Shown: positions 1 through 45,483 of the stretch, piece after piece
Numbering within the stretch: position 1 is the first letter of the stretch
Layout: each line of letters begins with the position of its first letter
Assembly: GCF_030068445.1 (NCBI RefSeq)
Contig: NZ_JAQPOK010000071.1
Location: forward strand, 1-45,483
Direction: 5' to 3'
Origin: Roseofilum halophilum BLCC-M91
GTDB lineage: Bacteria; Cyanobacteriota; Cyanobacteriia; Cyanobacteriales; Desertifilaceae
DNA length: 45,483 nt
Notes under the pieces: model-generated
Told to the model about the DNA's origin: nothing
Database searches by the model: none
What the model saw: only the letters and a program-made list of their open reading frames with translations
Translations under genes and position numbers: made by a program

Positions 1-28
1 AAAATCGGTAGTTAAATGCTCTTTCCAT
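1..28 (-). CDS. tnpB: IS200/IS605-family TnpB, N-terminal fragment cut by window edge
   Basis: Only the first nine codons lie in the window, starting with ATG at 28 and reading MERAFNYRF. TnpB proteins of IS605/IS1341 elements typically open with M-x-[KR]-A-[FY]-x-[YF]-R-[FLI]-Y-P-T, so the match is close although short. TnpB is an RNA-guided nuclease that works with an omega RNA made from the right end of its own element. The gene runs off the left edge and its integrity cannot be judged. Support comes from the hairpin typical of IS605 left ends at 98-114, lying between this start and the broken gene at 119-724. Confidence 0.6.
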
Positions 29-118
29 GTGGGATTCAAAGGAGTTCTCACATTGTAGCACCTAAGATGTAATTGTGGTAGCCTATGGTTAGTAAAGCCG
101 CCCTGGAAGGGCGGGGTT
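1..118 (-). mobile_element. Left end of a tnpB-carrying IS200/IS605-type element
   Basis: Read on the minus strand, a stem of 7 bp (CCGCCCT/AGGGCGG, 98-104 with 108-114, loop GGA) sits about 70 bp upstream of the TnpB start. IS605-family elements lack terminal inverted repeats and carry subterminal hairpins of this kind, which bind the Y1 transposase. The sensor reading frame ends just where this sequence begins: its TGA stop (119-121) is part of, or abuts, the element end. The exact boundary and target tetranucleotide cannot be fixed without an empty site. Confidence 0.6.
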
Positions 119-724
119 TCAGACCCAATTTTTCTGATGAAATTTATGTTTCCAGCGTTTAGCGTTGGGGAGGAGTAAGAGGCTGACTCCAGCTAAGGTA
201 ATGATGACATTAAATAGGCGGCAGATGGCCCAGGTGAAGGGGATGAGATTTTGGTTGTCCGCAACGGCTGAAATGAGGCGATCGGCGGCTAGGGTATGGA
301 AGGCATCCATGACTCCAGCGAAGAAGAGAGCGATCCCTAGGATAGGGGTGGTTACGTCTTGTTGAATTTTGAAGTGGGCGAAGGCGAGAATGACGGTAAA
401 GATGGCGGTGCAAAAGGCGCTCCATTCTAGGAGGCTATGGGTAAAACTTCCGGATAGGGTTTGGTGTAGGGTGTCGCTGAGTTGGTGGGAGGTGAGATCG
501 GGGAGGGTTTCTAGGTCGAGTTTGAGGGCGTAAGTGCCAAAGTCTACTCCCATGAGGTTGAGGGTGATGGGGAGTAGGCAAATACAAAGGATGGCGATCG
601 CCAGTTGACGCGGTAGATGTAAAGGCTCTTTTGAGGTTTTGCTCGGAAGGATAGGGGTATCCGATCCCCAGACGAGCTGGAAAAATTGGCTGATGGAATT
701 AATCAAGTAATCAGTTTTCATCAA
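119..724 (-). pseudogene. Truncated membrane sensor (N-terminal MASE-like domain only)
   Basis: The 201-residue product has about four hydrophobic segments (roughly residues 38-57, 100-118, 126-145, 165-187) and the motif FFAGVMDAFHTLAADRL followed by FTWAICRLFN. This pattern is typical of the N-terminal membrane sensing domain of cyanobacterial hybrid histidine kinases and related signalling proteins (MASE3-like). No PAS, kinase, GGDEF or receiver domain follows. Translation stops right after the last membrane segment, where IS605-like end sequence starts, so the cytoplasmic output half has probably been separated by the insertion and should lie beyond the left edge. A naturally short protein is possible but less likely. 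Confidence 0.6.
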
Positions 725-810
725 GGTTTGATCCTATCCTGGGACAATAACAGGAACTTTGGAGCGGTTCTGAGGGGAGATTAAAAAGGAGTTAAGATTG
801 GGGCGATCGC

Positions 811-1335
811 TTATTTCAACAGATCTATCAAAATTTGGGCGGGTTTGGCAAATCGACTCAGTTGGTCATAAGCTTCCATGAGGCGCTCCCCTTCTACTTC
901 TACGTCTGGTGTGGGGTAGTTGTGCATTGTTTCCAATAAGGTGATTTCCCCATCGTCGCTGGCTGATAAAATCAAGGCAGCGCGGAGGGCTTGAGTATTG
1001 GAGTCCTGGGAAGGAGGATGAACAATTTCCCCAACCCGATCCAATATTTTGCGGCCGATGGTGCTATTTAAAACTCTATCGAGAAATAAAACATCAACGG
1101 CAATGGGAGCGGTTAACAGGGTACGCAACTCTTCCGGGTTTTGTCCCAGGGTTTGTAGGTTGCGTTTGAGAGCGGGGGTCATTTCTCCGGTTTCGGCAAA
1201 CGTGGTGAGTTCTGCTACAGAGAGCGATCGCCGAAAGATGGAATACTTAAAGACGACGCGCTCTGCACTCCAACTCGGAAGGGAGATCAGGGGAGAGAAC
1301 ACGGCGATCGCTAAAATGGCTATCCAGGGTTTCAT
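811..1335 (-). CDS. DUF1400 domain protein, exported, without hydrolase domain
   Basis: The 174-residue product starts with a clear signal peptide (hydrophobic residues 4-20, likely cleavage after SWSA, residue 23). The mature part begins AERVVFKYSIFRRSLSV and continues SVAELTTFAETGEM, the hallmark of DUF1400, a domain found in cyanobacteria in front of an alpha/beta-hydrolase domain. No Gly-x-Ser-x-Gly nucleophile elbow is present and the length is far below a full DUF1400-hydrolase (about 500-550 residues), so this is a stand-alone DUF1400 protein, probably periplasmic. Its function is unknown. The downstream neighbour (119-724) is unrelated. Confidence 0.8.
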   Translation of the reverse strand: MKPWIAILAIAVFSPLISLPSWSAERVVFKYSIFRRSLSVAELTTFAETGEMTPALKRNLQTLGQNPEELRTLLTAPIAVDVLFLDRVLNSTIGRKILDRVGEIVHPPSQDSNTQALRAALILSASDDGEITLLETMHNYPTPDVEVEGERLMEAYDQLSRFAKPAQILIDLLK

Positions 1336-1415
1336 AGAAAAAAAGGATTAAAATTTGGTTATTCAGGACAATTGCAGCCTGACGTTAGTTTCTATCGTAA
1401 TCTAATCCCCGACCC

Positions 1416-1859
1416 TCATTTTTTCAGAAACAAAATCGCGCCTGCAAGCACCAGTCCCACCCCCAAATAACGGGATATCGTCATCGGACGGGGGTCAAGT
1501 CCGATGCCGTAGCTATCCAATAGGGAACCGAGAAAAAATTGCACCGCTAAGGTTAAAGAAAAAGTTGCCAATAACCCCACCCGCGATACACAATAAGCAA
1601 GGCCACCCACAATCACTAAACCACAGATTCCTGGCAGAATGGTATAGCCTGGCAAGAGTGCATAGTTGCTCCAAGTATAGCCAGCCCATAGGGTACGCAA
1701 CAGGGCGATCGCCAAAATCAGCAACCCCCCACCCCCATAGGTGATCACAATATTATCGAACACACCCAACTTTTGTTCTAAAATTCCCATAACTTGAGCT
1801 TGAACCGTTACCGAAACTCCTACAGCAACGACAACTAATAACGTGATAAATTGGGTCAT
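1416..1859 (-). CDS. Small DMT-superfamily (YdcZ/DUF606-like) membrane protein
   Basis: This 147-residue, almost entirely hydrophobic protein has about five membrane segments. It opens with a typical DUF606/YdcZ N-terminus (VVVAVGVSVTVQAQVMGILEQKLG) and ends in a segment with a glycine pair (LGVGLVLAGAILFL). It resembles half-size members of the drug/metabolite transporter superfamily that work as dimers. The substrate cannot be deduced. The start lies 24 bp downstream of the stop of the glyoxalase-like gene on the same strand, so the two may be co-transcribed. Confidence 0.75.
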   Translation of the reverse strand: MTQFITLLVVVAVGVSVTVQAQVMGILEQKLGVFDNIVITYGGGGLLILAIALLRTLWAGYTWSNYALLPGYTILPGICGLVIVGGLAYCVSRVGLLATFSLTLAVQFFLGSLLDSYGIGLDPRPMTISRYLGVGLVLAGAILFLKK

Positions 1860-1883
1860 AATTCTCCGACCATTCCGACGAGA

Positions 1884-2471
1884 TTAATTAGAAATTTCCG
1901 TGATTTCAATGACACGCTCTTGCAGGTCTTTGACCAAAAAATTCAACGGTTTATTGCGACGAATTTTATTTTTCACCCCTCGCAATTGTACCCGCATTAA
2001 CACTTGTTCTAAACAATCATGATCGAAACAAACATGGCGTTGGCGGTTATTATGACCCAAACTTGCCCCCGAAATCACATGCAGTTGGGCATTTTTCTTT
2101 AATTGATACCACAGTCCTTCTGGAACTTCTTTTTGTGCTGTCTGGGTTATTCCTGGGGAGAGATAGAGGGGATCTAAGCCTGTAGTTCCCAAGGTTTGCT
2201 CATAATTATAGTAATAATGAAGGGGCACATCGGCTTCTGGCAATTCCAGCAAACCCTCGTATAATTCTCTAGCAATTTCTAAATCCGATACCATAATCGT
2301 GTAGACTTTTGGGGCGCTCGTTAGGAACATCCACATGGCTCCAGCATAGGCCATAAGCAACATGACCATAATTCCCTGAGTGGAAAAGAGGGAATCAATC
2401 GGTAAGAAAGAAAACAGAGAGCCGAGTAAAGGAATTTGCAAACCAGAGAGCAATTGTGTTTCTAAGATCAT
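1884..2471 (-). CDS. Glyoxalase/VOC-like protein with N-terminal membrane anchor
   Basis: The 195-residue product has a hydrophobic N-terminus (about residues 15-52) followed by VYTIMVSDLEIARELYEGLLELPEADVPLHYYY in pieces typical of the first beta-alpha-beta unit of VOC/glyoxalase domains, where a ligand enters the paired active site. The rest (His-rich NNRQRHVCFDHDCLEQVLMR, then a basic RGVKNKIRRNK) is weakly typical. Similar proteins are annotated in cyanobacteria as glyoxalase-like, with no known substrate. The membrane anchor is unusual for metabolic VOC enzymes. Assignment rests on the fold motif only. Confidence 0.55.
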   Translation of the reverse strand: MILETQLLSGLQIPLLGSLFSFLPIDSLFSTQGIMVMLLMAYAGAMWMFLTSAPKVYTIMVSDLEIARELYEGLLELPEADVPLHYYYNYEQTLGTTGLDPLYLSPGITQTAQKEVPEGLWYQLKKNAQLHVISGASLGHNNRQRHVCFDHDCLEQVLMRVQLRGVKNKIRRNKPLNFLVKDLQERVIEITEISN

Positions 2472-2580
2472 GGACTCAAAATCAGGGCAATGTTATTTAA
2501 GATCATGGCATAAATGGGAAAACATCCCATTGTGCCCATTATTCTAACAACTTTGCGCTGAATCGGAAGAGGAGTTAACG

Positions 2581-3402
2581 GTGGTGTGGTTAGCTTTGGT
2601 TATGGGAAATTCTCGGTTTCATTGGGGAATTGGCGATCGCCACTCCTTGCTCTGTTGCTGGGATACATCTAGTTTATCCGTAGACGAAATCGAGACGATC
2701 ATCCCAGAACTAGAACAGGGAAAGATTCCAGAGCTAATCTTGAAAGACTGCCCCCTCAAAGATCGATTTCATTTGAAAACTTTTAATACCCCAAAACTCT
2801 GGCTTGTTTCCGTAATTCCATCAATCACTCCCCTCTGGAAATCCTATTCTCAAACCCATGTAATTGAGTTAGCAGATTTACCCTTAAAGGGAATGTATCC
2901 CACATTTGGCATCGATCGCGCATTAGCCGTTCTCGGTGCAGGCACAAAATGGGGATGGCCCATTTTAGTCATCGATGGAGGAACCGCCCTAACCCTAACC
3001 GGAGCAAACGGCGATCGCCATTTAGTCGGTGGAGCCATTTTACCCGGACTCGGCCTACAAACCCGTTTGTTAGCCCAACATACCCGCACTTTACCCCAAA
3101 TCACTCTATCTGAGCAACTACCCAAACGCTGGAGTTTAGACACCCAAGAGGCGATCGCCAGTGGTATTCTCTATGCCCTTCTAGCTGGTTTACACGATTT
3201 TATCCAAAACTGGCACACCCACTATCCCCAAACTCCCATCATCCTCACCGGTGGAGACGGAAAACACTTAACTCAATTCCTCATGCAACAGTATCCCCAA
3301 TTACATCCTCATCTCCATTTTGATCCTGACTTAATCTTCCTGGGTATCGCAAAAACAGCCCCTGAACGCGGATTAAATGGATTAAAGGATGAACACGGAT
3401 GA
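2581..3402 (+). CDS. coaX: Type III pantothenate kinase
   Basis: The protein (273 residues, GTG start) phosphorylates pantothenate in the first step of coenzyme A synthesis. It shows the ASKHA-fold signatures of CoaX: N-terminal phosphate loop LALVMGNSRFHWG (here MGN-S in place of the usual D-x-G-N-T), FGIDRALAVLGA around residue 110, VIDGGTALTLTG and GGAILPGLGLQTRLL. Length agrees with the family (250-275). The last residues (about 263-273, GLNGLKDEHG) are encoded by a dispersed repeat that borders the next gene, so the C-terminus has been rewritten by repeat sequence; catalysis should not be affected. It stands alone between a divergent gene and a GxxExxY gene. Confidence 0.9.
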   Translation: MVWLALVMGNSRFHWGIGDRHSLLCCWDTSSLSVDEIETIIPELEQGKIPELILKDCPLKDRFHLKTFNTPKLWLVSVIPSITPLWKSYSQTHVIELADLPLKGMYPTFGIDRALAVLGAGTKWGWPILVIDGGTALTLTGANGDRHLVGGAILPGLGLQTRLLAQHTRTLPQITLSEQLPKRWSLDTQEAIASGILYALLAGLHDFIQNWHTHYPQTPIILTGGDGKHLTQFLMQQYPQLHPHLHFDPDLIFLGIAKTAPERGLNGLKDEHG

Positions 3403-3489
3403 AAAATTGTGATAAGATTACAGATATCGTGCGTAGCACGATAAAAAAATCCGCGTAATCCTATCATCCGCATAATCCGAGTTCACACC
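3369..3489 (+). repeat. GGATTAA/GGATGAACACGGATG-type repeat around GxxExxY gene, with hairpin
   Basis: The end of coaX reads GGATTAAATGGATTAAAGG followed by ATGAACACGGATG, and the inverse form (AATCCGCGTAATCC, CATCCGCATAATCCG) appears at 3450-3480. Such repeats commonly flank GxxExxY genes. Inside lies an 8-bp stem (TATCGTGC 3425-3432 with GCACGATA 3436-3443, loop GTA), followed by seven A residues, so if it acts as a terminator it would do so for minus-strand transcripts. Confidence 0.5.
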
Positions 3490-3873
3490 ATGGAGTTGAA
3501 ATACGAACAAATAACCCACAAAATCATCGGTGCATCCTTTGAAGTTCACAACTTTCTCGGCAATGGGTTTCAAGAAGTCATTTATCAGAGAGCCTTAGCC
3601 TACGAACTGACGCAAGCGGGGTTGAGTTTTGACCGGGAAATTGAACAACACATCTATTACAAAAATCTACCCAACCCTATTGGAACGCGCCGCGCTGATT
3701 TTGTGGTAGAAAATAAAGTATTGGTGGAATTAAAAGCTGTCATTCAGCTTGAAGATGTTCATCTGGCTCAAGCATTGAATTATCTGAAAGTCTATAAGTT
3801 GGATGTGGGTTTGCTGATTAATTTTGGCTCTAAAAGTTTGACGTTTAAACGGTTGATTCGCAGTATAACTTAA
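3490..3873 (+). CDS. GxxExxY protein (PD-(D/E)XK nuclease-like)
   Basis: This 127-residue protein matches the GxxExxY family: FEVHNFLGNGFQEVIYQRAL gives the naming motif G-F-Q-E-x-x-Y at about residues 26-33, and RRADFVVENKVLVELKAV (about residues 72-89) holds the D-x-n-E-x-K core of a PD-(D/E)XK nuclease. The family is small, single-domain and of unproven function; it often travels with repeats and is frequently transferred. Here it is flanked by the repeat that also forms the coaX 3' end. The start is ATG, and length is normal. Confidence 0.85.
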   Translation: MELKYEQITHKIIGASFEVHNFLGNGFQEVIYQRALAYELTQAGLSFDREIEQHIYYKNLPNPIGTRRADFVVENKVLVELKAVIQLEDVHLAQALNYLKVYKLDVGLLINFGSKSLTFKRLIRSIT

Positions 3874-3953
3874 GAGACTAAGTATAAATGCAGGGTGTGG
3901 ACGGGGGCGGAAAAGTTGACTAAAATGGCCAACAATCTTTTCTCCTCACGGCT

Positions 3954-6900
3954 ATGAAACGGATTAAGCAGACGACTCTCCATTACCAAGACGATCGCTC
4001 GGATAAAATTTATGAGGTGGATTTGCTTTCGGCGGGCGATGATGGCTATATCGTCAATTTTCGCTATGGTCGCCGGGGCGCTAATCTGAAGGAGGGGACG
4101 AAAACTACTAAACCCGTGCCTTTGCCGGAAGCGGAGAAATTATTTGATAAGTTAGTCAAGGATAAAACCAAGAAGGGATATCAGGATATTACGGCTGCGC
4201 CTGAACCGGCTCCAACGGGTGACTCGATGAGTAGGGACGATCGCATCCTATCCTATCTCGAAGGCTCTCCACCGGACAATTGGCCCCTGAGTCGCATCAT
4301 TTGGCGTGCGGGAGAGTTGCAACTGAGCGCCGCAACTCCCCATCTGATTAAGCTTTTGGGGACTGGGGAACCTTTGCAAGATTATTGTATTGCCCATGCT
4401 TTGGGACAATTGGGAAATCAAGACGCTTTGCCGGTATTGAAGCAGTTGGAGGAGAATCCATCAACGCCGGAATTTGTCAAGCGCATCGCGTTTGAGTCCA
4501 TGTGGACATTGGCGGATGCTAGGACAAGAGAGGAGTTACAGCAGATGGTATGCGATCGCCTACCGACTATTCTACAAGAGGCGATCGCCACCGGAAACCC
4601 CGAAACCTTAACCAAGACTCTTGCCACCTATCTCGACACCAAAGATTATCAACCCTTTCAAGTCCTACAAACCCTCTACCAAACCCACCTCAACATCACT
4701 CGTCCAGCCTTACACCAGTTTATCCGCACCGCACCCCTCGCGCCTCCAACCTTCAAACCCCTGCGCCACCTGTTCAAAATGGCAGAATATCGCCATGATG
4801 GGGAATTTTTCGGCACTTTAGCTTGGCGGTTTGAGATGGGAAAGGCATTCTATCAAAAGGAAAGCTATGCTGTCAGGTTGCCCGATGGCAACTATTTACA
4901 TCGATATGAGTGGGAATATGATCGAAAAACAAGACGCTACGAACTGGTACGAGACAACTTGATCGAAGAACAAAAACGCCCCGATACTCGCCTTGCTTAT
5001 AATCAAGATACCCGCAATTATCTGCGAAGACGGGTATGGCACACCCTAGATAAATTAGGAGAAAGAGGGGATTTAAAGTATATCGATCTAGCGGTAGCCG
5101 TGCTGTTGGCTTACAGCGATCGAGATGCCCAAAAAATTCGAGAAAAGGTCTGGTATAAGTGGACGCGAGACTGGCAACGCATTGACATCAAAACCTATTG
5201 GGATGAATATGCGGGTTATTTCTCCTTGAACCATATTCTCTACAACAATAGTCCTCGCTATTCTTGGCAATTTGGATGGAAAGCTTGGAAATGTAAAGGT
5301 GATTATAAACCCGGAGATCCGCCCCCAGAAACCAGGGAAGAAGCGTTTCCCGAACTCTGGAATCAGCGTCCGGATGCCTTATTAGAATTACTATTAAAGA
5401 GTAAGTGCCATCGGGTACATCAATTTGCGGTGAAAGCGCTGCAAGATAATCCCGATTTTTGCCAGCAGATAACGGTGCAAGATTTAGTCAGTGTATTGAC
5501 TCAATCCTATCCGGAAACCATAGAATTTGGGTTTAATTGGGCGCGACAAAGGTATACTCCAGAAACTCCCGATTTTGATTTAGTTCTTGCCTTATTAAAC
5601 TGTAGCTTTACCCCCGCTCGCACCCAGGCGCAGGAATGGATAGAAGCAAACCCAGATGTATTTGTCACTTCTACAGAATTTCTCTGTCAGTTTCTCCTCA
5701 GTCCCTATCTGGAAATTCAAGAGTTTGCGCGTCAGTTGCTGCGATCGCACCCCATCCCAGAAAATCGCACTAAAATTATCATCGGCTATATTATCTCCGA
5801 ACTCATTAGCCTCACCACCGGAGACGCAGTAGCAGCCATATCCGATACGCTCCTGTTGCTCTTTGCCACTTCCCTACAAACCATCAGTTTACAAGTCATC
5901 CTCGACCTACTCCAGCATCCGGTTGCCGAAGTACAAACCCTGGGTGCAAGACTGCTGCATAACCATGAAACTCCAGCGACTGAGCTACCGGTAAGCATTA
6001 TCGAGTCCTTAATTGCCTCGTCTGAAGAAGCTATCCGTACCATTGGCGTAGAAATCTTTGGTCAATTGGGCGATCGCCAACTCCGAGAAGACTACCGAGA
6101 TGCTATCATAGCCATGGCCCTCAGTGCTGCTCCCGATCTGCGCCAATCCATTCAGCCCATCATTTACCGTCTCGCCAACGGTCATCCAGACTTTAGCTTC
6201 CCCCTAGCCACAGAATTAATCGAATTTCTCCTCACTCCAGAACCCCACGAAGGTGTTCACAAAGACCTATTTACCCTACTCCATCTCCATCTTCCCGGAT
6301 GGAAAGGCGAGATTTCCCAAGACTTAACCCTACGTCTACTCAAGTCTAAGTCCGGGTTTGCTCAACAACTGAGTGGCATTATCCTCGGTGCAAACGTCCA
6401 TCGCTGGGCAAAACACTGGTCAATCGCCGAAATTGTCCGCTTGGCCAGCCATGAAGTATTAAGCGTTAGACAAGCCTCTTGGACAATGATAGAGCATAAC
6501 AGCGATCGCATCAAAAACTCCGAAGCCGAAAAATTAGCCGCCATTCGCATCTTAGAAGCCAAATGGGAAGACTCCCGTCAATTTGCCCAAGACTTTTTTC
6601 AGCGCCATTTCACCGACAGCGACTGGACTCCAGAAGTCATGGTTCTCATCTGCGACAGCATTCGCCAAGAGGTGCGTGAATTTGGTCGTCAGTTGGTTAC
6701 CCGCACGTTCGAGGAACCCCAGGGGCAAGATTATTTACTCAAATTTAGCGAACATCCCAGCACCGATATGCAAGCCTTCGCCAGCCAATATTTGCACAAC
6801 CACGCAACCGATAACCCAGAGCAGTTAGAGCATCTTAAACCCTATCTCATCACCGTTTTATCCCAAGTCAATCGAGGACGAGTAGCGAAACAGAAAGTCT

Positions 6901-7097
6901 TTCAGTTCTTGGAACACGAAGCCCTCAAAAGTGAAGCCGCAGCAAAAATCATTGCCCAAGTGCTAACTCGCCAGTCAGCAACAATGGCGATCGCCGATAA
7001 AGCCCAGTGTCTACAATTAATGTTACGCTTGCACCAGCACTATCCCCACATCCCCCTTCCCATTGAAGTCAAACCGGTGACAGAAATTCGACGTTAA
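3954..7097 (+). CDS. WGR domain plus HEAT/armadillo-repeat protein
   Basis: The 1047-residue protein begins with a WGR-type domain (residues 1-78; VNFRYGRRGANLKEGTK carries the core motif, with Tyr in place of Trp), a nucleic-acid-binding module known from PARPs. A long alpha-helical body follows, with recognisable HEAT-like repeats near residues 125-195 (HLIKLLGTGEPLQDYCIAHALGQLGNQ) and 480-1000. No enzyme motif was found, so a scaffold or DNA/RNA-sensing role is likely. The next gene begins 33 bp downstream and encodes a SWIM zinc-finger protein. In other bacteria such WGR-HEAT and SWIM proteins occur with MoxR AAA ATPases and vWA proteins in predicted conflict systems; no such ATPase is adjacent here. 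Domain identity is fairly sure, function is inference. Confidence 0.85.
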   Translation: MKRIKQTTLHYQDDRSDKIYEVDLLSAGDDGYIVNFRYGRRGANLKEGTKTTKPVPLPEAEKLFDKLVKDKTKKGYQDITAAPEPAPTGDSMSRDDRILSYLEGSPPDNWPLSRIIWRAGELQLSAATPHLIKLLGTGEPLQDYCIAHALGQLGNQDALPVLKQLEENPSTPEFVKRIAFESMWTLADARTREELQQMVCDRLPTILQEAIATGNPETLTKTLATYLDTKDYQPFQVLQTLYQTHLNITRPALHQFIRTAPLAPPTFKPLRHLFKMAEYRHDGEFFGTLAWRFEMGKAFYQKESYAVRLPDGNYLHRYEWEYDRKTRRYELVRDNLIEEQKRPDTRLAYNQDTRNYLRRRVWHTLDKLGERGDLKYIDLAVAVLLAYSDRDAQKIREKVWYKWTRDWQRIDIKTYWDEYAGYFSLNHILYNNSPRYSWQFGWKAWKCKGDYKPGDPPPETREEAFPELWNQRPDALLELLLKSKCHRVHQFAVKALQDNPDFCQQITVQDLVSVLTQSYPETIEFGFNWARQRYTPETPDFDLVLALLNCSFTPARTQAQEWIEANPDVFVTSTEFLCQFLLSPYLEIQEFARQLLRSHPIPENRTKIIIGYIISELISLTTGDAVAAISDTLLLLFATSLQTISLQVILDLLQHPVAEVQTLGARLLHNHETPATELPVSIIESLIASSEEAIRTIGVEIFGQLGDRQLREDYRDAIIAMALSAAPDLRQSIQPIIYRLANGHPDFSFPLATELIEFLLTPEPHEGVHKDLFTLLHLHLPGWKGEISQDLTLRLLKSKSGFAQQLSGIILGANVHRWAKHWSIAEIVRLASHEVLSVRQASWTMIEHNSDRIKNSEAEKLAAIRILEAKWEDSRQFAQDFFQRHFTDSDWTPEVMVLICDSIRQEVREFGRQLVTRTFEEPQGQDYLLKFSEHPSTDMQAFASQYLHNHATDNPEQLEHLKPYLITVLSQVNRGRVAKQKVFQFLEHEALKSEAAAKIIAQVLTRQSATMAIADKAQCLQLMLRLHQHYPHIPLPIEVKPVTEIRR

Positions 7098-7130
7098 TCA
7101 TCATTTTATTTAAAATTTGAGGTCAAAATT

Positions 7131-8771
7131 ATGGAATTCGCCTATTCATACCACGGCAGCACAGCCGTTAACAACCAGGGAAATAATACCCAAATGTCCT
7201 TTTCCCCCGACACCAAACGCCCGCCCACCTATTTTATCGGTGAATTGCGAAAAAGTGTCGCCTTTCGAGAAGCCATCAGCGCCTTACATGATGTTGTCGT
7301 CTCTGACTTGCGCTACCAACCCAAAGACAAAGAAGCCTATAAAGAATGGGCTAAACAACAAGAAGACATGGAATGGCAAACCGTAGCAGTACAGCAACAG
7401 GCAGTCGCTGACCAAATGACTGCTATTCGGGAAGAGTTAACCTCCCTAAATTCCATCAATTATGAACGCTGGCGACCCTATTATCAAGCCAGAGAAAAAT
7501 TTCGTCGCTATGTGTGGCAGAAACAGCTCGATTTCTATTTTGTCTTCGACCCCGTAATTACCATTCACCCGGATGAAATCTTTTTTGAATGCTTCAGTCA
7601 AGATGAATCCAGTTATGGCCGACTAGGGGCAAGCTACGAGGTATTTAAGAATATTAATGAATTCGCCTGCGGTACGACCAATATCGACTATTCTGCCGCC
7701 CTGTATGATGAATTCCAAAAAATCAGAAGCTACAAAACAACCCAATTTCAAGTCGATCCTTCTGGGTTTGAAGTGCAAACCACCCACGAAGAAACATTCA
7801 AAGAAGTAAAAATAGATTTACCAGACAGTTGGGTAAGGGGCTTTTTACAGGTCAGTTCTGCCATGTCATTACCAGCCACCACCTTTGATTTACACCCCAT
7901 GGATATTCACAATATCTGTCTAATTCTCCGACGCAACAAAGAAAAAAAAGGGCCGCGCAGTTTACGCTATATCCTAGAACCAGGACAACCCATTAAAATT
8001 ATCTTCGATCCCTGGAATACAGAAGTCATTTGTTGGCGATCGCCCTATACTGGCCATAATAGCCAAGAAATCCGCGTCTGGGGTCGTCGCCGTATCCATA
8101 TTTTAGAGCGTCTAATCCCCATTACCCAAAAATTCACCATTCACCTACTGGGTACAGGAATGCCCTCCTTTTATGTAGCCGATTTAGGCGATATGTCCTT
8201 TACCTTAGGCCTATCCGGATGGACAGCCAATGACTGGTCAAGTTCCGGCAACTTTGACCTCATGGCTCCCCGCGCTGATGTCGATGAATGGACACAAAAA
8301 ATAATCTTTGATGCCCTCAGAGAAACCTGGGCCGAAACCCCCGCAAGTCTGGCTCAACGGTTAGGATTAAGTCAAACTGCCGTACTAGGAGCATTAGGAG
8401 CCTACACCCAAGCCGGACGCGCCATTTATGACCTCAATAAACAAGTTTATCGCCTGCGAGAATTAAGCCGCGAACCCTTACCCATGGAGCGCCTGCGGTT
8501 TGCCAATGAGCGGGAGGAAAAAGCGACTCGTTTCTTAAGCGAAAATCAAGTCCAAGTCAGTAGCGTAACTGATTCTGGAAGCGCATTCGTTCTCCAAGGA
8601 ACCGTTCGCGAAAAAGGAAAAACTTATGCGCCTAACTTGACAATTGACTCAGATGAGCGTATAATTAAAGCAGAATGTACTTGCAATTGGCATCAGCAAA
8701 ATAAGCTGTATAAAGGCCCTTGCGAACATATCTTGGCATTACGGATGCATCATGCCCGTTTATGTCAATAA
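7131..8771 (+). CDS. SWIM zinc-finger protein, partner of WGR-HEAT protein
   Basis: The 546-residue protein ends with a SWIM finger: Cys516-x-Cys518, then Cys531-x-His533 (CTCNWHQQNKLYKGPCEHI). Ahead of it lies a probable winged-helix segment (about residues 400-440, ASLAQRLGLSQTAVLGALGAY), and the N-terminal 390 residues are unassigned, with no enzyme motif recognised. SWIM fingers bind DNA or proteins. The start ATG has a GAGG ribosome site 9 bases upstream, and the gene follows the WGR-HEAT gene by 33 bp on the same strand, so they form an operon. This gene pair is known from MoxR/vWA-type loci. The large palindrome at 8781-9025 begins 9 bp after the stop and may end the transcript. Confidence 0.85.
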   Translation: MEFAYSYHGSTAVNNQGNNTQMSFSPDTKRPPTYFIGELRKSVAFREAISALHDVVVSDLRYQPKDKEAYKEWAKQQEDMEWQTVAVQQQAVADQMTAIREELTSLNSINYERWRPYYQAREKFRRYVWQKQLDFYFVFDPVITIHPDEIFFECFSQDESSYGRLGASYEVFKNINEFACGTTNIDYSAALYDEFQKIRSYKTTQFQVDPSGFEVQTTHEETFKEVKIDLPDSWVRGFLQVSSAMSLPATTFDLHPMDIHNICLILRRNKEKKGPRSLRYILEPGQPIKIIFDPWNTEVICWRSPYTGHNSQEIRVWGRRRIHILERLIPITQKFTIHLLGTGMPSFYVADLGDMSFTLGLSGWTANDWSSSGNFDLMAPRADVDEWTQKIIFDALRETWAETPASLAQRLGLSQTAVLGALGAYTQAGRAIYDLNKQVYRLRELSREPLPMERLRFANEREEKATRFLSENQVQVSSVTDSGSAFVLQGTVREKGKTYAPNLTIDSDERIIKAECTCNWHQQNKLYKGPCEHILALRMHHARLCQ

Positions 8772-8780
8772 CATCACCTA

Positions 8781-9025
8781 AAATTACACGATCTAACCGT
8801 TGGCAAACAGCCTTGCAATCTGGGCGGTGTATCGCCGCTCTTGCGCTTAGTCTATCCATGCATCACTAGCCTACTCGTGACGGTGCGGTTCTCAGGCTAG
8901 GGTGTATATTTCAGTTTGACTTCTTAGAAGTAAATGAAACACCCTAGCCTGGAACCGCTTGAGTTGAGTAGTCTAGTCCTAGGAGTTTACGAAGGGGCAA
9001 CCAACGGATTTAGGTCGTGTAATTT
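8781..9025. repeat. 245-bp nested imperfect palindrome (MITE-like or transcript-end structure)
   Basis: The outer arms are 8781-8803 and 9001-9025 (AAATTACACGATCTAACCG type; one mismatch and a 2-base indel). The inner arms are 8885-8905 and 8939-8958 (GCGGTTCTCAGGCTAGGGTG type, one-base indel), and the central loop itself carries ACTTCT-T-AGAAGT. Between them, shorter stretches also pair (TAGCCTACTC with GAGTAGTCTA). The whole stretch could fold into one long hairpin. No reading frame of note is inside. A second small palindrome (AATAGTGCG/CGCACTATT, 9043-9062) follows. The rest of the 345-bp gap up to the next gene holds nothing recognisable. Confidence 0.6.
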
Positions 9026-9117
9026 GTTGGGATTTCTACCATAATAGTGCGGACGCACTATTCAACCTTCGTATAAATAAGTTAGACTATTTAAACACAA
9101 GCTCTAACCAACATCCT

Positions 9118-9474
9118 ATGTCCGACTCCAATCCGATCGAGGAATCCAGTATTACCCTCCAACTGCACTCCAAACACTATCAACTCCTAGAAGAAGCCGC
9201 CACTCTAACCGGATTAAGTGTAAGCGATTATATAATACATCATGCTCTGAGTGCGGCGATCGCCCACAAAGCCCTGTACAGCTCATCCCACTCCCCCCAA
9301 CCCACAGCAGACCCTCAACCCACAGAATCCTCAGACTCTCAAGCCACACCAGATCCCCTAGAAGCTATCCTTGACAATAACACCCAAGATCTCCATAACC
9401 TAGCCAAAGGCATCCTATCCACCCTTGCCTGGTCATCCTCAGAAATCATCCAAAAAAACCAAAACTCAAAATAA
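9118..9474 (+). CDS. DUF1778/ribbon-helix-helix-like protein with disordered tail
   Basis: The first 55 residues (ITLQLHSKHYQLLEEAATLTGLSVSDYIIHHAL) resemble the DUF1778 (TacA-type) antitoxin fold, where a beta strand and two helices form a DNA-binding dimer. Residues 58-85 are rich in Ser, Pro, Thr and Gln and look disordered; the last 30 residues may form a helix. TacA-type antitoxins usually precede a GNAT acetyltransferase toxin, but the next gene on this strand is far away and none is seen, so this is either an orphan antitoxin or a stand-alone regulator. Confidence 0.5.
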   Translation: MSDSNPIEESSITLQLHSKHYQLLEEAATLTGLSVSDYIIHHALSAAIAHKALYSSSHSPQPTADPQPTESSDSQATPDPLEAILDNNTQDLHNLAKGILSTLAWSSSEIIQKNQNSK

Positions 9475-9502
9475 GTCCTATAGTCTCATCCGAACTTATG
9501 TT

Positions 9503-9521
9503 GGAAAGTGACAGAAAAGGG
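9503..9521. repeat. Solo terminal-repeat-like sequence (GGAAAGTGACAGAAAAGGG)
   Basis: The 19-bp sequence between the DUF1778-like gene and ftsE matches, with one difference over its core, the terminal inverted repeats of the MITE-like element at 38224-38437. No second copy is nearby, so this looks like the scar of a larger element or an independent short repeat. Confidence 0.4.
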
Positions 9522-9528
9522 AAGTATC

Positions 9529-10278
9529 TCAAAGAACAGGCTTTAAACGCCCTTGGTCTAGAGATAAGACCGGTTGACCCAAAAACTCAATCAATCGTTC
9601 GTCATGGGTAGTTACCAGGATGGTAATCCCCATGCGATTGAGTTTTTGCAGGATTTTCATCACTTGCATGGCGTTATGGGAATCCAGATTACCAGTGGGT
9701 TCATCAGCTAACAACAGAGGAGGTGTACCCACAAGAGCGCGGGCTAAACTGGCTCGTTGCTGTTCTCCTCCAGAGAGGTAACGGGGGAAACAGTTCGCCT
9801 TGTGCGATAAGCCTAACATTTTCAGGGTAGCCGGTAGACGACGCTGGATTTGTTCAGGCCTAAATCCTTGGGCGCGAAGCACAAAGGTGAGGTTTTCAGC
9901 GATGGTTTTTTGGGGAATCAGTTGGTAGTCCTGGAAGACAATACCCATTTTACGCCGCAGTTGAGAGAGGCGATCGCCCTTTACGTCGGTCATAGTTTCC
10001 CCTAAAACCGTCAGATCGCCAGATGTAGGCTTTTCTGCCCCATAAATGAGCTTGAGAAATGTGGATTTTCCCGCCCCAGATGCTCCCGCAATAAACAGAA
10101 AATCCCGCTTGTAGACCGCTAGAGACACTTCGCGCAGAGGATAAGCGCTGTTATCATAGGTTTTGTGGACATTCTGAAACTCAATGATAATTTTTTTTCC
10201 CGAAGCTGAGGGTTCTGGGGAAGGAGAGGATTGCCACCATTGCTGAACAGACTGTAGTGTTTGCTTGAGAGTTTTCAT
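9529..10278 (-). CDS. ftsE: FtsE-type ABC ATPase (cell division)
   Basis: The 249-residue ATPase has Walker A GASGAGKST (65-73), Q-loop near 116, signature LSGGEQQR (168-175) and Walker B LLLADEP (188-194). The Walker B tail PTGNLD and the run REVSLAVYKRDFLFIAG are characteristic of FtsE and LolD-like ATPases. FtsE works with the membrane protein FtsX at the division ring to steer peptidoglycan hydrolases. A charged, Ser/Pro-rich extension of about 28 residues precedes the domain, as in cyanobacterial FtsE. No ftsX lies next to it, which is usual in cyanobacteria. It starts 9 bp after the stop of the glycosyltransferase gene, suggesting co-transcription. Confidence 0.85.
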   Translation of the reverse strand: MKTLKQTLQSVQQWWQSSPSPEPSASGKKIIIEFQNVHKTYDNSAYPLREVSLAVYKRDFLFIAGASGAGKSTFLKLIYGAEKPTSGDLTVLGETMTDVKGDRLSQLRRKMGIVFQDYQLIPQKTIAENLTFVLRAQGFRPEQIQRRLPATLKMLGLSHKANCFPRYLSGGEQQRASLARALVGTPPLLLADEPTGNLDSHNAMQVMKILQKLNRMGITILVTTHDERLIEFLGQPVLSLDQGRLKPVL

Positions 10279-10287
10279 CTGAAAATA

Positions 10288-11064
10288 TCAGAACGATTGA
10301 GTAAACGATAACCAGGCAAACCGAGGCAGGGCTAACATTCTCCGCCAACGACTCGGTTCTTGGTAGAGGCGATACACCCATTCTAAATGGCGATCGCGCA
10401 ACCAAACCGGAGCGCGATCTTTCCGTCCTGCCCAAATATCAAAACTGCCCCCCACGCCAATCCAAATAGAACCGGGACAAAGGCAACGATGTTGGGCGAT
10501 CCATAATTCTTGCCGGGGAACTCCTAACCCAACATAAATCAGGTGAGGTTGTTTTTCTTTCAAGGTATCTAAAAGGTTGTCCTGTTCATCCTCAGACAAA
10601 TACCCATGTTGCACGGCGATCGCCAGATCCGGGCATTGTTGCCGCCACATTTGCGCCGCATCTTGGGCAACTCCCGGCTCTCCCCCGTAGAAAAATACCC
10701 CTCTAGAGACTCCCTCGGATAAAGAAAACTCAGGGAGACGATAAAGCAAAGTCTGGGCCAACTCAATCCCTGGAAAGCGCTGGATCTGATACCCTTGCCA
10801 TTGTAGGTATAAAACAACTCCAGATCCATCGGGAATCACCAAATCCGCCCGGCGGATCGCCTCTGCTAGAGCCGGATGTTCCCGCGCTTGCATAGTCATT
10901 TCCGCGTTCAGAGTCACCACATGGGCCCCCCGTTTTTCCCTAAGCAGATGCAGCAACCACCCTGGATAATCATCACATAAATGAACAGGAAGATCCAGAA
11001 CCTGCGCAGGTTCTGGACTCTTCACCCGATTATTCTCCATCCTCACCCCTTCTGGCGACTCCAT
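10288..11064 (-). CDS. WecG/TagA/CpsF-family glycosyltransferase
   Basis: The 258-residue product shows the family core: HVVTLNAEMTMQAREHPALAEAI, ADLVIPDGSGVVLYLQWQG (with the catalytic Asp of the family) and LIYVGLGVPRQELWIAQH, then GVGGSFDIWAGRKDRAP and HLEWVYRLYQEPSRWRRM at the C-terminus. Members transfer N-acetylmannosaminuronate, N-acetylmannosamine or similar sugars to lipid-linked intermediates during surface polysaccharide synthesis, at the inner membrane face. The exact sugar cannot be read from sequence. It precedes ftsE in the same orientation. Confidence 0.85.
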   Translation of the reverse strand: MESPEGVRMENNRVKSPEPAQVLDLPVHLCDDYPGWLLHLLREKRGAHVVTLNAEMTMQAREHPALAEAIRRADLVIPDGSGVVLYLQWQGYQIQRFPGIELAQTLLYRLPEFSLSEGVSRGVFFYGGEPGVAQDAAQMWRQQCPDLAIAVQHGYLSEDEQDNLLDTLKEKQPHLIYVGLGVPRQELWIAQHRCLCPGSIWIGVGGSFDIWAGRKDRAPVWLRDRHLEWVYRLYQEPSRWRRMLALPRFAWLSFTQSF

Positions 11065-11140
11065 AGTTTGATCTTTGAGCGTCCACGATCAACGCTTCCG
11101 TATTTTACCTTAGTGCTACGCCCTGGTAATCGGTGGTGAG

Positions 11141-11620
11141 TCACAGCAATGGGAGACTCTGAGCTAAAATTTTCTCGATGATACCACTGGTGGATGTGGC
11201 AACTTCAATCTGAATCAGTTCTAGACGACAACCACAGTCCCTAACGGCTGGCATTTCCGGTAAGGTATCCGGGGTATAGTCTCCTCCTTTGGCATAGATG
11301 TCGGGTTTTAGGATTTCAATTAAGCCCGTAGCGGTTATAGAGTCAAAGATAACTACCCCATCCACGGGTTTTAAGCCCATAACCAGTTCTGCTCGTTGGG
11401 CTTGGGGTATGATGGGGCGATTGGGTTTGAGCTGTTGTACCGAGCGATCGCTATTAATGCCAACAATCAGCGATCGCCCGAAAGCTTTTGCCTGTTGTAA
11501 ATAGCGTAAATGACCCATATGCAGCAAATCAAAGCAGCCATTCGTTAGCACCAACGGCCGCCAGTTTTGGGGATATTCTGCAATTTGGGCTTGTAGTTGC
11601 TCAAGGGTAAATATCATCAT
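11141..11620 (-). CDS. rfaE2: HldE C-terminal-type heptose-1-phosphate adenylyltransferase
   Basis: Nucleotidyltransferase of the cytidylyltransferase fold, with the H-x-G-H-type motif (TNGCFDLLHMGHLRYLQQAK) at its N-terminus, GINSDRSV and PDIYAKGGDYTPDTLPE near the C-terminus. Stand-alone versions (RfaE domain II) activate heptose or related sugar phosphates with a nucleotide for lipopolysaccharide or surface glycans. I start it at ATG 11620 (159 residues, MMIFTLEQLQ...), because this ATG lies one base after the TAA stop of the upstream gene, as expected for translational coupling. The open frame extends further upstream but overlaps that gene. Confidence 0.85.
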   Translation of the reverse strand: MMIFTLEQLQAQIAEYPQNWRPLVLTNGCFDLLHMGHLRYLQQAKAFGRSLIVGINSDRSVQQLKPNRPIIPQAQRAELVMGLKPVDGVVIFDSITATGLIEILKPDIYAKGGDYTPDTLPEMPAVRDCGCRLELIQIEVATSTSGIIEKILAQSLPLL

Positions 11621-11621
11621 T

Positions 11622-11951
11622 TTATCGACGTAACCACCAGTGTAAACCCCAGCCGATCGCAAAACCCAATCCCCCAAACCGCACCGCTTGCCAAAAGGGT
11701 TCTTTAACAGTTAACCAAGAGAGAAGGCGGCTTTCTAGCTCCACTTCTAAGACTGCCAGTTGTTGTTTAACCTGTTGGAGTTCTGTTTGCAGTTGGGCTA
11801 ACCGTTGCTGAAGATCCTGTTTTTGCTGCTTTCCTACTCTAACTTGGGTATATCGTTGTTTGAGACTCGATAAGCTCTCTTCTAAATCGATCAAGCTCTG
11901 TTCCCAGTCAGGTTGGGGATCTCTGTCAGAGGAAGTGGGGCGATCGGACAT
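11622..11951 (-). CDS. Coiled-coil protein with C-terminal membrane segment
   Basis: The 109-residue protein has a long Gln/Leu-rich coiled coil (about residues 22-80, with runs such as QQRLAQLQTELQQVKQQL) and ends in one hydrophobic segment (AVRFGGLGFAIGWGLHWWL) followed by RR. It is probably a tail-anchored protein. The function is not known. The ATG at 11951 is preferred over a TTG 24 bp upstream. Its stop is one base from the start of the nucleotidyltransferase gene, so the two are translated together. Confidence 0.6.
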   Translation of the reverse strand: MSDRPTSSDRDPQPDWEQSLIDLEESLSSLKQRYTQVRVGKQQKQDLQQRLAQLQTELQQVKQQLAVLEVELESRLLSWLTVKEPFWQAVRFGGLGFAIGWGLHWWLRR

Positions 11952-12062
11952 AGGAAAATAGGGGAATGGCGACAATAGAACAGCACATCAAGGATTATTC
12001 AAGTCTTGAGTCTTTCCGTTACAATCAAGGACAACGGTATTTTATCAAGGTTATCTGCTCTT

Positions 12063-12341
12063 ATGTCTAATCTTTCTCCTGTAGACACCCCGATCGCCTC
12101 TAACCTCTCGGAACTGACCACCCTAGAGATTGCCCAAGCCCTGGCTCAACGACTGGCCATTTCTTCAACAGATTGGCATAAGCTCAAGTCGAACCGCAAA
12201 GCCAGGGCCCAAGAACAGGCGATCGCCGCTCTTATTTTCCTCATACAAAACCAGAAAGAAGAAGCCCTTCCTAGGCTACAACAAGCCACCGGCTGGCTCG
12301 ATCGCTCCATCAGCGCTCCTCCTTGTCCAGATCATCACTAA
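12063..12341 (+). CDS. Small conserved cyanobacterial protein (DUF6439-like)
   Basis: The 92-residue product (start ATG 12063; the frame is open 57 bp further upstream) reads LTTLEIAQALAQRLAISSTDWHKLKSNRKARAQEQAIAALIFLI and ends in a His/Pro-rich tail. It is helical, soluble and resembles a small protein family restricted to cyanobacteria, which I believe is DUF6439. The function is unknown. It is convergent with the RsbW-type gene, with 5 bp between the stops. Confidence 0.55.
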   Translation: MSNLSPVDTPIASNLSELTTLEIAQALAQRLAISSTDWHKLKSNRKARAQEQAIAALIFLIQNQKEEALPRLQQATGWLDRSISAPPCPDHH

Positions 12342-12346
12342 ATTAA

Positions 12347-12802
12347 TTATCGCCAACTTTTGCACAGTCGCAGTTCCCGGTCTTCCGGAGACCACTGCAC
12401 TTGATCGAAAATCTGGTGCAGAATAAACAAACCCCGTCCACATTCGGCTTCATGTTCCGGAAGATTAGCCGAGTCGATGGGGATACAGGAACACTCATGC
12501 CTGTTTTGATCCGTACTTTCACAGCCTTGATCGGAAATTACCCACCAATGATGGCCTTCCGATACCGAAAACCGGACATGAACTTGCTTACCCGGATCGA
12601 GATTATTACCATGTTTAGCCGCATTCACTAGGGCTTCTTGTAGTCCGAGTCTAACCTGTTCTTGCCAGTCTGAAGGCACATGAGAAGGGATGTGAGTGAG
12701 GAGTAGATCGAGTATGGGACACAGGTACAAAGTAGACGCAAAACTAATGGTATTCCATTGTCGGCGCACTGGACGAGGTGAAATAGCAATCACAACTGCC
12801 AA
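12347..12802 (-). CDS. RsbW-type ATP-binding (anti-sigma/serine kinase) protein
   Basis: The 151-residue protein is a GHKL ATPase domain of the HATPase_c_2 kind: N box EALVNAAKHGN (about residues 56-66), G1 box ISDQG (about 92-96), and GRGLFIL (about 123-129). Such proteins act as serine kinases or anti-sigma factors in partner-switching pathways with STAS-domain and PP2C proteins. A Cys/His-bearing insert lies between the G1 and G2 boxes (HECSCIPIDSANLPEHEAEC), a feature common in cyanobacterial members. No STAS or PP2C gene is adjacent. Confidence 0.8.
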   Translation of the reverse strand: MAVVIAISPRPVRRQWNTISFASTLYLCPILDLLLTHIPSHVPSDWQEQVRLGLQEALVNAAKHGNNLDPGKQVHVRFSVSEGHHWWVISDQGCESTDQNRHECSCIPIDSANLPEHEAECGRGLFILHQIFDQVQWSPEDRELRLCKSWR

Positions 12803-13352
12803 TCCTTAATTTTTACAAGAGGACAGAGTATCTTAGGAGATCAAATGAGCGTTAGGGGTTTGAAACCTAGATGACCTGAGTGTATATCGCGCTCCCATTA
12901 ACTTTATCTGAATGATTTAAATGATTCATGATTAACGAACTGCTTTTCCCGTATTAAAAATTTTTGGCTGTGCAATTGGTAAGGGTTTGATTGACACTTC
13001 AATTCTCCATTTGCTTGACTTCGATTGGGAGTCATATGGGGTTAACAATTGCTCCAGAAAGCATAAATTTAAGTTTTTCTATTGCTTCATTATATCAAAC
13101 TTTTTCTCAAAACACATCCGTGTAACCAATGTAGCTCGCTTTCCAGAAAAATAGAGAACAGACTCTGATGACCGGTTATACTATAATTAGAGATTTTTTT
13201 CTCTAACTTAATCCTGGTCTAGAGAAGAGTCTACTGATGACTTCTAGGGTAGAAGAATCTACTCAATGTTTGATCCTATCTAGTGTTTATCACTAATTAT
13301 TTGTTTTTAATATTACTTTAGTCCATTCTATTTTTCCTGTCCACCCAATCCT
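12803..13352. other. 550-bp intergenic region with candidate promoter and hairpin
   Basis: No gene is supported here. At 13182-13187 there is a consensus TATAAT (within GGTTATACTATAAT), but without a good -35 box. It overlaps a perfect 7-bp stem TTAGAGA/TCTCTAA (13187-13193 with 13200-13206, loop of six T). Placed 150 bp ahead of the amidohydrolase gene, this could be its promoter and early leader. The remainder is AT-rich, with no evident structure. Confidence 0.35.
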
Positions 13353-14576
13353 ATGATTTCATCCACCCTGGTTCCTCCCTCAATCAATCTTGAGTCAGTT
13401 CGATTAGAAATTCGAGCTTTACAGCCCGAACTGGTCAAATGGCGAAGGCAAATTCATCAATATCCTGAACTCGGTTTTGAAGAACATCTGACCTCAGCGT
13501 TGGTATCAAAACTATTGACCCAATGGAAAATCGATCATCAAACGGCGATCGCCGGAACCGGTATTGTCGCCACCATTACCGGCCAAACCCCTGGCCCCGT
13601 TTTAGCCATTCGCGCCGATATGGATGCCTTACCCATTGACGAACTCAATCAAGTCCCATATCGATCGCACCATCAAGGCAAAATGCACGCCTGCGGCCAT
13701 GACGGTCACACGGCGATCGCCCTAGGAACCGCCCGCTATTTAGCCCAACACCGACAAAACTTTTCCGGAACCATAAAAATCATATTCCAGCCCGCAGAGG
13801 AAGGGCCAGGCGGCGCTAAACCCATGATCGAAGCTGGGGTACTGAAAAATCCCGATGTGGACGCTCTCATCGGTCTACACCTGTGGAACTCTCTACCCAT
13901 GGGTAAAGTCGCCGTTCGCAGCGGCCCCTTTATGGCCGCCGTCGAATCCTTCAAACTCTTGATTATGGGCAAAGGCGGCCATGGAGCCATGCCCGATCAA
14001 ACCATCGATTCAGTCATCGTCAGCGCTCAAATTGTCAATGGACTGCAAACCATTGTCTCCCGCAACATCAACCCCCTACAATCAGCCGTGGTTACCGTGG
14101 GCGAACTCCATGCCGGAACCCGCCATAACGTGATTGCCGATACAGCCAAACTCAGTGGAACCGTTCGCTATTACGATCCCCAACTACAAGGCTATCTACA
14201 AGAGCGCATCGACCAAACCATAGCAGGCATCTGTAAGATTCACGGAGCCACCTACGATCTCAACTATTGGCGACAATATCCCGCCGTAATCAACGATCGC
14301 CGCATCGCCAACTTTGTATATTCCGTCGCCCAAGAAGTCGTCGAAACCTCCGATCGACTCCTCCCCGACTATCAAACCCTAGCAGCCGAAGATGTCTCCT
14401 TCTTCCTACAAGCCGTTCCTGGATGCTACTTCTTCCTCGGTTCAGCTAACCCAGATCGAGATTTAGCCTATCCCCATCACCATCCCCGCTTTAACTTTGA
14501 CGAAATTGTATTACAGATGGGGGTAGAACTCTTTGTCCGTTGCGCCGAGCAGTTTGCCCCCCGTTATCCGCTCTAG
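13353..14576 (+). CDS. M20-family amidohydrolase (IAA-amino acid/hippurate hydrolase type)
   Basis: The 407-residue metallohydrolase shows the M20D pattern: WRRQIHQYPELGFEEHLTS near residue 30, the metal-binding MHACGHDGHTAIALGTARYL (about 110-129), and FQPAEEGPGGAKPMIEAGVL with the general-base Glu pair (about 145-164). The dimerisation domain carries GKGGHGAMPDQTIDSV. These enzymes cleave N-acyl amino acids such as acetyl- or hippuryl-type substrates with two metal ions. The real substrate cannot be told. Length is normal. It stands alone; the 3' end is followed by heptanucleotide repeats. Confidence 0.9.
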   Translation: MISSTLVPPSINLESVRLEIRALQPELVKWRRQIHQYPELGFEEHLTSALVSKLLTQWKIDHQTAIAGTGIVATITGQTPGPVLAIRADMDALPIDELNQVPYRSHHQGKMHACGHDGHTAIALGTARYLAQHRQNFSGTIKIIFQPAEEGPGGAKPMIEAGVLKNPDVDALIGLHLWNSLPMGKVAVRSGPFMAAVESFKLLIMGKGGHGAMPDQTIDSVIVSAQIVNGLQTIVSRNINPLQSAVVTVGELHAGTRHNVIADTAKLSGTVRYYDPQLQGYLQERIDQTIAGICKIHGATYDLNYWRQYPAVINDRRIANFVYSVAQEVVETSDRLLPDYQTLAAEDVSFFLQAVPGCYFFLGSANPDRDLAYPHHHPRFNFDEIVLQMGVELFVRCAEQFAPRYPL

Positions 14577-14646
14577 GGAGATGGGGGGATAGGGAGATGG
14601 CACTATACCTGTTCCCTGTTCCCTATTCCCTATTCCCCCTTCCCAA
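14577..14646. repeat. Heptanucleotide short tandem repeat (TTCCCTA/TTCCCTG)
   Basis: Between the convergent M20 and tsaE genes, GTTCCCTGTTCCCTATTCC continues as a run of 7-bp TTCCCTR units from about 14611 to 14640, with the related GGGAGATGG motif before it (14577-14600). Such heptamer repeats are common in cyanobacterial intergenic DNA and vary in number between strains. Confidence 0.7.
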
Positions 14647-14649
14647 AAA

Positions 14650-15147
14650 TCAACAAGATAAGCCAACCTGGAAAGATTGATCTTCTTCAGAGAGTGCCTG
14701 AAGAGCGGCCATAGATAACGGGCCTTTAGCCCACAACTCGACCCGTCTTTGCTCACCCTGATAGCTCAGGTCTAAGATCAACACCTCTGGGGGAGAATAG
14801 GGCAGCTTTTCCGCCCACTCAATAGCCACAATACCAGGAGCAACTTCCACAGCTTCCCAATATAATTCTGGATTGAGGCTAGGCACTTGGGCAGGACTGA
14901 GGCGATAGAGATCGAAATGGTAGAGGGGCACTCTGCCATCGGCATATTCATTAATTAGGGTAAACGTGGGACTATCAATGAGATCCTCAATCCCCAGTCC
15001 CTTACCCAGTCCCTGAATTAACGTGGTTTTACCCGTACCCAAATCCCCATTCAGAAGGACTACGCTGCCAGGGGCGAGAATTTGACCGAGTTTAATCCCC
15101 AATTTTTGGGTCGCTGGTGCATCGGGTAGGTCAAGAGAAAGATGCAT
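14650..15147 (-). CDS. tsaE: tRNA threonylcarbamoyladenosine biosynthesis ATPase TsaE
   Basis: The 165-residue protein has Walker A GDLGTGKTTL (about residues 34-43), the family motif IDSPTFTLINEY (about 57-68) and YHFDLYRL further on, then a late Trp-Ala-Glu (IEWAEKLP). TsaE is the ATPase that drives the TsaB-TsaD complex in forming t6A at position 37 of ANN-decoding tRNAs. Length is typical. The gene lies 31 bp downstream of hisIE on the same strand, possibly in one transcript. Confidence 0.9.
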   Translation of the reverse strand: MHLSLDLPDAPATQKLGIKLGQILAPGSVVLLNGDLGTGKTTLIQGLGKGLGIEDLIDSPTFTLINEYADGRVPLYHFDLYRLSPAQVPSLNPELYWEAVEVAPGIVAIEWAEKLPYSPPEVLILDLSYQGEQRRVELWAKGPLSMAALQALSEEDQSFQVGLSC

Positions 15148-15178
15148 AGTTATAAAGGTGATGATTGAGAGAATAGAT

Positions 15179-15823
15179 TTAGCGGCGACGCTGTTGCAGT
15201 TGTCGATAAACCGCTTTTAGGGGCACACCATGATAAGAAAGGGCCACCAAGGTGTGATAAAACAAATCAGCGACTTCTGAGGCAATGGACTCCGGATCAT
15301 CATCTTTGCAGGCCATGACCACTTCAGCCGTTTCCTCACCCACCTTCTTTAAAATTTTATTATCTCCATCAGCTAACAATTTGCACGTATAGGATTCTGG
15401 CGTAGGACGATCGCGGCGATCGCAAATTACCTCATACACTTGAGAGAGCATATCCGCAGGCGGTGCAGTAATGCTTCCTTCCACCTGATGAAAACAACTG
15501 CGCTCTCCGGTATGACAAGCAATATCACCAATTTGCTCGACTCCAATTAACAGAGCATCGCTATCACAATCATAACGAAGCGATCGCACCTTCTGGAGAT
15601 GGCCCGAGGTTTCCCCCTTGTGCCACAACTGGGAACGGGAGCGACTCCAAAACCAGGTTTCCCCAGTCTCTAGGGTTTTTTGTAGCGATTCTCGATTCAT
15701 CCAAGCCATCATCAGCACCGTGCCATCGAGATCGTCTTGAACAATGGCAGGAACCAACCCTTGATCGTTATATTGAATGCGATCAACAGGAATCGCCTGG
15801 GACGGAAAAGACTCAACAGACAT
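15179..15823 (-). CDS. hisIE: Bifunctional phosphoribosyl-AMP cyclohydrolase/phosphoribosyl-ATP pyrophosphatase
   Basis: Residues 1-125 are HisI ([19 protein letters not shown], the metal-binding YDCDSDALL and [10 protein letters not shown]) and residues about 130-214 are HisE ([18 protein letters not shown], then [14 protein letters not shown] with the metal-binding Glu/Asp residues). The fused enzyme performs the second and third steps of histidine synthesis: it removes pyrophosphate from phosphoribosyl-ATP, then opens the adenine ring. Length (214) fits the fused form usual in cyanobacteria. No other his gene is near. Confidence 0.95.
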
Positions 15824-16013
15824 AAAAATTAATCAATTACCCAAACCAACAACAGATCGCTTGCAGAGATTGAAAACCTTGTAAGCATCCTTACCCAATC
15901 TTACCCCTTCTCTAACCGAGCAAGTAACGAAGGGCCTAAATTTTAGTGTAATCTAGCCCTTATTGCCAAAAAACCACTTGAGCGTTTAACCCAAAATTAT
16001 CCGTATTTTTGCC

Positions 16014-16019
16014 AAGGAG
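16014..16019 (+). promoter_or_regulatory. Shine-Dalgarno AAGGAG that questions the hemL start
   Basis: A perfect AAGGAG directly touches the ATG at 16020 (zero spacing), which would be too close for normal initiation. A TTG in the same frame at 16026 has a six-base spacing. The site therefore favours TTG 16026 as the true start of hemL. Confidence 0.5.
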
Positions 16020-17324
16020 ATGACCTTGACTGCAACACCACTAAACACCACCAAATCCCAAGACATCTTTACTGCTGCCCAAAGCCTCATGCCTGGCGGA
16101 GTCAGCTCTCCCGTGCGAGCCTTCAAATCCGTCGGCGGCCAACCCATCGTTTTTGACCGCGTAAACGGAGCCTACATCTGGGATGTCGATGGCAACCAAT
16201 ATATCGATTATGTCGGCACTTGGGGCCCCGCCATTTGCGGTCATGCCCATCCCGACGTAATCAAAGCCCTGCACGAATCCCTAGACAAAGGAACCAGCTT
16301 TGGCGCTCCCTGTGCCCAAGAAAACGTCCTCGCGGAAATGGTCATTAACGCCGTTCCCAGCATTGAAATGGTTCGGTTTGTCAACTCTGGAACCGAGGCC
16401 TGTATGTCTGTCCTGCGACTGATGCGAGCCTTCACCGAACGGGAAAAAATCATTAAATTTGAAGGCTGCTACCATGGCCATGCCGATATGTTCCTGGTTA
16501 AAGCCGGATCTGGAGTCGCGACCCTCGGCTTACCCGACTCTCCCGGAGTGCCCAAAGCCACCACCACAAGCACTCTCACCGCCCCCTACAATGACCTAGA
16601 AGCGGTGAAAGCCCTCTTCGATGACAATCCAGACCAAATTGCCGGAGTCATCCTAGAACCGGTTGTGGGCAACTCTGGCTTTATTCCCCCAGACGCAGGA
16701 TTTTTAGAAGGATTGCGCCTGCTCACTCAAGACCATGGCGCTTTATTGGTTTTTGATGAAGTGATGACCGGATTTCGGATTTCCTATGGTGGAGCGCAAG
16801 CCAAATTTGGCGTAACTCCCGATCTCACCACCTTGGGTAAAGTAATTGGTGGCGGACTGCCCGTGGGAGCCTATGGCGGTCGTAAGGATATTATGTCTTT
16901 GGTAGCTCCGGCTGGCCCCATGTATCAAGCGGGAACCCTATCGGGCAATCCTCTAGCCATGACAGCCGGGATTAAAACCCTGGAAATCTTGAATAAAGAT
17001 GGCCAGTATGAGCGTTTGCAGAAGATCACCAAAAAACTAATCGATGGCTTGCTCGCTATTGCCAAAGAAACCGGCCATCAGGCTTGTGGTGGCTCCATTA
17101 GTGCCATGTTTGGCTTCTTCTTTATGGCTGGCCCGGTTCATAATTTTACTGATGCCAAACAGTCCGATACGGCTAAGTTTGGCCGCTTCCATCGGGGAAT
17201 GTTAGAGCAGGGAGTTTATTTAGCTCCTTCTCAGTTTGAGGCTGGATTTACGTCTTTGGCCCATACAGAGGAAGATATTGACAAGACCCTAGAAGCAGCT
17301 CGGAAGGTCATGAGTTCTCTTTAG
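16020..17324 (+). CDS. hemL: Glutamate-1-semialdehyde 2,1-aminomutase
   Basis: The PLP enzyme (434 residues from ATG; 432 from the alternative TTG at 16026, which suits the ribosome site better and matches usual cyanobacterial lengths) converts glutamate-1-semialdehyde into 5-aminolevulinate for heme and chlorophyll. Visible signatures: [20 protein letters not shown] at the N-terminus, [18 protein letters not shown] for PLP phosphate binding, VLEPVVGN-type segment [31 protein letters not shown], and the Schiff-base lysine in [18 protein letters not shown] (about residue 272). All key residues are present. It is monocistronic; a strong hairpin lies at 17345-17369. Confidence 0.95.
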
Positions 17325-17344
17325 GAATGCTGGAACTAGTAGTG

Positions 17345-17369
17345 GTAGGGTGGGCATTGCCCACCCTAC
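17345..17369 (+). terminator. 11-bp GC-rich hairpin after hemL
   Basis: GTAGGGTGGGC (17345-17355) pairs perfectly with GCCCACCCTAC (17359-17369) around ATT, 20 bp after the hemL stop. There is no T tract, so it may be a dispersed cyanobacterial repeat that serves as transcript-end structure rather than a classic terminator. Confidence 0.5.
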
Positions 17370-17666
17370 TGGCTTACAAGGATACTGTATTTATCCCAAC
17401 CGGAATACGGAACCCGATAGCGATTTACACTTTGCGAATAAGGCAACTAAATTATGGCGTTGTGAAGTGCGATCGCACTCTAAATCATTTTTCAGTCCAA
17501 AAGCAGAGCAAATCTTGCTGAGATGCTGTCTGACGGTAGTTTCTTCAATTTTTTAGTACCAGCGTGATTTTTCAGCTTATCACCCTAGGTTTTCAATTTC
17601 ATCAATTCCGACAACCCGATCCGCCTTCTACTCCAGTTATTGTGGTTGAAAGAAACTACCAACTTT

Positions 17667-17883
17667 AAACGTAGTGCGAGCGTCTCGCTCGCTAGAGTAT
17701 AGAAATAGTATCGGTAAACGTAGTGCGAGCGTCTCGCTCGCTAGAGTATAGAAATAGTATCGGTAAACGTAGTGCGAGCGTTTCGCTCGCTAGAGTATAG
17801 AAATAGTATCGGTAAACGTAGTGCGAGCGTTTCGCTCGCTAGAGCATAGAAATAGTATCGGTAAACGTAGTGCGAGCGTTTCG
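17667..17883. repeat. Tandem array of 49-bp units with REP-like palindrome (4.4 copies)
   Basis: Units start at 17667, 17716, 17765, 17814 and 17863 (the last is partial). Each contains GCGAGCG-TCT/TTT-CGCTCGC, a 7-bp stem, followed by a constant stretch TAGAGTATAGAAATAGTATC. Units differ only by a C/T in the loop and one T/C in unit four, so the array is recent. An opposite-form palindrome (GCGAGCAAGATGCTCGC, 17894-17910) follows. The 340 bp before the array (17325-17666) hold only the post-hemL hairpin and no gene. Confidence 0.85.
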
Positions 17884-17951
17884 TAGGCACAACAGCGAGC
17901 AAGATGCTCGCACTCCTTTTAATTCAGCGATCGCCTCAAGAGGTTTTAAAT

Positions 17952-18194
17952 ATGTGGTTCCGAAACAGGAAAAAATCTAAATCTAACTCCAGTTGCTCGA
18001 TGGAATGGTTTCAAGGTGAAAGAGTGGTTTCTCAAACTATTTACCCTAACCGAAAGGGGCACGTATATTTTAGGGGCACTTGGTGGCCCGCGAAATGTTG
18101 CGATAATAGTACCCTAGAACCCGATGAAATTGTGGAAGTGATTGGCAATGATAATATCACCCTTTTGGTTCAAGCCTTCAAAATAGAATCTTGA
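17952..18194 (+). CDS. NfeD C-terminal-like OB-fold protein
   Basis: The 80-residue product from ATG 17952 (AAGAGG ribosome site 8 bases upstream) has a basic N-terminus, then KGHVYFRGTWWPAKC and PDEIVEVIGNDNITLLVQAF, which match the OB-fold C-terminal domain of NfeD proteins (typical G-x-V-x-x-x-G-x-W-x-A and V-x-V-V-x-x-x-G-x-x-L-x-V). No protease or membrane domain is present. NfeD proteins are partners of stomatin-like proteins; stand-alone soluble versions occur in cyanobacteria and their role is not known. The open frame extends 48 bp upstream into repeat sequence, which I exclude. Confidence 0.65.
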   Translation: MWFRNRKKSKSNSSCSMEWFQGERVVSQTIYPNRKGHVYFRGTWWPAKCCDNSTLEPDEIVEVIGNDNITLLVQAFKIES

Positions 18195-18258
18195 TTTGCA
18201 CCGCTTCAATTCTTCGTTAACCAGCCGAATAGATCCCCAATATTAGAAAACTCGGTTC

Positions 18259-18307
18259 GTTGTTGCGCTTTAACGTTAAAATGTTCAGAGCGCTAACACG
18301 CAACAAC
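18259..18307 (+). promoter_or_regulatory. Inverted repeat just upstream of ABC exporter start
   Basis: GTTGTTGCG (18259-18267) pairs with CGCAACAAC (18299-18307), with a second pairable GCGC/AGCGC stretch inside. It ends 10 bp before the GTG start at 18318, so it may be an operator or a leader stem that masks the start region. Confidence 0.4.
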
Positions 18308-18317
18308 ATCCCTCCTT

Positions 18318-20129
18318 GTGCCAGTGTCTTTACGCTTTTTTTCCGTCCTCAGTAATACTCCTCGACTGTTGCGTTTAGTGTGGTCTGCGAGTCCCCGGTG
18401 GCTGTTAATGTCTTTGCTGACTACCCTGAGTGCTTCCGTATTACCAGCGATACAACTTTATATTGGTAAGCTGATTATCGATCGCATCCTGAATGCGATC
18501 GGACAGCCTAGCTCTGAATGGTCTCCTATCTTTATCTTGGTGTTTACAGTCTTTGGCCTGCATCTGTTAAGTGATAGTCTGAAATCATTATCGAGTTATA
18601 CGGCTCAAATTTTAGGCGATCGCTTCAACCTCTACGCCAGTCAGATCCTGCTCAAACAAGCGGTTTACCTAGATTTAGCCCATTACGAACTGCCCGAATT
18701 TTACGATCTCTTGAGCCGGGCCCAACAAAGCGGTAGCACCTATCCGGTGCGGGCCCTGACTTATTTCACCACGTTCCTGGGCCAAACCCTGAAATTATTA
18801 ACCCTCTTGGGCCTGATTATCAGTTTTAGTCCCCTCGCCACAATCATTTTACTGCTCAGTGCCCTGCCCGCGTTCATGATTAGTGTGCAATTTTCAGGTC
18901 GGCGGTTTAAGGTACTGCGTAAGCAAACCCAAAGTGGACGCTTTGCCGATTATTTACAGCGAGTTTTAACCCATCAAGATTTTGTCAAAGAAATTCGTCT
19001 GTTTAATTTGAGCGATCACTTGTTAAAGAAATGGCGAGAAATTCGCTGGCAATTCAACGTTGAAGCTGAAGATCTATCCCGTCAGCAAGTCTTCGCCCTG
19101 ATCAGTTCTAATCTAATCTCGAAACTGGGATTTTATTTTACCTATGTTTGGATTATTGCGGCTACCCTGAGCGGTGAAATCACCATTGGGTCTTTAACCA
19201 TGTACTCTGGTGCATTTCGGCAATCGCAAACGGCGATCCAAGGATTACTCGAAGAAATTGCGAAATTATATGAAGTCAATCTATATGTGAGCCAGTTTTT
19301 TGATTTCTTAGCCCTGAAACCCTATGTCATCAATCTACCGAATCCGAAACCATTTCCCTGTCTTCTGCGCCATGGCTTAAGGTTCAAAAATGTTAGCTTT
19401 ACCTACTCAGGAGCGAGCCAACCTACGTTAAAGAATATTAATTTATCCATTGCTCCAGGGGAAAGTATTGCTTTAGTGGGTCGCAATGGAGCGGGAAAAA
19501 CGACGTTACTCAAGTTATTGACTCGGTTTTATGATGTTACGGATGGAGAAATTTTGATTGATAATATTCCGATTACTCAATTGGATCTCAATGAATTACG
19601 GCAGAATATTGGCGTAATTTTTCAAGATTTTGCCCGGTATCATTTGAGTGTGAGTGATAATATTGGTTTTGGCAATATTGAAGAATATAATAATCAGGAG
19701 CGCATTCGTAAGGCGGGGGTGGATGCTGGGGCTGATAGCGTAATTCAAGGGTTGGAAAATGGCTATGAAACCCTGTTAGGAAAAATCTTTCCAGGGGGGC
19801 GGGAGTTGTCTGGGGGACAATGGCAAAAGGTGGGGTTAGCACGGGCGTTTATGACTCCAGCACAGATTCTGATTTTGGATGAACCGACGGCTGCTTTAGA
19901 TGCGATCGCCGAATATGACCTCTTTCAGCGCTTCCGAAAACTGGCAGCCGGTAAAATTACATTTTTGGTGAGTCACCGATTTTCTACAGTACGCATGGCC
20001 GATCGCATCATTGTCTTGGAAAATGGCTCAATCCAAGAAATGGGAAGCCATGAGCAACTGATGGACTTGGATGGGATTTACGCCCAGATGTTTGGGCTAC
20101 AATCCTTAAGTTATGAAGATTTGAGCTAA
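18318..20129 (+). CDS. ABC exporter, fused membrane and ATPase domains
   Basis: The 603-residue half-transporter has about six membrane segments (residues 15-310) and an ATPase domain with Walker A VGRNGAGKTTLLK (about 390-402), signature LSGGQWQKVGLARAF (about 494-508), Walker B ILILDEPTAALDA (about 515-527) and the switch His in LVSHRFSTVR. The GQWQ-type signature and the sequence context suit exporters of peptides or lipids; the substrate is unknown. A homodimer is expected. The GTG start is the first in frame; no Shine-Dalgarno is visible. The next gene starts 93 bp later on the same strand. Confidence 0.85.
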   Translation: MPVSLRFFSVLSNTPRLLRLVWSASPRWLLMSLLTTLSASVLPAIQLYIGKLIIDRILNAIGQPSSEWSPIFILVFTVFGLHLLSDSLKSLSSYTAQILGDRFNLYASQILLKQAVYLDLAHYELPEFYDLLSRAQQSGSTYPVRALTYFTTFLGQTLKLLTLLGLIISFSPLATIILLLSALPAFMISVQFSGRRFKVLRKQTQSGRFADYLQRVLTHQDFVKEIRLFNLSDHLLKKWREIRWQFNVEAEDLSRQQVFALISSNLISKLGFYFTYVWIIAATLSGEITIGSLTMYSGAFRQSQTAIQGLLEEIAKLYEVNLYVSQFFDFLALKPYVINLPNPKPFPCLLRHGLRFKNVSFTYSGASQPTLKNINLSIAPGESIALVGRNGAGKTTLLKLLTRFYDVTDGEILIDNIPITQLDLNELRQNIGVIFQDFARYHLSVSDNIGFGNIEEYNNQERIRKAGVDAGADSVIQGLENGYETLLGKIFPGGRELSGGQWQKVGLARAFMTPAQILILDEPTAALDAIAEYDLFQRFRKLAAGKITFLVSHRFSTVRMADRIIVLENGSIQEMGSHEQLMDLDGIYAQMFGLQSLSYEDLS

Positions 20130-20222
20130 ATTCTGCCTGAATTGTGTCTGAATGTTCTGCGAACTCAGGTTAAGATAGACAGATGCAATTACGAGCAACT
20201 ATGGAAGACAAAGGTTAACCTG

Positions 20223-20951
20223 ATGAGGAAATCCCCATTTCAGGGGTCAGGAAGTTGGTTGTTTTTCCTTACCCTGATTGCTGTATTGATGGCCTGGAAC
20301 TGGCGGCTGGTGTTGGCAACTAGTTTAGGGATTACGATGATGGTGGTTCTCTATCGGATGCAATCCTGGGACTGGCAACGGCAATGGGCCCACCTGCGAC
20401 GCTGGGTGACGGGGCCTAATCGTCAGTTGGCCTTGGCTGTTACGGGGGGTAGTGGTGTAACGTTGGCTACTTATATGGCGATTTCGGTCTGGATAGAGGC
20501 GGAAAATGGTTGGATAGCAGCAAGCCAGATTCTAGAAGGATTGGGGATTTTGGCAATTTTAGGCCTGCTCGTGGGGCGATCGCTGTTTTCTCAGTATCAA
20601 CAGCAAGAATTGGAACTCGATCGAGTATTGATGGACTTGACGCACCCAGAACCCCTGCTGCGCTTGTTAGCGGTGCGTCGGGTGAATCGCTTGCTCTATA
20701 CTCGCTATGGACAAAAGGAATCGGGGATGATTTTTGATGCACTCAGGTTGATGCTCAGTCGCGAACAAGAACCGGTGGTGCGGGATGCTCTGTTGGAGAG
20801 TTTGAAGCGGATGCAATCTCCTTTATCCATGGATGCATCAGCTCATCGTCCCCTGTCGATTCCCCTGAATCTAGAGTCTAAATCCTCCACTGCACAACCT
20901 CCCTTAAAATATCCCCAGTCTCCCCAACTGCGTCGTCGTCAGTCTTTGTAA
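20223..20951 (+). CDS. Cyanobacterial membrane protein with armadillo-type C-terminal region
   Basis: The 242-residue protein has two closely spaced hydrophobic segments at the N-terminus (about residues 11-28 and 31-46), two more near 70-90 and 100-120, then a soluble helical part (LLRLLAVRRVNRLLYTRYG, REQEPVVRDALLESLKRM) with armadillo/HEAT-like periodicity and a Pro/Ser-rich tail ending RRRQSL. Similar proteins occur across cyanobacteria as armadillo-type fold proteins of unknown role. I begin at ATG 20223; the frame opens 81 bp earlier at a TTG inside the gap after the exporter gene. Confidence 0.6.
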   Translation: MRKSPFQGSGSWLFFLTLIAVLMAWNWRLVLATSLGITMMVVLYRMQSWDWQRQWAHLRRWVTGPNRQLALAVTGGSGVTLATYMAISVWIEAENGWIAASQILEGLGILAILGLLVGRSLFSQYQQQELELDRVLMDLTHPEPLLRLLAVRRVNRLLYTRYGQKESGMIFDALRLMLSREQEPVVRDALLESLKRMQSPLSMDASAHRPLSIPLNLESKSSTAQPPLKYPQSPQLRRRQSL

Positions 20952-20960
20952 GCAGGGTGT

Positions 20961-20988
20961 TTTCCGCAAGCGGACATGAAAATGGGTT
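20961..20988 (+). repeat. 28-bp dispersed repeat, inverted copy at 31529-31556
   Basis: The sequence TTTCCGCAAGCGGACATGAA plus AATGGGTT is present here and as an exact inverse complement at 31529-31556. Both copies adjoin GCGGGCAAGATGC-type palindromes, so they belong to a mobile or recombining repeat set. Confidence 0.75.
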
Positions 20989-21057
20989 AAACTAGCGGGC
21001 AAGATGCGCGCACTCTCTCAATCGATTGATATTACTGGAGTGGGAGCATCTTGCTCC

Positions 21058-21143
21058 CTACATTGTTATCTTGCTCCCTACATTTTTATAAGGAATAATA
21101 CGAGCTACAGGTAAACCGCGATCGGTGAGGATAACTTCAGAGC
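21058..21143 (-). pseudogene. Phd/YefM-type antitoxin fragment
   Basis: Read on the minus strand, the frame SEVILTDRGLPVARIIPYKN ends at a TAG at 21058-21060. The motif (V-I-L-T-x-x-G-x-P-V-A-R-I-I-P) is the end of the beta-strand hairpin of Phd/YefM antitoxins. No N-terminal helix-strand part or start codon is present, and REP-like and GCGCTATA repeats flank it, so it is a relic of a toxin-antitoxin operon whose rest was lost. Confidence 0.5.
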
Positions 21144-21172
21144 AAAGCGCTATATCAAGGGAGCGTAAAGCG

Positions 21173-22975
21173 CTATAATCCCCTAAGACTTTTGAGTTCG
21201 GTGTAGGCTTGCTGGAAGTCGTTGCTGGTAATATACAGTTCGCTCAGGGGTTGGTTGAGGGTACGGAAACGGCGAACGGCTTGTAAGGCGGCTTGGTTAC
21301 TGAGAAGGGCCAGATCTGCGCCGCTCCATCCCAGGGTGAGTTGGGAATAGTGGGAGAGGTCAACACCGGACAGGGGCCGGTCTTGGTTGTGGACTTGGAG
21401 GATAGCGAGGCGACTGGGGGTGTCGGGGAGGTCGATTTTCAGTTGCAGATCGAGACGGCCGGAACGCAGGAGCGCGGGATCGATCGCCTCTGGACGATTG
21501 GTCGCGGCAATCAAGATCAGGTTTTTGGTTGCTGATAAGCCGTCAATTTCCGTCAGCAGTTGACCCACCACGCGATCGCCGACTCCCGAATCGCCACTAT
21601 ACTGGCCTCTAGCGGGCGCTAAGGTATCGATTTCATCAATGAAAATAACACAAGGAGAGGCTTGTCTAGCTTTAGCAAAGAGTTCGCGCACCGCTTGTTC
21701 TGAGGCTCCCACCCAACGACTGAGCAGCTCTGGCCCGGAAATGGCGATAAAGTTGGCTTGCGCTTGGGAAGCGATCGCCTTGGCTAACAGGGTTTTACCC
21801 GTTCCCGGTTCTCCCATCAGTAAGATGCCTTTGGGCGCTTTAGCTTGCGTTTTTTGATACAATTCGGGATAGAGGAGTTGCCCCTCGACAGACTCTTGCA
21901 ACAGGCGTTTAATTTCTTCTAAGCCGCCAATCTCCTCCCAAGCCACTTGGGGAGATTCCACTTCCACCGATCGCAAAACCGCCGGTTTAATGGCGCTTAA
22001 GGCTTGGTCAAAATCATCCCCATTGATGGTTAAGGGGGCAGTGGGTTGGGTATTTAGGGTGGGCACTTGGCGACGCAGAGCCTGATGAGCCGCTTTTTGA
22101 CACAGGGCCTTTAAGTCTGCACCGACAAATCCGACAGCGCGGGCGGCGATCGCCTCCAAATCCACAGTAGACTCTAAGGGCATCCCTTGGCTGAGAATCT
22201 CCAGAATCTTTACCCGTTCCTCGGTTCGGGGCACTCGAAACACAATTTCGCGATCGAATCTTCCCGGCCGTCGCAAGGCCGGATCGAGGCGGTTCGGCAG
22301 ATTGGTTGCCGCTAAAATAACCACAGAATCACTGACAGCAAAGCCATCCATCAACCCCAATAATTGACCAACTACCCGCTTTTCCACTTCTCCTTCCACT
22401 TGAGAGCGATCGGGCGCTAAACTATCAATTTCATCAATAAAAATCAGGCAAGGTGAACGACGCGCCGCCTTCTCAAATAACTCCCTTAATCTCCCCTCCG
22501 ATTCCCCATAATATTTACCCATAATTTCCGGCCCCGTAATGGCGATATAATTCACCCCTAATTCAGCAGCCAGACAGCGAGCAGTAAGGGTTTTTCCCGT
22601 ACCAGGGGGCCCCACTAACAACACGCCTCGCGTCGGTTCTAGCCCCAATTGCGCCAGTAATTCAGGACGTTTAAGGGGCAGTTCCACCAGTTCCCGCAAT
22701 TCCTGTTTCACCTCTTCTAAACCACCAATTTGGTTTAAGGATAAGTTGCCAGAATTGGAAGGCGTTGAGTCCCCCTCACCTGCCGATGGTGGCGGCGTAA
22801 CAATCACCTCTGGGGATGCTTGACTAGGGCGACCTTTAGGAATACTTCCCCCCTGGGGAATATTGCTCAAGGATCGAAATTGAATATCAGTTTTCACTTC
22901 CCCTTTTTCCGCTTTTTCTTCTATCCGTTTAGCCAGTTCTAATAAATCTTCAAATCCTTTAAATAAATCATTCAT
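21173..22975 (-). CDS. Cdc48/VAT-like AAA ATPase with two AAA domains
   Basis: The 600-residue protein (ATG 22975 chosen; the frame opens seven codons earlier) has two AAA modules: Walker A VGPPGTGKT (residues 121-129) and MGEPGTGKT (about 386-394), each followed by Walker B IFIDEID and an SRH with NRLDPALRRPGRFD or RPEAIDPALLRSGRLD. The first 80 residues lack the double-psi barrel N-domain of Cdc48/VAT and instead carry a helical stretch and a Pro/Ser-rich linker. Such hexameric unfoldases pull proteins apart using ATP; the substrate adaptor of this shortened form is unknown. All catalytic motifs look intact. Confidence 0.85.
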   Translation of the reverse strand: MNDLFKGFEDLLELAKRIEEKAEKGEVKTDIQFRSLSNIPQGGSIPKGRPSQASPEVIVTPPPSAGEGDSTPSNSGNLSLNQIGGLEEVKQELRELVELPLKRPELLAQLGLEPTRGVLLVGPPGTGKTLTARCLAAELGVNYIAITGPEIMGKYYGESEGRLRELFEKAARRSPCLIFIDEIDSLAPDRSQVEGEVEKRVVGQLLGLMDGFAVSDSVVILAATNLPNRLDPALRRPGRFDREIVFRVPRTEERVKILEILSQGMPLESTVDLEAIAARAVGFVGADLKALCQKAAHQALRRQVPTLNTQPTAPLTINGDDFDQALSAIKPAVLRSVEVESPQVAWEEIGGLEEIKRLLQESVEGQLLYPELYQKTQAKAPKGILLMGEPGTGKTLLAKAIASQAQANFIAISGPELLSRWVGASEQAVRELFAKARQASPCVIFIDEIDTLAPARGQYSGDSGVGDRVVGQLLTEIDGLSATKNLILIAATNRPEAIDPALLRSGRLDLQLKIDLPDTPSRLAILQVHNQDRPLSGVDLSHYSQLTLGWSGADLALLSNQAALQAVRRFRTLNQPLSELYITSNDFQQAYTELKSLRGL

Positions 22976-23049
22976 AGTAATGGAGATTGGGTGCAATTCT
23001 TGAGTTAGGCATCTGGCATTCTATCGTGCCATGGACTAGGCAAAAAATT

Positions 23050-23607
23050 TTAGAGCATTAACCAACCCAGAATTTCCGAGACACTCAACTGTAGCTCAAT
23101 ACCCTCTAAAATCGGGAGTTGTGCATCAGTTGTAAATAAATCAATCCGTTGATGTTCTCGAATCACCCAAATACTTTCTTCTGCGGGATTAATTAACCAT
23201 CCCAAAGCTGTGCCCGCTTGGGAACAATGCAAGAGTTTATCTAAAACTTGAGAGTGACTTTGATCCGGCGATAAAATTTCAATTACCCAATCGGGATGAA
23301 GTTCAAAACGATTGGCAATTTTTCCAGTATCCGTTCGGGGGATTCTGTCCCAACGAAAAACGGCAATATCCGGAACCAGGGAACGCCCCCCAAAGGTACA
23401 GCGCAGTTCGGGGAAGGCACAAGCAATTTTAGCAGTCTCGGCAACTGTATTGATCGCCACACAGAGTTTGTATTGTAAGCGACTATGTTCACCTTGGGGC
23501 ATGGGCTTTTCCACAATAGTTCCATTAATATATTCTAGAGCGGGTTTGCTTTCTGGATGCTCTAGAAATTCTGCTAAGGTTAGAGATCGAGTCAGGGTTT
23601 GAGTCAT
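23050..23607 (-). CDS. Uma2-family endonuclease-like protein
   Basis: The 185-residue protein belongs to the Uma2 (DUF820) family, very abundant in cyanobacteria: LTLAEFLEHPESKPALEYINGTIVEKPMP, then SLVPDIAVFRWDRIPR and PDWVIEILSPDQSHSQVLDKLLHC, in which the Asp, Glu and nearby Lys residues form a PD-(D/E)XK-like core. The C-terminus LGWLINPAEESIWVI is also typical. Members are restriction-endonuclease-fold proteins of unproven function. The gene is unlinked to an obvious operon. Confidence 0.9.
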   Translation of the reverse strand: MTQTLTRSLTLAEFLEHPESKPALEYINGTIVEKPMPQGEHSRLQYKLCVAINTVAETAKIACAFPELRCTFGGRSLVPDIAVFRWDRIPRTDTGKIANRFELHPDWVIEILSPDQSHSQVLDKLLHCSQAGTALGWLINPAEESIWVIREHQRIDLFTTDAQLPILEGIELQLSVSEILGWLML

Positions 23608-23694
23608 TGGAGATGAGTATGAATCGGCCTTCTATTGTAGCAAGTTAACGGAGAAAATGAAGATAGATCGTTCATCATCAATTATGAATAGGGG

Positions 23695-24456
23695 TTAATG
23701 CCGTCTCATTTTTATTGATTTTACTCGCAGGCGGCGATAGTCGGCAAACCAGGTAGAGTCGTGATAAAGATGGGGACGCAAAGTCGTTTCAATCTGGTTT
23801 AAGATTGAGTCTCGTTCATCCAGGGGAACGGGGGACAGTAAGTGCGAGGCAAACATTTTAATCCAATTGCGTAAACCCTCTTCCCCTTCTAATGCAGTTG
23901 GGCGATCGCACAGTTGGGCAAATCTCACCTCTAAGCCATTATTTTCTAGCAAGGTGGCATATTCGGCAATACTAGGAAAATACCAAACTGTTTTGGGGAC
24001 ATCATACCCTCTAGTCGCCAGGGTTTCTTCAACGGTGGTGACGATCGTTTTCACATTGCCTTTGCCGCCCAATTCAGCAACCAAACGTCCACCGGGTTTA
24101 AGGGCATTTGCTATGCCTTGAACGACGGCTTGTGCATCGGTCATCCAATGGAGCGCTGCATTGGAAAAAATAGCATCAAAAGCATCAGTTTCTGATAACT
24201 TTTCCCCATTTTTTAGCTTAAACTGAATCTGGGGATAATTCTCCTGAGCTTGGGCAATCATCGACTCGGAACGATCGCAGCCGATAACCGTGGCTCCAGA
24301 CTCGGCAATTTTAGCGGTTAAATGACCAGTTCCACACCCGAGATCGAGGATCGATTCTCCCGGTTTTGGCGCAAGTCGGGTTACTAAGTCCGTTGCCAGT
24401 TGGGAAACATAGTGATGTTTACTCTCGTACAGTTCGCTATTCCAAGTTTGAGTCAT
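23695..24456 (-). CDS. Class I SAM-dependent methyltransferase (Tam-like)
   Basis: The 253-residue enzyme has motif I ILDLGCGTGHLTAKIAESGA (about 36-55), then VIGCDRSESMIAQAQENYP with the acidic ribose-binding residue, FDAIFSNAALHWM (motif IV) and KPGGRLVAELGG (motif VI). The LHWM segment and overall length recall trans-aconitate 2-methyltransferase, and malonyl-ACP or small-acid methyltransferases are equally possible. It lies on the same strand as Uma2, 87 bp upstream of it. Confidence 0.8.
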   Translation of the reverse strand: MTQTWNSELYESKHHYVSQLATDLVTRLAPKPGESILDLGCGTGHLTAKIAESGATVIGCDRSESMIAQAQENYPQIQFKLKNGEKLSETDAFDAIFSNAALHWMTDAQAVVQGIANALKPGGRLVAELGGKGNVKTIVTTVEETLATRGYDVPKTVWYFPSIAEYATLLENNGLEVRFAQLCDRPTALEGEEGLRNWIKMFASHLLSPVPLDERDSILNQIETTLRPHLYHDSTWFADYRRLRVKSIKMRRH

Positions 24457-24500
24457 AAACCTATTGCCGTGACACAGCTAAAAATGTGCATTAGCGTAGG

Positions 24501-24560
24501 GTGGGTTAGGCGGCTAAAACCTAGACTCTGAAAGCAATCTATCAATCCGCCGTAACCCAC
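24501..24560. repeat. Inverted repeat GTGGGTTAGGCGG/CCGCCGTAACCCAC
   Basis: The arms 24501-24513 and 24547-24560 pair with one bulge. It belongs to the common GTAGGGTGGGTTA-type dispersed repeats of cyanobacteria and could end transcripts of either neighbour. Confidence 0.5.
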
Positions 24561-24634
24561 CATTTTAGGGTTGTCACAGCACTATAGCGCTTTAGGCTAG
24601 GTAATGGGTCATCATGGAGGAGAATATAATCGCG

Positions 24635-24695
24635 GTGGGGGCAGGTTTTGGCAATTGATTATTATTCCCCTAAATTAGGATAAACCTGCCCCTAC
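24635..24695. repeat. GTAGGGGCAGGTTTA-type inverted repeat, copy 1
   Basis: Left arm 24635-24649 (GTGGGGGCAGGTTTT) and right arm 24681-24695 (TAAACCTGCCCCTAC) pair with two mismatches. It sits just after the phosphoketolase stop and may act as its terminator stem. Related copies lie at 30944-31006 and 43473-43534. Confidence 0.6.
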
Positions 24696-24707
24696 TGGGT
24701 TAGAGGA

Positions 24708-27116
24708 TTAATAGGGCCATTTCCAGTTAACGATCTCATCCTTATCGATGCCTTGCTCGCGGGCATATTGGAGATGTTCGATAATGGCGTTTTTCATCCG
24801 TTCTTTGACATAGGCTGCCGCAGAGCCGAGTTTGGGCACGCGGTCAATCACATCAATCACCAAATTAAACCGATCCACTTGGTTGTTAATGGCTAATTCT
24901 AGGGGGGTATTGATGTTGCCTTTTTCCTTGTAGCCGCGAACGTGAATCCGGTCTTGGTTGGCGCGGCGATAAACGAGTTTATGAATTAACCAGGGATAGC
25001 CATGGAAGTTGAACATGATGGGTTTATCGACCGTGAAGAGGCTGTTAAAATCGCGATCGCTTAAACCATGGGGATGCTCTCCTTCCGACATCAGCTTAAA
25101 CAAATCAACCACATTAATAAACCGTACTTTCAAATACGGGAATTCGTCGCGCAAAATAGCCGTAGCAGCTAAGGATTCCATAGTGGGAATATCGCCACAG
25201 CAAGCCATAATTACATCCGGCATATCCAGGTCTTTACCGCAATCATCATTACTAGCCCATTCCCAAATGCCGATGCCCTTGGTGCAATGTTTGACCGCCT
25301 CATCCATGTTCAGATATTGCAGGTGCATCTGCTTATCAGAGATGATCACGTTCACATAGTCCGTGCTGCGTAAACAGTGGTCACCCACCGAGAGTAGGCA
25401 GTTAGCATCAGGCGGGAAGTAGACGCGAACCACATCCGGACTCTTGTTCGTTACCAGGTCTACAAAGCCGGGGTCTTGGTGGCTAAACCCATTGTGGTCT
25501 TGTCGCCACACTAGGGAGGAGAGGAGGATATTTAAGGAAGATACGGGGGCCCGCCAGGGGACTTCGTTTTTACAGATATCTAACCATTTGGCATGTTGGT
25601 TAAACATGGAGTCTACCACATGGGCAAAGGCTTCGTAGGTGTGGAAGAGTCCATGGCGACCGGTTAAAAGATAACCTTCGAGCCAGCCTTGCAGGGTATG
25701 TTCGCTGAGGATTTCCATAACCCGACCATCCGGGGAGAGTTGGCTACCGTCTAGGTCTTCTTCCAAAAATTCGGCCATCCAGGTTTTTTTGCTCACTTCA
25801 TAGACGGGATGGAGCCGGTTAGAGGCGGTTTCATCGGGGCCAAAGAGACGGAAACTCGTGGGGTTTTCCCGCATGACTTCCCGCAGGAGGTAACCTAAAT
25901 ATTTGGTGTTTTCTACTTCCACAGTGCCGGGTTTGGGAATTTCCACGGCAAAGTTGCGGAAGTCGGGCATTTTCAGGTCTTTGCGAAGGATACCCCCGTT
26001 GGCGTTAGGGTTGGCGCTCATGCGGCGATCGCCTTTTGGAGCCAGGGCTTTTAATTCTGGGATCAGTGTACCCTTTTCGTCAAACAGTTCCTCCGGTTTA
26101 TATTCCTTCATCCACTCTTCCAACAAGCGCACATGCTCCGGGTTGCTGTGCATTCCCCCCATGGGCACTTGGTGCGCTCGCCAAAAGCCTTCCACTTTGT
26201 GACCATCCACAATTTTTGGCCCCGTCCAACCCTTGGGAGTCCGCAGAATAATCATCGGCCAGCGCGGGCGTTTAGCTTCTCCCGTGCGACGAGCTTCTTC
26301 TTGGATGGCGCGAATTTGGTTGATACACGCTTCCATCGTGCCCGCCATCTTTTGGTGCATGAGCGCTGGGTCGTCCCCTTCCACCACGTAGGGGGTGTAA
26401 CCATAGCCGATAAATAGGCTTTCGAGTTCCTCCGAGGTGATCCGAGAGAGGACTGTGGGGTTGGCAATTTTATATCCGTTCAGGTTGAGAATGGGCAGTA
26501 CAGCCCCATCCCGGACGGGGTTTAGGAATTTGTTGGAATGCCAAGCGGTGGCAAGGGGGCCGGTTTCTGCTTCTCCGTCCCCAACTACCACAGCAGAGAT
26601 CAGGTCGGGGTTATCGTAGACGGTTCCGTAGGCGTGGGCAAGACTATAACCGAGTTCTCCTCCTTCATGGATGGAACCGGGGGTTTCTGGGGTGCAGTGG
26701 CTACCGATGTGACCGGGGAAGGAAAATTGCTTGAAGAATTTTTGCATCCCTTCTTCGTCTTCGCTTTTGTCGGGATAGACTTCGGAGTAGGTTCCTTCTA
26801 GGTAGACGGGGCCCAGGACTCCGGGAGCGCCATGGCCGGGGCCGGCTAGGTAAATGGCGTTAAGATCGTATTTGTTAATCAGTCGGTTGAGGTGAATATA
26901 GCTGAAACTCAGGGCTGGAGAGGCTCCCCAGTGACCGAGGAGACGGTATTTGATATGTTCGGCTCTCAGAGATTCTTTGAGTAAGGGGTTCTCCCTGAGA
27001 TAAATCATACCCACAGCTAGATAGTTACAGGCTCGCCAGTAGCCATGGATTTTGTCGAGTTCATCGGGGGATAGGGGCGTTTCGTTGATATTGAGTTTTT
27101 CAGGTACGGTTACCAT
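24708..27116 (-). CDS. xfp: Phosphoketolase (xylulose-5-P/fructose-6-P)
   Basis: The 802-residue thiamine-diphosphate enzyme splits xylulose-5-phosphate (and usually fructose-6-phosphate) with phosphate into acetyl-phosphate and an aldose phosphate. It carries the phosphoketolase signatures near the start ([38 protein letters not shown]), the ThDP-binding [25 protein letters not shown] in its middle part and [20 protein letters not shown]. Length agrees with the family (785-810). It is divergent from pta-ackA with a 489-bp gap, and its product acetyl-phosphate is the substrate of both of those enzymes, so they make a metabolic module. Confidence 0.95.
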
Positions 27117-27605
27117 ATATGCTCCCTATATAAAAGGACAAAGAGATTGAGTTGAGTCAGAGGAGATTCTCTCCCACTCCTGGCCTATTAAACTCGCCCA
27201 AGGGTGGGATTGTCAAAACAGCCCAGGGAAGATTTCTTAAGCTTTTCTTTTGATTGATCGCCCGGATGAAAATCTTAAAAGGAATTTAATGTCATATTAA
27301 TATTAAATTCTTGAAGAGTTTGCTAGAGTTAAACAGAGGTATGACCAATGACTGGTTCAATTCTGAACGTGGATAATGAGTGAAATTGGATAGTTCATCA
27401 GCAATGGAAAACATGAAGGCTAATTCAGGGGGAAGAAGTGCCTATGGATATCAGAGGAAAAAAGAGATCGATACAACAGCCCTTTGGGGACAACTGGCTG
27501 AGTTAGAGGTTTGGGGGATAGCTCGAAGAAGCTTTTGCTCGTCAATTCCTGGAAATTGCCCCCAACTCATTCTCAATGTTTATTAATGGTTAAGGTTTAA
27601 AAATC
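27117..27605. other. 489-bp divergent promoter region of xfp and pta-ackA
   Basis: No gene is supported. A 9-bp palindrome GAATTTAAT/ATTAAATTC (27282-27290 with 27302-27310) lies in an AT-rich stretch about halfway, a candidate operator shared by both directions. A 68-codon open frame at 27380-27586 begins with GTG and has no family features or ribosome site; I regard it as chance. Promoter boxes cannot be placed confidently. Confidence 0.4.
27282..27310. promoter_or_regulatory. AT-rich palindrome between xfp and pta (possible operator)
   Basis: The 9-bp arms GAATTTAAT and ATTAAATTC match perfectly around an 11-base loop. Its position between two divergent operons of the same pathway suggests a binding site for a common regulator. 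This is inference from symmetry and place. Confidence 0.35.
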
Positions 27606-29732
27606 ATGGCCAATTCTTTATATATTAGCACCACAGAAGTTGCCAGTGGAAAAGCTCTGGTTTCATTAGGGGTAATTGAATGCTTATCCCGGAAGACCAG
27701 TAATATTGGATTTTTCCGCCCGATCATCCGCAAACCTGAATCCGGGGCGATCGATGATGATATTCAACTGATTCTCACCCATTTTAATCTGAAACAATCC
27801 CCAGAGGATTCTTTTGGTTTATATCTGCATGAAGCGACTGAACTTCTCAGCCATCACCATTTAGATGATCTGCTGGATCGGATTATCGATCGCTACAAAG
27901 AATTAGAGAAAAAAGTGGATTTTGTGGTCTGTGAAGGGTCGGATTTTAAGGGACAAGAAGCGGCATTTGAATTCGATCTGAATGTAGAAATTGTCAAAAA
28001 TTTGGGCTGTCCGGTGTTAATTGTGGGGAAAGCGAGCGATCGCACCTCAGAAGAAGCAATCAATTCCGTACAACTGCCCCTAGATGTGTATCGGGAAAAG
28101 GAATGCGATGTGGTTGGGGTGATTCTGAATTTAGCCCAACTGGATCAAGTGGATACCCTCAAAGCCAGTTTAGTCAAAGAATTGGATCTGCCAGAGAGCT
28201 TGGTTTCTGTGATTCCCTACGATCACCGGCTCAGTAGTCCCCGAATGCGGGATGTAGTGGAACAACTCGATGCCCAAGTCTTATATGGACACAAACGGCT
28301 GAATAACCTGGCTACCAACTACGTGGTGGCTGCCATGCAAGTACAACATGCCATCGAGCGGTTCAAAGAAGGGAATTTAGCCGTGACTCCGGGCGATCGC
28401 GCGGATGTGATCCTGGGGGTTGTCCAAGCCGATCAATCGGTGAATTATCCCAATTTAGCCGGTTTAGTCCTCTCCTGTGGCATCAAACCCCACCGAGCGA
28501 TCGCCAAACTGCTCGATGGTTTACCCGATGCACCGCCCATTCTTTCGGTAGAAACCGATACTTATACCACGGCCTCCGCCATTCATGACTTGCATGTTCC
28601 CCTCACCTGCGGCGATCGCAAAAAGATTAATCTCGGTATTGAAACCTTCGATCGCTACGTCAACCTACAAGAACTCGAAGAGCGCATCCAAGGGGTACAA
28701 ACCAAGGGCATGACCCCAAAAATGTTTACCTACAACTTGGTACAACAGGCCAAAGCCCAAAAACGCCATATTGTGCTTCCCGAAGGGAACGATCCCCGCA
28801 TCTTAAATGCCACCGCCGTCCTCTTATCCCAAGGATTAGTCAATATCACCCTTCTCGGTAGCCTATCGAGCATTGAACAAACCCTGAAAAAACATAATAT
28901 CCGCCTAGATTTAAGCCAAGTCCAAATTATTAACCCCGCCATTAGTACCAATTTCGATCGCTACGCCGAAACCCTCTATGAATGCCGCAAGCATAAAAAC
29001 CTCAGCTTCGACATGGCCAAAGACTTAATCATGGATGTGTCCTACTTTGGCACACTCATGGTCTACAGTGGAGATGCCGATGGTATGGTTTCTGGAGCCG
29101 TCCACACCACCCAACATACCATCCGCCCCGCCCTGCAAATTATTAAAACCCAACCGGACTGTTCGATTGTTTCCTCAGTCTTTCTCATGTGTTTAGAAGA
29201 CCGGGTATTAGTTTATGGCGATTGCGCCGTCAATCCCAATCCCACCGCCGAACAATTAGCAGAAATCGCCCTATCTTCTGCCGACACTGCCAAACGATTT
29301 GGCATTGAACCCAGAGTTGCCCTCCTCTCCTATTCTTCCGGGGAATCGGGCAAAGGGGAAGAGGTGGAAAAAGTGAGAAAAGCCACCCATTTAGCCCAAG
29401 AAAAACGACCAGACTTGAAAATTGAAGGGCCGATCCAATATGATGCAGCCGTCGATCCAGAGGTGGGCGCTCAAAAAATGCCCAATTCTGAAGTTGCCGG
29501 ACAAGCGAGTGTGTTAGTGTTCCCGGATTTAAATACGGGGAACAACACCTATAAAGCCGTACAACGGGAAACGGGCGCGATCGCCATTGGCCCCATTTTG
29601 CAAGGCTTGCGGAAACCCGTTAATGACCTCAGTCGCGGATGCACGGTTACCGATATCATCAATACAGTCACCATTACCGCCATCCAAACCCAAACCATTT
29701 GTCCCCTGAATCACCCAAACCCAAGCCAATGA
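27606..29732 (+). CDS. pta: Phosphate acetyltransferase, long form
   Basis: The 708-residue protein interconverts acetyl-phosphate and acetyl-CoA. Residues 1-210 form the CobQ/BioD-like N-terminal domain (YISTTEVASGKALVSLGVIE), residues about 215-330 the DRTGG domain, and residues 370-700 the catalytic PTA_PTB domain (RHIVLPEGNDPRIL, LMVYSGDADGMVSGAVHTT, ALLSYSSGESGKGEEVEKV, GQASVLVFPDLNTGNNTYKAVQ). Length fits the long, regulated form. The stop overlaps the ackA start in ATGA (29729-29732), giving strict coupling of the two translations. Confidence 0.95.
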   Translation: MANSLYISTTEVASGKALVSLGVIECLSRKTSNIGFFRPIIRKPESGAIDDDIQLILTHFNLKQSPEDSFGLYLHEATELLSHHHLDDLLDRIIDRYKELEKKVDFVVCEGSDFKGQEAAFEFDLNVEIVKNLGCPVLIVGKASDRTSEEAINSVQLPLDVYREKECDVVGVILNLAQLDQVDTLKASLVKELDLPESLVSVIPYDHRLSSPRMRDVVEQLDAQVLYGHKRLNNLATNYVVAAMQVQHAIERFKEGNLAVTPGDRADVILGVVQADQSVNYPNLAGLVLSCGIKPHRAIAKLLDGLPDAPPILSVETDTYTTASAIHDLHVPLTCGDRKKINLGIETFDRYVNLQELEERIQGVQTKGMTPKMFTYNLVQQAKAQKRHIVLPEGNDPRILNATAVLLSQGLVNITLLGSLSSIEQTLKKHNIRLDLSQVQIINPAISTNFDRYAETLYECRKHKNLSFDMAKDLIMDVSYFGTLMVYSGDADGMVSGAVHTTQHTIRPALQIIKTQPDCSIVSSVFLMCLEDRVLVYGDCAVNPNPTAEQLAEIALSSADTAKRFGIEPRVALLSYSSGESGKGEEVEKVRKATHLAQEKRPDLKIEGPIQYDAAVDPEVGAQKMPNSEVAGQASVLVFPDLNTGNNTYKAVQRETGAIAIGPILQGLRKPVNDLSRGCTVTDIINTVTITAIQTQTICPLNHPNPSQ

Positions 29733-30943
29733 AAATCCTGGTCTTAAACGCGGGTTCGAGTTCCCAAAAAAGCTGTTTATACGAGATTACCGGCGATGCT
29801 CTCCCAGCCCATCCCCCCCATCCCCTCTGGGAAGCCACCATCGACTGGACAGTAGCCACCGACTACGGGGTGATGAAAGTCAAAGCCAATGGCATTAAGC
29901 AGGAAACCAACTTAGCCAGCGATGCTAAGGAAGGGGCGATCGGTCAACTTCTGCAAACCCTAGTCAGTGGCGAAACCCAAGTTCTAGAGAGCCTCTCGGA
30001 GATTAATGCTGTCGGTCATCGGGTGGTGCATGGGGGAACCCAATATTCCGAAGCCACTCCCATTACCCCAGAAGTCAAGGCCACCATCGAGAAATTAATC
30101 CCCCTTGCACCGTCCCACAATCGGGCCAATTTGCAGGGCATAGAAGCCGTGGAGAAGGTCTTACCCGACCTGCCCCAGGTGGCGGTATTTGACACTGCTT
30201 TTCACAGCCAGATGCCCCGAGAAGCGGCGGTATACCCCATTCCCTATGAATACTTTGAGCAGGGCGTGCGGCGCTATGGATTCCATGGAACCAGTCACCG
30301 CTATTGCGCCCTACGCACGGCGGAGTTAATGGGAAAACCTTTAGAGTCCCTGAAGATGATTACTTGTCATTTGGGCAATGGCTGTTCCTTGGCTGCCGTT
30401 AAAGATGGCATTAGTATCAATACCACCATGGGATTTACGCCTCTAGAGGGCTTAATGATGGGAACCCGGAGCGGTTCCATCGATCCGGCAATTATCTTCT
30501 ATTTGATGCGCGATCGCGGCTTTGATGTTAATAGTATCGACCGAATGCTGAATAAGGAATCAGGCTTTAAGGGGGTTTCCGGACTGTCTGCGGATCTGCG
30601 GACGATTCTGCAAGGGATAAATGACAAGAATGAGCGGGCCAAATTGGCCTTCGATCTCTATATCCATCGTCTGCGCAGTGCCATAGGTGAAATGTTAGCC
30701 AGTTTAGGCGGCTTGGATGCGCTGGTGTTTACTGCTGGAGTGGGCGAAAATTCAGTGGCGGTGCGTCAAAGAGCCTGTGAAGGGTTCGAGTTTTTAGGCT
30801 TAACATTAGACCTGGAGAAAAACGCCGCTTCTGTTATGGATACCGATATCGCCACCCCAGAGTCTGCCGTGCGCGTTTATGTGATTCATACGGAAGAAGA
30901 TTGGGCGATCGCCTCTCAAACCTGGCAATGTTTACATTTGTAA
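29729..30943 (+). CDS. ackA: Acetate kinase
   Basis: The 404-residue ASKHA-fold enzyme transfers phosphate from acetyl-phosphate to ADP, giving acetate and ATP. Signatures: VLNAGSSSQKSCLYEI at the start, GHRVVHGG, FDTAFHSQMP, GFHGTSHRYC, ITCHLGNGCSLAAV (adenosine binding) and MGTRSGSIDPAIIFYL. I begin at ATG 29729, which overlaps the pta stop by four bases, not at the upstream in-frame GTG or ATG codons inside pta. Length is normal (about 400). A stem-loop at 30944-31006 follows immediately. Confidence 0.95.
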   Translation: MKILVLNAGSSSQKSCLYEITGDALPAHPPHPLWEATIDWTVATDYGVMKVKANGIKQETNLASDAKEGAIGQLLQTLVSGETQVLESLSEINAVGHRVVHGGTQYSEATPITPEVKATIEKLIPLAPSHNRANLQGIEAVEKVLPDLPQVAVFDTAFHSQMPREAAVYPIPYEYFEQGVRRYGFHGTSHRYCALRTAELMGKPLESLKMITCHLGNGCSLAAVKDGISINTTMGFTPLEGLMMGTRSGSIDPAIIFYLMRDRGFDVNSIDRMLNKESGFKGVSGLSADLRTILQGINDKNERAKLAFDLYIHRLRSAIGEMLASLGGLDALVFTAGVGENSVAVRQRACEGFEFLGLTLDLEKNAASVMDTDIATPESAVRVYVIHTEEDWAIASQTWQCLHL

Positions 30944-31006
30944 GTAGGGGCGGGTTTAGCAACCCTCTTGTTTTCCCACCCAGATGTTTGTAAACCCGCC
31001 CCCTAC
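30944..31006 (+). terminator. GTAGGGGCGGGTTTA-type inverted repeat, copy 2, after ackA
   Basis: GTAGGGGCGGGTTTA (30944-30958) touches the ackA stop codon and pairs with TAAACCCGCCCCCTAC (30991-31006), leaving a one-base bulge. It probably ends the pta-ackA transcript, although no T run follows. Confidence 0.55.
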
Positions 31007-31027
31007 GAGCCAGATAAGGTTTTAGGA

Positions 31028-31069
31028 GTGCGGGCATCTTGCCCGCTTTAGGAGGCATCTTGCCCGCTT
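31028..31069 (+). repeat. Duplicated REP-like palindrome GGGCATCTTGCCCGC
   Basis: GCGGGCATCTTGCCCGCTTT is followed by a second partial copy GGCATCTTGCCCGCTT. They belong to the same palindrome class as the arrays at 17667 and 45195. They form the sequence directly left of the omega-RNA-like structure. Confidence 0.65.
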
Positions 31070-31318
31070 GTCAGCACCCCGCTCTAAAGAGACGGAGCTT
31101 CGGGCCTCCTCTTTAGGTAGCTGACCCGGCTAAGTGCTTCGCGCACTACGTTATCGGCAAGCGTTAAAGTTCTTACCTTGGAATGCTTCGCCAGTTCCAA
31201 GCTCTAAAACCAGATAGTTAAACAGTTGTACGAGGGGTAGAACAGTGCTATTTGGAAAATACCGACCGATAACATTGCCAAGGCGAACCTTACCCTAGAA
31301 ATAGGAGTTTAACTTCTA
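31066..31318 (+). ncRNA. IscB omega-RNA (HEARO)-like structured RNA, without iscB
   Basis: Nested stems are visible: GTCAGC (31070-31075) with GCTGAC (31120-31125), enclosing CTAAAGAG (31084-31091) with CTCTTTAG (31109-31116); AGTGC/GCACT (31133-31147); CTTGGAA/TTCCAAG (31177-31201); and CCTA-GAAA-TAGG (31294-31305). The 3' block GCCAAGGCGAACCTTACC, hairpin, GAGTTTAA, then ATG, is laid out like the end of characterised IscB omega RNAs (GCCAGG-GGAAC-ACC-hairpin-AGTTTTA before the ORF). No IscB reading frame follows; translation from the ATG at 31318 stops within three codons. The comparison is from memory, so a covariance search (Rfam HEARO model) would be decisive. Confidence 0.5.
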
Positions 31319-31525
31319 TGCGTACAGCTTAAAAGCACGAGTCCACAATTGCCTGGACGAAAGATGAAAGCAATACATCACCGTCGTTAATAGGGCCAAG
31401 GCGGTAGAAGATTGGGGAGGGTTTTTCCCTCCCACCTTTTCTGCTTCACGGCGGTTAAAACCGCCTGAGTCGAATTTCCTCCGCGAACTAAAGTTACGCG
31501 GTTTCCATTCTCCCATCTTTTTTTC
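31066..31525 (+). mobile_element. Deletion derivative of an IS605-type (IscB-like) element
   Basis: After the RNA-like part, three adjacent perfect hairpins follow: GGGAGGG/CCCTCCC (31415-31433), the 16-bp palindrome GGCGGTTAAAACCGCC (31450-31465) and CCGCG/CGCGG (31481-31501). This layout of right-end hairpins suits an IS200/IS605 element whose central gene has been lost. The 640-bp gap between ackA and the next gene contains this element, the duplicated REP palindrome and one copy of the 28-bp repeat, and no gene. Confidence 0.45.
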
Positions 31526-31528
31526 GTG

Positions 31529-31556
31529 AACCCATTTTCATGTCCGCTTGCGGAAA
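31529..31556 (-). repeat. 28-bp dispersed repeat, second (inverted) copy
   Basis: Exact reverse complement of 20961-20988, 32 bp upstream (in window order) of the peptidoglycan-binding gene's stop. Confidence 0.75.
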
Positions 31557-31587
31557 CCAGACTTGATATTAGTAGCTTGCCAGTCCA

Positions 31588-32172
31588 TTAGAGTGCGGAA
31601 AGATAGTCACCGGACACATAGCCACCACCGGCCAGTTTTGCCCAACCACTATGGTCAAAGTATTCCACAAAAACCGCTTGTCCATAGCCGAGTCCACCAA
31701 TGACGGGAAACGATGTCCCCATACCTGAACGGACATTTAAGCCACTTCCTGCAACCACCATGTGGCTACCCCCACCCATATTGGGGTCACCACCACCGGC
31801 TTCCAGAGACGCAAAGGTTCGAGACCCAGCCAGTCCATCTACAGCTAGGCCCATATCATACTGATAATCTACGACTGCGTTATAGGTAATGTCGCCATAG
31901 TAACCCGTAGAGCGCACATCATAAGGGAAGTAACCGGCACTTTTGAGCAAGTCTTGCAGATAAACCACATCATTACCTGTAGACCCGTAACTCAGGTAAG
32001 CCATCGCATTTTCTGCCGCACTGACAATCGACAGAGCAACACCTAACGCTAAGACACCTACAGCACTTTTGGCTAGAGATAAATTGAGCGGTTTAAAAGA
32101 CCGTAATTGTGGAGCGGGATTGGGATCTTCATAAGCCAGCGAAGCATGGGTAAATGCAAGTGATTCCATCAT
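31588..32172 (-). CDS. Peptidoglycan-binding protein with SH3-like domain
   Basis: The 194-residue protein has a membrane-targeting segment at about residues 33-53 (AKSAVGVLALGVALSIVSAAENAMA) preceded by a long N-terminal region, a PG_binding_1 domain (about 58-105; YGSTGNDVVYLQDLLKSAGY, then AVVDYQYDMGLAVDGLAG) and a bacterial SH3 domain (about 135-194; GSGLNVRSGMGTSFPVIGGL, ending GGGYVSGDYLSAL). It should sit at the cell wall. No lytic or amidase domain is present, so it may anchor or guide other factors. The gene is monocistronic. Confidence 0.85.
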   Translation of the reverse strand: MMESLAFTHASLAYEDPNPAPQLRSFKPLNLSLAKSAVGVLALGVALSIVSAAENAMAYLSYGSTGNDVVYLQDLLKSAGYFPYDVRSTGYYGDITYNAVVDYQYDMGLAVDGLAGSRTFASLEAGGGDPNMGGGSHMVVAGSGLNVRSGMGTSFPVIGGLGYGQAVFVEYFDHSGWAKLAGGGYVSGDYLSAL

Positions 32173-32306
32173 AGGTTTTAAGTCATGAATAACTGGTTAC
32201 TGCCAGGATAGAGGATGATCCGGAGTTTGAGCAACTCATCGTTACGAAGAATTCACGAAAATTAATTTATTGTTGTGTTCGTGACATGCAACTGTACGAG
32301 AGCCAA

Positions 32307-33755
32307 CTAATCTCGTAAGACCCAGGTATCTTTACTGCCACCTCCTTGAGAAGAATTAACGACTAGAGACCCTCGCTTCAGGGCAACCCTGGTTAAGCCT
32401 CCGGGCATCACCGAAATGTCTTCACCATAGAGGATATAGGGGCGCAAATCCACGTGACAGCCTTCAATACTACCATTTAACAGCGTAGGAACCCTAGATA
32501 AACACAGGGTCGGTTGGGCAATATATTTACGAGGATTAGCCTTAATCCGTTGGGCAAACTCTTCCTGTTGGGCGGAGGTAGAATTGGGGCCAACCAACAT
32601 ACCATACCCTCCCGACTCATCGGCGGCTTTAACCACTAAGTCTGGTAAATGGTTTAATACATAATCTTGTTGTTTGGGTTCCCAACAGAGATAAGTGGGG
32701 ACATTGGCTAAAATTGGCTCTTCGCCCAAATAATAGCGAATCATCTGGGGAACATAGGCATAGATCACCTTATCATCGGCCACTCCAGTTCCCAGAGCAT
32801 TGGCTAAAGCCACTCGTCCGGACTGATAGACCTCCATCAAACCGGGAATCCCTAACAATGAGTCGGGATTAAAGACCGTCGGATCGATAAAGTTATCGTC
32901 AATGCGACGATAGACCACATCTACCCGTTGCAGTCCTTTTGTGGTTCGCATTTGTAAATAGCCATCCGTAACCACTAAATCCCGGCCTTCGACTAACTCA
33001 ACGCCCATTTGCTGGGCTAAAAACGAATGCTCAAAATAAGCGGAATTATAGACTCCTGGCGTTAAAACCACTACGGTTGGATCGAGAACATGGCTAGGGG
33101 CTAAGTTAAGTAAGGTATCGAGTAAGCGGCTGGGATATCGATCGACCGGTTCAATATCCATTAAGCTAAAGACTTGGGGAAAGGTACTTTTCATTACCCG
33201 CCGATTTTCCAGCACATAGGAAACGCCGGAAGGACAGCGCAAATTGTCTTCTAAAACATACCATTTGCCGTCTTTGTCGCGCACTAAGTCGGTTCCGGTA
33301 ATATGACACCAAACGTCTTTGGGGGGTTTAAGTCCCATACAGGGTTTGAGGAAACCGGTGGCTGAGTGAATTAATTCTTCGGGAATGACCTTATCTTTGA
33401 CAATCTTTTGCTGGTCATAAATATCCCCAATAAATAAATTTAGGGCTTGAATCCGTTGCTTGAGTCCCTTTTCTAGGGTTTTCCATTCCTGAGATAAAAC
33501 GACTCGGGGAATCAGATCGAAGGGCAAAATCCTCTCCGTTCCTTCTTCTGCGCCGTAGACATTAAAGGTTACCCCCACCTTAAAGAGTCCAATTTGGGCG
33601 GCTTGTTGGCGTTGGTGCAGGTGTTCGCGGGAGAGATGGTTAAAGAGGTCAATTAGGGGTTTACATTCGGGGCGAGGATTACCATCGGCTCCGAAGAGTT
33701 CATCGTAGAAGTCCCCTGGATTGTAAGAATCAAAGTTCACACTAATGGATACCAT
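32307..33755 (-). CDS. Circularly permuted type 2 ATP-grasp protein
   Basis: The 482-residue protein matches the DUF404/DUF407 (circularly permuted ATP-grasp 2) family: [85 protein letters not shown] and [22 protein letters not shown]. Proteins of this type probably ligate peptides in the cell, and usually lie next to an alpha-E helical-domain gene and a transglutaminase-like gene. Neither neighbour is present here. Length is normal and the ATP-binding segments look intact. Confidence 0.9.
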
Positions 33756-33923
33756 AGGAGTGGGCTGAACAGTTTATGATATAGGGAAGAGAGAGACTAA
33801 ATTGCTGTAACTAAGACTACGATTTTACAAAACTTTGAGTAAAGCTACACTTGCACTCGATCGCAGAGAATGTAAAAATTTGAGGGCCATGCTCTCTGGA
33901 GTCTTGGGTTTAGCAATGTTTCA

Positions 33924-34820
33924 GTGGTGAGAGGGGGACGAATTTTGTTGAGGACAAATAAAGGAGGAATGGGGGTAGCGGCGATCGCGCGAGCGATGGG
34001 TCGCATTATCGCCAAATCTCTGGGAAACCGTCAATGGGTGCTGCAAGCGAACTTACTTAAAAGCTTGGTTCACCGGGATTTAGCGGCTCGTTATCAGGGT
34101 TCGGTGCTGGGAAATTTGTGGCCGTTGCTCAATCAACTCTCCCAGTTGCTGATTTACACCTATGTGTTTTCCATTGTGCTGAAGGTGAAGCTCAATCTCC
34201 AGGGCATGGCGGCCAATAATCTCACGTTTGGGTTATGGTTATTTGCTGGGTTGCTCCCCTGGACTGCATTTATGACCGGTTTGCTTCAGTCCTCCAATGC
34301 AGTGATTAGTCAACCCAATTTAGTCAAAAAAGTAGTGTTTCCCCTGGGGTTATTGCCCCTTGTGCCGGTTTTGAGTGCCTTTATTGAAAGCTCTATGGGG
34401 TTAATTGCCCTGATTGTATTGACCGGGTTTATCACGCAGACGCTGCATCCGACGCTGTTATTATTGCCCTTGGCTTGGCTACCACAATTATTGCTCACGG
34501 CAGGTTTGGGCTATTTAGTCTCCGCGTTAACGGTATTTTTGCGCGATATTCCCCAAAGTTTAGCGGTGATTACCAATTTGTGGTTTTACATGACTCCGAT
34601 TGTCTATCCGGTGAGTATTATCCCGGAACCGTGGCGACAGTTGGTGTTTTGGCTCAATCCTTTGGCGGCAATTTCGGAAACCTACCGGGATTTGATTTTG
34701 GTGGGGCAGATGCAACATTGGGGAGAATGGATGAGTGCTTTGGGCGTTTCTCTGGTACTGTTGTCAGGGGGTTTGTGGGTCTATCGACGACTGCGCCCTG
34801 CGTTTGCTGATGTGATCTAG
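33924..34820 (+). CDS. ABC-2-type polysaccharide export permease (Wzm-like)
   Basis: The 298-residue membrane protein has six segments and the Wzm/TagG motifs VHRDLAARYQGSVLGNLWPLLNQL (cytoplasmic N-terminus) and FLRDIPQSLAVITNLWFYMTPIVYP. It forms the pore that moves lipid-linked polysaccharide to the periplasm. The start is uncertain: GTG 33924 begins the open frame, ATG 33969 is one base behind a perfect AAGGAGG (33961-33967) and so too close, and ATG 33996 is a third choice. The Wzt-like ATPase gene starts 77 bp after the stop. Confidence 0.85.
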   Translation: MVRGGRILLRTNKGGMGVAAIARAMGRIIAKSLGNRQWVLQANLLKSLVHRDLAARYQGSVLGNLWPLLNQLSQLLIYTYVFSIVLKVKLNLQGMAANNLTFGLWLFAGLLPWTAFMTGLLQSSNAVISQPNLVKKVVFPLGLLPLVPVLSAFIESSMGLIALIVLTGFITQTLHPTLLLLPLAWLPQLLLTAGLGYLVSALTVFLRDIPQSLAVITNLWFYMTPIVYPVSIIPEPWRQLVFWLNPLAAISETYRDLILVGQMQHWGEWMSALGVSLVLLSGGLWVYRRLRPAFADVI

Positions 34821-34896
34821 GGGAGTGTTTATGGCTATTCCTGGGAGAGTGTCGGGTTGGTTGACGATCGCACTGAACTAAAGATATTGTGTTTCC

Positions 34897-36309
34897 ATGA
34901 GTGAAATGGCGATTTCACTAAAAGGTGTTTCTAAGTCGTTTAAGCGATATGCCCATCCGGGCGATCGCCTCAAGGAGCTATTGCTACCCGGAAAAATTAG
35001 AGGGCAAGAGTTTTGGGCGCTACAGGATATTGATTTAGAAATTCCTCAAGGGCAAACCCTGGGAATTGTTGGGCGTAATGGTTCGGGGAAAAGTACCCTA
35101 CTGCAAATTATTGCCGCTACCCTGACTCCAACCACAGGTGAGGTAGAGGTGAATGGACGGTTATCGGCGCTTTTGGAACTGGGAAGCGGATTTAATCCAG
35201 AGTTTACCGGGCGGCAGAATGTCTTTTTTAATGGTCAGTTGTTGGGCTTAACCAAGGACGAAATTCAGACTAAGTTCGATTCGATTGTCTCGTTTGCTGA
35301 TATCGGTGAATTTATTGAGCAACCGGTAAAAACCTATTCTAGCGGGATGTTCGTGCGCTTGGCGTTTGCCGTGGCTACGAGTGTGGAGCCGGATATTTTG
35401 GTGGTGGATGAAGCCCTATCGGTTGGGGATGAGGCGTTTCAGCGCAAGTGTTTTGCTCGAATTCAGGAAATTAGCGATCGCGGCGGAACCGTGTTATTTG
35501 TGTCTCATGCCGCTTCGTCGGTTGTTGAATTGTGCGATCGGGCTATCCTCATGGATAAAGGCGAAATTCTCCTCAGCAATAAACCCAAATTCGTCGTCTC
35601 CAAATATCAAGAACTCATCTACGCTCCCTCAGACAAAAGCCACATCCTACGCGAACAACTGAAAAAATCCCATCAACAGCAAACCCTTCCCACCCCAGAA
35701 AAATCAGAAACAAACGGTCAATCTTCCACCCCACAAGACTCCAATAACGCCCCATCCATACCCACATTAGGAGACTACTACGATCCCCATCTTAACCCCG
35801 AACATACCCTTTCCTATACCACCAGAGGAGCAGAAATCCTTGACCCTCATATTGAAACCCTATCCGGTAGACTCGTCAACCACCTGATTCGCAGACAACC
35901 CTACATTTACACCTTCAAAGTCCACTTTTCCAAACTGGCTCAAAACGTGCGCTTTGGCATGTTAATTAAAACCATCAGTGGCTTAGAATTAGGAGGCGCA
36001 TCCATCAGCCCCTCATTCCATAAAATCTCTCACTTTGAACCCAATCAAGTGATTACCGTTCAATTTTCCTTTGAATGCTTCCTTCATCCCGGAGTTTATT
36101 TCCTCAATGCCGGAGTTTCCGGAATAGTAGATGAAGAATTTATATATCTTGCCCGTTGTATTGATGCGGCTATGTTTCGGGTTAATCCAGACGAAGCCGT
36201 TTGCGGTAATGGCACAGTCGATTTTAAAATCGATCCCAAGTTAACGTTTGAAAGCACATGGACAGAACATCCAGCCCATCAACTGGAAGTTATTGATGAT
36301 AATAGCTAA
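34897..36309 (+). CDS. Polysaccharide export ATPase with C-terminal glycan-binding domain (Wzt-like)
   Basis: The 470-residue protein has an ATPase domain with Walker A VGRNGSGKSTLLQ (about 56-68), signature TYSSGMFVRLAFAVA (about 148-162) and Walker B ILVVDEALSVGDE (about 168-180). Residues 240-290 form a Ser/Thr/Pro linker and residues 300-460 a beta-rich Wzt_C domain (RFGMLIKTISGLELGGASIS), which in O-antigen exporters recognises the terminal modification of the chain. This domain suggests that export waits for a capped chain end; the acyl-, methyl- and sulfotransferase genes nearby could provide such caps. A terminator-like stem lies 25 bp after the stop. Confidence 0.9.
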   Translation: MSEMAISLKGVSKSFKRYAHPGDRLKELLLPGKIRGQEFWALQDIDLEIPQGQTLGIVGRNGSGKSTLLQIIAATLTPTTGEVEVNGRLSALLELGSGFNPEFTGRQNVFFNGQLLGLTKDEIQTKFDSIVSFADIGEFIEQPVKTYSSGMFVRLAFAVATSVEPDILVVDEALSVGDEAFQRKCFARIQEISDRGGTVLFVSHAASSVVELCDRAILMDKGEILLSNKPKFVVSKYQELIYAPSDKSHILREQLKKSHQQQTLPTPEKSETNGQSSTPQDSNNAPSIPTLGDYYDPHLNPEHTLSYTTRGAEILDPHIETLSGRLVNHLIRRQPYIYTFKVHFSKLAQNVRFGMLIKTISGLELGGASISPSFHKISHFEPNQVITVQFSFECFLHPGVYFLNAGVSGIVDEEFIYLARCIDAAMFRVNPDEAVCGNGTVDFKIDPKLTFESTWTEHPAHQLEVIDDNS

Positions 36310-36333
36310 TTTTTTAAGTCCCTACAACTATAA

Positions 36334-36375
36334 GATCCCCCCAACCCCCCTTTTTAAGGGGGATTTAGGGGGATC
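36334..36375 (+). terminator. GATCCCCCC/GGGGGATC inverted repeat after the Wzt-like gene
   Basis: GATCCCCCC (36334-36342) pairs with GGGGGATC (36368-36375), and an inner CCCCCC/AAGGGGG pairing with a central TTTTT tightens it. This is a frequent cyanobacterial repeat and can work as a terminator. It separates the export pair from the acyltransferase gene. Confidence 0.55.
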
Positions 36376-36435
36376 GAAATGTGTCTAATAGCAGGGAAAA
36401 TACTTTTATAGTTCACCCTAATCAACCCTAGAACT

Positions 36436-37500
36436 ATGAACCGAATAATCGATCCCTCATCCCGATTAGATTTCATGAGATCCGTAGGAATTTCCATGAT
36501 CTTACTGTACAATCTCCCCGATTATTGCTTCCAATCTTATCACTTCGATATTTGCGGAAAAACCCTGGATTTATCAGCCTTACACCACCTCAGCCTTCAA
36601 TGTAGCTTAGGGCTATTAGTCTTTCTTTCCGGAACCCTAATTAACCGACATAACTTAACCTTTCCCGATCTGCCAACAGCCGGGAAATTTTTATTCAAAA
36701 AGCTGTTGAAACTCTTTCCCCTCTACTATCTCTCCCTTGCCCTATTTTGTTATCTCTATAGTATGTTGGATTGGGGGCAAATCCTGATCCATGTTTTGGG
36801 CTTACAACTCATCTTTGCCTCTAACAGCTATCCCCCCTTGCCCACTTTATGGTATGTGGGATTAATTTTAGTCTATTACAGCCTCTTCTCCCTGCTCAAT
36901 ATCGAGCGAATTCCAGCCCTTCACAAAGCGCTGATTTTGGGTGTTTTATTCTTAACTCTTTTCTTCAGTGCTACTTATCTGAACATTACCGATCTGCGCC
37001 TAATTTACTATAGTTTCCCCTTTTTAGGGGGGATTTTTGCAGCTAAAAACAATTGGTTTGAACATCGCCTGTGGCGAAAAGCCTTATCCCTAAACACGGG
37101 GGTATTTTGGGCAATCTTACCCCTATGCTGGGTATGGGAAAATAAATATCATCTACCCATTGAACACAACACGATTTTACTCAATCTGTTGATGTTCTCC
37201 TTTGTGCTATTGATTTATCGCCTTTCTGATGTGGTTTGTCAACATTCCCAATTGAACCCCTTTTTCCATGCCATCGCCTATTGTGCCTATGGGATGTTCC
37301 TTTTTCACCGTCCGATCTGGTTTGCCCTAGAGCAGATGATGCGATCGCTCTTACTCATTGACAATATCTATACCATCACTGCGGGCTTAGTCTTCCTCGG
37401 TATTCCCCTGATCGTCGGAGTATCTTACGTGCTACTAACGCTCTATGACCGCTACGGTATCACTGCTTTGTATCATCCTAGACACTTAATCCGTCAGTAA
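36436..37500 (+). CDS. Membrane acyltransferase (Acyltransferase 3 family)
   Basis: The 354-residue protein has about ten membrane segments and starts like Acyltransf_3/OafA proteins (SSRLDFMRSVGISMILLYNL, an R-x-D-x-x-R motif variant; the usual catalytic H-x-x-x-x-H is degenerate, with LSALHHLSLQ a loose stand-in). It probably adds acetyl or succinyl groups to cell-surface glycans, consistent with its place behind the Wzm/Wzt pair. Missing clear catalytic histidines means the activity is unproven. Confidence 0.75.
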   Translation: MNRIIDPSSRLDFMRSVGISMILLYNLPDYCFQSYHFDICGKTLDLSALHHLSLQCSLGLLVFLSGTLINRHNLTFPDLPTAGKFLFKKLLKLFPLYYLSLALFCYLYSMLDWGQILIHVLGLQLIFASNSYPPLPTLWYVGLILVYYSLFSLLNIERIPALHKALILGVLFLTLFFSATYLNITDLRLIYYSFPFLGGIFAAKNNWFEHRLWRKALSLNTGVFWAILPLCWVWENKYHLPIEHNTILLNLLMFSFVLLIYRLSDVVCQHSQLNPFFHAIAYCAYGMFLFHRPIWFALEQMMRSLLLIDNIYTITAGLVFLGIPLIVGVSYVLLTLYDRYGITALYHPRHLIRQ

Positions 37501-37663
37501 AGGAATTAAATACTCTAAGATTAATAACCGCAGATAGTTTGCCAAAAGTAACAATTTTTTCTATGCCAGTGCGATCGGGACGGACAATCAGATATTCATT
37601 TGCTTTCCGGTAGACAGCCGATAGATCTTCACGATATCCTGTTGTGGGAACTCTGACGGCTCC
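37478..37663 (-). pseudogene. Unrecognised gene fragment without start codon
   Basis: On the minus strand an open stretch of about 62 codons (from a TAG at 37664-37666 to a TAG at 37478-37480) reads, in part, TTGYREDLSAVYRKANEYLI and RPDRTGIEKIVTFGKLSAV. Its amino-acid composition and HIP-like motifs look coding, but there is no start and it overlaps the acyltransferase 3' end. I do not recognise the family. Possibly the C-terminal relic of a gene displaced during insertion of the neighbouring toxin-antitoxin pair. Confidence 0.25.
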
Positions 37664-37671
37664 CTAAATCC

Positions 37672-37902
37672 ATGAAATTACAAGAACTAATTGATTCAAT
37701 TGAACAATTGTCCATTGAAGATCAAGATTATTTATTCGACTTAATCCACAAGCGAAGAATTGAACAGCGACGCTTAGAAATTGCTGTTAATGCTGAAACG
37801 CTGAAGCAAGAATTTCAGCAAGGAACTGCTAAACGAGGAACAGTGGACGATCTGATTGCTGATTTACTTGAGGATGATGATGGAGATTGTCTGGAGCAAT
37901 AG
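37672..37902 (+). CDS. Antitoxin of a RelE-type toxin-antitoxin pair
   Basis: The 76-residue acidic protein (MKLQELIDSIEQLSIEDQDYLFDLIHKRR at the start, GTVDDLIADLLEDDDG at the end) has the size and composition of an antitoxin partnered with a RelE/ParE-fold toxin. It overlaps the toxin gene, which starts inside its last codons. The N-terminal region would bind DNA as a dimer and repress the operon, while the acidic C-terminus would wrap around the basic toxin. Assignment depends mainly on its partner. Confidence 0.7.
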   Translation: MKLQELIDSIEQLSIEDQDYLFDLIHKRRIEQRRLEIAVNAETLKQEFQQGTAKRGTVDDLIADLLEDDDGDCLEQ

Positions 37903-38161
37903 CTTTAAGAGAGCATTTAAGAAATTGGCCAAGAAACAACCTCAATTACAAGCTAAGGCGATCGAGGTATTAAAAATTCTCGCGATCGATCCCTTTACTC
38001 CTTCATTAAAATCTCATAAGTTAACGGGGAGCTTAAACGGATTATGGTCGTGTTCTGTTGCTTATGATTGCCGGATTATTTTTTCTTTTTTTGATGAAGA
38101 AGATACAGATGAGGAAGTAATTCTTCTAATTGATATTGGCAGTCATGACGAGGTTTATTAA
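37880..38161 (+). CDS. RelE/StbE-family mRNA interferase toxin
   Basis: The 93-residue basic protein (start ATG 37880, chosen because TGAGG lies six bases upstream; ATGs at 37874 and 37877 are alternatives) reads MEIVWSNSFKRAFKKLAKKQ, KSHKLTGSLNGLWSCSVAYDCRIIFSF and ends LIDIGSHDEVY. The pattern SHKL-x-G-x-L-x-G-x-W-S-x-x-x-x-x-x-x-R-I-I-F and the C-terminal I-G-S-H-D-E-V-Y are those of YafQ/RelE toxins, which cleave mRNA at the ribosome. Its antitoxin gene overlaps by 23 bp. Confidence 0.85.
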   Translation: MEIVWSNSFKRAFKKLAKKQPQLQAKAIEVLKILAIDPFTPSLKSHKLTGSLNGLWSCSVAYDCRIIFSFFDEEDTDEEVILLIDIGSHDEVY

Positions 38162-38174
38162 TGTTGATTCGTAG

Positions 38175-38201
38175 GTTGGGTTGAACGAAGTGAAACCCAA
38201 C
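38175..38201 (+). repeat. GTTGGGTT/AACCCAAC hairpin after the RelE-type toxin
   Basis: An 8-bp stem (38175-38182 with 38194-38201, loop with GAACGAAGTGA) lies 13 bp after the toxin stop. It is the common GTAGGTTGGGTTGAACG-type cyanobacterial repeat and may end the operon. Confidence 0.6.
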
Positions 38202-38223
38202 GCATTCATGTCAGCTATACCTA

Positions 38224-38437
38224 ATATCCCTCTTCTGTCACTTTCCGGTTTCTTCTATTATTAGAAATTTCTGGAGCCAAGGTATCATGGGTGATGTAGA
38301 GTTGGGCGATCGCATTTTGGCTGATTTCACTCTCTCAGGAACTCCTACTCGGAGAAAATGGCGCGATCGCCTGCCTTGTCTAGACTCTACGATTCCGAAA
38401 AGCTTTAGCTTTTCGGAGAGTGACAGAAGAGGGATAT
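38224..38437. mobile_element. 214-bp MITE-like element with IS-type terminal repeats
   Basis: The ends ATATCCCTCTTCTGTCACTT and its inverse pair over 24 bp with one mismatch (38224-38247 with 38414-38437). The inner frame starting at ATG 38287 begins MGDVELGDRILADF, reminiscent of the N-terminus of IS4-type transposases (L-G-D-x-R-L), and runs into the right end. This is probably an internal-deletion derivative of a DDE transposon. A related solo end occurs at 9503-9521. Confidence 0.55.
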
Positions 38438-38609
38438 AGCAGGCCTAAATGAGTTGTGCAATGGGAAATGCCCTCTCCCTAAATCCCTCTCCCACTCCGA
38501 GAGGGACTCTCCCCCTTCTCCCTTCGACTTCGCTCAGGGCAGCGCCTGTGGGAGAAGGGGGTAGGGGGATGAGGGGCCACCGTTACATAACTCATTTAGG
38601 CTTGCTATA
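38435..38609. mobile_element. 175-bp palindromic MITE overlapping the STAND gene end
   Basis: TATAGCAGGCCTAAATGAGTT (38435-38455) and AACTCATTTAGGCTTGCTATA (38589-38609) pair with one mismatch; inside are further complementary stretches (CTCCCCCTTCTCCC with GGGAGAAGGGGG, CTCGGAGTGGGAGAGGG). It shares the bases 38435-38437 with the previous element, so one may have inserted at the edge of the other. Its right end encodes the last residues and the stop codon of the STAND gene. Confidence 0.6.
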
Positions 38610-39956
38610 TAGGCAATGAGCATAGGATGCAATCGTCGGTTGTAGTGTAAATTGGGCGACTTTTTCATGGGTATGTTTCTCAATAATTCCTCGCTTGAGT
38701 AAAGAGTGTATCGCTTGCAAGAATTCAGCATCAGACAAGGCTAACTCTGTGGGTTTGTGGAAAATATCCGGGGTTTCGTGACTGGCTAACCACTGGACTA
38801 CCGTCATTTCTGAGGGAGATAAGCGTTGATAATAGTCTTGCAGGATGGGTTCTAGGTCGCCCAGGAAGGGGTTAGGATAGGAGAGGAAGCGATCGCAGCT
38901 ACCGTTAAAGAACTCCTGGATCGTAGAGGCAACAATATTGAGCCAAGAAGGATTACCTCCGTAACGTTGAATCAATTCTTCCCATCGCTCCTCATCCCTG
39001 AGTTGGTGGTTGCTCAAGATTTCCCGTGCTGCTGCGCCTAAACTTCCCAGTTGCAAGCTGAGACAATGACTGTTTTCGCGCTCTAAGGTGGCGATTTCTG
39101 TGGGTTTTTCCCAGGAGAGGAGGAGGAAGCAACTGCCGTGGTGCGATCGCCCCATTTCTCTTAACAGCTTACCATAACTTTCCTGTCCCGGTAAATACGT
39201 CCCAGCCAACTCACCCGGAGCGAACAGTTCTTGGAAGTCATCGAGAATAATCAGGGAACGAGAAGAGCGCAAATAGTTGATGAGCTTTGCCGATTTCTGG
39301 CTTTCATCTTTGCCCATCAATTCTATCATATCAGTTTCCAGAGATTGGCGCTCTAGGCTATTCGTGCAGTTGCGCCAGATCGCATAGTCAAATCGATCTT
39401 TAACTGCTTCTACCAATGCTCTCGCAAGAGTCGTTTTACCGATGCGAGGTAAGCCCCAAATTGTGACAATCTTTATTTTTTCATCCAATACCCACTGTTT
39501 CAGAGTCGTTAGTTCACTTCTGCGATTATTTAGAGGATAGTATTCTGGCGCTTCTGCGAGATCGTGGCGCTGTTGTTGATTGATAGAGGGAGAATGTGAG
39601 CGTTCTTTTGTCAGTTCTCCAGAGGGCCAATTCTTTTCACAGATATTAATGTGATTTTGATTAAAACTTTTCTCAAAATTATTGATTCTAGAATGAGCAA
39701 TAGAATAGCATTCCAATGTTGCGCGAAAATTTTTCTTATTAACCTTTTCCCCTAACTCTTCCGAAATCAACTTCCATAAACTTCCCGCCACTATTTTCAC
39801 ATTCGCTTCGCCACAGTGATAATCTTCCGCAATCTCCTTATATTTCTGATGCTTCCAAACCCCAGCTAACACCGCTCGTTGCAGACTACTTAAGCTTGTG
39901 CCTGTTTGAGCCAACATCAACTCATCGGCCCATGCCAGGATTGCTTCCACATCCAT
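38592..39956 (-). CDS. STAND NTPase (NB-ARC type), C-terminus cut by MITE
   Basis: The 454-residue protein starts with a helix-turn-helix-like N-terminal domain (about residues 5-75; AVLAGVWKHQKYKEIAEDYHCGEANVK), as in cyanobacterial vWA-MoxR-associated or NB-ARC signal proteins. The NB-ARC follows: Walker A IWGLPRIGKTTLARALVEA (about 164-182), Walker B RSLIILDDFQELF (about 231-243), and a winged-helix part near 390-445 (FTLQPTIASYAH). The family usually goes on with WD40 or other repeats, but here the last ten residues (AHCLYSKPK) come from the MITE end at 38589-38609. The protein therefore probably lacks its sensor part. It faces the small-protein/GTPase pair divergently. Confidence 0.7.
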   Translation of the reverse strand: MDVEAILAWADELMLAQTGTSLSSLQRAVLAGVWKHQKYKEIAEDYHCGEANVKIVAGSLWKLISEELGEKVNKKNFRATLECYSIAHSRINNFEKSFNQNHINICEKNWPSGELTKERSHSPSINQQQRHDLAEAPEYYPLNNRRSELTTLKQWVLDEKIKIVTIWGLPRIGKTTLARALVEAVKDRFDYAIWRNCTNSLERQSLETDMIELMGKDESQKSAKLINYLRSSRSLIILDDFQELFAPGELAGTYLPGQESYGKLLREMGRSHHGSCFLLLSWEKPTEIATLERENSHCLSLQLGSLGAAAREILSNHQLRDEERWEELIQRYGGNPSWLNIVASTIQEFFNGSCDRFLSYPNPFLGDLEPILQDYYQRLSPSEMTVVQWLASHETPDIFHKPTELALSDAEFLQAIHSLLKRGIIEKHTHEKVAQFTLQPTIASYAHCLYSKPK

Positions 39957-39991
39957 TAGTTATACCGATACCACTCCGTCGCTATCCTATC

Positions 39992-40038
39992 ACTTTTTTA
40001 ACCTATTACAACTTTTTTCACCAAATTTCAACTTTTTT
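39992..40038. promoter_or_regulatory. Three direct repeats ACTTTTTT, 19-20 bp apart
   Basis: ACTTTTTT occurs at 39992-39999, 40011-40018 and 40031-40038, starting 36 bp upstream of the STAND start and facing the small-protein gene on the other side. The period of about two helical turns suggests cooperative binding of a repressor or activator. The rest of the 249-bp divergent gap shows nothing clear. Confidence 0.45.
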
Positions 40039-40205
40039 GCTTTACAAATCATTAAAATGTTGTTCAAAGTTATAGACCAAATTTGTCTTTTTGTCAGTAG
40101 GCCAATCAAAACCAGTAACCTATACTGTAAAGAATGATTCTATAATTCAAGGGAGTCTGCAACTGCAACTCGTAGTCTTCAACAACAGCAGGAGCTAAAT
40201 GAGCC

Positions 40206-40478
40206 ATGAGTGAAAGCCTTGCCATTAATACGTCAATGACCTATGAAGCCAAGTTGGTCGGTAAAAAGGGCGATGATGATTTTCCCTGTAACGGAAAAAT
40301 ATCGAAAATCGAATTAAACAAAACTGTCAGTGCAATTTCCATAACTAAACTCGATCCTGGTGTGGGTCGCGGAGACGCTAAATATACTCAGAAAAATTCA
40401 TCGACTGTCGGAGTTCACTACTGGCTCGACCTAGGCACAAAGTTGACTTATAACTTAAAAGTCTGGGTCAGCGATTAG
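40206..40478 (+). CDS. Small beta-rich protein of unknown function
   Basis: The 90-residue protein (ATG 40206, with AGGAG 12 bases upstream) has no signal peptide or membrane segment. It alternates hydrophobic and polar residues in a beta-strand pattern (TYEAKLVGK, VSAISITKLDPG, VGVHYWLDLGTKLTYNLKVWVSD). I do not recognise the family. The next gene, a GTPase, starts 89 bp downstream on the same strand, so the two are likely an operon; the small protein might be a ligand, sensor or partner of that GTPase. Confidence 0.5.
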   Translation: MSESLAINTSMTYEAKLVGKKGDDDFPCNGKISKIELNKTVSAISITKLDPGVGRGDAKYTQKNSSTVGVHYWLDLGTKLTYNLKVWVSD

Positions 40479-40567
40479 TAACGAAACATTGACTGGGCAA
40501 GGGAGATCGCGTTTTCTCTTGCCAAAAGTAACCAGATAGATCGGATAGATATAAATAGGAGGCTGAC

Positions 40568-41398
40568 ATGGATTTTGAAGGGTTTGAGATTCATAAGATT
40601 TTCTCAGAACTTATTAAGGCAAAGAATCGAGGATTTACGTTTCTTTTAGTGGGTAGAACAGGAGTAGGAAAGTCTAGTATTGATTTACGGAAAGTAGATT
40701 GTTTGTGGTTTGTTACTCCTCTTCATGAAACAAGAGTACGTTCTGATGAAAAACGAGCGATTCGGCTTATTAGTGAATCATTCGGGTCTGGGATTTGGGG
40801 TTTATCTATTATTGTATTTACATTTGCAGGTTTTGTTGAACGCAATGATTTCCCAGAAAAGCTCAGAAAAAGAACTGAGTTAATTCGAGCAGAAATTGCT
40901 CAGTATATTCGAGAAGAAGTGGCTGAACTAATTCCTTCAGTAGCAGTTGATAATAAGAGCAAAACCACTCCTGATGGTGAATTCTGGTTAGGAGAATTGT
41001 ATACAACAGTGTTTAAACGGATGAAGATGGATGCAATGTTGCCTTACCTGATGGTTACTATCGAGCGATTCAAACCTACTCCACGCAAATCTCCTGGAGG
41101 CACGATTCATGCTATGGGAGTCGATTCTGGGAAACCCGCTCAAAACACTAATGTAAATAATGAATCTGTTGAAAGTCCTCCCACAGGGTCAGATATTCCT
41201 CTGAACTCAAAGCAGGAACAAGCTATTGGAGATCGAATTGCAACAGCATTGAATATAGTAGGGACAGGAGCTGAGGTTCTATCTAAAGTAATAGATGCTG
41301 TAAAGAAAGCTGCCCCTTACGTGAAGGAGTTCGGAAGTCAAGTTGTTAATGTTGGCACAAAAATTATTTCTTTTGTGAGTAGATTGCGGGGGGGATAA
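40568..41398 (+). CDS. AIG1/GIMAP-like GTPase missing the switch region
   Basis: The 276-residue protein has a G1/Walker A LLVGRTGVGKSS (about residues 27-38). Directly after it comes IDLRKVDCLWFVTPLHETRVRSDEKR, which in related bacterial GTPases follows the G3 box (D-T-P-G) and about 60 residues of switch I/II. Here switch I, the G2 Thr and the D-x-P-G are all absent. IIVFTFAGFVERND stands where the G4 region should be. A Ser/Pro/Asn linker (about 190-220) leads to an amphipathic C-terminal helix pair (VLSKVIDAVKKAAPYVKEFGSQVV) that may bind membrane. The frame stays open, so an in-frame deletion is the simplest reading. GTP hydrolysis is doubtful. Confidence 0.6.
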   Translation: MDFEGFEIHKIFSELIKAKNRGFTFLLVGRTGVGKSSIDLRKVDCLWFVTPLHETRVRSDEKRAIRLISESFGSGIWGLSIIVFTFAGFVERNDFPEKLRKRTELIRAEIAQYIREEVAELIPSVAVDNKSKTTPDGEFWLGELYTTVFKRMKMDAMLPYLMVTIERFKPTPRKSPGGTIHAMGVDSGKPAQNTNVNNESVESPPTGSDIPLNSKQEQAIGDRIATALNIVGTGAEVLSKVIDAVKKAAPYVKEFGSQVVNVGTKIISFVSRLRGG

Positions 41399-41453
41399 AT
41401 AAAGATCGTGCGCTCTGCTATGATTATAAGGAAAGTCATAAATTAACCCTCTA

Positions 41454-41681
41454 ATGTCTCAGCTAATGACCTTTGAAGAAATGAAGCAGCATTATCAAGG
41501 GGAATGGTTACTGATTGCCTATAAAGACCTGGATGACCAGATGGAAGTCATAGAAGGGGAAGTGTTGGCTCGTTCTCCTAACCAGTCTGACATCTATGAA
41601 ATGTTGGCTTCTATTCCTGAGCAACCCCTAGCTATTGAATATGTCGGGCAAATTCCTGAAGATGTGGCCTTTATTTTATGA
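41454..41681 (+). CDS. Small conserved cyanobacterial protein
   Basis: The 75-residue acidic protein (MTFEEMKQHYQGEWLLIAYKDLDD, then GEVLARSPNQSDIYEMLAS and LAIEYVGQIPEDVAFIL) resembles small proteins found in many cyanobacteria, often in front of a second small gene in toxin-antitoxin or aspartic-protease-like pairs. No such partner is intact here. The function is unknown. It begins 55 bp after the GTPase gene. Confidence 0.6.
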   Translation: MSQLMTFEEMKQHYQGEWLLIAYKDLDDQMEVIEGEVLARSPNQSDIYEMLASIPEQPLAIEYVGQIPEDVAFIL

Positions 41682-41748
41682 GTTCTAGTAGAATCTTAAG
41701 TCAGCTTTGTTACAATAACTGGTAAAGCCGTTGATTGGGAGCGTGAAC

Positions 41749-41808
41749 ATGACTCAATTACTCGAAGAGGCGTTCCCGAAGGTATCGCGCAGCGAATCGC
41801 CCAGATAG
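41749..41808 (+). pseudogene. Truncated antitoxin-like gene start
   Basis: ATG 41749 opens a 19-codon frame MTQLLEEAFPKVSRSESPR ending in TAG. M-T-Q-L-L-E-x-A-[FI] is the usual beginning of a small cyanobacterial antitoxin family; the reading frame is lost a few codons later. It is a relic just ahead of the BrnT gene. Confidence 0.4.
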
Positions 41809-41826
41809 TATAGTAGAATCTGAAAT

Positions 41827-42123
41827 ATGGATGTATATTTCGTACTCAATGGTATTACCTTTGTTTGGAACCAGGAAAAAGCAGCACTGAATCCTAGAAA
41901 GCATGATGGTATTACTTTTGAGCAAGCGGCTGAAGTGTTTTTTGATCCATTTCTAGTTGTCATTGATGCCAGCCGTAATGATGAAACAAGAGATGCTGTC
42001 ATTGGGTTAGATACTCGATGGAATCTATTATTTGTCGTTCATATCGAACGTGAGGATAATACAATTCGGATGATTTCAGCACGTAAAGCGACTCGTCAGG
42101 AGCGAGAAATATATGAAAATTGA
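41827..42123 (+). CDS. brnT: BrnT-family ribonuclease toxin
   Basis: The 98-residue protein matches BrnT: FVWNQEKAALNPRKHDGITFEQAAEVFFDP (with the W-x-x-x-K-x-x-x-N-x-x-K-H motif), then RDAVIGLDTRWNLLFVVHIERED and IRMISARKATRQEREIYE at the C-terminus. These are RelE-fold RNases that stop translation. The C-terminal E-R-E-x-Y is the usual ending. The antitoxin starts within the last 11 bp. Confidence 0.9.
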   Translation: MDVYFVLNGITFVWNQEKAALNPRKHDGITFEQAAEVFFDPFLVVIDASRNDETRDAVIGLDTRWNLLFVVHIEREDNTIRMISARKATRQEREIYEN

Positions 42124-42394
42124 GCAATTAAAAAAACGGTTAGACAAAAATCGTCCCATGACTAGCGTAACCCTGAATATTCCTGAAGATGTGATAGAAG
42201 ACTTAACGCGAATCGCGCCATTATTGGGATTTTCTGATTATCAATCCCTGATGCGTGCTTATATCGGACAGGGATTACGTCAAGACTTAGAGCGCTTCGA
42301 GAATGACATTCATGATGAAATGGATGACGATCTGCGACCTGAGTATGATTTGTCCCAGTTGACTGGAGGAGTTAAAGGCAAGTATGTAGATTGA
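42113..42394 (+). CDS. BrnA-like antitoxin
   Basis: The 93-residue protein overlaps brnT by 11 bp. A basic start (MKIEQLKKRLDKNRPMTSVTLNIPEDVIEDL) resembles a ribbon-helix-helix repressor, followed by SDYQSLMRAYIGQGLRQDLERF and an acidic end DLRPEYDLSQLTGGVKGKYV. As in BrnTA operons, the antitoxin follows the toxin and would repress the shared promoter. Exact subfamily uncertain. Confidence 0.75.
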   Translation: MKIEQLKKRLDKNRPMTSVTLNIPEDVIEDLTRIAPLLGFSDYQSLMRAYIGQGLRQDLERFENDIHDEMDDDLRPEYDLSQLTGGVKGKYVD

Positions 42395-42551
42395 TCGCAA
42401 GTGTGGGAAAGTTATACCTGAATCAAGGTGGGTGTAAGGTGTCTTCTTAACTCAGGCATGACTGGATTAGGTTCTTACCCATTCCGATGCCTCTTCCTAG
42501 CGCATCACGCTATACAATATACGGTTAGCGTCCATAGAAGAGTAGAGGGGA

Positions 42552-45113
42552 GTGTTAACTACCGTGAGTATGATTGATAGTCAACGTCTTGAGGAAGGAA
42601 GGAGCGATCGCATCTTAGCATCGTTTCTAGAAGCCATGCTTCCCTCCTGGGACTCCTTCAACAGCACCATCTCAGACAACGACGAGATGTTCCTCATGGC
42701 TCTAGAGAATACCAACGGCGATCGCACCCAAGCCGCTATCCGCTATCATGGCAATGGACTCCGTATCTTCCAAGCCATCCAACAAATTATTACCCATCAC
42801 TTCGGCAGTTGGGACAACCTCTCCACCTTCCTCGACTTTGCCGGAGGATATGGACGCTTTACCCGCTTTCTCAATCAAGTTCTCGCGGCTGAAAAGATTT
42901 GGATCTCCGATATCTATCCAGAAGCGGTACAATTTCAAATCGAACAATTCCAGGTTCAGGGTGTGCTATCTACTCTCACCCCCACGGAATACAAAATCAA
43001 CCAAAGCTTTGAGTGTATTCTCGCCAGCTCCTTCTTCAGCCACATCCCCGAAAGTACCTTTATTCCTTGGCTGAAAACCCTCTACCAGCATCTCAATGAG
43101 GGAGGATTACTGATTTTTAGCACCCATGATGTTACCCTAGCGCCTAATCCCTTTTCCCTCTCAGCTTCGGGTTTTCACTTCATCCCCGAAAGCGAAAGTC
43201 GCACCCTAGATGCCTCCGTATACGGCACAACATATGTCAGCGAAGAGTTTATCCAACATGCCCTCTATCAAATTTTAGGCCCCAGTGCCACCTATCATCG
43301 CATCCCCAAAGGACTCGCTGACCATCAAGACCTGTATATTATTAGTAAAAATAGTAGCCCGGAGTGGTCAAATTTTACGTTTACCTATCCCCCCCAAGGG
43401 AGTCTGGAGAGTACGGCATTGAATTCTTCTGGAGATTGGGAATTTAAGGGGAAAGTCTGGAGTCTAAATTCTGTAGGGGCAGGTTTATCGACATCTGATG
43501 TGCAAAATCAATCGATTGCTAAACCTGCCCCGACACCTGCTAAATCGATTGAGTTGTGGGTGAATGATAGGATGATTCATCGCTGTGTTCCCCGTGGGGA
43601 AGGTTCTTGGGTGTGTCATCTGAACCATACTCAGGTGCAGCGCGACGATGTGGTGATGATTAAAGCGATAGGGGAAACAGGAAATTTAGAACGGATGCTA
43701 GTTTGTCAAACTTTGGAACAACTCGCAAGTTTAGAGTCGGGGCATTCATCGGGTAAAGGGTTGGCTGAGGGTATCTTTATTTTAGGAGGGATGCATCGCT
43801 CTGGAACTTCGCTTACTGCGTCGTTGCTGAATAATTTGGGGGTTCATTTGGGCGATCGCCTCGTCGCCACTACAATAGGTAACGATCGCGGTCATTTTGA
43901 AGATCTAGACTTCGTAGAATTCCACCAAAATGTCCTCCGTTCCCAAGGTCTAGAAATCGACGGCCTCACCCTAGAATCGGAAATGATCCTTGCATCACGC
44001 TACTATCAAAGTGCCAAACTGCTGCTTAAAGAGAAAACTAAACGCGCTCTGTGGGGATGGAAAGATCCCCGTACTACCCTATTTCTCAAGTTTTGGGCAG
44101 AATTACTCCCCTCAGCCTATTTGATTTTGGTCTATCGCTCTCCCTGGGAAGTGGTAGACTCCCTCTATCGTCGCGGTTCCGATGAAGTGGTGGCTGCTTA
44201 CCCTGAAAAGGCGGTAGAGTTATGGTTGCACTACAACCGGCAGATGCTCGAATTCGCCCGAACCTATCCAGAACGGTGCTTCCTAGCGAATCTAGATGCT
44301 ATTGTTGCCCATCCGACAGCCTGGATACAAGCCATTGAGGAAAAATGGCAGCTCTCTTTAGGAGCGCCCGATACCTCAGTGATTGAACCAGAATTGCTCC
44401 GACGGGATGTTTCCCAAACCTATAAACCCGCGCTCATTCAGGCCTTTTTCCCAGAAGCGATTAAGCTCTATAAAGAGTTGGAAACCCTAGCGGGTTCTTG
44501 GGGAAGTACGGACTCGATAATGCCTGCGGATCTCGATTTAGAGGCAGAATTGGCGAAAATTCAATCTTTAAGTCCCCAAGATTGGGCGTTTCGCAGTTGG
44601 CAGGATGTGGGGAGTGCCTCCAAGTATCAGAAACTGCTGAAAATTAAACAGAAAGAACTGGAGCAACAAGCCGAAGAGTTGCGACGGATGCGATCGCAGT
44701 ATGAAGAATCAGAATACCACAAATCCCTGATTCAGAAGAAAATGCAGGAGCATAAGGCACTCTCAGCTCAGAGTCAGGCTCAAGCCGAACAGTACAAACA
44801 TATGGCCTATCAACTGCGATCGCAACTCGAACAAGCCAATTATCATCTGGAACAAACTCAACAAGAGCTGAATCAATCCCACGCAGAAGCGGTTAACATC
44901 AACCAACAATTGATTAACACGAATGCTGAACTCGAACAAACCCATAAGCTCTCAGCCGACATTCAAGCTCAATTGAACGCCCAACTCCAAGATCTCAATA
45001 GTCAACTGCATCACCGTAACCTGGAATTAGCCGCGATTAAAGCGAATAAGGCTTGGCGCTTGCGGATGAAATGGGTACAACTGAAGAAAAATCTCGGATT
45101 GATTAAGGAGTAA
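42552..45113 (+). CDS. Methyltransferase-sulfotransferase fusion with C-terminal coiled coil
   Basis: The 853-residue protein (GTG start after a GAGGGG site) has three parts. Residues about 70-260 form a class I SAM methyltransferase (FLDFAGGYGRFTRFL, then ECILASSFFSHI). Residues 400-640 form a sulfotransferase: the 5' phosphosulfate loop FILGGMHRSGTSLTASLL (about 408-425), the NDRGHFEDLDFVEFHQNVL motif and the 3' phosphate loop ILVYRSPWEVVDSLYRRGS. Residues about 690-835 are a Gln/Glu-rich coiled coil that ends NKAWRLRMKWVQLKKNLG, like tails of surface glycosyltransferases. It could methylate and sulfate a glycan end. A 62-bp GTAGGGGC-type repeat lies in frame at 43473-43534. Confidence 0.85.
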   Translation: MLTTVSMIDSQRLEEGRSDRILASFLEAMLPSWDSFNSTISDNDEMFLMALENTNGDRTQAAIRYHGNGLRIFQAIQQIITHHFGSWDNLSTFLDFAGGYGRFTRFLNQVLAAEKIWISDIYPEAVQFQIEQFQVQGVLSTLTPTEYKINQSFECILASSFFSHIPESTFIPWLKTLYQHLNEGGLLIFSTHDVTLAPNPFSLSASGFHFIPESESRTLDASVYGTTYVSEEFIQHALYQILGPSATYHRIPKGLADHQDLYIISKNSSPEWSNFTFTYPPQGSLESTALNSSGDWEFKGKVWSLNSVGAGLSTSDVQNQSIAKPAPTPAKSIELWVNDRMIHRCVPRGEGSWVCHLNHTQVQRDDVVMIKAIGETGNLERMLVCQTLEQLASLESGHSSGKGLAEGIFILGGMHRSGTSLTASLLNNLGVHLGDRLVATTIGNDRGHFEDLDFVEFHQNVLRSQGLEIDGLTLESEMILASRYYQSAKLLLKEKTKRALWGWKDPRTTLFLKFWAELLPSAYLILVYRSPWEVVDSLYRRGSDEVVAAYPEKAVELWLHYNRQMLEFARTYPERCFLANLDAIVAHPTAWIQAIEEKWQLSLGAPDTSVIEPELLRRDVSQTYKPALIQAFFPEAIKLYKELETLAGSWGSTDSIMPADLDLEAELAKIQSLSPQDWAFRSWQDVGSASKYQKLLKIKQKELEQQAEELRRMRSQYEESEYHKSLIQKKMQEHKALSAQSQAQAEQYKHMAYQLRSQLEQANYHLEQTQQELNQSHAEAVNINQQLINTNAELEQTHKLSADIQAQLNAQLQDLNSQLHHRNLELAAIKANKAWRLRMKWVQLKKNLGLIKE
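43473..43534 (+). repeat. GTAGGGGCAGGTTTA-type inverted repeat inside a gene, copy 3
   Basis: GTAGGGGCAGGTTTA (43473-43487) and TAAACCTGCCCCGAC (43520-43534) pair with one mismatch. It lies in frame and encodes V308 to about T328 (VGAGLSTSDVQNQSIAKPAP), between the methyltransferase and sulfotransferase domains. The other copies are intergenic, so the gene has absorbed a repeat. Confidence 0.65.
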
Positions 45114-45194
45114 TTTAGTATTTTAGATTTTAGGAGTGCGTAGGGTAGCGTGTCTAAACAAGTAATGCGAGCATCTTGCTCGCTGCCTTCTTCT

Positions 45195-45341
45195 AGCGAG
45201 TAAGATGCTCGCACTACCGAGTAAGATGCTCGCACTAGCGAGTAAGATGCTCGCACTAGCGAGTAAGATGCTCGCACTACCGAGCAAGATGCTCGCACTA
45301 GCGAGCAAGATGCTCGCACTAGCGAGCAAGATGCTCGCACT
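45195..45341. repeat. Tandem array of seven 21-bp palindromic units
   Basis: Seven exact-length units starting at 45195, 45216, 45237, 45258, 45279, 45300 and 45321 read A[CG]CGAG[CT]AAGATGCTCGCACT. Each holds a 7-bp stem around AGA. An inverted single unit (45166-45184) precedes it. All units are near identical and no unique spacers exist, so it is not CRISPR. The palindrome is the same as at 17667-17910 and 31028. The 370 bp after the last gene contain only this array and a CCCATTA heptamer run at 45459-45483. Confidence 0.85.
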
Positions 45342-45458
45342 TTACAGCGTTTTTCGATGTTATGAGGTACAGTAATCGAAATGTTCCTTGAGAGTGTTGT
45401 CCCATGAAAAGCCTGAAGAATGGGCACGCATAGCGTAAAAAATGGTTTTCCCTTCTGC

Positions 45459-45483
45459 CCATTACCCATTACCCATTACCCAT
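45459..45483. repeat. CCCATTA heptanucleotide tandem repeat at right edge
   Basis: At least three CCCATTA units run into the window edge. It is the same class as the TTCCCTA run at 14611. Confidence 0.7.

What the first reader, a model, noticed from the sequence alone, without database searches (positions are those of the whole stretch)
40206..41398. Unknown small protein plus switchless AIG1/GIMAP-like GTPase, divergent from a STAND NTPase
A 90-residue beta-rich protein of no known family sits upstream of a P-loop GTPase with an amphipathic C-terminus, and faces a STAND NTPase. STAND proteins and AIG1-like GTPases are both used in immunity. The combination in a toxin-antitoxin-rich island may be an undescribed defence locus that has partly decayed.
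Basis: partly seen in the sequence, partly recalled or inferred. Interest (0 to 1): 0.75.

Follow-up and report, generated by a model that had tools for sequence, protein, structure and literature searches.

The report
NLR-like switch with swappable effector genes
A cyanobacterial relative of animal and plant immune receptors, which probably binds DNA, sits back to back with a small beta-protein and a damaged GTPase; in other cyanobacteria its relatives sit back to back with many unrelated, often toxin- or defence-like genes, so the locus looks like one case of a reusable on-switch for exchangeable weapons.

Summary
In detail: a 90-residue beta-protein (40206-40478) precedes an AIG1-family GTPase that lacks its switch region (40568-41398), and both face a STAND NTPase (38592-39956). 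The small protein is a real gene (dN/dS 0.15-0.18) and lies between STAND and GTPase in two sister species. There, however, the GTPase is of another family (MMR_HSR1+DUF697), at one otherwise syntenic locus: the downstream gene was exchanged. The constant part is the STAND. Its short relatives (about 450 aa: HTH-like N-terminus, NB-ARC, winged helix, no sensor repeats) have a divergent gene as nearest upstream neighbour in 31 of 39 discovery and 18 of 19 test genes, against 72 of 206 control genes. Cargo forms 38 groups in 52 loci: dynamin-, AIG1-, DUF697- and DO-GTPases, DNA methylase, phospholipase, lectin, vWA/kinase and others. The shared promoter region often carries repeats phased at 10 bp, concentrated 30-60 nt from the STAND start; their sequence tracks the N-terminal domain, not NB-ARC. 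Best reading: an NLR-like local transcription switch for interchangeable, conflict-type effectors; here the GTPase is probably decayed. All inferred from sequence; binding, activation and defence are untested.

The parts
38592..39956 (-). Short STAND NTPase, 454 aa: N-terminal HTH-like domain (residues 1-88), linker of low confidence (90-126), NB-ARC, C-terminal winged helix; no sensor repeats
39693..39956 (-). HTH-like N-terminal domain of the STAND
   Evidence: GerE (E 0.003, below Pfam's cut-off); GerE in 8 of 40 and Sigma70_r4 in 6 of 40 relatives at E<=0.01; five helices in the model
39984..39989 (-). Candidate -10 element of the STAND promoter (reads TAGGAT on the minus strand)
   Evidence: position as in most relatives; inference
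39992..40038 (.). Array of three ACTTTTTT units at 39992, 40011 and 40031 (19 and 20 bp apart)
   Evidence: this three-unit pattern occurs once in the own genome
40098..40126 (+). Candidate cargo promoter: poor -35 (TAGGCC, 40098-40103), 17 bp, -10 TATACT (40121-40126)
   Evidence: TATACT position; pairing read by eye; inference
40206..40478 (+). Small beta-sandwich protein, 90 aa
40568..41398 (+). AIG1-family GTPase remnant or switchless form, 276 aa; P-loop at about 40652-40678; switch I/G3 segment missing right after it
40478..41704 (.). Exchanged segment: no DNA similarity to the syntenic locus of G001, which carries a DUF697 GTPase here
41454..41681 (+). ORF of 75 aa inside the exchanged segment, no family; relation to the system unknown

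Best explanation
The locus is one member of a large cyanobacterial class in which a short NLR-like STAND protein with an HTH-like N-terminus acts as a dedicated local transcription switch for the operon divergent from it. Shown from sequence: the divergent arrangement, the variety of the cargo, the enrichment of repeats phased at 10 bp beside the STAND start, and the tracking of repeat sequence with the N-terminal domain. Inferred: on sensing a trigger the STAND binds ATP and oligomerises, its HTH domains bind the phased repeats in a row, and this recruits RNA polymerase to the cargo promoter and controls the STAND's own. Here the cargo is a small, possibly lectin-like protein plus a GTPase slot. 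In sister species the slot holds an intact DUF697 GTPase; in the window it holds an AIG1 GTPase without switch region, probably unable to cycle. The cargo types suggest conflict effectors, so an immune or self-killing output is plausible but unproven.
For: Nearest upstream neighbour divergent in 31 of 39 and, in a set fetched afterwards, 18 of 19 short STAND genes versus 72 of 206 control genes (Fisher p 2.8e-7 each). Cargo in 38 groups among 52 loci. A lag-10 match upstream in 54% of 39 and 74% of 19 versus 18% of 119 control regions, far above shuffles, with positions concentrated 30-60 nt from the STAND start. Repeat sequence correlates with the N-terminal domain after correction for NB-ARC (partial Mantel r 0.32, p 0.0005), not with NB-ARC after correction for it (r 0.03, p 0.33). 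L102 shares its methylase cargo with L106 and L108-L110, but its N-terminal domain is closest to L107, L114 and L112, and its array looks like theirs (read by eye). The window's three-unit array occurs once in its genome. Cargo swap at the syntenic locus of G001. AfsR, a STAND activator, uses direct repeats spaced 11 or 22 bp (PMC10936776, passages).
Against: No binding or expression data. HTH assignment is weak by sequence: GerE below cut-off; a profile of the domain against solved chains gives HTH regulators only at E 0.18-0.84, and its best hit (E 0.0013) is a chain named lysozyme. 46% of the discovery set lack a lag-10 match at this threshold; the long WD40-type forms are intermediate (4 of 10, p 0.11 against control; 5 of 10 divergent). 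The region next to the array also correlates somewhat with the N-terminal domain (r 0.17, p 0.003), so shared ancestry explains part of the signal. In the window no array unit was found nearer the cargo (0 hits). No sensor domain and no trigger are known. Loci are not all independent (some are close orthologues) and gene calls were crude (ORFs of 60 aa or more).
Confidence: 0.62

Rival explanations
1. Protein-level conflict system: the STAND senses an invader and acts directly on the divergent gene products. Its N-terminal helical domain is an adaptor, not a DNA binder, and divergence only ensures co-expression; the repeats bind some other regulator.
For: NLRs and bacterial STAND defence proteins usually act through proteins or fused effectors (established knowledge; PMC8195603 and PMC13236601, passages). 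The core aligns best with resistosome and apoptosome NLRs.
Against: Cargo is too varied for one protein interface (38 groups in 52 loci). The repeats beside the STAND start track its N-terminal domain rather than the cargo or NB-ARC.
Confidence: 0.25
2. Decaying island: the genes are leftovers of mobile cassettes near toxin-antitoxin pairs, with no present function as a unit.
For: The AIG1 gene lacks a central part. A 60-bp AIG1 remnant lies at the edge of own contig C53. Relatives in G010 C60 have in-frame stops, and the G029 match is short.
Against: Small protein (dN/dS 0.15-0.18) and STAND (0.25-0.28) look constrained, and the arrangement recurs in other genera.
Confidence: 0.08
3. A fixed three-gene defence system of STAND, small protein and AIG1 GTPase, as first proposed.
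For: All three lie together in the window, and AIG1 plus STAND are also adjacent in G010.
Against: No other genome examined has all three. The small protein's partner is a DUF697 GTPase in G001 and G005 and a 252-aa protein of no family in G005 C64.
Confidence: 0.05

Closest known systems
STAND transcription activators (AfsR/SARP of Streptomyces; MalT and GutR)
   Same: STAND core joined to a DNA-binding domain; direct repeats spaced by one or two helical turns near a promoter (AfsR: 11 or 22 bp, overlapping the -35; PMC10936776, passages).
   Different: HTH-like domain N-terminal and weakly similar to GerE/sigma region 4; repeats at 10 or 20 bp; no sensor repeats; cargo differs from locus to locus. 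AfsR and MalT were not compared sequence by sequence here.
NTP-dependent conflict systems with variable effectors (Kaur et al. 2020, PMC7159879; Burroughs et al. 2021, PMC8195603; both by passages)
   Same: Constant component with highly variable effectors in multicellular prokaryotes; AIG-type GTPases and DO-GTPases among the components.
   Different: Those are built on MoxR-vWA, DO-GTPase/GAP1 or EACC1 cores and act at protein level. The passages seen describe no divergent STAND with a phased operator.
Antiviral STAND / bacterial NLR proteins (bNACHT, CARD-NLR, Avs)
   Same: NB-ARC/NLR core.
   Different: No fused or adjacent constant effector and no sensor repeats; no PADLOC match better than E 5e-4.
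AIG1/GIMAP GTPases
   Same: P-loop and second half of the AIG1 domain.
   Different: Switch I and DTPG segment missing; different C-terminal tail.
H-type lectins (SLL-2, discoidin, Helix agglutinin; the family name is recalled)

Membership tests
STAND / NB-ARC NTPases | NB-ARC P-loop and Walker B, with winged helix | tested here: met
   NB-ARC above Pfam cut-off in the window, matched by 40 of 40 relatives at E<=0.01; invariant G173, K174 and D239; model aligns with NLR cores over 128-454
STAND / NB-ARC NTPases | C-terminal sensor repeats | tested here: not met
   The protein ends at the winged helix; no repeat family in Pfam
STAND transcription activator | DNA-binding domain | tested here: inconclusive
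   GerE below cut-off; GerE 8 of 40, Sigma70_r4 6 of 40; solved-chain profile hits E 0.18-0.84; helical in the model
STAND transcription activator | Helically phased direct repeats near the controlled promoters | tested here: met
   Met for the class on the STAND side; in the window units lie 19 and 20 bp apart, with none found nearer the cargo
STAND transcription activator | Binding and activation of transcription | not testable with these tools
   needs experiment
AIG1/GIMAP GTPase (window protein) | P-loop (G1) | tested here: met
   GRTGVGKSS present and aligned with relatives
AIG1/GIMAP GTPase (window protein) | Switch I and G3 (DxxG) | tested here: not met
   absent; gap of about 60 columns; AIG1 match only at positions 84-143
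H-type lectin (small protein) | Fold and sugar-binding site | tested here: inconclusive
Known anti-phage system in PADLOC | Match of the window genes to a described component | tested here: not met
   small protein and GTPase 0 families; STAND best E 0.0005, 17 bits
MoxR-vWA / DO-GTPase / EACC1 conflict systems | Core pair beside the effector | tested here: inconclusive
   Eight window proteins scanned, none of these; the rest of the window was not annotated. A DO-GTPase occurs as cargo in L101

The most novel reading that the evidence does not exclude
Cyanobacteria use a large family of minimal NLR-like proteins as gene-by-gene transcription switches. The oligomerised receptor assembles on an operator phased at one helical turn and turns on a private, frequently exchanged effector operon. 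Immune-type receptors would thus control polymorphic weapons at the promoter instead of activating effector proteins directly, and their DNA-binding domain would co-evolve with its operator while the cargo is swapped.
Probability: 0.5. Interest if true: 0.82.

Novelty: new variant of a known kind. Interest (0 to 1): 0.66.

Why it matters
If true, a common but unexplained cyanobacterial gene family becomes a marker for effectors: a gene divergent from a short STAND with a 10-bp array is a candidate toxin, defence protein or bioactive-peptide operon. It would tie NLR-type receptors to transcriptional control of immunity in bacteria, and it makes a simple prediction that can be tested by DNA binding.

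Tried and rejected
Fixed three-gene system: rejected (see rivals). Wider small-protein family: 1 of 388 class genomes, the own one (this even draw need not include the sister species), and none from a scan of the GTDB collection with two peptide patterns. C-terminal tail as a shared targeting module: no convincing match in 59 genomes. Regulon beyond the neighbour: the three-unit array occurs once in the own genome and once in G001, each at this locus, and not in four other species of the genus. Homologue of the window's promoter region in front of the G005 C64 copy of the small protein: none. A Pfam HTH family that I recalled for this N-terminus is not in the library. A complex of small protein and GTPase was not predicted: no tool for complexes was at hand. 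Profile search of the named genome collection: the alignment was unsuitable.

Literature: eight searches of the held open-access library listed no paper whose title or start of abstract describes this arrangement. Six papers were seen by passages only: PMC7159879, PMC8195603, PMC10907252, PMC13236601, PMC10936776, PMC11119718. Most papers of subscription journals are not held.

Controls and drops: the discovery list had 44 sources, of which 39 STAND genes with complete N-terminus and an upstream neighbour were counted; test list 20, of which 19; long forms 13, of which 10. My first upstream control (155 regions) held cargo promoters and was replaced by 119 clean ones; the hexamer comparison still used the first set. 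In the divergent part of the clean control 25% of 57 had a lag-10 match. The cargo-side recurrence count (86 against 18.8 expected, 20 of 37 loci) counts overlapping hits and uses mononucleotide shuffles. GTPase changes between G001 and G005 are slightly enriched in residues 54-125 (18 of 68, p 0.017), a region that I chose after looking.

Full report
What is there. The small protein has no match in Pfam, PADLOC or NCBIfam. The GTPase keeps the P-loop and the second half of an AIG1 domain, but about 60 alignment columns with switch I and DTPG are gone compared with intact relatives from two other genera. The STAND is NB-ARC. That the organism is a cyanobacterium is my inference from its relatives: the four named records with the nearest STANDs found are cyanobacterial.

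Relatives of the three genes. The small protein occurs in 3 of 59 genomes, all of one genus and counting the own one. In G001 and G005 C21 it lies between a divergent STAND (91% and 81% identical to the window's) and an intact 455-aa MMR_HSR1+DUF697 GTPase. The G001 locus is syntenic with the window: ABC-type and acyltransferase-like genes on one side and a methyltransferase-like gene on the other (names read by eye). DNA similarity runs through STAND, promoter region and small protein, stops at the small protein's stop codon and resumes about 1.2 kb later: the GTPase slot was exchanged. In G005 C64 the similar stretch is exactly the small ORF, beside a 252-aa protein without a Pfam family at its cut-off, between a truncated and a full copy of a Dus-like gene. 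In G010 an intact AIG1 GTPase directly faces a STAND 36% identical to the window's, with no small protein.

Selection. dN/dS is 0.15-0.18 for the small protein (three pairs), 0.25-0.28 for the STAND (two pairs) and 0.88 for the DUF697 GTPase (one pair). A 60-bp AIG1 remnant at the edge of own contig C53 differs from the window at four positions, all synonymous as I read them.

The constant part is the STAND. I fetched surroundings of STAND relatives chosen mainly by score and short reading frame (40 stretches, of which L080, L097 and L098 were taken for other genes), and then 20 more as a test. The nearest upstream neighbour is divergent in 31 of 39 and 18 of 19, with 28 of the 31 at 138-319 bp and 17 of the 18 at 153-332 bp, against 72 of 206 other genes in the same loci; the long WD40-type forms give 5 of 10. 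Of 58 assessed loci 52 carry divergent cargo, in 38 blastp groups. Of 40 cargo proteins given to Pfam, 25 matched a family at E<=1e-5, two of them below the curated cut-off. Matches include argininosuccinate-synthase-like plus radical SAM, ricin-type lectin, GUN4, Ntox44, dynamin, vWA and protein kinase, carbamoyltransferase, MvdD-type pre-ATP-grasp, DO-GTPase plus WD40, PP2C, DNA methylase with an Mrr-like domain, AAA, phospholipase A2, DUF559, NfeD and PspA-like. Not all are conflict proteins, and 15 of the 40 are without a family. Of four further named loci, three have a divergent nearest neighbour (L130, L131, L133; in L133 a 68-aa ORF before a 415-aa gene) and show repeats at lag 10 or 19-20; L132 has neither.

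The promoter region. The 160 nt upstream of short STANDs show self-similarity at lag 10: mean 2.92 against 0.18 for shuffles in the discovery set and 5.63 against 0.14 in the test set. Against 119 clean control regions, 54% of 39 and 74% of 19 have a lag-10 match versus 18%; long forms 4 of 10. Matches concentrate 30-60 nt from the STAND start. A TATAAT-like hexamer read toward the STAND lies 26-33 nt from the start in 39 of 58, with mean score 7.9 against 6.8 in the uncleaned control set. Units differ between loci (for example CCGACATTTT, CCTACTTTTT, CTGAACTTTC). In 20 of 37 loci array units recur nearer the cargo more often than in shuffles, but not in the window. Repeat sequence follows the N-terminal domain rather than NB-ARC (partial Mantel r 0.32, p 0.0005, versus r 0.03, p 0.33, 40 loci); the adjoining region also shows r 0.17, and among pairs with NB-ARC identity under 0.5 the plain correlation is only 0.19.

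How it most likely works. The STAND is a local activator, possibly self-regulating, of its divergent operon. The geometry resembles AfsR, whose repeats are spaced 11 or 22 bp and overlap the -35 element (PMC10936776, passages). In the window the candidate cargo -35 is poor, as expected of an activator-dependent promoter (inference). The trigger is unknown and the short form has no recognised sensor. The small protein might bind a glycan and the GTPase slot might deliver a membrane effect; both are guesses. The window's own GTPase has probably lost its cycle.

Known or new. STAND activators, AIG1 GTPases and variable-effector conflict systems are each known. A widespread promoter-level STAND switch with exchangeable cargo was not seen in eight searches of the held literature (listings and passages only). 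PMC11119718 (passages) reports NB-ARC as an accessory domain of cyanobacterial sigma70-like proteins, which may include relatives of this family.

Noticed in passing
L012:3548-4912 and L013:5412-6776: DUF697 GTPases of the two sister species differ with dN/dS 0.88 while their small-protein neighbours differ with 0.17: fast change as in conflict proteins.
   Followed up: partly
L011:3604-5872 (G005 C64): The small protein plus a 252-aa protein lie between 450-bp direct repeats (98% identical) of the start of a Dus-like gene, which suggests a mobile insertion.
   Followed up: partly
L096:3690-5379 and L087:1959-3324: Two cargo operons look like peptide-modification clusters: a 76-aa Cys-rich ORF with a radical SAM protein, and a 92-aa ORF with an MvdD-type protein.
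   Followed up: no
L018:135-194 (own contig C53): 60-bp remnant of the AIG1 gene, 93% identical to the window, beside the gene that neighbours the STAND locus in G005 C21.
   Followed up: partly
window:37672-38161 and window:41827-42394: Toxin-antitoxin-like pairs (YafQ/ParE-like; BrnT with a CopG-like partner) flank the locus on both sides.
   Followed up: no
window:45123-45375: Short tandem repeats that give repetitive ORFs on both strands.
   Followed up: no
L132:1065-1294 (Prochloron record): The STAND upstream region holds 7-bp tandem repeats and array-like words further upstream, as if an insertion had displaced the array.
   Followed up: no
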